Positions 1-37,368 of a stretch of 37,368 nucleotides of DNA are shown here, piece by piece. The notes under the pieces were generated by a model. The model worked only from the letters and a program-made list of their open reading frames with translations, was not told the origin of the DNA and did no database searches. A program made the position numbers and the translations under genes. The DNA lies in the IMG/VR virus record IMGVR_UViG_3300045131_001469, positions 1 through 37,368 of that record, one strand, 5' to 3'. This DNA comes from a virus. Positions within the stretch are counted from its first letter, which is position 1. Every line of letters begins with the position of its first letter.

Positions 1-111
1 CCAGAAGCACCGGAACCTTCCAGAACCAGTCGCGGGGATAGGCTACCCCCAAAGCGCGGCGCCGGTCTTCAGTCCGGAGCACAATAATGTAAACCGGCTG
101 CCGGACAGACA

Positions 112-132
112 GAGCGAAATGTTTGAGACGGG
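112..132 (+). repeat. Left terminal inverted repeat
   Basis: GAGCGAAATG followed by a variable base, TTGAGA, a second variable base and GGG. It matches the reverse complement of 37321-37341 at 19 of 21 positions, and the match continues through a TGATT after a one-base shift. Placed near both ends of a MuA-type element, this is most simply a transposase end-binding site. The CGAAA core also resembles the CGAAA of Mu end sites. TGTAAACCGG at 88-97 lies further out and may mark the actual terminus. Confidence 0.65.
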
Positions 133-301
133 CTGATTTGGTTGGAGATGGTTGGAGACGGTTTGGCCAAGAGGCTCATTTGTAAGGGGATAGGCGGGGG
201 ATTCGCGGGCGCGGCGCGGATGGTTGGCGGATCATCCGCATAATTCCTGAAATGGGTGCCTTCCTGAAATTCAAGAAGGGTACATTTGTTCTGGTTGGAA
301 C
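133..301. other. Left-end non-coding region
   Basis: No convincing gene lies left of the portal gene. The stretch holds tandem GGTTGGAGAT / GGTTGGAGAC / GGTTTGG units at 140-166, a GC-rich run, and a short palindrome GCGGAT-C-ATCCGC at 227-239 just downstream of the minus-strand late operon. The palindrome could act as a weak terminator but lacks a T run. The tandem units could be further transposase-binding sites. Both roles are inference from position. Confidence 0.4.
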
Positions 302-1726
302 CTACAGGGCGCCCCTCATGAAGTCGTCAATCATGGATTGGATTTGGATCCGATCCATCGAGGGGAAGGCGGCACTCAGTGTGATGACTGCATTCTCCCT
401 GGATTGGCTTTCCAGGATGATCTTTGAGATGTTCGCATTGGGTGAGTTGAAAGGCGTTGGGGATTGTGATGCGGCCTTTCTCTGGAGACTGTACCCAGTG
501 TTTTCTGCCATCTGGGTAATGCCTGCATCTGACAATTCCATTCCAGCCAAAGCGAAAGACTGAAGAAGATTTCCCATTGCTTTGATGTCCTCATTGGACT
601 GACTCCCCCATACCAGTTTCGGGATGCGGCCGGGGAGGTTATTGATCTGGCAGAACTGGGTGACCAGCTGGTGGATCAAGGTGTCGCTCAACATCATCGC
701 ATCGAACTTCCGGATGTCGTCACGTACCGCGCCCTGAAGGGAGGATACGCCGGATCCCAAACCGGTCGGCTGGGCTTCCGCTGAAAGGGTTTGTCCAATG
801 ATGAGTTTCGACTTCTCCCGCTGGCAGATTGAAAGGAACTTATCATAGGCATCACCCGAGTCTGTCGATGAAACTTTCTGGATCTCAATCGACGTGTCGC
901 GGGAGCAGACAATGCCACCCAGGCGAGTCGCCAGGGAGAAGGCGCGTTCGAGGAGATTCTTTCCTTCATCATCAGCGAATTTTCCAACCAGGAACGGTGA
1001 GCCATAGCGGTCCAAAAACCGAGCCCACCACTCTCTGGACATCGCGGAGAGCAGCCACCAGAAGAGAATGGATCGCATAGGACCGCCCCAGTTTTCTGGA
1101 GCGGTAAGAAGATTTCCTTTGTGGATGATGTACCGGGATGGGTCTGGATCGTGCTTCGTTGACAGGATATATCCACTGACTGGATCCACGTCAAAAATTT
1201 GGAGTTTCCCAGTTGTCCAATCGAGTAGGTGATAAGGGACCGGGATAAGATTGGCAATGGCATAGCCGCGTTGGACGGGAGCATAGACCTTTTCGACAAT
1301 GGAAATCGGGTACAGGGATGAATCCATCATGTGAGAGCAAGCCATGCGGAAGGCCTTGCACCCTGAGATTGCCTCATTAACGGCTTCAGCGGTCTGCACG
1401 TCGGCCGGGTTTTTCTTATCGAAGGGAAGCACGGAAATTGTGTCGCCTAAAACCGCCAGCTTTCGCTTCGTCCATTCGGATTGAATATGCGAGTCCACAA
1501 TGATGACATCACGGTAGAGCGCAAAAAGATCACGCGTCTGACCTGCCTCGGCCTCCGATACGATTGAGATGATGCGGCCGGCGTCCATATTGAGCGCCAT
1601 CTGACAGGGTTCCATAAGGGCGGAAACAGTGCTGACGGGATGTGTGGGAATGTTGTTTTCCTTACCGCCCTTTTGAGTTCCTCGCCGATCGCGCAGGGTT
1701 TTATACATGTCTTTGAACCAGCCCAT
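302..1726 (-). CDS. Portal protein, Mu gp29-like (DUF935 family)
   Basis: This 474-residue protein matches the Mu gp29/DUF935 portal family in length, neighbours and general sequence character. The portal forms the dodecameric ring at the head vertex through which the terminase pumps DNA. The start is set by a strong GAGGAGGT site just before an ATG beginning MGWFKDMYKTL, while a longer in-frame extension reaches back into the nuclease gene. Typical features are the central tract around WWARFLDRYGSPFLVGKF and the later stretch SAEAQPTGLGSGVSSLQGAV. It is the last gene of the minus-strand packaging operon, 10 bases after the terminase nuclease gene. In Mu the portal is followed directly by F; here F lies 16 kb away on the other strand. 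Confidence 0.88.
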   Translation of the reverse strand: MGWFKDMYKTLRDRRGTQKGGKENNIPTHPVSTVSALMEPCQMALNMDAGRIISIVSEAEAGQTRDLFALYRDVIIVDSHIQSEWTKRKLAVLGDTISVLPFDKKNPADVQTAEAVNEAISGCKAFRMACSHMMDSSLYPISIVEKVYAPVQRGYAIANLIPVPYHLLDWTTGKLQIFDVDPVSGYILSTKHDPDPSRYIIHKGNLLTAPENWGGPMRSILFWWLLSAMSREWWARFLDRYGSPFLVGKFADDEGKNLLERAFSLATRLGGIVCSRDTSIEIQKVSSTDSGDAYDKFLSICQREKSKLIIGQTLSAEAQPTGLGSGVSSLQGAVRDDIRKFDAMMLSDTLIHQLVTQFCQINNLPGRIPKLVWGSQSNEDIKAMGNLLQSFALAGMELSDAGITQMAENTGYSLQRKAASQSPTPFNSPNANISKIILESQSRENAVITLSAAFPSMDRIQIQSMIDDFMRGAL

Positions 1727-1736
1727 AACAACCTCC

Positions 1737-2450
1737 TCAGGGCATTTGAAGCCCAATTCCCTTTTTTGAGTCCCGATTCGCGTCCGGACGTTTCCGGTTT
1801 TTCGCGGTGCCACTTGCGGTGGCGTATGTTCCCACCTGGGCGGCCGATGCCTGGACTGGTCCGCCCGGAATGATCAAGGCGTGAAGGCTCAACTTCACCG
1901 CATCGAAACAATCACCATGCCGACCTTCATCATCCACCTCAGCCTCGAATGTCCCCCGATCCCTGACGACCGAGCGGAAATCCTTTTGAACCCAGTTTTC
2001 CTTTGGGAGTGCGAGATATCCATCCTCGATGGTATTGACCATCAGATTCCCCAGGTACTGCTTAAAAATCATTCGTTCGCCCATGTACTCCGTTGCCTCT
2101 GAGGCGACGATCAGGTCGACCGGGATCCTGCCGGCAAAGGCGCTCCGCAAATCCACCGCGAAATACTTTTCAGAGGTCGCGTCAATGCAGAGCCTGCGCG
2201 GCCGGAACCCATGCGGGATCCCCTCCAGAACAAGATTCAAGATTGCCCTGGCAATGGACGGCTCTTTTGACTTCCACGACACCAGAAGCCTGACAAAATA
2301 GGTCATCCCCACTTCCTGGGTAACAGCCAAAACCGATGGGTTGCTCTTCTGTTTTGTCGTCGTGCCCACGTCGAGGCCCAATCCAATTCGCGGATAGTCC
2401 GGAGAGATATAGGATGGCCAGCCAGCCGGGAGTGCCTTGGATACCTTCAT
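1737..2450 (-). CDS. Large terminase, nuclease domain (split gp28-like)
   Basis: This 237-residue protein corresponds to the C-terminal RNase H-fold nuclease of a phage large terminase, which cuts DNA at the start and end of packaging. Visible motifs are an acidic strand GLGLDVGTTT (Asp near residue 27), a second acidic motif LCIDATSEKYFA, and a C-terminal HGDCFDAVKL motif whose Asp residues would complete the metal site. No Walker A motif is present. Its ATG overlaps the stop of the upstream ATPase gene as ATGA, so the two halves are probably translationally coupled and assemble together. An open extension upstream of the ATG only shadows the ATPase gene in another frame. Together the halves (237 + 306 residues) equal a normal single Mu gp28 in length. 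Confidence 0.85.
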   Translation of the reverse strand: MKVSKALPAGWPSYISPDYPRIGLGLDVGTTTKQKSNPSVLAVTQEVGMTYFVRLLVSWKSKEPSIARAILNLVLEGIPHGFRPRRLCIDATSEKYFAVDLRSAFAGRIPVDLIVASEATEYMGERMIFKQYLGNLMVNTIEDGYLALPKENWVQKDFRSVVRDRGTFEAEVDDEGRHGDCFDAVKLSLHALIIPGGPVQASAAQVGTYATASGTAKNRKRPDANRDSKKGIGLQMP

Positions 2451-3367
2451 GACTCCAATCCTTCCGTGAGATTGACGCCACAGCATACCCCGGCGCCGAG
2501 CTCCATTGCCCTGGCGATCGCGGCGGGACTCACCGCCGAGGTACCACCGATGATAAACTGCAGGGCGAAGTTCCGATCCCATGCCTGTTTGTCGCTGGCC
2601 TTCTTCCGGCTTTCCTCCGGGGAGACCGGGGCGCCTGTATCATCATCATAGAGCGTTACCCCTGCCGCCGTCCCGTCCCACACGTCAACCCGATGACACA
2701 GGATCCCGGATGCGGACCGGTACCAGTTTCCCCTAGGATTGAGTTTGAACTCCTGATCAGCCGGGGGAATGAACTGCTCATAGGTGTAGTGCTTGTCATC
2801 CGGGGGCGGCGTCGTCGCATACCGCAGGCTGTACTTCGGGTTTGACGACATGAAGGGCGACACCGCCTCCATCACGTCCCTGGCATTGGGCCACCGGCCG
2901 ACCTCATCCCCAATGATATGACCCGTCCAACCCACGGCCGTGTCCGGGTTTGGGGCGATCACTCGGGACCGCGAGCAGATCGTATTGGTGAACCAGATCT
3001 TGGTCTCAAGCTTTGAGTGCTCGAAAACGTCGCAAACATCATCAAAACTCAAGCCATCCACGGAGGTTGTCAGCTTCAGTCCGGCCTGATCAGCGGCTGA
3101 TCGCATCATATCGAGCAGCTTTGACCAGATCATGGCCTCTTTAAGGAGTACTTCGGATCCCAGCACAATCGATGCTGAGATAAACGAGACCAGGGCGCCG
3201 CGTTCCTCCATCATCCAGTCAAGGGCCTGGCAGGCCAGGAGATGACTTTTCCCGCGCTGTCTGCTCCATAGCAGGAATAGGCGGCGGACATCCTTCCGGA
3301 AGACTTCTTCCTGGTAAGGGCGAAGCTTGATGATTGGCTCTGTGGGTTTACGTGCCACTGAAATCAA
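2447..3367 (-). CDS. Large terminase, ATPase domain (split gp28-like)
   Basis: This is the N-terminal packaging-motor half of a gp28-type terminase. It has an adenine-binding-like segment RPYQEEVF near residue 16, a Walker A variant SRQRGKS at residues 35-41, and a Walker B strand HIIGDE at 150-155, followed by the typical coupling region rich in short polar motifs. The protein stops after 306 residues, where the nuclease would normally follow through a linker. The nuclease is instead encoded by the next, ATGA-overlapping gene. The start may be the TTG used here, or a GTG three codons later giving MARKPTEPI. The gene overlaps the upstream peptidase by 20 bases. A sequencing or assembly frameshift is possible, but the clean ATGA junction argues for a genuine split. 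Confidence 0.85.
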   Translation of the reverse strand: MISVARKPTEPIIKLRPYQEEVFRKDVRRLFLLWSRQRGKSHLLACQALDWMMEERGALVSFISASIVLGSEVLLKEAMIWSKLLDMMRSAADQAGLKLTTSVDGLSFDDVCDVFEHSKLETKIWFTNTICSRSRVIAPNPDTAVGWTGHIIGDEVGRWPNARDVMEAVSPFMSSNPKYSLRYATTPPPDDKHYTYEQFIPPADQEFKLNPRGNWYRSASGILCHRVDVWDGTAAGVTLYDDDTGAPVSPEESRKKASDKQAWDRNFALQFIIGGTSAVSPAAIARAMELGAGVCCGVNLTEGLES

Positions 3368-3947
3368 ACCATCCCTTCGAGTAGTCCAGGATCATCACGT
3401 CGGTATTGACGCGGCTCTTTAGATAGCGATAGGTATCGCTGGGGCTTCCGTATTCCAACTCCGTTGACTTCGGAATGAAGCCGTTCTTGATCAGCGCGTT
3501 GTTGCTGGTCTTACTGCAAATCACGCCATTTTCCCAGATGTCACCCAATTTCCGAAACACCCTGGCATCCAATCCCTTTAACGGGCGGCGGAGAAGGTAT
3601 CGATTGATCACACTATCCAACACCTGAAGAGGCAATTCGATATAGGAGTACCGCTCAAACTGGGAGGCTTCAAGCAGGTCGCACTGAACCATTGCCTTCA
3701 GACATTCACCCATGTACGGCGGCCGCACCCAGTGAAAGACGATCCACTCTGCTTTCCGCTCGGCTAAATCCGAAAAGACCTGGTTACATTCAACCTTCTC
3801 AATGCGGCCCGTCTGCGCAGAGGCCTCAATGATATAGTTCGAGTCATAAAATATCGCCTGGTGGGATGCAGATCCCGTCAACTTACAGGTCAAGCGATTG
3901 AAAAAGCTCGGTCCCCTGGTAAAAAGGACATCTCCGGTATTCGGCAT
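3348..3947 (-). CDS. Permuted papain-like (NlpC/P60, YiiX-type) hydrolase
   Basis: This 199-residue protein begins NTGDVLFTRG, as permuted papain-fold enzymes of the YiiX/YebB-like NlpC/P60 group typically do (a GD motif opening the first strand). A histidine in SASHQAIFY (residue 29) and a cysteine in NGVICSKTSNN (residue 144) would form the permuted catalytic pair. Such enzymes cleave peptide, amide or lipid-acyl bonds in cell envelopes. It sits between the gp27-type gene and the terminase ATPase, where Mu has no equivalent, so it could serve lysis, entry or head maturation. The chosen ATG lies one base after the upstream stop; another ATG five codons earlier is possible. No signal peptide is visible, so export would need a holin or virion delivery. 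Confidence 0.65.
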   Translation of the reverse strand: MPNTGDVLFTRGPSFFNRLTCKLTGSASHQAIFYDSNYIIEASAQTGRIEKVECNQVFSDLAERKAEWIVFHWVRPPYMGECLKAMVQCDLLEASQFERYSYIELPLQVLDSVINRYLLRRPLKGLDARVFRKLGDIWENGVICSKTSNNALIKNGFIPKSTELEYGSPSDTYRYLKSRVNTDVMILDYSKGWFDFSGT

Positions 3948-3948
3948 A

Positions 3949-4599
3949 TTAGACGGGTGCATGGGTGATCTCCCCGAACATAAGCTGGCGGATCTGGTCA
4001 ATCTTCGAATCCTTATCCGTCTTCGAGTTGATGATCTCCTCTGCCTTCTTGTTTCCATACCATTTCAGGAAGAGTTCAGAGGTCTGCCGTTCAAACTTCT
4101 GGTGCTCCAGGGCCAGCGCGTCCCGCTGAACCTCAAGCCGCCCCTGATCTGTCCTGGCGCGGGTCTTATCTGCCTCGCTTTTATTAAGCTTCGCGAGGGT
4201 TTCCGACATAGCCAGGAGATCCTCACCATCCGCCAATTCAAGGGCCTCCATGATCTTGCCGGCAGCGATCGAGACGGCGGGCGAATTGACGTCGCCCCCG
4301 GCCGCATCAGCCAGGCGCATGGAGAACTCCGCCATGGCTTTGATCCGGTCAACCTTATCCTGTTCGGAAAGCCATGTTACATAGGCCCGCGCCCGGTATT
4401 CGCTGAGGTTCTGCGCGGAGATCGCCGAGGCTGTCTGCTTCGCCCCTCCGAACCGGGCATCCTTGAGCGCCGCCTTCACTTCCGGAAGGCCATTCAGCCA
4501 GGGCAGGATCTCCACATCCGCCTCTCCATCCCGCATCCGGGCGTTAAGCTGCTGACGGATCGCGAACGGGAGTCTGCCTATTTTACCTTTTGCGCTCAT
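3949..4599 (-). CDS. Mu gp27-like protein (DUF3486), probable small terminase
   Basis: The 216-residue product begins with a basic segment (KGKIGRLPFAIRQQLNARM) and a following ILPWLN-type helix. These are the hallmark of the FluMu gp27/DUF3486 family, in which the N-terminus forms a helix-turn-helix-like DNA-binding unit. The C-terminal half, from about residue 140, is strongly charged and helical (LNKSEADKTRARTDQGRLEV), consistent with a coiled coil for oligomerisation. In Mu relatives this protein directly precedes the large terminase and is thought to recognise the packaging site. Here only the permuted papain-like gene intervenes. The ATG is immediately adjacent to the upstream stop codon. 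Confidence 0.78.
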   Translation of the reverse strand: MSAKGKIGRLPFAIRQQLNARMRDGEADVEILPWLNGLPEVKAALKDARFGGAKQTASAISAQNLSEYRARAYVTWLSEQDKVDRIKAMAEFSMRLADAAGGDVNSPAVSIAAGKIMEALELADGEDLLAMSETLAKLNKSEADKTRARTDQGRLEVQRDALALEHQKFERQTSELFLKWYGNKKAEEIINSKTDKDSKIDQIRQLMFGEITHAPV

Positions 4600-5367
4600 T
4601 TAGAACCTTATCTGCTGTTGATCGCCTGGTGTGCTGATCAAACCAGCCTTCCATCCCTCATGATCCAACAGTCTGGCGAAGCCGCCTGGGATCGATATCG
4701 TATGTGGACAATCCAGTGAGGTATCTGCCGACATCTCTTCCTCAATGAGGTAGATGCCATTCCAGGCATAATATTGACCCCATGAATTTTGATCGGCGTA
4801 GAACTTCATTCCGTTCTGGATAAACCGGCCGACTCGGCAGGTACAATGCCCCCCACCGCGTGCGCTCTCCTTATAGACGTTATCCAGGCAGCCGTTTACA
4901 GGACTAGGACTGAACCAGCCGGCATAGATCGCATGCCCCACAACCAGAGGCGTTTCAAGTAAGGCCTCGCCCTGGGAAACCCAATCCCTTCCAATCTCCA
5001 CCAGCATGGAATCCTTTGGGATCCAGCCCAATGCCTTTATGGCCTCAAATCCCTGAGGAATCAGCAATCCACCTGCGAGGCATCCATTATTGAACATCTG
5101 TTTCGCCTTCCACCAGATCCGGTATCCATCCAACTGGTACCCGTTGGGAATAGCGCCATGCCCAATGTAATGCCGCAATATGATTTCCAGCCAATTTGCC
5201 CAACCATGACCCACACAGTCATCCGTCGTCTGGCTATACGTTGGGATACAGTCATGAATCCAATTATTAAGGGGCACATCAGGCCGTTCCGAAAGAATCT
5301 CACGTCCCGCGCCAAGACGCGGAGAACGCAGACATCCATTCCAATATGCGGGATCTCGATTGATCAT
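4600..5367 (-). CDS. Papain-like (C1-type) cysteine peptidase
   Basis: This 255-residue protein shows the papain triad in normal order: a nucleophile region QTTDDCVGHGWANW (Cys51), a histidine in GGGHCTCRVG (His174) and an asparagine in the diagnostic ADQNSWG motif (Asn194, followed by the usual Ser-Trp-Gly). C1-type peptidases occur in phages mostly as cargo or virion-associated enzymes. Here the gene sits in the lysis/packaging block downstream of a putative holin and a small lipoprotein, where an endolysin is expected, and no muramidase or amidase is seen elsewhere. I infer a possible lytic or entry role, but proteolytic maturation of virion proteins is equally open. No signal peptide or propeptide is obvious. 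The start ATG directly follows the preceding gene's stop. Confidence 0.72.
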   Translation of the reverse strand: MINRDPAYWNGCLRSPRLGAGREILSERPDVPLNNWIHDCIPTYSQTTDDCVGHGWANWLEIILRHYIGHGAIPNGYQLDGYRIWWKAKQMFNNGCLAGGLLIPQGFEAIKALGWIPKDSMLVEIGRDWVSQGEALLETPLVVGHAIYAGWFSPSPVNGCLDNVYKESARGGGHCTCRVGRFIQNGMKFYADQNSWGQYYAWNGIYLIEEEMSADTSLDCPHTISIPGGFARLLDHEGWKAGLISTPGDQQQIRF

Positions 5368-5538
5368 TTACCACCTCGGGGGATTGACGGGCACGCCATT
5401 GGTTTCCATCAGCGGCCCATGATAAGGATAATGTTCCGGTCCGCCCTTTGGCGCCGTGGCCAATAACGCACAGCCAACGGCACCCCAGAGGATGCAGCCC
5501 AGAAGCGAAGCGCTGATGACCTGATAAAGAGGTTTCAT
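5368..5538 (-). CDS. Small lipoprotein, possible spanin-like lysis protein
   Basis: A short 56-residue gene. The product starts MKPLYQVISASLLGC, continues through a hydrophobic stretch, and has a lipobox-like LWGAVGC ending at Cys23. After that comes a short, proline-rich tail (GGPEHYPYHGPLMETN, then VNPPRW). The size and Pro-rich mature part resemble outer-membrane spanin subunits (Rz1 type), and its place between a putative holin and a peptidase fits a lysis cassette, but no inner-membrane partner is identified. The last codons include GAGGTGG, which forms the ribosome-binding site of the downstream papain-like gene, whose ATG follows at once. Confidence 0.6.
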   Translation of the reverse strand: MKPLYQVISASLLGCILWGAVGCALLATAPKGGPEHYPYHGPLMETNGVPVNPPRW

Positions 5539-5547
5539 TGGACAGCC

Positions 5548-6126
5548 TTATTCCGCGCCCGTCGACGTGGTCGTGGTTCTGGTTGCCGGACTGGAGTCAC
5601 CGGTTGTCACGATATTCCCATTTCCGGTAATAGTGACACCGCCGCCCTTGTCGCTCCCGTCTTGTGATTTATTCAGCATGTAGGCTGCTCCCAGGGTCGT
5701 GATAATGTCGAGCCCTGTCGCTCCGGCCATCATTCCAGGCTGATCCTTCCAGGCCGAAAAATACCCCGTGTTTATGCCCAGCAAATCAACTCCAAGCGCG
5801 ACCCCTCCATTCCCAAGAGCCTGCGCCTGAATGACCTTTGCCTTGGTCTGGACAACACTGTCGTGGGATGACACCGCTAGAATCGAGGCGCACCCCGAGG
5901 ACAGCAGCAACGCCCCTCCCATAAGAAAAGCCATCAACATGCCGGTCACCGACGGCAGGGCAATCTTCCGCTTTTCAATCACGCTCCAGATCGCCGCAAC
6001 CAAAACCATGATCGCCCCCGACACTTGAGCCCAATCGCTTTCATTGGCCACACCTGACCCGCCCAACATACCGCCCATACCCGCCAACACCGCCCGCAAT
6101 ACACCCATAACCTGATTCTGTTTCAT
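5548..6126 (-). CDS. Putative holin-like membrane protein
   Basis: The 192-residue product starts MKQNQVMGVLRAVLAGMGG and contains a short predicted helix, then a transmembrane stretch (VSGAIMVLVAAIWSVIEKRK, near residues 35-54). The pattern, ending in the charged WSVIEKRK turn, is characteristic of small phage holin candidates that follow a GG-rich N-terminus. A second hydrophobic stretch ends in LLLSSGCASILAV, which looks like an internal lipobox around Cys79. The C-terminal half is Gly/Thr/Ser-rich and polar. It could be a holin fused to a second domain. A good AGAGGATC ribosome site precedes the ATG. The holin assignment rests on topology, N-terminal similarity and position. Confidence 0.5.
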   Translation of the reverse strand: MKQNQVMGVLRAVLAGMGGMLGGSGVANESDWAQVSGAIMVLVAAIWSVIEKRKIALPSVTGMLMAFLMGGALLLSSGCASILAVSSHDSVVQTKAKVIQAQALGNGGVALGVDLLGINTGYFSAWKDQPGMMAGATGLDIITTLGAAYMLNKSQDGSDKGGGVTITGNGNIVTTGDSSPATRTTTTSTGAE

Positions 6127-6143
6127 GATCCTCTATCCTTTCC

Positions 6144-6425
6144 TTATTGGTTCAAACGCTCGTTTTCGATAATGCCCTTCGCCGTGATCTTGCTGTACCG
6201 GCTCGCTCCCAGCTCATCCAAGACATCATCCACCAGGCCAAGGCCCTTGAGGATCAGGAGCGACTGCTCGATATCCTCGGCATCAAATTCAAAATCAACC
6301 ATTCCCCGCCTGGTCATCAGGGAAACGATCTGCATCGGAACGAACGCCAGGCGAAATCGTTCCGCCAGAAACTTCAACAGGGCTTTCCGAAGCATTTCCC
6401 GATCGATTTGCTCTTTCACTCTCAC
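6144..6425 (-). CDS. Small winged-helix-like phage protein
   Basis: A 93-residue protein of unknown function. The start is taken as GTG because it overlaps the upstream stop as GTGA, the coupling pattern used throughout the element. A longer reading frame upstream only shadows the neighbour. The predicted layout is a helix (EQIDREMLRKALLKFLAERF), then SLMTRRGMVDFEFDAEDIEQSL, a helix LLILKGLGLVDDVLDELG and a final strand-like RYSKITAKGIIENE. This resembles a small winged helix whose tail reads like a regulatory wing. It may be equivalent to one of the small proteins that precede the terminase in Mu-like phages. Confidence 0.55.
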   Translation of the reverse strand: MRVKEQIDREMLRKALLKFLAERFRLAFVPMQIVSLMTRRGMVDFEFDAEDIEQSLLILKGLGLVDDVLDELGASRYSKITAKGIIENERLNQ

Positions 6426-6754
6426 GTTGCACCAGGCTTTCTGCCCCCGCACAAATAGGGGCACATGCTCAACATTGTTTCCAGGCGACCAATCACACGT
6501 TCCAGATCCTTGAAACACTTATCACCGGACCGAAGTTGCTGATTAATTTCAGAGCGCGTCTTTTCCAGTTCGAGCTTGAGATCATGAAGATCACTCTTCG
6601 TGGCGAAATCCTTCAGAATCTGCTCAGACAGTGGCGGTTCCCGACGATAGGCCTTCAGCATTGCGAATACTGACGCCCCGAGCGCGGCCAGTGATGCAAT
6701 ATTGGAAATGAGATTGTACTGAAAGATCGCGCTCTCTGTGGTTGTAGGATCCAT
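6422..6754 (-). CDS. Membrane-anchored coiled-coil protein
   Basis: First gene of the leftward packaging/lysis operon. From the ATG preceded by AAAAGGG, the product is 110 residues. It has a polar N-terminus (MDPTTTESAIFQYNL), one transmembrane helix (ISNIASLAALGASVFAMLKA) and a long amphipathic helix rich in Asp/Glu/Lys (TKSDLHDLKLELEKTRSEI and onward), and it ends with a CPYLCGG cysteine pair. This topology, membrane anchor plus periplasmic or cytoplasmic coiled coil, is like DUF2730-type proteins of Mu relatives and also like inner-membrane spanins. The function is not established. The upstream in-frame extension has no ribosome site. Confidence 0.6.
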   Translation of the reverse strand: MDPTTTESAIFQYNLISNIASLAALGASVFAMLKAYRREPPLSEQILKDFATKSDLHDLKLELEKTRSEINQQLRSGDKCFKDLERVIGRLETMLSMCPYLCGGRKPGAT

Positions 6755-6907
6755 GATTACCCTTTTCGATGTGGATTCATTTGTGCGCACCATAGCGGAA
6801 GCCATTGCACCCTTCTAATCGGCGTGGAAGAACTGAAACCAACCCCCTGTTTTCAAAACTTCCACGGGAACAAGACGGGCGCCAGGCAATGTGGGAATCT
6901 CACTCCC
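6755..6907. promoter_or_regulatory. Divergent control region, packaging block versus accessory genes
   Basis: This is the only stretch between the leftward packaging/lysis genes and the rightward accessory genes, so promoters for both should lie here or just inside the genes. I could not pick convincing -35/-10 hexamers. Late genes of Mu relatives use activator-dependent promoters, which often lack a -35 box. Confidence 0.35.
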
Positions 6908-7288
6908 ATGCCAACGATGAATTTCAAAAAGACTTTTGTGGAGCCCATCCTTGATGGAACAAAGGCCCATACAATTCGCTTTTCGAAGCGGCCCGTAAAA
7001 AAAGGGCAGCTGCTCTATTGTCAAACTGGATCCCGGTTCAAACCTTCCCGATTCGCAGTTCTCCCGGCCATGCGCGTGCGGGTAGTGACCCTCTCGCGAG
7101 AAACAGTTTCAGTCTGGAATGAGGATGGCCGGGGGTTCACCGTTCCGCCACTGGATAAATTTGCCCGCGCTGACGGCTTCCAGAACTGGGGAGCTCTCCG
7201 TGCATGGTTCGATTCTCTCTACGGTTCTGATCGCGACGTCATGGAGGGACAATTGGTTCAGTGGGCAATCGCTGAATGGGAGAAGTGA
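6908..7288 (+). CDS. ASCH/PUA-like domain protein
   Basis: The product opens MNFKKTFVEPILDGTKAHT, followed by IRFSKR, KKGQLLYCQTGSR and a later RVRVVTLSRE strand. This is the pattern of ASCH domains (PUA-fold, predicted RNA- or modified-nucleotide-binding). The KKGQ turn and the basic first helix are typical. The C-terminal half ends with a Trp-rich helix (LDKFARADGFQNWGALRAWF). Start choice is uncertain: ATG at 6908 or 6917 both directly precede the domain, and an upstream ATG at 6824 gives 28 extra residues that look non-conserved. In phages such proteins are accessory cargo, possibly influencing translation or countering host defences; that role is inference. Confidence 0.68.
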   Translation: MPTMNFKKTFVEPILDGTKAHTIRFSKRPVKKGQLLYCQTGSRFKPSRFAVLPAMRVRVVTLSRETVSVWNEDGRGFTVPPLDKFARADGFQNWGALRAWFDSLYGSDRDVMEGQLVQWAIAEWEK

Positions 7289-7340
7289 AGGCCGGGAAAG
7301 ACTTGTAGTTCTGAAATCTTAATAAAGAGCAAGGAGGCTC

Positions 7341-8189
7341 ATGAAAAACTCTGGAATAAGTTGGACGCATCATACCTTTAATCCCTGGATCGGCTGCACC
7401 AAGATCAGCGACGGCTGTGATAACTGCTACGCTGAGCGCGACTGGGATCATAAGAAAGGCCTGGTCTCATGGGGATCCGGCAAGCCACGTCACCGCACGG
7501 GGCCCGCAAACTGGCAGCAACCTATCCGCTGGGATGACGCTTGCCGCCGGCAAGGCATCCGCCAGCGGGTCTTTTGCGCTTCCCTGGCCGATGTCTTTGA
7601 CCCCGAGGTGCCCGATGCCTGGCGCGAGGATCTGTTTACCCTGATCAAGCGCACTCCGAACCTGGACTGGCTGCTGCTGACCAAGCGTGTAGGGCTTATG
7701 GCTGCCTTCTTCCGGGACTTCCGGGATGCCCAATGGCCCTGGCCGCATGTCTCCCTGGGAACGTCGATCGAGAGTCAGGGATTCAGCTGGCGGGGCACCA
7801 TGCTCTCGGCGATCCCGGCCGCCCGGCGATTTGTAAGCCTTGAGCCCCTGCTTGGTCCGGTTTTCTGCGAACCGTGGATCCACGAGGTACACGAGGTGAT
7901 CGTTGGCGGCGAGTCGGGATCCGATGCCAGGTCAATCGATCCCGATTGGATCCGAGCCGTTCGGGACTACTGCATGGAGATCGGGAATACATTTTGCTTC
8001 AAGCAGTGGGGTGATGGTTATGCGCGGGCAACACACGCTCACCAGCTGCACCTCCTGGATGCCGGTTATGACCCCACGCTCCCCCGTGGCGGTCGGATGC
8101 TGGATAGCACCATCTGGGTTGGGGAGATGCGGGAGACGGCGTCACAGGAGCTTTTAAAAGCCTTACATATGGAGAAGAAAGATGAATGA
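7341..8189 (+). CDS. DUF5131 / phage Gp37-Gp68 family protein
   Basis: This 282-residue protein carries the family signature SWTHHTFNPWIGCTKISDGC followed by DNCYAE, with cysteines at 19, 26 and 29 (C-x6-C-x2-C) that would bind an iron-sulfur cluster or zinc. Later family-typical motifs are FCASLADVFD, LDWLLLTKR, WPHVSLGTSIE, RFVSLEPLLGP and IVGGESG. The fold resembles a TIM barrel of the radical-SAM type; the biochemical reaction is unknown. An AAGGAGG site sits at ideal distance upstream of the ATG. It overlaps the following HNH gene by eight bases, so the two are co-translated. Members are common as phage accessory genes. Confidence 0.85.
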   Translation: MKNSGISWTHHTFNPWIGCTKISDGCDNCYAERDWDHKKGLVSWGSGKPRHRTGPANWQQPIRWDDACRRQGIRQRVFCASLADVFDPEVPDAWREDLFTLIKRTPNLDWLLLTKRVGLMAAFFRDFRDAQWPWPHVSLGTSIESQGFSWRGTMLSAIPAARRFVSLEPLLGPVFCEPWIHEVHEVIVGGESGSDARSIDPDWIRAVRDYCMEIGNTFCFKQWGDGYARATHAHQLHLLDAGYDPTLPRGGRMLDSTIWVGEMRETASQELLKALHMEKKDE

Positions 8190-8595
8190 ACTTAAAACCA
8201 TCATCTTGATCCTCGTTGTGCTGGTTCCGCTGGTCGTTACCGTGCTTGGAATCTGGGCAGCCTTGGTAATTTCTGGAAGGCAATCTCCGGATCCCCTGGA
8301 TGACGTCAGTGAGGAGCCATTGCTGGGGCGCACGGATCCAGCGCCGGTACGCCGGGCAATGGAGGCACACCGCCGGGCGAATCCATGCTGTTTTGCCTGT
8401 GGCAGCTCTCCCGTCGAGATTCACCACATCATCCCTGTGGCGGTAAATCCGGAAAAGGCTGCTGATCCTGGCAACCTCATGTCCCTCTGCCCACCCTGCC
8501 ACATTGCTCATGGGCATGCCGGCGACACGGGCTGCCGTTTTTACGTGCCAAATGTTCAGAAGCTTATACAGCTCAGACTGGTGATGAAGATATGA
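8182..8595 (+). CDS. Membrane-anchored HNH endonuclease
   Basis: The N-terminus (TIILILVVLVPLVVTVLGIW) is a clear single transmembrane helix, followed by a linker of about 35 residues and a compact HNH domain. Structural zinc ligands are C70-x2-C73 and C103-x2-C106; the catalytic HH pair is in EIHHIIPVAVNP (81-82), with N98 in PGNLMSLC and His107/His110/His112 near the end. HNH enzymes make metal-dependent nicks or cuts. In phages they assist terminase cutting, home as mobile elements, or degrade foreign DNA. Membrane anchoring is uncommon and would place the nuclease where incoming DNA enters, suggesting superinfection exclusion as one hypothesis. It is co-translated with its neighbours (ATGA overlap downstream). 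Confidence 0.75.
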   Translation: MNELKTIILILVVLVPLVVTVLGIWAALVISGRQSPDPLDDVSEEPLLGRTDPAPVRRAMEAHRRANPCCFACGSSPVEIHHIIPVAVNPEKAADPGNLMSLCPPCHIAHGHAGDTGCRFYVPNVQKLIQLRLVMKI

Positions 8596-8831
8596 CAGCC
8601 ATCAAAGACAAACCCGGCCGCCGCATCACTCTGAACGTGATCGTGGATCATGAACGGAAACTGGTTCAGATCATCCGGAACATCAGCAACACGAAGGGGT
8701 TCTTGTGTAATAGCGGGAACATGGGATGGATGCCAATCGATGAATGGCAGGCGTTTCTGAATAATCACCTGGAGCAGGCGGATTCACGAGGGAAGACTTT
8801 GTTTGAACGGTTTGGAGGAGCTTTGAAATGA
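8592..8831 (+). CDS. Small hypothetical protein
   Basis: A 79-residue protein coupled to the HNH gene by ATGA and to the zinc-finger gene by another ATGA. The N-terminal half alternates hydrophobic residues (RITLNVIVDHERKLVQII), suggesting a beta hairpin. The C-terminal half has a Trp pair (MGWMPIDEWQAFLNNHLEQ) and an acidic helix. I recognise no family. Confidence 0.6.
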   Translation: MTAIKDKPGRRITLNVIVDHERKLVQIIRNISNTKGFLCNSGNMGWMPIDEWQAFLNNHLEQADSRGKTLFERFGGALK

Positions 8832-9010
8832 ACTGTGATTGTGTCAGAGGCACTCCCTCTTTACCAAAGGGATCGCCACATTGTGGGGCATGTGGGGAAG
8901 CATTCCCTAGCGCAAAACAACTGATGGATCACATGAAGACTTGCATTGTGGTTAAAATGGGAGTTGCGCTTATGCAACAAAAAATAGGAAAAACAAGGAG
9001 ACGACGATGA
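8828..9010 (+). CDS. Small zinc-finger-like protein
   Basis: A 60-residue protein centred on HCGACGEAFPSAKQLMDHM followed by KTC. The spacing Cys-x2-Cys-x12-His-x3-Cys is a C2HC variant of the classical zinc finger, with a Cys pair near the N-terminus as well. The C-terminus is strongly basic and ends in RRRR. A DNA- or RNA-binding role is likely; the target is unknown. The gene is tightly coupled by ATGA to both its upstream and downstream reading frames. Confidence 0.6.
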   Translation: MNCDCVRGTPSLPKGSPHCGACGEAFPSAKQLMDHMKTCIVVKMGVALMQQKIGKTRRRR

Positions 9011-9474
9011 AATCAAAACTGCTTAACGATGCCTTGACCGAAACCGGAAAAATGAATCCAGAGTGCGGCGCCGGTGTGTGCCCGGTTACGAGCCGAACTG
9101 GACGCCCAGCTTCTCGGCGATCTTGCCAAGCATGTAAGTCACACTCATCTAGTGGCCAGAGAACCAAACAACCGCGAACGAATCGTCGAAATCATTTCAC
9201 TTTTGTCGCCAACGATATTCCTGTTGGAGCGACTCCGCCCAGGTGCTCGCGGTTTCTTCTTGTTCTTCATGATGGTGACCGTGACGCCCGCCAACAGAAT
9301 CTCGCAAACCATGCCGCGCACGTATTCCCGGAACTCCGGGTCACCCGCGATAAGTTTGGCGATCCGATGAAGATCGCCATTGGAATGATCCGTTATCGTG
9401 GAGATCTTGACCGGTTTATTAAACGTGTTCTTGGGCGGCATAAACTGAAATCTTCCATGAAAAAAACCGTATGA
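9007..9474 (+). CDS. Doubtful small gene, possibly frameshifted
   Basis: An ATG overlaps the zinc-finger gene's stop (ATGA), with an AAGGAG site upstream, so translation very probably starts here (MKSKLLNDALTETGKMNPE). Beyond roughly residue 20 the frame becomes rich in Arg, Ser and Cys and looks non-coding, while the +1 frame reads a plausible helix (RLRAELDAQLLGDLAKHV, then SHTHLVAREPNNRERIVEII). From 9145 on the opposite strand carries a better gene. A real protein here is probably short or shifted; the long reading frame may be mostly a shadow. Confidence 0.25.
   Translation: MKSKLLNDALTETGKMNPECGAGVCPVTSRTGRPASRRSCQACKSHSSSGQRTKQPRTNRRNHFTFVANDIPVGATPPRCSRFLLVLHDGDRDARQQNLANHAAHVFPELRVTRDKFGDPMKIAIGMIRYRGDLDRFIKRVLGRHKLKSSMKKTV
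9145..9441 (-). CDS. Hypothetical protein, repressor operon
   Basis: This is a 98-residue product on the minus strand. It begins MPPKNTFNKPVKIS and contains a regular helical core (HRIAKLIAGDPEFREYVRGM, then VCEILLAG). A basic tail rich in Arg/Lys (NKKKPRAPGRSRSN) suggests nucleic-acid contact. Codon use (GC-ending codons such as GGC, GTC and CGG) favours this strand over the overlapping plus frame. It is the third gene downstream of the repressor, so it is presumably expressed in the lysogen. No family is recognised, and the ribosome site is weak. Confidence 0.55.
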   Translation of the reverse strand: MPPKNTFNKPVKISTITDHSNGDLHRIAKLIAGDPEFREYVRGMVCEILLAGVTVTIMKNKKKPRAPGRSRSNRNIVGDKSEMISTIRSRLFGSLATR

Positions 9475-9477
9475 AAA

Positions 9478-9768
9478 CTACTGAAGATTATCGAGCCGAA
9501 CTGGATCAACTGCGGAGGCATCCGGCCTTGTATCTAGACGCGCGGCCCATAGCGGAGATTGATCCTCAATTTTCTCAAGCCGCTTTTGAAACGATGTGGC
9601 GGTTAGTGTGTCCAGGGCAACCTGTACCTTCATCCGGTCCTTCCCCTGAGCCATTGCCATTATCTGCACCATTGAAGTCAGCGCGTCGCATCTGGCTTGA
9701 ACTTGAACAATGTGCCGTGTCAGTCCATCAACGATATTTAAGATTGCGTCACTGGATTCTTTATCCAT
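9478..9768 (-). CDS. Hypothetical coiled-coil protein, repressor operon
   Basis: A 96-residue product preceded by an excellent AAAGGAGGAG ribosome site, which favours it over an antiparallel plus-strand frame. It starts MDKESSDAILNIVDGLTRHI and continues as a helical, Gln/Met-rich segment (QARCDALTSMVQIMAMAQ), then KRLEKIEDQ. The second gene of the leftward lysogeny operon. The last 25 residues read less like a folded domain. Function unknown. Confidence 0.55.
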   Translation of the reverse strand: MDKESSDAILNIVDGLTRHIVQVQARCDALTSMVQIMAMAQGKDRMKVQVALDTLTATSFQKRLEKIEDQSPLWAARLDTRPDASAVDPVRLDNLQ

Positions 9769-9798
9769 CCTGATCTTCTCCTCCTTTAAAAAACTTCA

Positions 9799-10179
9799 TC
9801 ATTTCCTCTTGTAGATCCGCTCCAAGTCACCGAGTAGCCGTTTCAGGTCATCAATTGTCCGGCGTAACTCCTCCCGATCAATACCCTTCTCGCTACCCTT
9901 CTCTAAAATTGTAGAGTTTTTTATTGGCGTCCCTTCAGGAGCGGAAGCCGGTGTTTGCGGTGCCGGTGAGGGGGATGAAATTCCGGCTGCTCTCTCAGCA
10001 TCAATCAGCCTTAAAACGGCTGATTTCGTAACATTTTGTAACCTTTTTGATATTCTCCAGATTGTCTGTCGAGTGTATCCGAGCTGCTTCGCGGCCTCAT
10101 CATCATTGAGGTTGTTTGCTTCTTTTAACCTCTCGAATCGGAATAGGAACTCTTCAGGTTGTAACATTTTTTGTTGCAT
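9799..10179 (-). CDS. Repressor-like helix-turn-helix protein
   Basis: A 126-residue protein with a helix-turn-helix near the N-terminus (NLNDDEAAKQLGYTRQTIWR, residues 18-37), then ISKRLQNVTKSAVLRL. A Pro/Ser/Ala linker (GISSPSPAPQTPASAPEG) leads to an acidic/basic coiled coil (REELRRTIDDLKRLLGDLER) suited to oligomerisation. It faces a small Ner-like gene across only 28 bp, the same arrangement as c and ner in Mu-type phages, so it is the probable lysogenic repressor. TGTAAC sites overlap its start codon, suggesting autoregulation. A second ATG lies four codons in. Unlike Mu c it is short and lacks an obvious protease-recognition tail. Confidence 0.7.
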   Translation of the reverse strand: MQQKMLQPEEFLFRFERLKEANNLNDDEAAKQLGYTRQTIWRISKRLQNVTKSAVLRLIDAERAAGISSPSPAPQTPASAPEGTPIKNSTILEKGSEKGIDREELRRTIDDLKRLLGDLERIYKRK

Positions 10180-10199
10180 GGTTGTAACGTTCTGTTACA
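10157..10199. promoter_or_regulatory. Early operator region between repressor and Ner-like genes
   Basis: Two direct repeats GGTTGTAAC (10157-10165 and 10180-10188) lie 23 bp apart, about two helical turns. The second forms a perfect inverted repeat TGTAAC-GTTCT-GTTACA (10183-10199). The first is followed by a looser partner, GTTGCA at 10173-10178. The block overlaps the repressor start codon and ends eight bases before the Ner-like ATG. I read it as overlapping operators for the repressor and/or Ner-like protein; promoter hexamers cannot be fixed. Confidence 0.6.
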
Positions 10200-10207
10200 T
10201 TGCTTTT

Positions 10208-10384
10208 ATGTTCACACGGGAACAAAGCAAAGTCGAGTTGAAACGCCGAGGCTGGTCTTACCGATCCGCCGCCGGTGAAATCGGAATCACCTATCAGCAT
10301 CTGTCCTATGTGCTGAACGGTCACCGGAATAGTCGTCGGGTTCTCAAAGCAATCCAGGCGCTTCCGAAACGGAGGGTCGCATGA
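10208..10384 (+). CDS. Ner/Cro-like helix-turn-helix regulator
   Basis: A 58-residue protein: an N-terminal helix REQSKVELKRRGWSYRSAA is followed by a turn and recognition helix (GEIGITYQHLSYVLNGHRNS). The sequence is strongly of the Ner/XRE-Nlp type (WS.R..A...G.T...LS.VLNGHR). Ner in Mu turns down early and repressor transcription during lytic growth. Its start lies eight bases after the TGTAAC palindrome, so it is likely controlled by, and binds, that operator. No strong Shine-Dalgarno is visible upstream of the ATG, so the start could be leaderless. It is coupled by ATGA to the next gene. Confidence 0.75.
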   Translation: MFTREQSKVELKRRGWSYRSAAGEIGITYQHLSYVLNGHRNSRRVLKAIQALPKRRVA

Positions 10385-10647
10385 TCATCTGTGAATCAAA
10401 ACCAGTGACGGCGATGCGCCTCAAGTATCTCTGTGCTGCTGCGTTGGCGAAACAGGACTTGAGAGTGATGAGCTTTAGTTGCCGTCCAAAGTTATCCGCG
10501 AAACGAGCCATCCGGTTTCCCGGAATCACGGCTCATGCAAAGGCGCTCAAGGTCAACCGCGCCACATTGTACCGAGTGCTGACTGGTGAGTGGCGTCTCC
10601 CGACGCTCTCCCGTCGATACCAGGAACTGCTGAGGAGGGCGTCATGA
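10381..10647 (+). CDS. Small HTH protein, early region
   Basis: This 88-residue product has an Ala/Cys/Leu-rich N-terminal half (MRLKYLCAAALAKQDLRVM) and a C-terminal helix-turn-helix resembling DNA-binding regions of phage regulators (AHAKALKVNRATLYRVLTGE, then WRLPTLSRRYQELLRR). The pattern A.ALKV.RATLYRVL.GEWR is like Cro/C1-type recognition helices that bind only when the surrounding protein dimerises. It ends in RRAS, and its stop overlaps the next start through the repeated junction described separately. Confidence 0.6.
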   Translation: MIICESKPVTAMRLKYLCAAALAKQDLRVMSFSCRPKLSAKRAIRFPGITAHAKALKVNRATLYRVLTGEWRLPTLSRRYQELLRRAS

Positions 10648-10811
10648 ACTACGTCGATCTACACGGTAATCCAGTCTCCAAGGCCAGGCAGGATATTGAG
10701 AATAAGAATTTTGAAAGAGACAGATTCTGCGGATGGCTTCCAAAGCGAATCACCTTCGTCGCCTATGTGGCCAAGTACCTGGGATGGAAACAGACAGGGA
10801 GGGCGTCATGA
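10644..10811 (+). CDS. Small hypothetical protein
   Basis: A 55-residue protein beginning MNYVDLHGNPVSKARQDIEN and ending YLGWKQTGRAS. Its start overlaps the preceding stop (ATGA) and carries a GGAGG site; a longer upstream frame is a shadow of the previous gene. Basic and aromatic (FCGWLPKRITFVAYVAKYLG); no family recognised. Confidence 0.5.
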   Translation: MNYVDLHGNPVSKARQDIENKNFERDRFCGWLPKRITFVAYVAKYLGWKQTGRAS

Positions 10812-11230
10812 TTACAACGGATCAACGAGAGACGGCCAGCGCGGTAGATAGCAGCAAGATCGCGACCACCCGTGAATCAATTGGCACTGGAGATCCCCAG
10901 GCAATGAGCATCAAGGTCACGATGGCGGCAATTCGTGAGAACTCGCCCAAGAGCACAGTGGAACGATCGAATTTCATTGCTTGGTGTGAATTTGTGGGTG
11001 CGGCCTCGTTGGCATTCGGGTCGCTCGTCTTACTCTTGGCCGTTGTGTTCAACCAGATTGAGCGGGACTTGGCAATATTGACTAGTGCGGCACTACTCAT
11101 CCTGAATGCGATCGACAAGCCAACAAGCAGGCTGACGCTCACCGGAACCGATCCCAACAATGATTCAATATTCATGGGTATCGATGATGACAAAACAGAG
11201 AGCAGGAATCAAGCAGGGAGGGCGTCATGA
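10808..11230 (+). CDS. Two-helix membrane protein, early region
   Basis: A 140-residue protein. It has a polar N-terminus of about 50 residues (SIKVTMAAIRENSPKSTVER) and then two hydrophobic segments (FVGAASLAFGSLVLLLAVVF and LAILTSAALLILNAI) separated by a short charged loop (NQIERD), forming a hairpin in the inner membrane. The tail is polar and acidic and ends GRAS. Early membrane proteins of Mu-like phages may alter superinfection or host envelope functions, but no family is recognised. Start chosen by ATGA overlap with the repeated GGAGGGCGTC ribosome site. Confidence 0.55.
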   Translation: MITTDQRETASAVDSSKIATTRESIGTGDPQAMSIKVTMAAIRENSPKSTVERSNFIAWCEFVGAASLAFGSLVLLLAVVFNQIERDLAILTSAALLILNAIDKPTSRLTLTGTDPNNDSIFMGIDDDKTESRNQAGRAS

Positions 11231-11442
11231 GTAAACGGATGACAAAGATGGAAGCCTGTTATCACCTCACGAATATCCGTGATCTACTCATTGGAGATCT
11301 TGAACGCCTGAATAAACGGCTTAAGGACAAACTCGATACTCAGACAGAAAACGACAAATTTTCCATTCAGAAAAATATTCATCGATCAGAAGCCGAGATT
11401 CGCGCGCTGGAAATGGCAGGCGCGGCGCTTACCCGATCTTAA
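11227..11442 (+). CDS. Small coiled-coil protein
   Basis: A 71-residue helical protein, rich in Lys/Glu/Asp/Leu (IRDLLIGDLERLNKRLKDKL, then SEAEIRALEMAGAAL). Predicted to form a coiled-coil dimer or hairpin. It uses the third copy of the repeated GGAGGGCGTCATGA junction as its ribosome site and start. No family recognised. Confidence 0.55.
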   Translation: MSKRMTKMEACYHLTNIRDLLIGDLERLNKRLKDKLDTQTENDKFSIQKNIHRSEAEIRALEMAGAALTRS

Positions 11443-11471
11443 TCACTTACTAACAAAAAGGAGAAAAACCA

Positions 11472-12371
11472 ATGACAACACATAAGCACGAAACACGGAA
11501 ACTGAGTGACCTCACCATCCACCCGCTTCTCAAAGATAGCCCGATGCTGGGCGGTGATCATCCGGACGTAAAGAACCTGATGGCTGCCATGATGGAAGAA
11601 GGGCTGGCTGATAACCCGATCATCATCACCCCCGACAATCAGATCATGGACGGACGCCACCGCGCCAAGGCCGCCGCGATCCTGGAGTGGCCCGAGATCC
11701 CCGTGATCGTCAAACCGGATGCAGATTGTGAGAAGATTGTCACCCACGCCATCCTAGCCCGTCGTCATCTTCTCAAATGGCAGATCGCCTACAGCGTCGC
11801 CCCCGTCCTGGAACGGTATGTGGAAAAGGGTGTCTATGTTCGGAAGAACAACCTCAAGGTCGGGGTAAAATTAGCAGAAAAGCCAATAATCTCCCGAAAA
11901 GGTCAAGTTGACCTTATCGGGGATTCAGATGATTCAATGACCCTTTTTCTTAGGCGGGCTGGAATCTCCGTTGAAACTTGGAAACGGGTGCATGCAGTCC
12001 GCAAGAAATTCGAAAAGCGCCCTGACCTGAAGGATCAATACGAGCCCCGGATGTTCCTGCCTGACAGTGATCCCCAGGCGATCTCCCTGGAAGGCGTCAT
12101 GAAAGCGATTGGGGCGGTTGAATCTTACGAGACGAACAAGCATGACCTGAAGGCGCTACGTGGCCAACACGACCGGCTCGCCCTGGATCTGATGAAGAAG
12201 GCCGGAGCCCAGCTTGAGTTCTTTGAAAAGCTGGAGCCAGCCAAGCAAAAGAAGTTGGCTGAAGAAACCGTTCAGGCCGTCCGCCTCTGGCCGATGGAGC
12301 TCAAGAAGGAACTGCTGTCCGCCCTGCAGCAGGATTTCATCGTCGAACAGAAGACCCGCAAGATCAAGTAA
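11472..12371 (+). CDS. ParB/Srx-like domain protein
   Basis: A 299-residue protein with an N-terminal ParB/sulfiredoxin-like domain. LSDLTIHPLLKDSPML is followed by IMDGRHRAKAAAILEWPEIP, whose DGRHR (near residue 60) matches the GxHR nucleotide-binding motif; PVIVKPDA then completes the fold. A central region may hold a helix-turn-helix (RRAGISVETWKRVHAVRKKF). The C-terminal third is strongly charged and helical. ParB-like proteins bind CTP and/or DNA. Located two genes upstream of the transposase, it may support transposition, immunity or replication, as similarly placed ParB-domain proteins do in other Mu-like phages. Good AAGGAG site. Confidence 0.75.
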   Translation: MTTHKHETRKLSDLTIHPLLKDSPMLGGDHPDVKNLMAAMMEEGLADNPIIITPDNQIMDGRHRAKAAAILEWPEIPVIVKPDADCEKIVTHAILARRHLLKWQIAYSVAPVLERYVEKGVYVRKNNLKVGVKLAEKPIISRKGQVDLIGDSDDSMTLFLRRAGISVETWKRVHAVRKKFEKRPDLKDQYEPRMFLPDSDPQAISLEGVMKAIGAVESYETNKHDLKALRGQHDRLALDLMKKAGAQLEFFEKLEPAKQKKLAEETVQAVRLWPMELKKELLSALQQDFIVEQKTRKIK

Positions 12372-12382
12372 TCGGAGGCCGT

Positions 12383-12682
12383 ATGAAATACGCCAAGGCG
12401 ATCAACCAATTGCAGCGTGCGGTAGTGTGTCTTCCGTCTTCGGAGATACTGCCTCCGGGTGTAGAAGAGATGATGAAACACATCGCTCGCTGTTTGGGGG
12501 CTGCTGAAGGTTGGTTGTCTGGTTTTTCAACTGTTCGATCTGAGCTTCCAGAACCAAGATTCGACCATCAAGCCTACCTACGGAGCCTTCTATCTCACGA
12601 GCCCATTCCTCCTGGGCAATTTTGTCCTGTATGTCATAGATCATCCCGGAAAGTTACCAAACGCATCCAAACGAGGAAATAA
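12383..12682 (+). CDS. Small hypothetical protein before the transposase
   Basis: A 99-residue reading frame with a good GGAGG site and an ATG eleven bases after the ParB-like gene. It ends two bases before the transposase ATG, so it fits the operon. The first half looks like a helical domain (YAKAINQLQRAVVCLPSSE). The second half is less regular but has FCPVCHRSSRK, a possible zinc pair. An antiparallel frame (12402-12644) also reads as a coiled coil (DKIAQEEWAREIEGSVGRL), so strand choice is not certain. Confidence 0.45.
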   Translation: MKYAKAINQLQRAVVCLPSSEILPPGVEEMMKHIARCLGAAEGWLSGFSTVRSELPEPRFDHQAYLRSLLSHEPIPPGQFCPVCHRSSRKVTKRIQTRK

Positions 12683-12684
12683 CC

Positions 12685-14445
12685 ATGTTTCAAGGTTGGA
12701 CAAAAGACGAGATCGAGGAATACCAGGGAAAGACGAGGCTCATTAGCCAGGTCGAGGAGGCCTTGGTTGAGACGCCGTCGCTCACCCGCGTGGCCACCCG
12801 GCTGGGGCAGTCACGCCCCGGCCTGTATCGGCTGATGCAAGCATGGAAGATCGCCAAGGAATCGGGGAATCATCGGCTGCTGCTCCGGGGGAAATCCACC
12901 GGGCGCACGCCGGTCTGCAACCCCACGGCGGAGGATCTGCGGGTACTCCGCGACTATTACGTCCGATCCAACCGCGCCAGCGGGAAGGGCTCGATGACGA
13001 TGGCGGCCAGGATGGCGGCGAAGGATGGAAAGTTATCATCGGATCTCACCGTCGCCATCCTCACGCCCCGTTCCAGCAAACACTCTCTCCCCAAGTCGCT
13101 CCGTGACGCAATGTTCGTGGCACCCGATGTGATTAAACATCATCGGTCGCCCACAGAGGAGCGGCTTGGGGGGATATATTGTCCAGGTCAACTCCGGATG
13201 GCCCGTGATGAGGCCGCCGATACCCCGCGCCGCCTAACCCCCGGCGAACGCCAATCCTGGGATGACGCCACGATTAACTTTTGCGTGGTGGTTCCCTGGC
13301 CCTGGGGCGGCTGCAAGACGAGCGATCGATTCGGAGTCCGCATCGGCCGGTTCCAGTTGCTGGCCGGGATCGATGACGCCAGTGACTACTGCCCCGGCTT
13401 CTCCTACGTCTGCCGCCCGATGGGCAGTTACCGCGCCGAGGACTCGACGGCTGCCATGTTCCGTGTGTGGGAGAAATCTTATGTCCCCAGGAGCGTCATG
13501 CTGGAAGGCGGCGTATGGCAGGCGCATCGGAGTCTGAACTTCTACAATCAGTTGGGCGTCCAGATTCACAGCGCCAAGGGCCGCCCGCACATGAAGCTGA
13601 TCGAGTCCTACTGGAACCGCCTGTGGACGGTGATGAGCTTGATGACGCATGGTCAGGTTGGCCGGTTCCGGGGTGAGATGGAGCGGGAAACTGATCAGCT
13701 CATGAAGTGCCAGGCCGGCGCGGATCCCCGCGAGTTCTTCCCGAGCCTGGAAGAGACGCTCTGCATCATTCAGAAGTCAATCAACTATCTCAATGCCGAG
13801 GAAGCCGGCTCAAAGAAATATGGGAAGTGGATCCCGCAGGAGATGCACAATGCCTGGATGGCGCAACATGCGCCCATGCACATTGAGCCCGGCCTCGCCT
13901 GGACCATTGCCCCGGAGATCCACACGCGCAAGGTGCTGAGCGGCATGGTCAAGATCAAGACGGAAAGCCCGCTGGGATTCCCGTTCCCGTATCACTTCGC
14001 CACCAATGATCTCAATGAGTATGACGGCAAGAAAGTGACGGTCTATTTCGATCCCCACGCGCACCCGCTCACGGCGACGATCGCACTTGCCGATGAACAT
14101 GCCGGGGTGAAGCCTGGGACAATCATCTCGAATGCGGCCGCGTGCCTCGACGATGCCCCGGAGGTATTCCGGATGGCTGATGGCTGGGAAGTCGATTTCA
14201 ACCGCCACGGCATCAACGACGCCATCGCCGCCAAGAAGGCCCAGCGCCGCCACGTGGTGACCAACTACCGGGCGATTGGTCTGGATGGACGGATTCACAA
14301 GGGGTCTGTCACCCGGGCGCCGGGTGCGGCCGTGATCCCCGAGCGCATGCCTGATGAACCAATTCCGGAAATCACAGGCGATTCCTGGATGATCCCGATG
14401 CCGAAGATCAAGTCCCGGCAGGAATTGCTTGAAGCGGTGAGTTGA
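12685..14445 (+). CDS. MuA-like DDE transposase
   Basis: At 586 residues it is close to Mu transposase in length. An N-terminal helix-turn-helix (VATRLGQSRPGLYRLMQAWK, near residue 36) should bind the element ends. The RNase H-fold catalytic core has its first acidic residue in SWDDATINF (Asp193/194) and a final Glu in HMKLIESYW (Glu307). At the second catalytic position it reads VMLEGGVW (Glu274), where an Asp is usual. A C-terminal beta-barrel and basic tail follow (DGKKVTVYFDPHAHPL), as in Mu_transposase C-terminal domains. It catalyses end cleavage and strand transfer of the phage DNA. MuB-like and Gam-like genes follow. A 12-bp hairpin separates it from the ATPase gene. Confidence 0.9.
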   Translation: MFQGWTKDEIEEYQGKTRLISQVEEALVETPSLTRVATRLGQSRPGLYRLMQAWKIAKESGNHRLLLRGKSTGRTPVCNPTAEDLRVLRDYYVRSNRASGKGSMTMAARMAAKDGKLSSDLTVAILTPRSSKHSLPKSLRDAMFVAPDVIKHHRSPTEERLGGIYCPGQLRMARDEAADTPRRLTPGERQSWDDATINFCVVVPWPWGGCKTSDRFGVRIGRFQLLAGIDDASDYCPGFSYVCRPMGSYRAEDSTAAMFRVWEKSYVPRSVMLEGGVWQAHRSLNFYNQLGVQIHSAKGRPHMKLIESYWNRLWTVMSLMTHGQVGRFRGEMERETDQLMKCQAGADPREFFPSLEETLCIIQKSINYLNAEEAGSKKYGKWIPQEMHNAWMAQHAPMHIEPGLAWTIAPEIHTRKVLSGMVKIKTESPLGFPFPYHFATNDLNEYDGKKVTVYFDPHAHPLTATIALADEHAGVKPGTIISNAAACLDDAPEVFRMADGWEVDFNRHGINDAIAAKKAQRRHVVTNYRAIGLDGRIHKGSVTRAPGAAVIPERMPDEPIPEITGDSWMIPMPKIKSRQELLEAVS

Positions 14446-14493
14446 CGATTACCCGAAGCCGCGCGGGTTGACTGCGGCGTGTAGAAACAGAAT

Positions 14494-14524
14494 GGCCCGG
14501 CGGTGCTAGTAACACCGCCGGGCC
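14494..14524 (+). promoter_or_regulatory. 12-bp perfect hairpin between transposase and MuB-like genes
   Basis: GGCCCGGCGGTG and its exact complement flank a seven-base loop (CTAGTAA). There is no T run after it, so it is not a textbook intrinsic terminator. The ATPase gene's GGAGGAG ribosome site begins on the base after the stem. This suggests a translational or mRNA-processing control that sets the ratio of transposase to MuB-like protein; that role is inference. Confidence 0.7.
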
Positions 14525-14541
14525 GGAGGAGAAGCAGAAGA

Positions 14542-15537
14542 ATGACGAACATGACAGATCAACAGACGCGTGTCAATAAGCTGATCGAGAGGATCGAACG
14601 GCATCAGAACACGCTGAAGCTGAGCGACAAAAGGTTTGTTGCCCGCTACCAGGAATACATTGGCTCCACCAAGACATGGCGGGAGCGCCTTATTCCCCGC
14701 GCCTGGGATGAGCTGGGCCGCAACCTGGAGAAGTGGGAACAGAACCTCAACAAGCTCACGGCCCTGCTTGATGGCGGCCAGGAGATTGGCGACTACTACG
14801 AGGATCTGCCGATCGCCCAGTATGCCCAGATGATGTACGACATGCTGCAGGGGCAGAACAATGATCGCCGGGTGGTCTTCATGATTGGCCCGACCGGCAT
14901 CGGTAAATCATGGGCGATGAAATGGCTGGCCCGTCAGAACCCGAATGAAGCGGCCTACATCTATACGAACGAATGTTGGGATGAATCCATGCCGCAGATC
15001 GCCCGGGGTCTTGCCCAGGTCGTGGGAGCAACCGTAAACAAGACCAGCGGCCGCGACACGTTCGCGCATGTCACCAACATGCTGCGAGCCATGCCGATCA
15101 CGCTGCTGATCGATGATGTGCAGAAGTCCGGTGTGCTGGGTCTGAAACTGATCAAGTCCCTGGTGGATGATACCCGGTGCAAGTTTATCCTGGGCGTCTA
15201 TCCACAGAGCTGGAGCAAATTGATCCACGGCAGCACGGATGCTTATGCCGAGGCTCAGCAAATCATTGGCCGAACGATCAAGCCTGTGGTCACTCACTGG
15301 AAGGATGGCCTGCGGCACCAGGATATCGCCGCCTACATGAAACTGGCCGGGGTCAAGGGCGACCACGCCACAATCTCGCAACGCATCACCCAGGTGATTC
15401 AGAAGAACGGCAACATGCGGCTGTTGGCGGATGCCGTGAGTCTTGCCTCGATGAATGCGGATGAACAGGACGTGGCACTGGATGCGGGACTGGTCGAGGC
15501 GGCGGTTCGGGAATTGTGTCCAAAGGATCAGCGATAA
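14542..15537 (+). CDS. MuB-like AAA+ target-DNA ATPase
   Basis: From the ATG preceded by GGAGGAGAAG, the protein is 331 residues. It has Walker A GPTGIGKSW (residues 116-124) and Walker B LLIDDVQ (188-194). An N-terminal helical region (QNTLKLSDKRFVARYQEY) may bind DNA or the transposase. In Mu, MuB polymerises on target DNA with ATP, delivers targets to MuA, and gives target immunity. The position directly after the transposase is conserved. A sensor-2-like C-terminal part (NMRLLADAVSLASMN) fits AAA+ ATPases of the MuB/IstB/TniB type. An upstream in-frame extension runs through the hairpin and is unlikely to be translated. Confidence 0.88.
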   Translation: MTNMTDQQTRVNKLIERIERHQNTLKLSDKRFVARYQEYIGSTKTWRERLIPRAWDELGRNLEKWEQNLNKLTALLDGGQEIGDYYEDLPIAQYAQMMYDMLQGQNNDRRVVFMIGPTGIGKSWAMKWLARQNPNEAAYIYTNECWDESMPQIARGLAQVVGATVNKTSGRDTFAHVTNMLRAMPITLLIDDVQKSGVLGLKLIKSLVDDTRCKFILGVYPQSWSKLIHGSTDAYAEAQQIIGRTIKPVVTHWKDGLRHQDIAAYMKLAGVKGDHATISQRITQVIQKNGNMRLLADAVSLASMNADEQDVALDAGLVEAAVRELCPKDQR

Positions 15538-15563
15538 ATTAAATCCAAACAGGAGAAAAAACC

Positions 15564-16361
15564 ATGACAAGCAAACGAATGAAGGCTGAGATGAATGTGA
15601 TTGAAACGCGGGAAGAGTTGGAGGCGACGGTGGGGCGGATCTCTGCGAAGACGAGCGCACGCGACGGCCTGCTCGCTGATCTCGAATCGGAGATCAATGA
15701 GGCGCGGTCACGCTACGAGCCGCAGATTACGGCCTATGGTGAGGAGATCAATTCGGACTTCGAGGCAACCCAGCGCTGGGCTGAGGCGAATCCTTCAACC
15801 TTCTCAACCAGGAAGAGCCTTGACCTGATGCACGGCACCATCGGGTTCCGCACCGGCCAGCCCCGGCTGAAACTCCTCTCCGGTTGGACGTGGAACCGGG
15901 TGCTTGAGCTGATGGCGGTCAATCGCCTGACGGATTACATCCGCCAGAAACAGGAGCCCGATAAGGAGCGGATCCTGGCGGAGCGGGATCAGTTGACGGA
16001 TGAACTGATGAAACGGATCGGCGTCAAGGTTGTCCAGGATGAAACCTTTTACATCGAGCCCAAGCGTGAGGAGGCCGGCATATCTGTGGGCAAGGTGGCT
16101 GGGTTCCTGCTTCTCCTGGCGCTCCCCTTCCTCGGTGGCTGCTACACCCCGAGCGAAGAGGAGAAGGCGTCATTCTGGCTTAAGCAGATCGCCGTTGAGG
16201 AGAAGCAGCAGACGGCCTACCTGGAGCAGATTGCGGTTTCTGTGAAAGACGTGCCCTATCACCTGAAACGGATTTCCGAAAAGGTTCAGCCCAGAACCAT
16301 AGATGAAATCGTTGAGGAGGCGAATCGACTTGTTCGCGAATCAAAGGAGAAGAACCAATGA
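15564..16361 (+). CDS. Gam-like DNA-end protein with lipoprotein-like C-terminal extension
   Basis: Residues 1 to about 170 match the host-nuclease inhibitor Gam family in layout: a long helix (VIETREELEATVGRISAK, then LLADLESEINEARSRYE), the strand DLMHGTIGFRTGQPRLKL, a second long helix and the closing FYIEPK. Gam dimers coat linear dsDNA ends and block host exonucleases such as RecBCD; Mu Gam is about 174 residues long. Here the frame continues with a hydrophobic segment (VAGFLLLLALPFL), a lipobox-like LGGC at Cys193, and about 70 charged residues. A Gam fused to a membrane or lipoprotein tail is unexpected. A nested gene starting at 16086 is an alternative reading of the same DNA. Good AGGAG site. 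Confidence 0.8.
   Translation: MTSKRMKAEMNVIETREELEATVGRISAKTSARDGLLADLESEINEARSRYEPQITAYGEEINSDFEATQRWAEANPSTFSTRKSLDLMHGTIGFRTGQPRLKLLSGWTWNRVLELMAVNRLTDYIRQKQEPDKERILAERDQLTDELMKRIGVKVVQDETFYIEPKREEAGISVGKVAGFLLLLALPFLGGCYTPSEEEKASFWLKQIAVEEKQQTAYLEQIAVSVKDVPYHLKRISEKVQPRTIDEIVEEANRLVRESKEKNQ
16086..16361 (+). CDS. Possible nested lipoprotein inside the Gam gene
   Basis: An in-frame GTG is preceded by GAGGAGG eleven bases upstream. Initiation here would give a 91-residue protein starting VGKVAGFLLLLALPFLGGC: a short charged N-region, a hydrophobic core and a perfect lipobox, i.e. a textbook type II signal peptide. The mature part (SEEEKASFWLKQIAVEEKQQ onward) is helical and charged. This would resolve the odd fusion as two products from one frame. 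Not proven: the spacing to GTG is longer than ideal. Confidence 0.45.
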   Translation: MGKVAGFLLLLALPFLGGCYTPSEEEKASFWLKQIAVEEKQQTAYLEQIAVSVKDVPYHLKRISEKVQPRTIDEIVEEANRLVRESKEKNQ

Positions 16362-16561
16362 ACGCGATCACGATGTCACGGATAACGGCAATGAGTCCCA
16401 ATCGTCTCCCACTGGTTGGCCGCTATGACGCGGGCGATCTCCAGCGGGCCATGCGTGTCGCCCTGGGCCGGGCGCATCTGCGGATGCTGCGCGGGGATAC
16501 CGCGAAGCGTTCGCCTATTGGTTGCGACATGCGGGCGGATGGCCGCCGGGTGGAACTGTAG
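16358..16561 (+). CDS. Small basic hypothetical protein
   Basis: A 67-residue Arg-rich product (DLQRAMRVALGRAHLRMLRG) that overlaps the Gam gene's stop as ATGA. No family recognised. Basic character suggests nucleic-acid binding, but the composition is also compatible with a poorly conserved spacer gene. Confidence 0.4.
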   Translation: MNAITMSRITAMSPNRLPLVGRYDAGDLQRAMRVALGRAHLRMLRGDTAKRSPIGCDMRADGRRVEL

Positions 16562-16569
16562 AGGATCCC

Positions 16570-17088
16570 ATGAGCAATCCGGAAATCATAACGCGTTGCA
16601 TCGATGGCGCCGCCCTGGCGCCGCTCTCCCGCGAGCAGAAGAAGGACTTGATTCTTTTGGCTCAACGGGCATTTGAGCGGGTTTCCAAAAACTCCGCACT
16701 CCCCGCTCCGTACTCCACATTTGATGCCTGGCGGCACCAACAGGTGATGCAGGTATGTGAGCGCGGCGGCCTGCGGGAAGCCCGCAATGAGGACTTCCTC
16801 GCCCTGCAGGGGCATTTCCTCGGGCTGCTGGGTCAACCTGTCCTGGCGGAGCGCCGCCGGGTGGCGTCCCAGTTGGAGCCCCGCCGCTGGGCGCTGGCTA
16901 AGTTGCATCAGGAATGCGACGCGGCCACCGATGTCATTGACCGTCCCTGGGATTACATCTGCTCGATCGCCCGGTCCCGGTTCAAGACGCCGCAGATTGA
17001 AGAGCTGGGCGAAAAGCAAATCTGGATGCTGATGTTCGATGTCCGCCGCAACGCACAACGCCGTAGAGCGAAAGGGAAGGCTGCATGA
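16570..17088 (+). CDS. Hypothetical protein, middle region (GemA-like position)
   Basis: A 172-residue, mostly helical protein from the ATG preceded by AGAGGATCCC. Visible stretches are the N-terminal SREQKKDLILLAQRAFERV, a central LALQGHFLGLLGQPVLAERR and a C-terminal WMLMFDVRRNAQRRRAKGKA with strong basic charge. It lies where Mu relatives encode GemA (gp16, DUF1018), and the C-terminal basic helix is similar in style, but no clear GemA motif is seen, so only a positional suggestion is made. An ATGA overlap links it to the winged-helix gene downstream. Confidence 0.45.
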   Translation: MSNPEIITRCIDGAALAPLSREQKKDLILLAQRAFERVSKNSALPAPYSTFDAWRHQQVMQVCERGGLREARNEDFLALQGHFLGLLGQPVLAERRRVASQLEPRRWALAKLHQECDAATDVIDRPWDYICSIARSRFKTPQIEELGEKQIWMLMFDVRRNAQRRRAKGKAA

Positions 17089-17399
17089 AAGCTATTGATT
17101 ACCGCAATCATACTTGGGAGCACGTCAAAGCGCATTTGTCCGGTTTGCGGATGCAGACCTATATAGCCTATGTGCATTACGGGCCAGGGACTACACGGGA
17201 GATGTCCGCGAAATCAGGGATCTCCATATTCACCCTGCGGCCTCGAACCACCGAACTCCTGCAGCTGGGATTCCTGGATGTCATGGAGGGGACTGATGAC
17301 GGGCGGGAAGCGGTGTATATCGCCGTTCCCGTTGACATGGTTCAGGACCGGTTTGAGTGGCGCAAGAGTCAACCCGTTCAGGCGGAGTTCCCGTACTGA
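17085..17399 (+). CDS. Winged-helix DNA-binding protein
   Basis: A 104-residue protein. The central region fits a winged helix: HYGPGTTREMSAKSGISIFT (helices 2-3), LRPRTTELLQLGFLDVMEG (end of the recognition helix), then a wing-like turn GTDDGREAVYIAVPV. The last 25 residues are polar. It is placed before the head genes, so it could be a middle or late regulator (Mor/C functional equivalent) or act in replication. Coupled to its upstream neighbour by ATGA and to the next small gene by TGATG. Confidence 0.62.
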   Translation: MKAIDYRNHTWEHVKAHLSGLRMQTYIAYVHYGPGTTREMSAKSGISIFTLRPRTTELLQLGFLDVMEGTDDGREAVYIAVPVDMVQDRFEWRKSQPVQAEFPY

Positions 17400-17536
17400 T
17401 GATTAACCCCGTCAAAAATGCCCCAGGAAGCCCGATCGGTTTAAGCCGCTCCGTAGCCCGCATTCCGACGTTCGACGATTTTGCGTCAGTTTGCGACCCC
17501 CTGGTGGCCAAAATTTCAGCTAATGGAGGACACTGA
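17399..17536 (+). CDS. 45-residue small gene
   Basis: A very small gene whose ATG overlaps the preceding stop (TGATG) and whose TGA overlaps the next ATG in the same way. The product starts MINPVKNAPGSPIGLSRSV and ends AKISANGGH; its last codons provide the GGAGG ribosome site of the following gene. Coupling on both sides supports translation, at least as a relay. No function is suggested. Confidence 0.5.
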   Translation: MINPVKNAPGSPIGLSRSVARIPTFDDFASVCDPLVAKISANGGH

Positions 17537-18036
17537 TGAAGAAAGTTAAGAAAGAAACGTGGAATAAGGCAGATAAAAGGGTCGTTAAGACCAAACGCTT
17601 TAATACGTACCTTCCGGGCTTTGAGCAATACGACTCACGCCCCATCGTTGACCGGCTAAGGGAAGCGACCCGGCCGGTGATGGCGCAAGTGGCGCCCGGA
17701 AAGTTTGCGCCTTGGAAGGCCAAAGGCAAGGTGCAGGAATATTGCCTGTGCATGTGGCGTGACAATGGGGATGGGACTTGGAATCCGATCCCCACCAATC
17801 AAAGGCTCATGCGATTGGACGCGGATCTGGCCAGGCTCCTGGGATTCCCTGGGCAGTATGCGACGCTCCGTCGTCTGGGTGAGGCCGGGTTTGTGGAAAT
17901 CGTCCCGGTGGCCCCGCATTGTTATTTCATCAACTTGGATTCCTGGTTCAATCACGTCCGGCGGTGCGCTGAAACTCCTGAGATGTGGGCGGATGGAGGA
18001 AAGTGGATCAAGGCGTATCGGAGTGTGATCGGATGA
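17536..18036 (+). CDS. Hypothetical protein before head genes
   Basis: A 166-residue protein. The N-terminus is very basic (MKKVKKETWNKADKRVVKTK). The C-terminal half looks like a small DNA-binding or winged-helix domain (LMRLDADLARLLGFPGQYAT, then LRRLGEAGFVEIVPVAPH), followed by a Trp-rich segment (NLDSWFNHVRR, WADGGKWIKAYR). No family is recognised with confidence. ATGA/TGATG overlaps tie it to the 45-residue gene upstream and the F-like gene downstream, so it is co-expressed with the first head gene. Confidence 0.55.
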   Translation: MKKVKKETWNKADKRVVKTKRFNTYLPGFEQYDSRPIVDRLREATRPVMAQVAPGKFAPWKAKGKVQEYCLCMWRDNGDGTWNPIPTNQRLMRLDADLARLLGFPGQYATLRRLGEAGFVEIVPVAPHCYFINLDSWFNHVRRCAETPEMWADGGKWIKAYRSVIG

Positions 18037-19253
18037 AAACACCACTGTGGGCCATCATTGAACAGGCAAAGCGAGAATATGAGTTTCATTTGACGGTGCT
18101 CTCTGCATTGGCACCCAAATGGAGCGCACCCGCAGAGATCCCTGCCTCATGGGGGAAACCTGTGGCCCAGTGGCTCAATCAACTTGAGAATGCCGATAAC
18201 ACATCCTCTGACGCGGATTTCATTTCATTCATGGAGGAACACCTGGCGAAACTGCCGAAGCTGCTTTCCGAAATGGATCATGATTCCCTGTCGAAAATCC
18301 TTGAAGGGCAAATGGCGGCCGCCATGATCGCCTCCGCAAAAGCAGCGCTCTCGAAAACAAATAAGTTGCAACCGCTTTCAGTCGCCTTCGACTTTGCTCC
18401 GCTGGCTGATGCCGTGGCAAAGATGGATCGTAAAAGCCCCGTGGCCGTGGCGCTCACCTCCGCGCAGTGGGAGAACGTCCCCGTGGCGATCCGGGAGCGC
18501 TCCCAGTTTTCGGCTAAGGTCGCGAGTGCCCGGCTTCTTCAGCATATTCAGGATCAGACCCGTTCCGCGCTTGCCTGGGAAAAAGAAAAGATTGCTCACA
18601 GTGATCGCGCTGAAGGCGGCGAGGCTTTCATTGATCGCTCCTCGTTTATTGCCTCTGCCAGGAAGATCGCCATTGAGGAGGGGCTCAACACGACCACGCC
18701 GGACAAGTTCGGAACGGTCCGCGATATCCGAAGCGCCAAGCGGCTGGGCCTGATCTGGGATATGCAGACCGGCATGGCTTCCGAGTACGCTCGCTGGAAA
18801 ACAAATAATGATCCCGACGTGTTGGACGCTTATCCGGCCCAGCGCCTGGTAAGGATTGAAGCGCGGGACAATCCCCGGCCCTCATGGTTCTGGCCGTCGC
18901 GTTGGGCGGAAGCCTATGCGAAGTCGGGCTCGGTCATCACCGCCCTGGAGCGGGATATGGTTGCGCTCAAAACATCCGGAATCTGGGCGGCGCTGTCCCG
19001 GTTCGGTACGCCCTGGCCGCCGTTTGATTACGGCAGCGGCATGGGATTGGAAGATGTTTCCCGTGATGAGGCGGAAGCCATTGGCCTGTTGAAGCCTGAT
19101 GACAAGCTGACACCGGAACCGGATCCCGGTTTTAACAGTGGGTTTGAAATGGGGGCGCGTGATCTGGATCCCGCCCTGGTTGATTGGCTTACAAAATCAA
19201 TGGGCGATGTGGTCACACTGGTGGATGGAGTACTGAAATGGATTTCCAAGTAA
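18033..19253 (+). CDS. Mu F-like head morphogenesis (minor head) protein
   Basis: A 406-residue protein of the phage Mu F (gp30)/SPP1 gp7 type. Recognisable stretches are a conserved region around WEKEKIAHSDRAEGGEAFID, with preceding helices; WDMQTGMASEYARWKTNNDP; the RIEARDNPRPSWFWPSRW segment; and a Gly-rich RFGTPWPPFDYGSGMG near residue 325. Such proteins join portal and procapsid and may be ejected with DNA. In Mu it follows the portal directly; here it follows the early genes. Start by ATGA overlap; a longer frame lies within the previous gene. It overlaps the G-like gene by 16 bases. Confidence 0.75.
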   Translation: MKTPLWAIIEQAKREYEFHLTVLSALAPKWSAPAEIPASWGKPVAQWLNQLENADNTSSDADFISFMEEHLAKLPKLLSEMDHDSLSKILEGQMAAAMIASAKAALSKTNKLQPLSVAFDFAPLADAVAKMDRKSPVAVALTSAQWENVPVAIRERSQFSAKVASARLLQHIQDQTRSALAWEKEKIAHSDRAEGGEAFIDRSSFIASARKIAIEEGLNTTTPDKFGTVRDIRSAKRLGLIWDMQTGMASEYARWKTNNDPDVLDAYPAQRLVRIEARDNPRPSWFWPSRWAEAYAKSGSVITALERDMVALKTSGIWAALSRFGTPWPPFDYGSGMGLEDVSRDEAEAIGLLKPDDKLTPEPDPGFNSGFEMGARDLDPALVDWLTKSMGDVVTLVDGVLKWISK

Positions 19254-19858
19254 CAGACGGCATCACTCCGGAGCTAAATCTCCTGGCCAAAAACATCGGG
19301 GATTCCCGCGTCATTGTGGCCGCCTGTGCAAAGCGCCTGGAGAAAGAACTTCGGGATCATTTCGCCGCGTTGGATAAAAAGCCGAACTCCATGGGCTGGC
19401 CGAAGCGCCACTTTTGGAACCGCCAGGTGCGCAGCCGGATCGCCATAACTAACATCGCCTCCACAGCCGCCACCGTGACCATCGCCTCTCCGGAGCTCGT
19501 GCACCGGATCCAGGGCGGGACAATACGTCCCAAGCGGGGAAAGACGCTGGCGATCCCGGCGAATGCCGCCGCGTATAAGGCCGGCAGTCCCCGCGAGGCC
19601 AGTGTTGATCAGCTCGACTACATCCCACTTCACCAGGGGAATCTTGTCGGCGCTTTGATCCGTCGGTTCCAGTCCATCATCAAGAAGACAAAGAAGGGCA
19701 CAACCGGGAAAATGATCGGCGGGGATGTCTGGTATTGGCTTGTCCGCTCCGTCAACACTAAACCTCATCCGGAGGAACTGCCCGACAACGCCATGCTGTC
19801 AACGGCCATTGCCGATGAAGCCCGCAAAGTGATCGCAAGGAAGCTGCGAATCCGCTGA
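19238..19858 (+). CDS. Mu G-like virion morphogenesis protein
   Basis: From the ATG preceded by GGAG, this is a 206-residue protein beginning MDFQVTDGITPELNLLAKNI. The family (phage virion morphogenesis/Phage_tail_S, including Mu gpG) acts in tail completion or head-tail joining. Typical features are the ELNLLAKNIGD helix, the N-terminal basic stretch and RPKRGKTLAIPANAAAYKAG. The C-terminal part (LPDNAMLSTAIADEARKVIA) is a helical tail. Order F-G-I is as in Mu. The gene ends before an AT-rich intergenic stretch with tandem repeats. Confidence 0.75.
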   Translation: MDFQVTDGITPELNLLAKNIGDSRVIVAACAKRLEKELRDHFAALDKKPNSMGWPKRHFWNRQVRSRIAITNIASTAATVTIASPELVHRIQGGTIRPKRGKTLAIPANAAAYKAGSPREASVDQLDYIPLHQGNLVGALIRRFQSIIKKTKKGTTGKMIGGDVWYWLVRSVNTKPHPEELPDNAMLSTAIADEARKVIARKLRIR

Positions 19859-19871
19859 TTTACCGCTCTTC

Positions 19872-19948
19872 CTTCATCATTCATAATTCACAATTCATCA
19901 TTTCTTTAGACCCTTTTCAGTTCTTTCACGCCCGTTAGACCCTTTTCA
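19872..19948 (+). repeat. Heptamer tandem repeat and 14-bp direct repeat before gene I
   Basis: Four degenerate seven-base units, CTTCATC ATTCATA ATTCACA (19872-19892) plus ATTCATC, are followed by two copies of TTAGACCCTTTTCA (19906-19919 and 19935-19948), the second ending in the A of the protease gene's ATG. A related CCGTTTAGACC occurs at 30570-30590. The AT-rich run differs from the surrounding coding DNA. It could be a late promoter or activator site. Confidence 0.6.
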
Positions 19949-21042
19949 TGACTTCGGCGATAGTCCGTCTCGTGAAACAAGAAGTCCAACTCACTCCGCT
20001 GAAGATCAGCAATGGGGCATTGCAGGTTAAAGGATTCCCGCGCCGCCTGAAGTTGCTCGACTGGGGTGTCAACCAAACCGTGTACGGGCCGGTGATCGTC
20101 AATGAGACGACGGCCGCGCTGCTACCGATGAACCAGAAGAAGCTGGGCTTCGACACCATCGCGCTCGATTACGAGCACAACACGGTCAAGGGGACTCCCG
20201 AGTTTGAGCGTACCAGGGAACCGCGTGAGATCGCCGCCAATGGTGTCCCGCTTGTTGTTCCTGGGGAAGGGCTGTTCTTCGATGCGCTGGAGTACACGCC
20301 GAGCGGCAAGCAAAACCACCTGAACTACATTGACCTCTCCCCGACCCCGAGGCTTTCGGACAAGGGCGAAGTGGTGTTTCTGCATTCCGTCGCGCTATGT
20401 CGCCAGGGCGCCGTCGAGGGGCTGCGTTACTTTTCTGTCACGCTGGGTAATGAGGATGTCAGTACAACAAACCAAGGAGCAAGCAGCATGAATGAATTGA
20501 TGGCGTTTTTGAAGAAGGTGTTCAAGTTGCCGGATACGGCGACGGATGAGGATGTGATGAAGGCGTTTCAGGGTGCGGTATCCATGCCGTCTGATGGCGG
20601 CGGCGAGCCCGCCCCCCTTTCCGTGCGGATCCTCGCGCTGGAATCGGCTGTGAAGCCTCTGGTTGCCCTCGTGGCGGCTGATGGCCAGCTCACCACGCTG
20701 AGCGCCGGGCTTGATGGTCTCAAGACCCGCATCGGCGACGTGGATGTCCAGGGCAAACTGACGGCGCTCTCCACCACGGTGGAAACTGTCCAGAAGGATG
20801 TCGTGTGTTTCATGGCCCGTGTGGCAGGCAAGGTTGTGCCTTTGAGCGCCGAGGATCTGGCGAAGACCTCGATGGAGACGCTTACCGCCATGATCGAGAA
20901 ATTGCCCGTGACTGTGCCGGTCGCGCAGTTGACGGCGTTGTCAGCGGATGGCGCGGCGCAAGTCGTTTCGGCCATTCCTGATGGGGATGTGAAGATCGCG
21001 CGGGCGTGCGGTCTGGATCCGGCGAAGGTGTTTAAGAAGTAG
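19948..21042 (+). CDS. Mu I-like prohead protease
   Basis: This 364-residue protein is of the Mu gpI type. The N-terminal half is the protease (GFPRRLKLLDWGVNQTVYGP, VIVNETTAALLP, TIALDYEHNTVKGTPEF), with the LDYEHNT stretch fitting the family's conserved core. The C-terminal half is the scaffold: helical, acidic and Ala/Thr-rich, with repeated LTTLSAG/LTALSTT-like segments. In Mu the scaffold is also made separately from an internal start (gene Z); this gene has an equivalent start at codon 181. It cleaves scaffold and capsid proteins during procapsid maturation. Start uncertain because no clean ribosome site precedes the ATG. Confidence 0.82.
   Translation: MTSAIVRLVKQEVQLTPLKISNGALQVKGFPRRLKLLDWGVNQTVYGPVIVNETTAALLPMNQKKLGFDTIALDYEHNTVKGTPEFERTREPREIAANGVPLVVPGEGLFFDALEYTPSGKQNHLNYIDLSPTPRLSDKGEVVFLHSVALCRQGAVEGLRYFSVTLGNEDVSTTNQGASSMNELMAFLKKVFKLPDTATDEDVMKAFQGAVSMPSDGGGEPAPLSVRILALESAVKPLVALVAADGQLTTLSAGLDGLKTRIGDVDVQGKLTALSTTVETVQKDVVCFMARVAGKVVPLSAEDLAKTSMETLTAMIEKLPVTVPVAQLTALSADGAAQVVSAIPDGDVKIARACGLDPAKVFKK
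20488..21042 (+). CDS. Nested scaffold protein (Mu Z-like)
   Basis: An in-frame ATG at codon 181 of the protease gene is preceded by CCAAGGAG at ideal spacing, giving a 184-residue protein starting MNELMAFLKKVFKLPDTATD. This is the exact arrangement of Mu genes I and Z, where the protease and its scaffold share a C-terminus. The sequence is acidic, helical and repetitive, as expected for a scaffold removed before DNA packaging. Confidence 0.75.
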   Translation: MNELMAFLKKVFKLPDTATDEDVMKAFQGAVSMPSDGGGEPAPLSVRILALESAVKPLVALVAADGQLTTLSAGLDGLKTRIGDVDVQGKLTALSTTVETVQKDVVCFMARVAGKVVPLSAEDLAKTSMETLTAMIEKLPVTVPVAQLTALSADGAAQVVSAIPDGDVKIARACGLDPAKVFKK

Positions 21043-21043
21043 A

Positions 21044-21064
21044 ACGTGAGACGTAAGACGTGAA
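21044..21064 (+). repeat. Heptamer tandem repeat after the protease gene
   Basis: Three units, ACGTGAG, ACGTAAG and ACGTGAA, lie directly after the stop codon and before the next gene's ribosome site. They are comparable in period and position to the repeats at 19872 and 23338. Confidence 0.6.
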
Positions 21065-21104
21065 GTGTTGAAGGAAAATCAAAACCAAAAGAGGAGATGA
21101 GATC

Positions 21105-21953
21105 GTGAAGAAGACAATGATGGTGGCGGTGATGGGAATGGTTCTGTGTGGAGTGGCGTATGGTGCGGCATTGACGGCTGAAAGGGATACGTATCAGCGG
21201 CCGAACCAGTACACGTCGCTGACGGTGGCGAGTAACTCGATTATCTATGCCGGTGCGTTGGTGTGCGTGAACTCCAGCGGCCTGGCGGTTCCGGCTGCGG
21301 ATAGCGCTGGCTTTGCGGTGGTTGGCCGCGCCGAAGCGACGGTGGATAACCGGGGCGTGCTCTATGTGGCGACCAAGACGATCAAGGTTGCCAGGGGAAC
21401 GTTCCGCTGGGCCAACGGCGATGTGATCGCGGTGGCTGATATCGGCAAGATCGTCTATGTCACCGATGACCAGACGGTTTCTAAGACGGGCGGCGGCCAG
21501 AACATCATCGCCGGATCCGTGGTGGATGTGGATGCCGGCGGCGTCTGGGTCGATACCGCCAAAGTGGGGCCCATTGGGGCTGCTACTCCGTCGAGCCTGG
21601 CTGTGTCCGGAGCGGCCACAGTTGGCACGACACTCGGGGTGACGGGCGTCGCAACCCTCACAGGCAATGCAGTCGCCAATGAGGTCGATGCGCGGACGGC
21701 TACGGCGTTGCTCCTGGGCAAGGCTACGGCCACAAGCGTGACCATCGGAGCTTCTGATGCCGATGTGAGCGTTCCGGGCGCTCTCGGTGTGACGGGCGCC
21801 ATTGTTGGATCCAGCACGGTTGCGGCGACCGGATACAAGATCGGAACGATTGCTGGATGGAGCGGCATTGTGACGAATCTCGCTCCGGGAGGAACTAACT
21901 TCGAATACCGGGCCGGTGGCATAACGACCAACGTTGTGTTCGCTGCTGAGTAA
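21105..21953 (+). CDS. Head decoration-like protein with Sec signal peptide
   Basis: The 282-residue product starts at GTG (GAGGAG site upstream) with a typical signal peptide: MKKTMMVAVMGMVLCGVAYG, followed by AALTAERD. Residues 25-150 resemble capsid decoration/cement proteins (DUF2190 style) in RDTYQRPNQYTSLTVASN, IYAGALVCVNSSGLAVPA and the VADIGKIVYVTDDQTVSKT region. From about 160 on, short repeats such as ATVGTTLGVTGVATLTGNAV look like fibre sequence. It occupies the place of a head decoration gene between I/Z and the major capsid T. A Sec signal on a capsid component is unexpected. Confidence 0.6.
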   Translation: MKKTMMVAVMGMVLCGVAYGAALTAERDTYQRPNQYTSLTVASNSIIYAGALVCVNSSGLAVPAADSAGFAVVGRAEATVDNRGVLYVATKTIKVARGTFRWANGDVIAVADIGKIVYVTDDQTVSKTGGGQNIIAGSVVDVDAGGVWVDTAKVGPIGAATPSSLAVSGAATVGTTLGVTGVATLTGNAVANEVDARTATALLLGKATATSVTIGASDADVSVPGALGVTGAIVGSSTVAATGYKIGTIAGWSGIVTNLAPGGTNFEYRAGGITTNVVFAAE

Positions 21954-22012
21954 GCCTTAACCAATCACGAGAAGAACTGAACTGAACTGAAACTTAACTA
22001 GGAGAAAAGACA

Positions 22013-22897
22013 ATGGATATCAATGCGGCGAATCTGACGGCGTTATCGAAGAGTTACAACACGGCGTTTCAACAGGGCTTGGGCTTTGTCCCGCCCGTGT
22101 CGATCGACTTCCTGTTCCGGGACTTCCCCTCGACCACGGCGGCGAACTTCTACGCCTGGATGGAACAGATCCCCGGCTTCCGGGAGTGGGTGGGTGATCG
22201 CGTTTTCAAAAACGTGCGCGGCCAGAAGTTCGAGGTCCTCAACCGCGACTGGGAAGATAGCGTCTCGATGAACAAGAACGAGATCATGGATGATCAGTAC
22301 GGTGTCTATACGCCCCTTGTGCAGATGATGGGCGAAGCCTGGACGCTGAAGAAGTACCAGCTCGTTCTCGCGGTGCTCACGGGAAATCCCCTGTGCTTCA
22401 CCGGCAAGGCGATCTTCGCCGATGACCATCCCTACGGTGACAACACCGTGGATAACGTGGTGACCGCCGCCCTGAGCGAGGCCACGTTCAACGCGGCGAT
22501 CCTGGCGGCGGCCGGCTGGAAGTTCAGCAACGGCGAACTGTGCCGTACCCGGTTCACGCACCTGGTGCATGGCCCGAAGCTGCATGAGACCGCCTTCCAC
22601 CTCGTGGATGCGCAGTTCCATGTGACCGGAGGCGTCGCGATCGATAACCCCAACTACAAGCGCGTCCAGCGCGTTGAGTTGGAGGATTTGGCCGGTGACT
22701 TTGATGACTACTGGTATCTGATCGATGCCAGCAAGCCGATCAAGGCGGTAGCCCGCCAGATCCGACAGGAAGCCGCGCCCCTGATGGATACCCGCGTCGA
22801 GGAAGTGATGCGGACGGGCAAGTTCGACGTGATGGCTGATGGCCGTGCCGCCGCTGGCCCCACGTTCCCGCACCTGGTCTACGGCGGGATCCTGTAA
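22013..22897 (+). CDS. Major capsid protein, Mu gpT-like
   Basis: A 294-residue protein of the Mu-like major head subunit gpT family. Typical motifs are SIDFLFRDFPSTTAANFYAW, IPGFREWVGDRVFKNVRGQ, DWEDSVSMNKNEIMDDQYG, LTGNPLCFTGKAIFADDHPY and the C-terminal FPHLVYGGIL. Several hundred copies form the icosahedral shell (HK97-type fold). It follows the decoration-type gene and a pentamer repeat (GAACT units) in the 59-base intergenic space, and has a strong AGGAG site. A long-range hairpin follows the gene. Confidence 0.9.
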   Translation: MDINAANLTALSKSYNTAFQQGLGFVPPVSIDFLFRDFPSTTAANFYAWMEQIPGFREWVGDRVFKNVRGQKFEVLNRDWEDSVSMNKNEIMDDQYGVYTPLVQMMGEAWTLKKYQLVLAVLTGNPLCFTGKAIFADDHPYGDNTVDNVVTAALSEATFNAAILAAAGWKFSNGELCRTRFTHLVHGPKLHETAFHLVDAQFHVTGGVAIDNPNYKRVQRVELEDLAGDFDDYWYLIDASKPIKAVARQIRQEAAPLMDTRVEEVMRTGKFDVMADGRAAAGPTFPHLVYGGIL

Positions 22898-22917
22898 GCA
22901 ATCTGTGAAACGCATAG

Positions 22918-22953
22918 TCCCGGGGCGTAAGCCTCACGGTGAACGCCTCGGGA
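22918..22953 (+). terminator. Hairpin after the major capsid gene
   Basis: TCCCGGGGCGT pairs with ACGCCTCGGGA (one mismatch) around a 14-base loop. Lacking a T run, it is more likely a processing or stability element that keeps capsid mRNA abundant, or a weak terminator; not proven. Confidence 0.5.
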
Positions 22954-22977
22954 GTCTCTCGAAAAGAAAGGATTGAT

Positions 22978-23265
22978 ATGGGAATCGAAGCAAAAGAACT
23001 GAAAGCCGGACTGGTCATCACCCAGGAAGGCAAACGCGTTGTTGAGCCAAAGGCCGGCAATTGCGCAGTGCGACCCGTGGCAGGCGGCGCGTTCGTCAAG
23101 GCCAATGGCCAGGACGTTATCCGGGATCTCGCAATCCTGTTCCCGAAATGTGTTTTCCTCTGGCTGTCCAAGCCGATCAAGGAGATTGCTCCCGAAGGTG
23201 GGAATAAGCCTGGCGATGATGGGAAGAAGCCTAGCGACTCAGATCCCAAGAAACCCGCAAAATAA
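22978..23265 (+). CDS. Hypothetical head protein
   Basis: A 95-residue protein from an ATG preceded by AAAGGA. The N-terminus reads MGIEAKELKAGLVITQEGKR, then VVEPKAGNCAVRPVAGG, suggesting a small beta domain. The C-terminus is a flexible, Lys/Asp/Pro-rich tail (GNKPGDDGKKPSDSDPKKPA). Its position between capsid T and gp36 suggests a head accessory or joining protein. No family recognised. Confidence 0.5.
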   Translation: MGIEAKELKAGLVITQEGKRVVEPKAGNCAVRPVAGGAFVKANGQDVIRDLAILFPKCVFLWLSKPIKEIAPEGGNKPGDDGKKPSDSDPKKPAK

Positions 23266-23271
23266 GATCCC

Positions 23272-23359
23272 TGCGGCTATGCCGCATACTGCACCCGGGC
23301 GGTCAGTCCCGGTCCCCCTGGGGCTGGCCGCCATTTAACATCTCACATCTCACATCCTC
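23272..23359 (+). terminator. Two hairpins and heptamer repeat before gp36
   Basis: TGCGGC-TAT-GCCGCA forms a tight hairpin (23272-23286). A longer arm pair, GGCGGTCAG and CTGGCCGCC (23298-23332), is followed by ATTTAA. Then come ACATCTC units in tandem (23338-23351) and ACATCCTC just before the ATG. A terminator plus repeat-bearing control region is plausible. Confidence 0.45.
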
Positions 23360-23782
23360 ATGTCCTACATCCTCCAATCAGACCTCGACGGGAAGATCCC
23401 CGCTCAACTGTTGCTCCAGGCGCTGGATGATAACGGTGATGGCCTGGCGGATGCTGACGTGTGGGATAAGATCGTTGTGGACGTGGAGAGCGCCATCAAC
23501 AGCAGGCTGGAAGGCAACTACGCCATTCCCCTGGCTGAGCCAATTCCGGCCATCATCAGTGAGGCCGCCAAAGTCCTGGCCGCAGAGGCCGTCTATTTGC
23601 GCCGTGGGCTTGCCGGTGACCAAAATCCCTGGGTTAAGCAGGCTGACGCCATGCGTAAGCGCCTGGAGGAGATTGGCAGTGGCGATAAGCCCCTGAAGCC
23701 CGGCACCTCTCCCCAGGGACCGGCTGGAGTCGTGATTACTGAAACATCCCGGCTGAATACCGGGGATTATCTAATGCTTTGA
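23360..23782 (+). CDS. Mu gp36-like protein (DUF1320), head-tail connector
   Basis: A 140-residue protein. The opening SYILQSDLDGKIPAQLLLQA, an acidic loop DDNGDGLADADVWD reminiscent of an EF-hand, the helix VDVESAINSRLEGNYAIPL and the segment LAAEAVYLRRGL are family-typical of Mu gp36/DUF1320. These proteins act in head completion and neck assembly. No Shine-Dalgarno is obvious before the ATG, which directly follows a repeat, so the start is moderately certain. The C-terminal tail is Pro/Gly-rich (KPGTSPQGPAG). Confidence 0.75.
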   Translation: MSYILQSDLDGKIPAQLLLQALDDNGDGLADADVWDKIVVDVESAINSRLEGNYAIPLAEPIPAIISEAAKVLAAEAVYLRRGLAGDQNPWVKQADAMRKRLEEIGSGDKPLKPGTSPQGPAGVVITETSRLNTGDYLML

Positions 23783-23794
23783 AAGGAGACCATC

Positions 23795-24013
23795 ATGCCT
23801 GAGAAACGAACCATTGAAACAGTCCGCGCTGCCGTAACCCTGATTGATGAAGAAGGGAATCCGGTTCCCGGCGCTCCCGAGGAGGGCTCCGTGATCCGCG
23901 TGAAGCGGGCGGGGAAAGCCGTGATCCCTATCCAGGAGATCATGCAGGAACTCAAAGCCGCGTACCCGGGCGTCACCTGGAAGTTCGGCGAAAGCAAACC
24001 GATCGTCGTCTAA
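23795..24013 (+). CDS. Small hypothetical protein
   Basis: A 72-residue protein with an AAAGGAG site. It looks beta-rich with a helix (ETVRAAVTLIDEEGNPVPGA, then IQEIMQELKAAYP). Lies between the gp36 type and a tail-completion candidate; no family recognised. Confidence 0.5.
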   Translation: MPEKRTIETVRAAVTLIDEEGNPVPGAPEEGSVIRVKRAGKAVIPIQEIMQELKAAYPGVTWKFGESKPIVV

Positions 24014-24014
24014 C

Positions 24015-24524
24015 ATGGAATCACCCACCATATCGCAAATCATCCGCACCTACTTCGAGGATATCTCGCAGTGGGCTCGCGAACAGGGAGGGACTCCCTT
24101 TCTGGCGCGGGATCCGGCGGAGCCTTATGAGCTCATCGCAGGGATGGGGCCGAATGATTTTCGGGTGGTATTGAATTGGGCGGGCGATAAGGAATTTGGC
24201 GGGAACATCCTCCAGCATCTGGACAAGCACAGCATCGAGGTCTGGATCGGGCGGGCACGGGGCCTCGAGGCGGATCCCAACCGGAGCCTGGTCTACCCCG
24301 ATGGCCAGAAAGTGGCTTTGCTTGACCTGGCGGAGTCGTGCAAGCAGCGGATGCTGGGCCTTAAGTTCCCGGCGGAAGTGACCAAGAAATACACCGTCTA
24401 TGTGGGGACGGACCCGGTAACTACTCCGGACGGGATATCGATGGCAGCCTACAAGTTGAGCTTTACGCTCGATGTGGCCGGCCGGGCAGTGACCTATAGG
24501 CAAGTCGAATCGTTTAACGCATAA
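24015..24524 (+). CDS. Probable tail completion protein (gp37-like position)
   Basis: A 169-residue protein that follows the gp36-type gene, as gp37 does in Mu relatives. Recognisable stretches are an N-terminal helix (ISQIIRTYFEDISQWAREQG), a strand pattern SIEVWIGRARGLEADPNRSL and a closing beta region (SMAAYKLSFTLDVAGRAVTY), compatible with a tail-terminator or minor-tail fold. The assignment rests on position and general fold; no clear family match. The ATG lies two bases after the previous stop. Confidence 0.45.
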   Translation: MESPTISQIIRTYFEDISQWAREQGGTPFLARDPAEPYELIAGMGPNDFRVVLNWAGDKEFGGNILQHLDKHSIEVWIGRARGLEADPNRSLVYPDGQKVALLDLAESCKQRMLGLKFPAEVTKKYTVYVGTDPVTTPDGISMAAYKLSFTLDVAGRAVTYRQVESFNA

Positions 24525-24535
24525 GGAGAATCATC

Positions 24536-25186
24536 ATGGCACATACATTTATCGTGGGCGAAGACCTCTTCAGTTTTGCGGATACCAACTGGGAACTCGT
24601 GAAGCGGAAACGCTCCAACCAGGTTTCCAACGCTGTGGCCAAGGGCGGGGATGGCGAATACATGCCCGACACCGAACAGAGCTATGATGAAAAGCAGGAG
24701 ATCACGCTGATGTATCGGGCGAAATCCAAGGAAGCCGCTTTGGCTGTTGCCATATCGCTTGGGCTGGCTTGCACCTCCGGGTATATTCCGCTCAGCATCA
24801 AGGTAACCACGAAAAATACCGGGCATGCCGAAATCGAAATCACTGGGCATAAGCATGGCGCCAGCACGCATGACGTCAATTCTATCGATTTCTCCACCAC
24901 GGTCGACGGCTGGGGCGCTACTGATTTCTGCAGCGCGGCAGCCGATGATGGCTGCCAGAGCGGATCCATCGCGGCGGCGATCGAGCACAGGGATGGGCTC
25001 AACAAGGCCGGGAATTTCCTGGTCGGGCGAAGCCAGGGCTGCAAGGTGGATGTGAGCGGCACCTATATCTCTGATACGGCGCCGGCCTTGGACGCTGATT
25101 ATACTGATGATGGATCAGACATCGATGAGGGTGACGACTTCTGGACGGCCAGCCTCAAGGGCCACAAATACCTCATACCCGCATAA
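24536..25186 (+). CDS. Probable major tail tube protein
   Basis: This 216-residue protein lies upstream of the tape measure with one gene between, the place of a siphovirus tail tube protein. The sequence is beta-rich: NWELVKRKRSNQVSNAVAKG, QSYDEKQEITLMYRAKSKE, SIKVTTKNTGHAEIEITGH, and an Asp-rich C-terminus (DYTDDGSDIDEGDDFW). It has a good AAGGAG site. No sheath gene precedes it, which argues for a non-contractile tail. Family assignment by position and composition. Confidence 0.55.
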   Translation: MAHTFIVGEDLFSFADTNWELVKRKRSNQVSNAVAKGGDGEYMPDTEQSYDEKQEITLMYRAKSKEAALAVAISLGLACTSGYIPLSIKVTTKNTGHAEIEITGHKHGASTHDVNSIDFSTTVDGWGATDFCSAAADDGCQSGSIAAAIEHRDGLNKAGNFLVGRSQGCKVDVSGTYISDTAPALDADYTDDGSDIDEGDDFWTASLKGHKYLIPA

Positions 25187-25199
25187 GGAGGGCCGGGCT

Positions 25200-25940
25200 A
25201 TGTCCGCCCTCCACGATCTCACCATCAAAGCCATCCGCCGCGCCCAGTCACAGGGCGGCATTGTGGATCCAGTCGAGGATTATCCCGCAATCACCGAACT
25301 GGATCGGCTCGCCAGGGCGGCGACGGAAATGGTTCCCGAGGATCGCCTGTTATTTCTCGATCTCCCCGTGGTAGTGGGCAATGCGATGTTATACCGCCTG
25401 TCCTGGGGAGCATCGGATTGGTTGACTCAGTTGGCCATGGAATGGTTCCGCGATGAGCCGACGATGTTGGATCGATCAATCGTGTGGGCGCATGTCCATT
25501 CTCACGACCCCAAAGCGTTCGTCTTCGCGGCCAATTCAACCTCTGCCCGCAAGGCCATCATGAAATGGAGCCAGGGATTGACGGCATCGTTTCAGTCGCT
25601 AATGGCGGCCGCCGATCAACTGTGTCCAAATTTTGTCGAGTCGGATGAGCCGGGAAAAAAGAAGTCCGGGCCAATTTCGAACGGCCCCGTTTTGAATCGG
25701 CTGATGGAGGATTACAAACAAAAGGTGGAGTACTTCATCTGGGAGATCTCCGCTGAAGCCCTGGCTGTGCTGATCCGCGCCAATCGCCTTCAGGCTGAAA
25801 TGAATGATAGGGAACAAATATCAGCTGCAGGGATTGCCCCCTCATCCGATAGCCGGATCACCAAAGCAATCATGAAATTCCAGAGGGCGGCAAAGGAATT
25901 TGTGAGCACGATCGTTGCACGAAATAAAGGATCGAAGTAA
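25200..25940 (+). CDS. Hypothetical tail protein, possible assembly chaperone
   Basis: A 246-residue, largely helical protein between the tail tube candidate and the tape measure, where tail assembly chaperones usually sit. It has an AAGGAGG site 8 bases before the ATG. Recognisable stretches: SALHDLTIKAIRRAQSQGGI, LPVVVGNAMLYRLSWGASDW, and a charged helical C-terminus (LMEDYKQKVEYFIWEISAEA). No slippery heptamer was identified at its end, so there is no evidence for the frameshift typical of the chaperone pair. Confidence 0.45.
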   Translation: MSALHDLTIKAIRRAQSQGGIVDPVEDYPAITELDRLARAATEMVPEDRLLFLDLPVVVGNAMLYRLSWGASDWLTQLAMEWFRDEPTMLDRSIVWAHVHSHDPKAFVFAANSTSARKAIMKWSQGLTASFQSLMAAADQLCPNFVESDEPGKKKSGPISNGPVLNRLMEDYKQKVEYFIWEISAEALAVLIRANRLQAEMNDREQISAAGIAPSSDSRITKAIMKFQRAAKEFVSTIVARNKGSK

Positions 25941-25943
25941 CCC

Positions 25944-27482
25944 ATGTCTGAAAACGGAAACCTAGATTATTCGGTCAACATCAACGATACGGATCTGCTT
26001 CGTTTGGTAGAGGATCTGAAGAAAACGCAAGCCGAGCTTCGTAAACTTAGCCGGGATGCTGGAGACGTAGCCGCCTCGATGGCTAAATACGAGGCTATCG
26101 ACTTCAGCAAGATGGTTTCGCAGACGCAAAAGAGCGGCGGGAATAATGCGGTCAAGTCGCTTATTGCCGATTCAGCCGCCGCAACTGGCGGGGTCAATAA
26201 GATCACATCAGCCCTGTTCGGGATGAATGCCATCCTGAGCGGAAATATCAAATCGATTGCTCTGATGGCAGGCCGGGGTGGTCTTATCACCGGAACTTTT
26301 CTTGCGGCGTATGAAGTCGGGAAACGCCTCGCCGAGTTGACCTACGGCCTCCTGGACAAGCTGGTGGCGATGCCTGGGGATAACGGGTTCGTCGAATACT
26401 ACAAGAACTCCGCGAATGCGGCGCAGGTCTTCATGCGCCAAAACCAAATCGCCATGGATAAGGCCGTAAAAGATGCCAACAATGCGGCCGACGAGATAAT
26501 CAAGGGATTAGCGAGAATCGAAAAGACGAATAGTCGGCGGTCCTCTGTGGAATCCTCCACCTCTAAATACAAGCTTGCTGCTGGTGATATCACGCCGGAG
26601 GCTGATCTTGAAGTGACCCGGCAGGGAAGGATCAGAGCAGCTCTCGAAAAGAAAAGTTTTGCGGAACGTTCATTCCGCACAGCATCGCAGAGTGCAGGAA
26701 GCGTCAAATTGGTAGCTGACCAAGCCCAATTTGATTATGAGAATATCCGGAGTCAGGCCGGTGGATCTGAGAGTCCGGAAATGTTGGCCGCATTAAAGAA
26801 CGCAAAGGCCGTTCGCGACAAAACAAAAGAGCAATTTGAAGCGGCGATGAAGACAGTTGTGGAAATTCGCCAGACCCTGACCGACACCGTTGCCGACGCA
26901 AATGCTGAAATCGAAAACGCGAATAATGACGCGGCCACTCAGTTTGAATCGATCCAAAAAAGCAAAGCCAGCAAATCATTTTCCGAAACACAGGCCACTG
27001 ATAAAGAGGAAGGCGATGCCCGAAAGGCTCGATTGGTTATCGAATCCCAGCGCAAGTATCACGAAAAATATGATCCGATGTCCGACCAGGAGAAACTAGG
27101 CGTCACCAATCGAAACATTGGGAAATGGAAAGAGAATCTTGCCGGCGCCTCTACCGAGAAAGAACGTCTTGGGGCAACTGAAAAGCTTGAAGCCCAATAT
27201 CAGGAACGGGACCGGCTGAAAAAACGGATCACGGAATCAGCCTCAAAGGGCCAGGATGAGTCGACCGGACGGGCGGACAGAATAAAGGATGCCACGGATA
27301 ACATCTCAAAAGCCCGTCAGAAACAAACGGGTGGCGCGAGCCTGGGAGATGCCTTCAGCCGGATGTATGATGTCAAGAAGGGCCGGACTCCGTCTGATGC
27401 CGCCGCTCAACAGACGGCCGACAATACCCGGATCATTGCGGAAAATACCGCTCAACTCAAACAACTGGGAGCCGTGCAATGA
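25944..27482 (+). CDS. Tail tape measure protein
   Basis: A 512-residue protein, largely charged helix (DLLRLVEDLKKTQAELRKLS, EMLAALKNAKAVRDKTKEQF). Its central hydrophobic region (SIALMAGRGGLITGTFLAAY, residues 105-124, then ELTYGLLDKLVAM) fits the membrane-active segment of tape measures. The length sets the tail: at about 0.15 nm per residue this predicts roughly 75-80 nm, short for a siphovirus. The final part (DNTRIIAENTAQLKQLG) is a typical coiled-coil end. Its stop overlaps the next gene as ATGA. Confidence 0.78.
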   Translation: MSENGNLDYSVNINDTDLLRLVEDLKKTQAELRKLSRDAGDVAASMAKYEAIDFSKMVSQTQKSGGNNAVKSLIADSAAATGGVNKITSALFGMNAILSGNIKSIALMAGRGGLITGTFLAAYEVGKRLAELTYGLLDKLVAMPGDNGFVEYYKNSANAAQVFMRQNQIAMDKAVKDANNAADEIIKGLARIEKTNSRRSSVESSTSKYKLAAGDITPEADLEVTRQGRIRAALEKKSFAERSFRTASQSAGSVKLVADQAQFDYENIRSQAGGSESPEMLAALKNAKAVRDKTKEQFEAAMKTVVEIRQTLTDTVADANAEIENANNDAATQFESIQKSKASKSFSETQATDKEEGDARKARLVIESQRKYHEKYDPMSDQEKLGVTNRNIGKWKENLAGASTEKERLGATEKLEAQYQERDRLKKRITESASKGQDESTGRADRIKDATDNISKARQKQTGGASLGDAFSRMYDVKKGRTPSDAAAQQTADNTRIIAENTAQLKQLGAVQ

Positions 27483-27844
27483 GCGTCACAGCAGTGAAGA
27501 AAGATCTCTGGTACAGCGAGGGCGTCCAGTGCCAGGTTGAAACCCAGACTGTCGTCGACGGCGACACGTCAAAACTTCAATGGCGTGACCATTTCACGAT
27601 CTCGCTGGTTCAGAAGTTCGTGAAAATGATTGCGTTCTATTCGGAAACCCGAACAACTCGTAGCAGTTTCACCTTTAACACTGGAGCCGATACAGAATGC
27701 ACCTGGTCAGAAACCGGGAAGAAATTCTTCTGCACGAGTGATGAGCCCAAGATTACAGACTTTATTACCGGAGAAGGCGAGGAGAGCCAGGTCTGGGAGC
27801 ATTATACCGATTGGGAGGATATCCCGGATACTGCCTATCCGTGA
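27479..27844 (+). CDS. Hypothetical tail protein
   Basis: A 121-residue protein coupled to the tape measure by ATGA; likely a distal-tail or tail-tip component by position. Beta-rich sequence (EGVQCQVETQTVVDGDTSKL, FYSETRTTRSSFTFNTGADT) with a Trp- and acid-rich C-terminus. No family recognised. Its stop codon abuts the stop of a minus-strand gene. Confidence 0.5.
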   Translation: MSVTAVKKDLWYSEGVQCQVETQTVVDGDTSKLQWRDHFTISLVQKFVKMIAFYSETRTTRSSFTFNTGADTECTWSETGKKFFCTSDEPKITDFITGEGEESQVWEHYTDWEDIPDTAYP

Positions 27845-28144
27845 TCAATGCCGGCGGGAACCAAAGGCGGCGCCACGGGTGGCACTGGATTCAACTCGGT
27901 ATCCGGTAGACGTGCGGATGATTTGCTGATTGGCAACGCCGGGGCCGCCCTCGACATAATAGCCGGTCGGGGTCTTATAGGCGGTTCGGGTACCGGCCGG
28001 GGTTGTGACTGAGTAGCCCGTGCGGGTTGTCCGGATCTCCCTGGCGGCCGTGGCGGCCTGGATGGCGACGATATCATTGGTGGAGTTACCCGCGAAGAGC
28101 GGGATGGCGATGACTGAGAGAAGAATGACGATCACCGTTTTCAT
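27845..28144 (-). CDS. Exported small protein with TGY repeats (moron candidate)
   Basis: The only minus-strand gene inside the late tail operon. The 99-residue product starts with a signal peptide (MKTVIVILLSVIAIPLFAG), followed by a short helix and three related repeats around TGYSVTTPAG, TGYYVEGGPG and TGYRVESSAT. It should be secreted to the periplasm or outer surface. Opposite orientation and no coupling mark it as a possible moron, expressed independently and perhaps in the lysogen. No strong ribosome site is visible upstream of the ATG. No family recognised. Confidence 0.6.
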   Translation of the reverse strand: MKTVIVILLSVIAIPLFAGNSTNDIVAIQAATAAREIRTTRTGYSVTTPAGTRTAYKTPTGYYVEGGPGVANQQIIRTSTGYRVESSATRGAAFGSRRH

Positions 28145-28170
28145 AGGAATAGATTAACACAGAGGGCACC

Positions 28171-28701
28171 ATGGCCAACATCAAAATTATGCGGGATTCC
28201 TGGACAGGAAAGGGCACGGCCGCCCCCGTTGCCCGTGCTCTTAATAAGGCCGGCCGTTGCGTCAACGGAATCCGCGTTGAAGGCGGCGGGAATGTTCAGA
28301 AATTCGGGAACAATATCGTCATCCCTCGCACCGTTTTAGCCAGCATTAAGGAAATGTTCGGAATCAAGAGCATTAGCGGCGCCACAGTAACCATCTACGC
28401 CGGGAAAATCTGGATCGGAAAGACCGAGAAGGTCGCAGCCGAGACACCTCTGACACTGAACACTGATTCTTACGTGGGCTGGGAATACGCGTTCGGAGAA
28501 GGTCTGGAATATGAGATTGGAGGAAGCCTGACCATAAAGAACTTCGGGTCGACCTTCACCCAGGATGACGGATTCATTCGGAAACCACTCTATTTGTTCA
28601 CTTACACCGCCCCGGTCGCCCCGGCGACGGTCGGGTCCATAAAGCTAAATAGCGGCTGCCACATGTGCGACGTCTACCCTGCAAACTGGGGAGTATATTG
28701 A
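28171..28701 (+). CDS. Hypothetical tail protein
   Basis: A 176-residue protein. The N-terminus (ANIKIMRDSWTGKGTAAPVA) and middle (GGNVQKFGNNIVIPRTVLAS, VTIYAGKIWIGKTEKVAAET) look beta-rich, and the C-terminus is rich in Cys and aromatic residues (LNSGCHMCDVYPANWGVY). A tail-tip or baseplate role is likely from position. Its stop overlaps the start of the next gene (TGATG). Confidence 0.5.
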   Translation: MANIKIMRDSWTGKGTAAPVARALNKAGRCVNGIRVEGGGNVQKFGNNIVIPRTVLASIKEMFGIKSISGATVTIYAGKIWIGKTEKVAAETPLTLNTDSYVGWEYAFGEGLEYEIGGSLTIKNFGSTFTQDDGFIRKPLYLFTYTAPVAPATVGSIKLNSGCHMCDVYPANWGVY

Positions 28702-30554
28702 TGAACTTCACGAAAACGGGATTTATAGCCATTTCCTCCCTGATCACGATAGGGACCGTTCTATGGTACGACCGAACTGACAACCGGATCCAGCCACAGG
28801 ACCAAGCCGAACTCATGAACGCCGTCCAGGAGCGATGCCTCGCGACGCGGTTCATGACGAACGGCCCGACAGATGCGGTTATTTCAGACAGCGGAGAACT
28901 CTCAATTGTAAAAGCTAGCGACGATGCTTATTCGTTTTACGCCGGGACAAATCCCGTCCCATATTCGGTGCCTACCCTAATCCCGGTCGCCCCCTATACA
29001 AACACGCTTATTTCGGCCGGAGGAAACATCGCATGCTTTCCGACCGCATTCGCCAGGACCTACACCGAAAACGACAAGACGAACCGCTGGATCCTTGGCA
29101 CCTATGATTCCTTTGACGTTTCTGGGCTTACGGTCCCGGAATTTAACGGAACCTATTGGCGCGCCAATGAGACCTTTATGCAGCCGGACGGGACATGGAC
29201 AAACGGAGGTGTTTACACGAACTCCGATGGGATCTCCATGACGTATGACGAAACCGGAGCAACCTTCGACAACGGAGGCGGCTTTTGGCATGGCATCAGC
29301 TTCGAGATGGACTTCCCGCCATGGTTCAACGCCCCGCTCACGGAATACCCAGGAGGATTCGGAACGGAAATATATCCCGTTTACATGACCTGCACCAGAG
29401 GCCCACTTGCCACAAACGTATTCATCCAGATGGTCGGCACCAACTCCGTCACGAACACGGTCCCGGCCAAAATCATAGATCGTCCCTGCTACAGGAAAAC
29501 ATACACATTCGACTGGACCGTTGACGCCCGAGCGCCGAGATGGGGGGACTTTTTCGGGCGCATAGATTTGACACTGTGGGGAGGCTACAACTCCGGCCCA
29601 GGATATCCGAGCAGCAGGCACACGCCGAGCGGTCCCGGCCTTTGGTACCAGGGGCTCATTTATTATTCGAACGCACCGACAATATATGAGGAGCACAGCA
29701 CCCACTACAACACCGAAGGCGTCCATTTCATCAACTCGGAAAAATGGGGATCTACGACTTTTAGCAATATTTCGGAACTTTACTTGCCGGTTGAGACTTG
29801 GGGCCTAACTAATACCACGAACATCGTCACGCTGTACGGAAACACTGGCACCCTGTATGGATTTGACGACTCAATCATTGTCCCGAGGGGATTTAACCTG
29901 TGGACAGACTTCAGAAATTCACCGGACGCAGATCAGCTCCGGAAACACGCATTTGATCAGCGCCGAACGGCCCTGCAGCAATGTACCGTCCTGAGAGCGC
30001 ACCCTGGCTATTGGATTCCGCCTGCCGTTTCAAATAACGTCCGGTCCGGATCGGCCTATTCAACTAACAGCTATGCGGAGGCCTGCTCCTTAGCGCAGGC
30101 TGCCTGCACAAACCTGAGCACGTCCTCCGGAGCGCCCTATTCCTATGCCGTCGCCCAATTGTACGACAGCACCCCTAAGCGATACATCGTCTCGATGCAG
30201 TCCAGGGACGCCAAGCTGGTCACCTTTTTGGCCACAAACAACACCTGCGAGGTGTCTACATACCTGAAGGCGGCCCCGAACGCCTATGGCTCTGTCACCG
30301 TAACCAATCGGTTTTTTGCGAATGATACCAGCTGCACCTTCACTACAAACCAATACACCCTGGTCGACACAAGCGCTTCAGGACGCTACCTGATCTTTGA
30401 CGGGATCGAAATCGTCAACAACAACAACGTCTTCCCGCCGGCACCGACAACAAACGCCTACGCCGGAGGAAACAAAACGGCCGGTTACACACTGGAAGAC
30501 AGCCAGAGCACAGAGATCATAACGAAATGGGATTTCCAGTACTGCCGCCCCTGA
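28701..30554 (+). CDS. Large Asn/Tyr-rich tail protein with N-terminal membrane segment
   Basis: A 617-residue protein, probably receptor-binding or tail-tip. It starts MNFTKTGFIAISSLITIGTV, a hydrophobic segment typical of a signal anchor, then polar sequence. The body is rich in Asn, Thr, Tyr, Trp and Gly (NNNNVFPPAPTTNAYAGG, DLTLWGGYNSGPGYPSS) with many cysteines, as in surface-binding beta proteins. Codon use (many ACA, GGA, AAC) looks somewhat different from neighbours, hinting at separate origin. No family is recognised. Coupled to the upstream gene by TGATG; a longer frame lies within that gene. Confidence 0.55.
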   Translation: MNFTKTGFIAISSLITIGTVLWYDRTDNRIQPQDQAELMNAVQERCLATRFMTNGPTDAVISDSGELSIVKASDDAYSFYAGTNPVPYSVPTLIPVAPYTNTLISAGGNIACFPTAFARTYTENDKTNRWILGTYDSFDVSGLTVPEFNGTYWRANETFMQPDGTWTNGGVYTNSDGISMTYDETGATFDNGGGFWHGISFEMDFPPWFNAPLTEYPGGFGTEIYPVYMTCTRGPLATNVFIQMVGTNSVTNTVPAKIIDRPCYRKTYTFDWTVDARAPRWGDFFGRIDLTLWGGYNSGPGYPSSRHTPSGPGLWYQGLIYYSNAPTIYEEHSTHYNTEGVHFINSEKWGSTTFSNISELYLPVETWGLTNTTNIVTLYGNTGTLYGFDDSIIVPRGFNLWTDFRNSPDADQLRKHAFDQRRTALQQCTVLRAHPGYWIPPAVSNNVRSGSAYSTNSYAEACSLAQAACTNLSTSSGAPYSYAVAQLYDSTPKRYIVSMQSRDAKLVTFLATNNTCEVSTYLKAAPNAYGSVTVTNRFFANDTSCTFTTNQYTLVDTSASGRYLIFDGIEIVNNNNVFPPAPTTNAYAGGNKTAGYTLEDSQSTEIITKWDFQYCRP

Positions 30555-30613
30555 CATTTCAGATCGTTCAACCCGTTTAGACCTCCCGCCTCAATTCTGC
30601 GAGTCTCATCGGC

Positions 30614-31204
30614 ATGTCAAACATCTCGATGGCATACCAACTCGTGATCAACGGCGACCTCCCAGGGGGGCTTAATTCGTTGCTCAAATCCATTTCCGAA
30701 GGCAATCCAATCAGCGTCATGCCTGTTTGGATGCAAGGGGATGAATGTTCTCTGCGCTGCTATTTCCGGACACCAGGCGCACCGGGTGCCGCGTCTGTTT
30801 CAGTGGAATTGACCGAGGGTTTCACGATGATCGTTTCAGGTGTCTTGAAAGATTCCCCTGGCGATCCTTTATTCCTTGTTTCGGACTGGACAAAACAAGG
30901 GTCAACGGATGTCTATTATCAGGGCACCATCAATCTGAATACGGTTCCTCTGGCCGCCGCATTTGAAGCCAATGAGGATCTTGATCAGCTGAATGTTTCA
31001 GTCGACATCGAGGTCCGCAATGCGGGGGACACTCAGCGGATCACATACCGGGCAGACATTGCCATTGCTCGCCAGGCTTATTCCGGGGAAGCCGATCCCG
31101 AGGCTATCGATTATCCAGCCCATATCTGGGTGGCCCCTGACGGCAGTCGCTGGAGACAGGGCATCAACAATGATGGCCAACCCACGTTTGAGAGGGTCCA
31201 ATGA
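30614..31204 (+). CDS. Hypothetical tail/fibre-associated protein
   Basis: A 196-residue beta-rich protein: SMAYQLVINGDLPGGLNSLL, AASVSVELTEGFTMIVSGVL and NLNTVPLAAAFEANEDLDQL. The closing part (HIWVAPDGSRWRQGINNDGQ) has a C-terminal loop reminiscent of fibre attachment modules. Between the large tail protein and the signal-bearing fibre, it could be a fibre connector. Ribosome site is weak; the ATG five codons further (MAYQLV) is an alternative start. Coupled to the next gene by ATGA. Confidence 0.45.
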   Translation: MSNISMAYQLVINGDLPGGLNSLLKSISEGNPISVMPVWMQGDECSLRCYFRTPGAPGAASVSVELTEGFTMIVSGVLKDSPGDPLFLVSDWTKQGSTDVYYQGTINLNTVPLAAAFEANEDLDQLNVSVDIEVRNAGDTQRITYRADIAIARQAYSGEADPEAIDYPAHIWVAPDGSRWRQGINNDGQPTFERVQ

Positions 31205-32598
31205 AATCACTTTGCGTAACCTCTGCGATCTATATGCTCACCCTCTGCGTAGCCCTCGCAATCTACCCCACCGGCACCGTTACCCGGTCAGTATCCGTGA
31301 CAACCAACGGCGTCCTATTCGGCTCCGATACCAATTTCGCCGCCCTCAATGGCCTGGCCGGTACTGGATCCGTGGCCACCGTGGAAGCCAACCTCACAAT
31401 CGTCAGCAACACCTCCGTCTCTGCCGTATCCTCCGCCTCCGTTGCCCAGGCCTCCGCCGCCGCCGCCATGTCCACCGGCGCCGCTGCCCAGGCCTCCGCC
31501 TCTTCCGCGATCTCCAGCAACGCCGCACTGGATTCCCGCATGGTCGCAGTCGAGACCAACCACGCCACAGAGGCCCAGGGCGCGAAAGCCGACACCGCCG
31601 CCCAACCGAACGGCACGCCGATCACCACAAACTATTCCCTGGCGGCTTCCGGCGGCGCATCACTCACCGGAGACGTGGCCACCCTGGTCGTCAGCTCCCG
31701 CGTGACGATAGCGGTATCCAGTCCACTGGCCTCAATCGACTACGACTCCACGGCCGGTGGATCCGGAGCGACGATGGAAATGGAGTACTGGTCCACGGGC
31801 GGCTGGACCAATGAGTGCATTTACCCCTGTTACACGGGCAGTCTGTACTATGCCGCCGTGGGGCCTGGTGGATTAGGCGAGAGCAACACAACCGACGTGG
31901 TCGCCTCGAACTGGGTCGTAAGACTCTGGGGGCACCCGCAGAATCTCAATGTCTTCAATGACATGCGTGGCACCGTGCTGAGTGTAGACGCCCCGACTGC
32001 TCCGGAACATGCCACCACCCGGAAATATGTTGATGACGCCGTCGGGGCGATCACTCCCTCTTCCTGGGCAGGATACGACGCCAACGGGGCCCCAACAGGC
32101 AAGGGCGGCGTGGATCTGGCTGGAAAGCGGCTGTATCTGTCCCCGTCATACTCGATCCTGTCCGTCTCCAGCGATGGCCACTGGGCACTCCAGCACAACG
32201 GCCGGGACGTCCTGACCGTCCAGATGGATGTTCAGGGATGCGCGATCTCAAACGCCACCTACGATAGCACCATCACCATCAGCGTGGACACTAACACGAT
32301 CCAGTCGGCCCCCTGGCCTGAAGTCTGCACCGACCTGGTCGCCGGTAACTGGACAGCGATCTCCGGCTACACCAGCACCAACAACGGCCCCTTCCTGGAC
32401 ATCAGCTTCACCAACGTCTGGACGGCCGCCTATTTCCGCGCCATGCAGACCGGCACCAACGCCTCGACGCTGGTGTCCGCAGTAACCTTTGTCGCCCCCG
32501 CCGTCATCATCGCCGGCACAAACGCCGCCTGGCAGACCATGGACGTGCTGATCCCAGGCGGAGGCACCAACACCATCCGATACATCGGAACCCCATGA
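31201..32598 (+). CDS. Fibre-like protein with signal peptide
   Basis: The 465-residue product begins with a Sec-type signal (MKSLCVTSAIYMLTLCVALA). Residues about 60-130 form a long Ala/Ser-rich helical stretch (SVAQASAAAAMSTGAAAQAS), as in trimeric coiled-coil shafts. PTAPEHATTRKYVDDAVG is a recurrent tail-fibre motif. The C-terminal half is beta-rich, Thr/Asn/Trp-rich and ends GGGTNTIRYIGTP. I read this as a tail fibre or surface-binding protein. Export signals are not expected on phage fibres, which assemble in the cytoplasm. Coupled by ATGA to both neighbours. Confidence 0.6.
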   Translation: MKSLCVTSAIYMLTLCVALAIYPTGTVTRSVSVTTNGVLFGSDTNFAALNGLAGTGSVATVEANLTIVSNTSVSAVSSASVAQASAAAAMSTGAAAQASASSAISSNAALDSRMVAVETNHATEAQGAKADTAAQPNGTPITTNYSLAASGGASLTGDVATLVVSSRVTIAVSSPLASIDYDSTAGGSGATMEMEYWSTGGWTNECIYPCYTGSLYYAAVGPGGLGESNTTDVVASNWVVRLWGHPQNLNVFNDMRGTVLSVDAPTAPEHATTRKYVDDAVGAITPSSWAGYDANGAPTGKGGVDLAGKRLYLSPSYSILSVSSDGHWALQHNGRDVLTVQMDVQGCAISNATYDSTITISVDTNTIQSAPWPEVCTDLVAGNWTAISGYTSTNNGPFLDISFTNVWTAAYFRAMQTGTNASTLVSAVTFVAPAVIIAGTNAAWQTMDVLIPGGGTNTIRYIGTP

Positions 32599-35162
32599 TC
32601 TCTCGCACTGGCACCAATGTGGTTGGGAAACTTCACCACGCTGTTCTTAACCTACCGGTTAAACTGACCGTTTGGTTGGTTATCGGTATTGCTTGTGTGG
32701 GAGAATTATTTGCCGACATCGCCCCGGTCATCTCCTGGCCGGTGGACGTAACTCGCCAAACCCCCTACGCGCTCACCCTGCGCCGTGGCGAGACCGTTAT
32801 CCTCCAGCCGGTCTACAACCAGGATCTGACCGGAGCAACGGCGGCCGTACTCAAGACCCGGCAAACGGGGTCAGCCTCGGTCTACGCCACCACGGGCACG
32901 GTCTACAGCGCAACCGGCGGAGTAGCCAGAATCCGTCTAGACGTGACGGCCACCAATGCAGCCTATCAATACGAGATCGCCGTGGTGTCCACCAACGCCA
33001 CCCTGCTCCGATCCCACGGCACGCTGACCGTCGTGGACTCGATGTCCGGGGAGATCCCCACAACCCCCTCAATTGGCACTGGGGACACCCTGGCGCCGTC
33101 AGAGCCCGAGGGGTCCTACCCGAACGATATTGCCCCGGTACTGGCCTGGACAGTACGGCCGGATCAGCTTGTGCCCTATAACCTGACACTCAAACAAGGC
33201 GAGACGGCCATCCTAGAGCCCACCTTCGACGGGCTCGACTTCTCTGGCGCGGCGGCCGTGGCGTTGCGCTACAGGCCCACCGGTGCCGGTGGGTGGCACT
33301 ATGTCGCCCCTGGCACGATCCATGACGCTACGGGCGGCGTTGCCCGCGTGCGCTGGGATTCCACGATTGAGGGCACCAACACCGCCTATCAGTATGAGAT
33401 CGCCGTCCAGTCGAGCGCCGCCATGCTGCTCCGGGCATACGGGATGATCACCGTGCTGCCGTCCCTCTCCGGATCCTCGACCTCGATGCCGACGCGGGTG
33501 ACGACGTTCGACTGGGCGGCCGTCGATCACGTCAACATAGGCAGCGCCCCGTTCCTGTCCGAAGTGATCCTTGCGCCCTTTACGGCCGCCTGGGCATCCC
33601 TGACCAACGGCACGGCAGACCTCAACGTGGGGAGCATCCTGGTCGACGGTCAACCGATTGGGTCGGGCGGCGGTGGGATTGGGTCCTACACCAATACGGA
33701 GATCGCGGGCGTCTCGCATACCAATAGCGTCCGGATCGGAAACGGCTCAAACCTCACCTGGCGTCTGCGCGCGGGGGTCTGGTGTCCGGATGTCCCGATC
33801 GTAACAGGCCCCCAGGGGCCACAAGGCCCGGCCGGAAGTCCATCGACCAATGTCACGATCACCGTCACCACAAACCTGAACATCATGACGATGACGATCA
33901 CCAATATCACGATTGGCGGAGGCGGAGTCGGGAGCTTTACGAACGTTCAGATCAATGGCGTGACACACAGCAACGGCGTTGTCATTGGGGACAGCGAGAC
34001 CACCACCTGGGCACAGGACTCGAACGGCGTCTGGCGCGTGCAGTCCTGGTCATCTGTCATGCCCGCGACCTGGGACACAGAGCTAATCAACACCAATGAG
34101 CTGTTTGTCAACGTCGGCGGCGTGCCGATGATCCGCTTTACCACGAATGGCATTGTGATGACCCATGGCAGCCTCCAGATGTACGAAGAGGATTTGAACT
34201 GCAACGTCCGGCTGTACGACGGGACCAGGCTGGCACCGTCCTTGACCTTCCTTGGGCATACCAACGAGTGGGGCCTATACGCCCGTGGCTACAATGGCAA
34301 CTACGTGGCGGGCTGGTCGATCGAGGGTGTAGAGCAGGGCCTGCTCGGCCGTGGCGTGATCCTGATGGACACTAACGCGGCGTTTGTCGGGCGGCTGGTG
34401 GGCGACATCTCGGGCGCGACCGGGTACCCGGAGCCAATCTTCCAGGAGTGGCGCACCAATATGTTCTTCACGTCTATCGGGATCAGCAACCTGACCATGA
34501 ACAACGGCCCCATCACGATCAAGGACAGCCTAAACACCACGCGGGGTATCTTGGACGCTACCGGCCTGACGGTCAAGGATGCGGGCGCGGTGACTCGGTC
34601 AACGCTTGCCAATCAACTGCTGACCCTCAAGAACACCTCCGGACTGACCACCACGACACTGGGCACGAATTTAAAGCTCCTAGATCCCGGTACCGGAAAT
34701 GCATTGATTGACATCGGAGGACCGTATGGAAACGCGCTTTACATTAAAACTCCGAGCGGTTTCATGCAGGTTTATATAAGCAGCACAGACGGGATCAAAC
34801 TTTATGACACAGGCTCCTATGCTTTTCGATCCGAAATCACCCCATACGGGATCACGCTGATGACAGGAACGTCGCAACTGGTTTTCAAAGTCGATTCGCA
34901 GACCTCGCTCCAGACGATTATGAACTCTGCCGCCATCACCAACGCCGGAAACCTCACCTTCCACGGAGCCAATGGAACCAACCTCTGCACCATCACCGGC
35001 AGTACGGGAGCCATCAAAATTCGGGGTGTCGATAGCGATCTCCGCTACGTCACCAACGTCCGAACGAACATGACAGGATTCCAGCTCACCAATCTCTGGG
35101 CCGGAGTGACAAACATCCTCTGGTACAACAGCCAGGGCATCGTAACCAACAAAACCCCATAA
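32595..35162 (+). CDS. Large fibre protein with signal peptide and duplicated domains
   Basis: An 855-residue protein. Residues 1-40 are a signal peptide (VKLTVWLVIGIACVGELFA, then DIAPV). Two copies of an Ig-like domain follow: DIAPVISWPVDVTRQTPYAL (from 41) and DIAPVLAWTVRPDQLVPYNL (from about 177), each with RGETVILQP/QGETAILEP, GVARIRLD/GVARVRWD and AYQYEIAV; they recall the N-terminal BppU-type module of baseplate fibres. A second repeat pair (SYTNTEIAGVSHTN / SFTNVQINGVTHSN) brackets a collagen-like GPQGPQGPAG. The C-terminal half is a repetitive beta structure. Probably a receptor-binding fibre; the signal peptide is the anomaly. Confidence 0.62.
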   Translation: MISRTGTNVVGKLHHAVLNLPVKLTVWLVIGIACVGELFADIAPVISWPVDVTRQTPYALTLRRGETVILQPVYNQDLTGATAAVLKTRQTGSASVYATTGTVYSATGGVARIRLDVTATNAAYQYEIAVVSTNATLLRSHGTLTVVDSMSGEIPTTPSIGTGDTLAPSEPEGSYPNDIAPVLAWTVRPDQLVPYNLTLKQGETAILEPTFDGLDFSGAAAVALRYRPTGAGGWHYVAPGTIHDATGGVARVRWDSTIEGTNTAYQYEIAVQSSAAMLLRAYGMITVLPSLSGSSTSMPTRVTTFDWAAVDHVNIGSAPFLSEVILAPFTAAWASLTNGTADLNVGSILVDGQPIGSGGGGIGSYTNTEIAGVSHTNSVRIGNGSNLTWRLRAGVWCPDVPIVTGPQGPQGPAGSPSTNVTITVTTNLNIMTMTITNITIGGGGVGSFTNVQINGVTHSNGVVIGDSETTTWAQDSNGVWRVQSWSSVMPATWDTELINTNELFVNVGGVPMIRFTTNGIVMTHGSLQMYEEDLNCNVRLYDGTRLAPSLTFLGHTNEWGLYARGYNGNYVAGWSIEGVEQGLLGRGVILMDTNAAFVGRLVGDISGATGYPEPIFQEWRTNMFFTSIGISNLTMNNGPITIKDSLNTTRGILDATGLTVKDAGAVTRSTLANQLLTLKNTSGLTTTTLGTNLKLLDPGTGNALIDIGGPYGNALYIKTPSGFMQVYISSTDGIKLYDTGSYAFRSEITPYGITLMTGTSQLVFKVDSQTSLQTIMNSAAITNAGNLTFHGANGTNLCTITGSTGAIKIRGVDSDLRYVTNVRTNMTGFQLTNLWAGVTNILWYNSQGIVTNKTP

Positions 35163-35172
35163 GGAGCAACCC

Positions 35173-35469
35173 ATGATCTACCCATTAACAACCCCGGTCC
35201 CGGCCAACTTCGCCTACGACGCCCTCCGCGTCGAAAACATGCGGTATGAGGCCGGCACATACACCGCCGACGTGTTCGGCATTTCCGGCGGTCAGCCCAT
35301 GCCGTTCATCTTCAGGACGCGCACCGGCTCACTTCAGCGTATCACCCAGGCCTCCATCACCGACGCCGAAGTTGATGAGATCATCGCGGCTCACCCAGAG
35401 ATTACCTCCCGGATCGACGCGGGAATGCTGAAGGCCGTGCAAAAGCTGATGATGCTGGTGGCCTCATGA
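35173..35469 (+). CDS. Hypothetical fibre-associated protein
   Basis: A 98-residue protein with an AAGGAGC site and ATGA coupling downstream. N-terminal beta segment (FAYDALRVENMRYEAGTYTA) and a helical C-terminus (ITDAEVDEIIAAHPEITSR, then AVQKLMMLVAS). Possibly a fibre-assembly helper; no family recognised. Confidence 0.5.
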   Translation: MIYPLTTPVPANFAYDALRVENMRYEAGTYTADVFGISGGQPMPFIFRTRTGSLQRITQASITDAEVDEIIAAHPEITSRIDAGMLKAVQKLMMLVAS

Positions 35470-35741
35470 AAAGCCTAACCTTAATCCTAATGCTGGCCTG
35501 CGTGTCCATTGCGGTTGCGGGGAAACCCGCTACCCAAAAACTCTATCGCATTGTCACGGAGCAGGTGCTGATGGAGGAACAGCCCTATGACAGCTATCTC
35601 CCTCGTGAGGCTCAGGCGATTGCTGACCTGAAATCAGTCCTATCCCGCTGGCCTCAAGGGTTGTGGCTGGTATCCATCAACGGGCAACTCACGGTAATCA
35701 AAATGGGTGCCGACGGAAAGCCCATCGGAATCAGAAAATGA
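35466..35741 (+). CDS. Small exported protein
   Basis: A 91-residue protein with a clear signal peptide (MKSLTLILMLACVSIAVAG) and a short mature part (TQKLYRIVTEQVLMEEQPYD, then LWLVSINGQLTVIKM). Coupled by ATGA to its neighbours. Role unknown; part of a run of exported proteins at the end of the late operon. Confidence 0.55.
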   Translation: MKSLTLILMLACVSIAVAGKPATQKLYRIVTEQVLMEEQPYDSYLPREAQAIADLKSVLSRWPQGLWLVSINGQLTVIKMGADGKPIGIRK

Positions 35742-36544
35742 AGCGAATCCTCACAGCCATGTTGATGATTGCCGCCGCCGGGTGCATCACGCATCCGCCC
35801 GCACCGGAGCTTGTGAGCCGCTACACGCTCGGGACGCCTGTGGGTGACTCGGGCGGAAATGAGGGGCGCGTCTATCTTGGGGATGCCTATCACTGGTACA
35901 CTTGCAGCGTCATCGCGCACACCAATAATTCCGACATGGATCCGGATTCCCCGGCCTATGCAGACATCGCCACAAACCGCTGGCCTGCCAAACGCTGCCA
36001 CGTCGAGCTGTCCCTGGACGGCGGGAGCAATTACACCCGGCGGATAGGGTACGGAGTTGAGTTTGATTCCGCTCGCGTTCGCGCCGATCTGGAATGGTCT
36101 CCGCCCCGCGACTATACCCTGCTGACCACCAACGCCGTGTTACGTGCCATCCTGCTCGATGAGGGTCCATGGCCTATCAGATCCCCGGCGATGCCCTACG
36201 ACATCAAGCCAGGCTGTTATCCTCAGTCCTCCATATTCCCCATCCGGGGAGCGACCATCGCCGCACCGGCGGCTGGCTCGATCCAATGGGAGGGTGAGAG
36301 CACCACGATCAATTGGAGGCAATCCGGTGGCGGTGCTGTCTGGGATCTGTACTGGATGATCCCGCCCGGTGGCGACCTCGACACCTCGCACTGGATAACC
36401 GCCGTGAGCAACGTGGTAGAGGGCGTCAACACTAAGGTCATCTCGCTCAATGTGCCGCCCGCTCAATCCCTCATTTTGGTCATCCAGTCCCAATCAGACC
36501 CCATGGTGCGTGGCTATAGCGGCGTTTTTACGGTGGACCCATGA
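35738..36544 (+). CDS. Lipoprotein at end of late operon
   Basis: A 268-residue protein from the ATG that overlaps the upstream stop (ATGA). It begins MKRILTAMLMIAAAGCITH, a type II signal peptide with lipobox Ala-Ala-Gly-Cys, predicting a lipid-anchored protein at the inner or outer membrane. The mature part has beta-rich stretches (HVELSLDGGSNYTRRIGYGV) and an Ig-like C-terminal region (GSIQWEGESTTINWRQSGGG, then WDLYWMIPPGGDLDTSHW). It may act as a surface-exclusion or fibre-cognate protein; this is inference. Followed by the regulator gene with ATGA coupling. Confidence 0.6.
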   Translation: MKRILTAMLMIAAAGCITHPPAPELVSRYTLGTPVGDSGGNEGRVYLGDAYHWYTCSVIAHTNNSDMDPDSPAYADIATNRWPAKRCHVELSLDGGSNYTRRIGYGVEFDSARVRADLEWSPPRDYTLLTTNAVLRAILLDEGPWPIRSPAMPYDIKPGCYPQSSIFPIRGATIAAPAAGSIQWEGESTTINWRQSGGGAVWDLYWMIPPGGDLDTSHWITAVSNVVEGVNTKVISLNVPPAQSLILVIQSQSDPMVRGYSGVFTVDP

Positions 36545-37149
36545 GCAAGCATTCCACACTTGGACACATTTTCTCTGGTGGCACAGGCCACCCGCTCACT
36601 CCCGGTGCTGAGCGCATGGCTCGGTATATGATGGCAAACGCCAATCGCATCATCCCAAAAGAGGAACTGAATCGGGCAGCGGAATCCCCGCCTGACGGTC
36701 GATCCGCTGATACCTATGCCGCAGAGATCCGGAAGGCGCTCCACCAGGATCAACCCCGGATCGTCTGCGCTCGGAATACCGGATATGGATGGATCGGAGA
36801 TCCCATTGACCTGGTGCCAATCGTCAAGGCGCAGGAATCCAAGGGGATTGAACGAAACGACCCCATGCGGAAGTATGCCGTCATGACCCAGGAAGAGGTT
36901 GCCAAGCGGCTTGACTGCACTCCCCAGAACGTGCGCATCATTGAGCAGCGTGCCCTCCGGAAGCTTCGCGCTAAACCGGAGCTCAAAAGGGCATGGGCTG
37001 ACTTGCTGGCAAACCGGCCCCGCGTTCAGTACGACCCATTCCATGAGATCTGGCTGTTTCAGGTGGCGGAGACAATTGCAACTAATCACCGTCATTCGGT
37101 TGATGAAAACGATGAAGACCCGGTAGAGGAAACTGCTGATGAACTTTGA
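36541..37149 (+). CDS. Fused regulator: OmpR-type winged helix plus sigma-region-4-like HTH
   Basis: A 202-residue protein with two DNA-binding modules. Residues 20-86 fit the OmpR/PhoB effector winged helix (LTPGAERMARYMMANANRII, PKEELNRAA, GRSADTYAAEIRKALHQD, then RIVCARNTGYGWIGD). Residues 112-147 fit sigma-70 region 4 (YAVMTQEEVAKRLDCTPQNV, then RIIEQRALRKLRAKPEL). No receiver domain or other sigma region is present. The C-terminus is acidic (DENDEDPVEETADEL). I infer a transcription regulator, perhaps recognising late promoters in place of Mu C or Mor. Coupled by ATGA to the lipoprotein gene. Confidence 0.7.
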   Translation: MSKHSTLGHIFSGGTGHPLTPGAERMARYMMANANRIIPKEELNRAAESPPDGRSADTYAAEIRKALHQDQPRIVCARNTGYGWIGDPIDLVPIVKAQESKGIERNDPMRKYAVMTQEEVAKRLDCTPQNVRIIEQRALRKLRAKPELKRAWADLLANRPRVQYDPFHEIWLFQVAETIATNHRHSVDENDEDPVEETADEL

Positions 37150-37261
37150 ACCAACCAATTTTCGGGGTGATCGGATGAAGACCGGCTCCATGCCGCGTGG
37201 TACCCAGGCGCAAGCTCAGGGAACCCTATATCCGACTCCCCGTCTTTTTAGGTTCGCGTAG
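37139..37261 (+). CDS. Possible 40-residue small gene at the right end
   Basis: An ATG overlapping the regulator's end is preceded by AGAGGAA at good spacing. The product starts MNFEPTNFRGDRMKTGSMPR and ends TPRLFRFA. No family; the last gene before the right-end repeats. Supported mainly by the ribosome site. Confidence 0.35.
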   Translation: MNFEPTNFRGDRMKTGSMPRGTQAQAQGTLYPTPRLFRFA

Positions 37262-37303
37262 CATCCGCAACAGTTCCGCGAACCAACCCTTTTCCGTTCG
37301 CGG
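37251..37303. repeat. GTTCGCG inverted repeat cluster at right end
   Basis: GGTTCGCG (37251-37258), CGCGAACC (37277-37284) and GTTCGCGG (37296-37303) alternate in orientation. They lie just inside the terminal repeat, as multiple transposase-binding sites do at Mu ends. Two copies of CGGTTACA (37301-37308 and 37341-37348), exactly 40 bp apart, overlap this area; the TGTAAC core recurs in the early operator. Confidence 0.6.
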
Positions 37304-37320
37304 TTACAAGTAGAATCACA

Positions 37321-37341
37321 CCCATCTCAATCATTTCGCTC
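37321..37341 (-). repeat. Right terminal inverted repeat
   Basis: The reverse complement reads GAGCGAAATG, then A, TTGAGA, T and GGG, matching the left repeat at 112-132 in 19 of 21 positions. Together with TGTAACC immediately outside (37342-37348) it marks the right end of the element. Confidence 0.65.
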
Positions 37342-37368
37342 GGTTACACCGCTGCGGCGGTTTCGGGT

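Follow-up and report, generated by a model that had tools for sequence, protein, structure and literature searches.

Two terminase genes in a Mu-like phage

The window analysed here is an entire virus record of 37,368 bases, in which the two domains of a terminase large subunit (TerL) are encoded by adjacent genes on the minus strand. The first, terL-N, lies at 2447..3358 (-) and encodes the ATPase, a protein of 303 aa with a GTG start. The second, terL-C, lies at 1737..2450 (-) and encodes an RNase H-type nuclease of 237 aa with an ATG start. The summed length of the two products is 540 aa. The longest open reading frame of the ATPase gene begins at TTG 3367, but GTG 3358 is the better start because it aligns with the ATG of L002, a relative with an 89% identical ATPase. 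The stop codon of terL-N and the start codon of terL-C share a 4-nt ATGA overlap at 2447..2450 (-). A Shine-Dalgarno-like sequence, GGAAGGA, is located at 2459..2465 (-), within the coding end of the ATPase gene and 8 nt before the nuclease ATG, and L002 likewise has GGAAGGA 8 nt before its GTG. The original prediction had named the two frames, the Walker A (SRQRGKS) and Walker B (IIGDE) motifs and the overlap, and all of these are present in the sequence.

A terminase-type P-loop ATPase domain, one of the features that define TerL, is present in the window. Walker A occupies residues 32-38 (3245..3265, minus strand), and its Lys is kept in 34/34 separate-frame and 53/54 fused rows (one gap) of the 88-row alignment described below; the acidic pair DE of Walker B, residues 151-152 (2903..2908, minus strand), is kept in all 88. 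The ATPase matches the terminase large subunit family phrog_2 (E 1.4e-13), and a profile of the ATPase family, built from split and fused rows (alignment A3), matched T4 gp17 among solved structures (E 6.7e-9). The AlphaFold model of the ATPase (mean pLDDT 86.8) had as its best PDB match the terminase ATPase of Thermus phage P74-26 (4znk, E 7.5e-9) and also matched T4 gp17.

The nuclease was recognized mainly by its predicted fold. Its one Pfam match, Terminase_6C (E 0.0015), fell below the cut-off of that family, a PHROGs search returned nothing for it, and PDB sequences yielded no convincing hit to its profile; fold comparison alone gave matches. The AlphaFold model (mean pLDDT 89.4) was most similar to the human cytomegalovirus terminase nuclease (6ey7, E 1.7e-6), with further matches to the phage D6E terminase and the G20c terminase nuclease (5m1p). 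The TM-scores by query length were moderate, at 0.48 to 0.55 for the named matches of both models. The nuclease domain that characterizes TerL, RNase H-like and bearing three acidic residues, is thus present, and the window keeps D27, D90 and D180, which we take to be the catalytic three by analogy with other TerL proteins. Pfam matches of the two proteins fall under the curated cut-offs, an NCBIfam search gave no family for either, and tblastn of either protein against phage records gave no match at E 1e-5. The window lacks the one-polypeptide feature of TerL, and the pair is therefore named a split TerL and not an ordinary TerL.

Downstream of terL-C, at 302..1726 (-), lies a gene for a Mu-type portal protein (phrog_113, E 1.8e-48; Portal_Mu, E 1.9e-56). 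The record also encodes a transposase (phrog_310), a DNA transposition protein (phrog_296), Gam (phrog_491) and a protease (phrog_328), all of Mu type, together with a major head gene of Mu type. Mu-type transposition and head genes thus occur in one record, as expected of a Mu-like (transposable) phage. The terminase-portal-holin block occupies the left end on the minus strand (window 302-6805), and the remainder (6824-37149) is on the plus strand. At 19948-22897, on the plus strand and away from the terminase block, are the genes for the protease and the major head, an arrangement that differs from the Mu order. A ParB-like gene (11472-12371) and the Mu-type transposase gene (12685-14445) that follows it closely are separated by a 99-aa open reading frame. 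Two open reading frames that adjoin the terminase genes, at 3348-4058 and 4600-5367, had no convincing family match; by eye, they resemble papain-type enzymes.

Split and fused relatives

A first scan with the ATPase recovered eight viral loci, two of which (L003 and L004) are identical in sequence, and the nuclease was in a separate frame in all of them. The nearest relative, L002, has 89% identity to the window in the ATPase and 75% in the nuclease, and its split falls at the same position, where GTGA replaces ATGA. An uninterrupted close relative with a one-base difference at the junction was looked for among the relatives, and none was found. Wider scans gave 122 loci, from which L001 (the window itself), four one-domain loci (L035, L036, L051 and L091) and 30 duplicates were dropped. 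The resulting 88 two-domain rows, window included, comprised 54 fused and 34 separate-frame terminases, a ratio that is no census because one scan was limited to the best 80 of 125 relatives. Both L101 and L102 were retained despite zero-length branches. In the two-domain tree of these 88 rows, 33 of the 34 separate-frame rows formed one clade together with a single fused row, L030 (support 100/100), and the sister of this clade consisted of 11 fused rows (support 92/94). The ATPase tree required three changes of label between fused and split, as did the two-domain tree. The nuclease-only tree was weaker, with four label changes, and did not cleanly recover the split group.

A second sample comprised 387 genomes from the phylum to which the L042 host belongs. 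Fourteen loci with the nuclease were found, of which six were split, six fused and two unclear. One of the six split loci was the L042 locus itself, and two, L133 and L134, were near-copies (97.6% identical over 3570 bases). The split terminases of L133, L134 and L136 occur in genomes of 2.7 to 3.3 Mb. After L126, L134, L137 and L138 were dropped from the 14 later loci, the enlarged set held 98 ATPase-nuclease pairs, of which 60 were fused and 38 had separate frames. Its four additional distinct split pairs joined the same clade, and in a quick tree of the 98 rows, 37 of the 38 split pairs and L030 formed a clade of 38 (SH-aLRT 99). When a collection of genomes from all bacteria was searched, all eight loci recovered were split; seven of these records name Verrucomicrobiota or Kiritimatiellota groups, the cultured Haloferula luteola, which carries L042, among them, and one is recorded as 'uncultured bacterium'. 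A fused relative used as the query against phage records gave two weak partial matches alone (22% and 34% identity). The split is common to related phages of Verrucomicrobia-type bacteria and is therefore an old working arrangement and not damage. This supports the original prediction of a functional two-gene terminase, since 37 of 38 separate-frame pairs, the window's among them, fall in one clade.

Two rows depart from this pattern. L030, the only fused row within the split clade, has an ATPase 45% identical to that of the window; it keeps the split-type ATPase tail and then runs on into the nuclease. The tail pattern, which was written after seeing the sequences, occurs in 1/54 fused rows (L030) and, by the same strict form, in 22/33 split rows; in the remaining 11 split rows a similar ending (IT[ED] or ISE) is visible by eye. 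The presence of this tail in L030 and in no other fused row favours re-fusion of the halves, and from its sequence L030 looks like such a case. A tree that held the 33 split rows together without L030 was just not rejected (AU p=0.051).

The second exception, L099, has separate frames yet lies deep among the fused rows, outside the split clade. Within L099:193-2705, the ATPase frame runs to 2142, more than 100 nt beyond the point where the nuclease domain begins, and candidate starts (TTG 2022 and ATG 2040) are located at that point. L099 appears to be explained best by a frameshift in a fused gene. Because of the candidate starts, an independent second split is a possible alternative, as is a sequence error.

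The nuclease active site and the gene junction

Both halves show the marks of constraint. Between the window and L002, dN/dS was approximately 0.05 for the ATPase and 0.08 for the nuclease, with dS near saturation; between L003 and L009, the values were 0.017 and 0.055. These ratios indicate that the ATPase and the nuclease are both under purifying selection in the two pairs tested. Among the 98 rows, the first nuclease Asp (D27, in LGLDVGTT; 2370..2372, minus strand) and the third (D180, in HGDCFD; 1911..1913, minus strand) are each kept in 98, and the second (D90, in LCIDAT; 2181..2183, minus strand) in 93.

The five rows without Asp 2 (L012, L021, L023, L024 and L040) carry Leu or Ala in its place and retain the flanking motif. 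All five belong to the 37 split rows of the clade, against none of the 60 fused rows, and the losses amount to three changes on the quick tree. This pattern would suit a reading in which the ATPase alone is the motor, the separate nuclease is being lost or has another job, and some other enzyme cuts the DNA. With Asp 2 gone, the nuclease is perhaps inactive in some split members; a Glu near it, E94, does not vary across the 50 rows of alignment A4, so activity may persist. We regard the Asp 2 losses as a lead and not a result. Against the loss of nuclease function, the window nuclease keeps its three Asp residues and is under purifying selection, and no row of either kind has lost Asp 1 or Asp 3. 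As an account of the window, loss of the nuclease is unlikely.

The junction between the two genes was classified in 37 split pairs, window included and L099 excluded. Fourteen pairs have a 4-nt overlap (10 ATGA and 4 GTGA), 13 have an inserted gene, defined as one extra gene within set limits, five are near, and five are other. The nuclease frame of L041, placed in the near class, may be shifted early, and three of the five pairs in the other class (L006, L039 and L040) also carry open reading frames in the gap. The recurrence of ATGA or GTGA at the same place in 14/37 split pairs argues that the overlap is more than chance. The overlap had been described as the same as other couplings in the element. 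A scan of the window for same-strand 4-nt overlaps between open reading frames of at least 80 aa found 17 pairs, the terminase pair included; ten plus-strand ATGA overlaps join neighbours that look gene-like by eye, which bears out the comparison in part, but some other pairs are clearly spurious.

The inserted genes of the 13 pairs encode 55-414 aa, and seven of them (in L008, L011, L014, L023, L034, L037 and L044) overlap by 4 nt at both ends. Ten inserted genes were scanned against Pfam, giving one clear family (C-5 cytosine methylase) and one weak match below the cut-off. The methylase (PF00145, E 6.8e-69), at L011:6912-8156, is the largest insert at 414 aa and has a 4-nt overlap with each terminase gene. 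L014:6891-7115 and L034:6897-7115, from the same source genome, hold similar small inserts of 74 and 72 aa that begin MITKLDRAV and have no Pfam family.

Programmed -1 frameshifting or stop readthrough could in principle join both frames into a full-length TerL. In each of the 14 pairs that overlap directly, the nuclease lies in the -1 frame relative to the ATPase, and before the ATPase stop this frame is open over 19 to 349 nt. The shared open stretch, however, lacks an X_XXY_YYZ slippery heptamer in 13 of the 14, including the window; L127 has AAAGGGC. The frame relation also differs among split members, 13/37 of which carry a complete additional gene between ATPase and nuclease (within the set limits), and in 14/14 direct overlaps a start codon coincides exactly with the overlap, as the definition of the class requires. 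Frameshift fusion was rejected on the inserted genes and the missing slippery sites; we consider it very unlikely.

An intron-split terL was likewise rejected, on the overlaps and on Rfam scans. The 14 members with a 4-nt overlap, window included, have no room for an intron between the halves, and an Rfam scan at gathering thresholds of 20 of the other 23 split members found no intron family; one tRNA was found in L040, outside the gap. The overlaps, the inserted genes, the lack of slippery heptamers (13/14) and the lack of introns (20/23 of the others) together favour two separately started proteins.

The weakest alternative, that a terL which is normally fused has decayed or carries a sequencing or assembly error, may describe L099, which lies inside the fused clade with its ATPase frame more than 100 nt past the nuclease-domain start, but for the window it is extremely improbable and was rejected because of the split relatives: 37 split rows form one clade with differing junction sequences, frame relations and inserted genes, both halves are under purifying selection (two pairs tested), the nearest relative has GTGA against the window's ATGA, and the shared overlaps and inserted genes exclude a one-base error.

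A proposed two-polypeptide motor and known systems

We consider it very probable that the pair is a naturally split TerL, which arose by one old fission in a lineage of Mu-like phages of Verrucomicrobiota and Kiritimatiellota and acts, through coupled translation, as a non-covalent motor of two polypeptides. The analysis shows conserved separate frames, predicted folds, catalytic residues, purifying selection and a single clade; the coupling, the complex and the cutting are inferred. The fission would have fallen in the linker that joins the two domains, giving two genes. The ATPase would be translated first from a single message, and the ribosome would restart at the ATGA or GTGA overlap to make the nuclease, aided by the Shine-Dalgarno-like site in the end of the ATPase gene. 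ATPase subunits would then form a translocating ring on the Mu-type portal and drive the DNA through, and the separate nuclease would dock non-covalently on this ring and cut the DNA both at initiation and at headful. Predicted folds and motifs mark both halves as TerL domains, and the pair is accordingly expected to function as a TerL does.

A more speculative version, which we hold tentatively and think improbable, is that the freed nuclease has lost a catalytic Asp in some lineages and taken a structural or translocating role there, with another enzyme making the cuts; the gap between the genes would serve as a cargo slot, and the halves would have been re-fused once.

The naturally split TerL, as the preferred reading, bears on how the motor is built. 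In models of the TerL motor, that of T4 gp17 especially, the nuclease domain helps to move the DNA and is coupled to the ATPase via a covalent linker. A natural lineage without the linker, with fused sisters and an apparent re-fusion, offers a direct test of whether the covalent link is needed. The split also matters for annotation, in that full-length TerL models can miss or misread split-TerL phages, and two-gene TerL calls are not necessarily errors.

The open-access text found on split TerL holds one statement of a two-CDS TerL and one intron-split terL, and others may exist. The former concerns Parabacteroides phage φPDS1 (MN929097). Its TerL is annotated as two neighbouring CDSs, taken to be the two domains of the protein, but the authors doubted this and suspected a codon-table or assembly problem (PMC10773633). 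Each φPDS1 CDS has a sub-threshold Pfam terminase match, one of ATPase type and one of RNase H type. The two are separated by a 92-nt gap, in contrast to the 4-nt overlap of the window, and the ATPase half, which alone was compared, has no detectable kinship with the window family (hhalign probability 0.1). The latter concerns the Jug phages, where terL is reported to be in pieces interrupted by group I introns, with splicing backed by RNA reads (PMC12363816); the window halves have no intron. In Kunpengvirus, an archaeal virus, the DNA polymerase and the proofreading exonuclease, two domains of one enzyme, are reported to come from two genes (PMC10848311). This is a two-gene domain split as in the window, but of a different enzyme.

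The TerL of Escherichia phage Mu, gp28 (gene E), resembles the window pair in its position before a Mu-type portal and in its length (551 aa, against 540 aa for the pair). Mu gp28 matches the ATPase profile (hhalign probability 93, E 2.8e-7) and has, by eye, three Asp motifs matching those of the nuclease, but it gave no significant match to the nuclease profile (probability 0.4, E 0.16). The proposal that the two proteins together equal one Mu gp28 therefore held for length and for the ATPase profile, and failed for the nuclease, where sequence comparison found no match to gp28. Mu TerL is one gene, whereas that of the window is two. A further comparison is with fused TerL proteins of the sister clade, such as L026, L029 and L056, whose ATPases are 50, 47 and 44% identical to that of the window. 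These have the same domains and motifs in the same order, yet they are encoded in a single open frame and lack the ATPase tail motif of the split type.

Follow-up and report, generated by a model that had tools for sequence, protein, structure and literature searches.

In-frame joining of a Mu-like Gam domain to a predicted C-terminal lipobox in two related phages

A Gam protein with an in-frame C-terminal lipobox is a new variant within the known Gam family, and judged from the sequences of two related Mu-like phages the Gam-lipobox fusion is a conserved arrangement. In the window, by which we mean the whole stretch of viral DNA that was analysed (37,368 nucleotides, IMG/VR record IMGVR_UViG_3300045131_001469), the gam frame continues without interruption through a linker into a lipoprotein-type signal. 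As no stop separates the parts, translation from the gam start always yields the fused protein. These features make attachment of the fused Gam to the cell membrane probable. To the complete reading, in which every Gam molecule carries a C-terminal lipoprotein-type signal and is membrane-tethered via a lipidated Cys193, we give a probability of about 0.5.

Layout of the fused reading frame

The features of the fused frame are listed below, with reference to its fused relative L140 (IMGVR_UViG_3300037485_001599), which lies in record G015 (38,249 b).

15564..16361, + strand: fused ORF made of Gam domain, linker, lipobox and short tail; 265 aa, no internal stops
15612..16061, + strand: Phage_Mu_Gam domain, residues 17-166; PF07352 E 8e-26, PHROG 491 E 2e-34
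16062..16094, + strand: Gam tail and linker KREEAGISVGK; unfused Gams all end here; linker length equal in L140
16068..16074, + strand: GAGGAGG, Shine-Dalgarno (SD)-like, inside Gam tail codons; duplex energy -12.0 kcal/mol, same place in L140 -6.5
16086..16088, + strand: GTG, candidate internal start from which a free prolipoprotein of 91 aa would be made; lipoprotein rule passed, C at 19, K at 3
16095..16142, + strand: hydrophobic segment and lipobox, VAGFLLLLALPFLGG then C; C193 at 16140-16142; under selection in comparison with L140
16143..16358, + strand: post-cysteine residues; YTP conserved, remainder variable; mostly helical in structure prediction
16358..16561, + strand: next gene; start overlaps the fusion stop (ATGA); 59.6% over 52 aa in G015

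In Pfam and PHROG profile searches the PF07352 match covered profile positions 2-149 of 149 and the PHROG 491 match residues 4-173, and with 91.1 bits against a curated cut-off of 28.3 the fused ORF lies above the family threshold. A profile built from relatives also matched the solved Gam 2p2u (E 3.8e-19). Genes for MuA-like (PHROG 310) and MuB-like (PF09077) proteins precede the fused gam, giving the MuA-MuB-Gam-GemA-like order of phage Mu, and Mu-like portal, gpT and protease genes are encoded elsewhere in the window. When the MuA or MuB of the window was used as query against viral contigs, no matches were obtained. By sequence and context the window protein is placed in the Gam (host-nuclease inhibitor) family, with which it shares the whole Gam domain, and by homology it would bind and protect double-strand DNA ends. 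The sampled PF07352 members end 7-24 codons past the motif QDETFY, whereas the window Gam adds 102 codons, comprising lipobox and tail; since a short C-terminus is a usual but not a defining feature of Gam, the protein stays a member, as a variant.

Past the Gam domain the ORF stays open through VGKVAGFLLLLALPFLGGC / KREEAGISVGKVAGFLLLLALPFLGGCYTP, carries the lipoprotein signal GKVAGFLLLLALPFLGG directly before C193 and proceeds to residue 265, where the stop TGA lies within the ATGA overlap, a junction by which other window genes are joined likewise. The sequence-only reading had proposed a Gam domain complete by about residue 170, followed in the same frame by a lipobox and tail, and had remarked on an internal GTG at 16086 with GAGGAGG upstream; the PF07352 match ends at about 166, the coordinates and lipobox proved correct, and both the GTG and the GAGGAGG are present. 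A fold search of the fused-protein model in the PDB returned no match at E <= 0.001, a result that is uninformative because the pTM of the model is only 0.42.

The fused relative and the wider Gam family

An initial survey placed the stop 8-17 codons past QDETFY in every counted homologue except the window, and loci missed by the motif likewise ended shortly after it. The survey was then extended by the nearest clade to 113 distinct closed Gams besides the window, 112 of which stop 7-24 codons past the C-terminal QDETFY; L140 runs for 77 codons and the window for 102, and six further Gams, missed by the motif search, have normal ends. Early Gam searches had yielded unfused relatives only, and L140 surfaced with the nearest-clade alignment (A2) as query. 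Beyond these two genomes, the only ones from which the fusion is known, it was absent from all >110 other Gam proteins surveyed, and a viral scan using both fused proteins yielded no third fused member. Thus the extension raised in the sequence-only reading recurs, without a stop, in L140 but is absent in the 112 others. A phylogeny of 116 Gam cores grouped the fused pair as a single clade (100/100), set on a long branch among Gams that are otherwise all unfused, which fits a single origin. In the lists of open-licence papers retrieved, no lipobox-bearing Gam came to light.

In L140, Gam is joined without a stop to QDETFFIDPKREEVGETIGKVAGLLIMLALPFLGGCYTPTVEERMAYWAKQ, and its fusion too overlaps by ATGA with the next gene, which is the one found there in the window. 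The two records are syntenic nearly end to end, with protein identities of 36-89%. The Gam cores share 70% protein identity, and their synonymous sites are near saturation (pS 0.72, dS about 2.5). K177, the whole of LALPFLGGCYTP and the linker length are nevertheless unchanged, LALPFLGGCYTP being identical as protein although its codons have changed synonymously, and the lipobox cysteine and LGGC are kept. Over linker and lipobox, pN/pS was 0.26 in the gam frame, whereas the two remaining forward frames gave 1.46 and 6.1; for residues 176-197 it was 0.18. Residues 197-224, in contrast, gave 0.92, with changes spread evenly across codon positions. This comparison points to purifying selection on linker and lipobox in the gam frame only and not on the tail after CYTP, which by the same measure drifts or evolves fast; the low gam-frame pN/pS over so long a divergence argues that selection has maintained the continuity of Gam, linker and lipobox. 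The end of the fusion in L140 (3688-3718) is encoded by a short repeat of the GTCAGGAGTCAGAA type, a possible reason why tail length varies.

These data bear directly on the possibility that the gam stop was lost through a sequencing or assembly error, or recently, leaving an extension without a role. Such an accident would agree with the presence of the extension in two of about 115 sampled Gams only and with the unconstrained tail beyond CYTP. However, an independent record shows the same fusion at 31% nucleotide difference in gam; when the sequence is read directly, no one-step change, whether substitution or indel, would bring back a stop at the place usual for the family and leave the conserved EPKREE tail intact; and linker and lipobox are under in-frame selection in an extension that has its own ATGA junction. 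Because L140 is fused at near-saturated synonymous divergence, assembly error and recent read-through are rejected, and we regard an accidental origin of any kind as highly improbable. A stop between the two parts in related genomes had been named beforehand as the sign of a recent read-through or assembly error; L140, the only relative with the lipoprotein part, has no such stop, and the unfused Gams lack the lipoprotein part, so their stops give no sign of recent read-through.

One product or two from the frame

The GTG at 16086 is codon 175 of gam, in the same frame, and lies 11 nt from the last G of GAGGAGG, which has the strongest duplex energy of the neighbourhood. For comparison, 582 internal in-frame ATG, GTG and TTG codons from 44 window genes were scored, and the SD of this GTG ranked second, the top one probably being the true start of the portal gene (window 305-1813, - strand), which probably begins at codon 30 (ATG, SD -12.6) and not at the listed GTG. 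Only four of the 582 internal starts, GTG 16086 among them, conform to a PROSITE-style lipoprotein rule (lipobox, cysteine at 15-35, K/R within the first 7 residues), the other three having SDs of -7.4 or weaker. The full-length ORF failed this rule, and of two GTGs tested only GTG 16086 passed it. The coincidence of SD and signal at this codon exceeds chance.

We weighed, as a tentative alternative, that the frame yields two products, the full-length fusion from ATG 15564 and a functional 91-aa prolipoprotein from GTG 16086, with the fusion a tolerated by-product. Besides the second-strongest SD of 582 and its being the sole start that gives a rule-conforming lipoprotein, GTG 16086 sits exactly where unfused Gams terminate. 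In L140, however, ATC stands at this position behind a weaker SD (-6.5), and a good alternative start is lacking, as the signal peptide from the following GTG would have no K/R in its n-region; moreover, the conserved Glu-Glu pair in the Gam tail already accounts for the GAGGAG. A separately encoded copy of the window lipoprotein, the existence of which in related phages had been suggested, was looked for and not found, and when the lipoprotein part alone served as query, neither phage records nor viral contigs yielded a relative, and no Pfam or PHROG match was convincing. Two proteins from one frame are thus possible in the window but not conserved: the comparison suggests that the internal start is a lineage-specific possibility and that the conserved feature is the fusion. 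Accordingly, the separate lipoprotein proposed in the sequence-only reading retains its strong SD and signal in the window and loses both strength of SD and start codon in L140, and of its two proposals, a membrane-tethered Gam or two proteins, the fused product is well supported and the internal start is not conserved.

In-frame nested genes are known from phages, e.g. Mu I/Z and lambda C/Nu3. If GTG 16086 is used, the window would share with these the layout of two products from one frame, with the difference that its internal start is not conserved in its only relative. Spanins and other small phage lipoproteins (Rz1, u-spanins, Ltp-type) are likewise short and phage-encoded, and Rz1 is nested inside another gene. 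However, Rz1 is out of frame and belongs to a lysis cassette, whereas the window lipoprotein part is in frame, C-terminal to Gam and in the early transposition operon. A spanin would be expected in the lysis cassette beside an i-spanin partner, or else to combine an N-terminal lipobox with a C-terminal TMD. The fused ORF lies between the MuB- and GemA-like genes, with the holin gene (PF23987) at 5.5-6.1 kb on the other strand, and its sequence has no strongly hydrophobic segment after the lipobox of the kind found as the spanin C-terminal TMD; by location and layout, a phage spanin was rejected. An out-of-frame nested gene (Rz1-like) was also rejected, as the other forward frames have pN/pS > 1.4 over linker and lipobox. 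Some other Mu-like loci have unrelated, separate small lipoprotein genes at up to about 2 kb downstream of gam (L081 from 4609, L008 from 5967, L001 from 6908, L095 from 6521).

Possible tethering, processing and significance

The topology, lipidation, cleavage, function and purpose of tethering that we infer would be as follows. The Gam domain would fold in the cytoplasm, and hydrophobic segment 178-192, emerging next, would be inserted N-in/C-out by the Sec/SRP route. Cys193 would arrive at the periplasmic face and be lipidated by Lgt, and Gam would be held at the inner membrane and could there bind linear DNA ends and protect them. LspA may cut before Cys193, in which case Gam would be kept by the short signal segment and a small lipoprotein freed (73 aa in the window, 48 aa in L140). 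In the window only, GTG 16086 as a second start may supply extra free lipoprotein. The tether may serve to guard ends at the membrane, or the lipoprotein part may exclude superinfecting phages, as Ltp-type phage lipoproteins do (PMC3952083). A fusion partner need not inactivate Gam, since Mu gam-gfp still blocks RecBCD (PMC3809393). In a similar way of working, CadC and ToxR combine a cytoplasmic DNA-binding N-domain, a single membrane helix and a C-terminal periplasmic part in one chain (PMC6320335); they are, however, unrelated in sequence, bind promoters and use an ordinary transmembrane helix, as compared with the predicted end binding and a lipobox in the window Gam.

The weak points of tethering are the predicted hydrophobic stretch, which is short and proline-containing, with an unfavourable rough insertion score (+3.1 and +3.3), and a lipobox lying far from the N-terminus, a position that is not known for LspA substrates. 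A segment short for a permanent anchor would suit a polyprotein, in which the inserted fusion is cut fully by LspA into a hydrophobic-tailed Gam and a separate lipoprotein and tethering is brief or incidental. The conserved lipobox cysteine and LGGC are consistent with this too, as is the rapid evolution of the mature tail, such as a separate envelope protein could show. Keeping in mind that an internal lipobox would be an unusual LspA substrate and that cleavage is itself deduced, we consider complete processing improbable and prefer the lipid-tethered fusion.

The window contains a second ORF in which a domain is followed by a lipobox (5548-6126, - strand). It encodes a complete Phage_holin_10 domain (PF23987, 52/52; Pam3 gp28 family), an in-frame hydrophobic segment ALLLSSGC and then a tail of roughly 115 residues, and G015 (6343-6939, - strand) has the same layout with GLMMTTGC and a conserved tail. 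That two such ORFs are kept in both phages makes accident less likely and, at the level of sequence, suggests that internal lipoboxes are usable in the host of these phages. A bolder, doubtful extension would be that this lineage builds composites of a phage domain (Gam; holin) and an internal lipobox, lipidated and cut mid-chain with host Lgt/LspA as the polyprotein processor, to give a membrane-held end protector and a periplasmic lipoprotein. From composition and repeats, a host of the Verrucomicrobiota/Planctomycetota kind is suspected.

Gam is a DNA-end cap that blocks host exonucleases, and Gam-GFP fusions serve to visualise DNA breaks in live cells. A natural membrane-tied Gam, if true, would suggest that protection of linear DNA takes place at the membrane in some phages, with the DNA entry point and the arrival of superinfecting DNA as candidate sites, and would constitute a natural membrane-anchored end-binding reagent. 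Processing at a mid-protein lipobox, if true, would require the N-terminal rule for lipoprotein signals to be widened and would define a class missed by gene callers and lipoprotein predictors.

Adjoining the holin gene, a small proline-rich lipoprotein-like ORF (window 5371-5538, - strand; MKPLYQVISASLLGCILWGAVGC...) is o-spanin-like and has no G015 match. By a simple rule, export-like hydrophobic N-termini occur in 9/46 window proteins, likely head and tail proteins among them (window 5371-5538, 21105, 27845-28144, 28701, 31201, 32595, 35466, 35738). The predicted head protein (PHROG 1731; window 21105-21953, + strand) begins with the signal-peptide-like VKKTMMVAVMGMVLCGVAYGA, and its counterpart in G015, from about 22594, has a signal-peptide-like N-terminus too; the related records L102-L104 match only from residue 22 onward. 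The lipoprotein start at window 35738 is conserved in G015.
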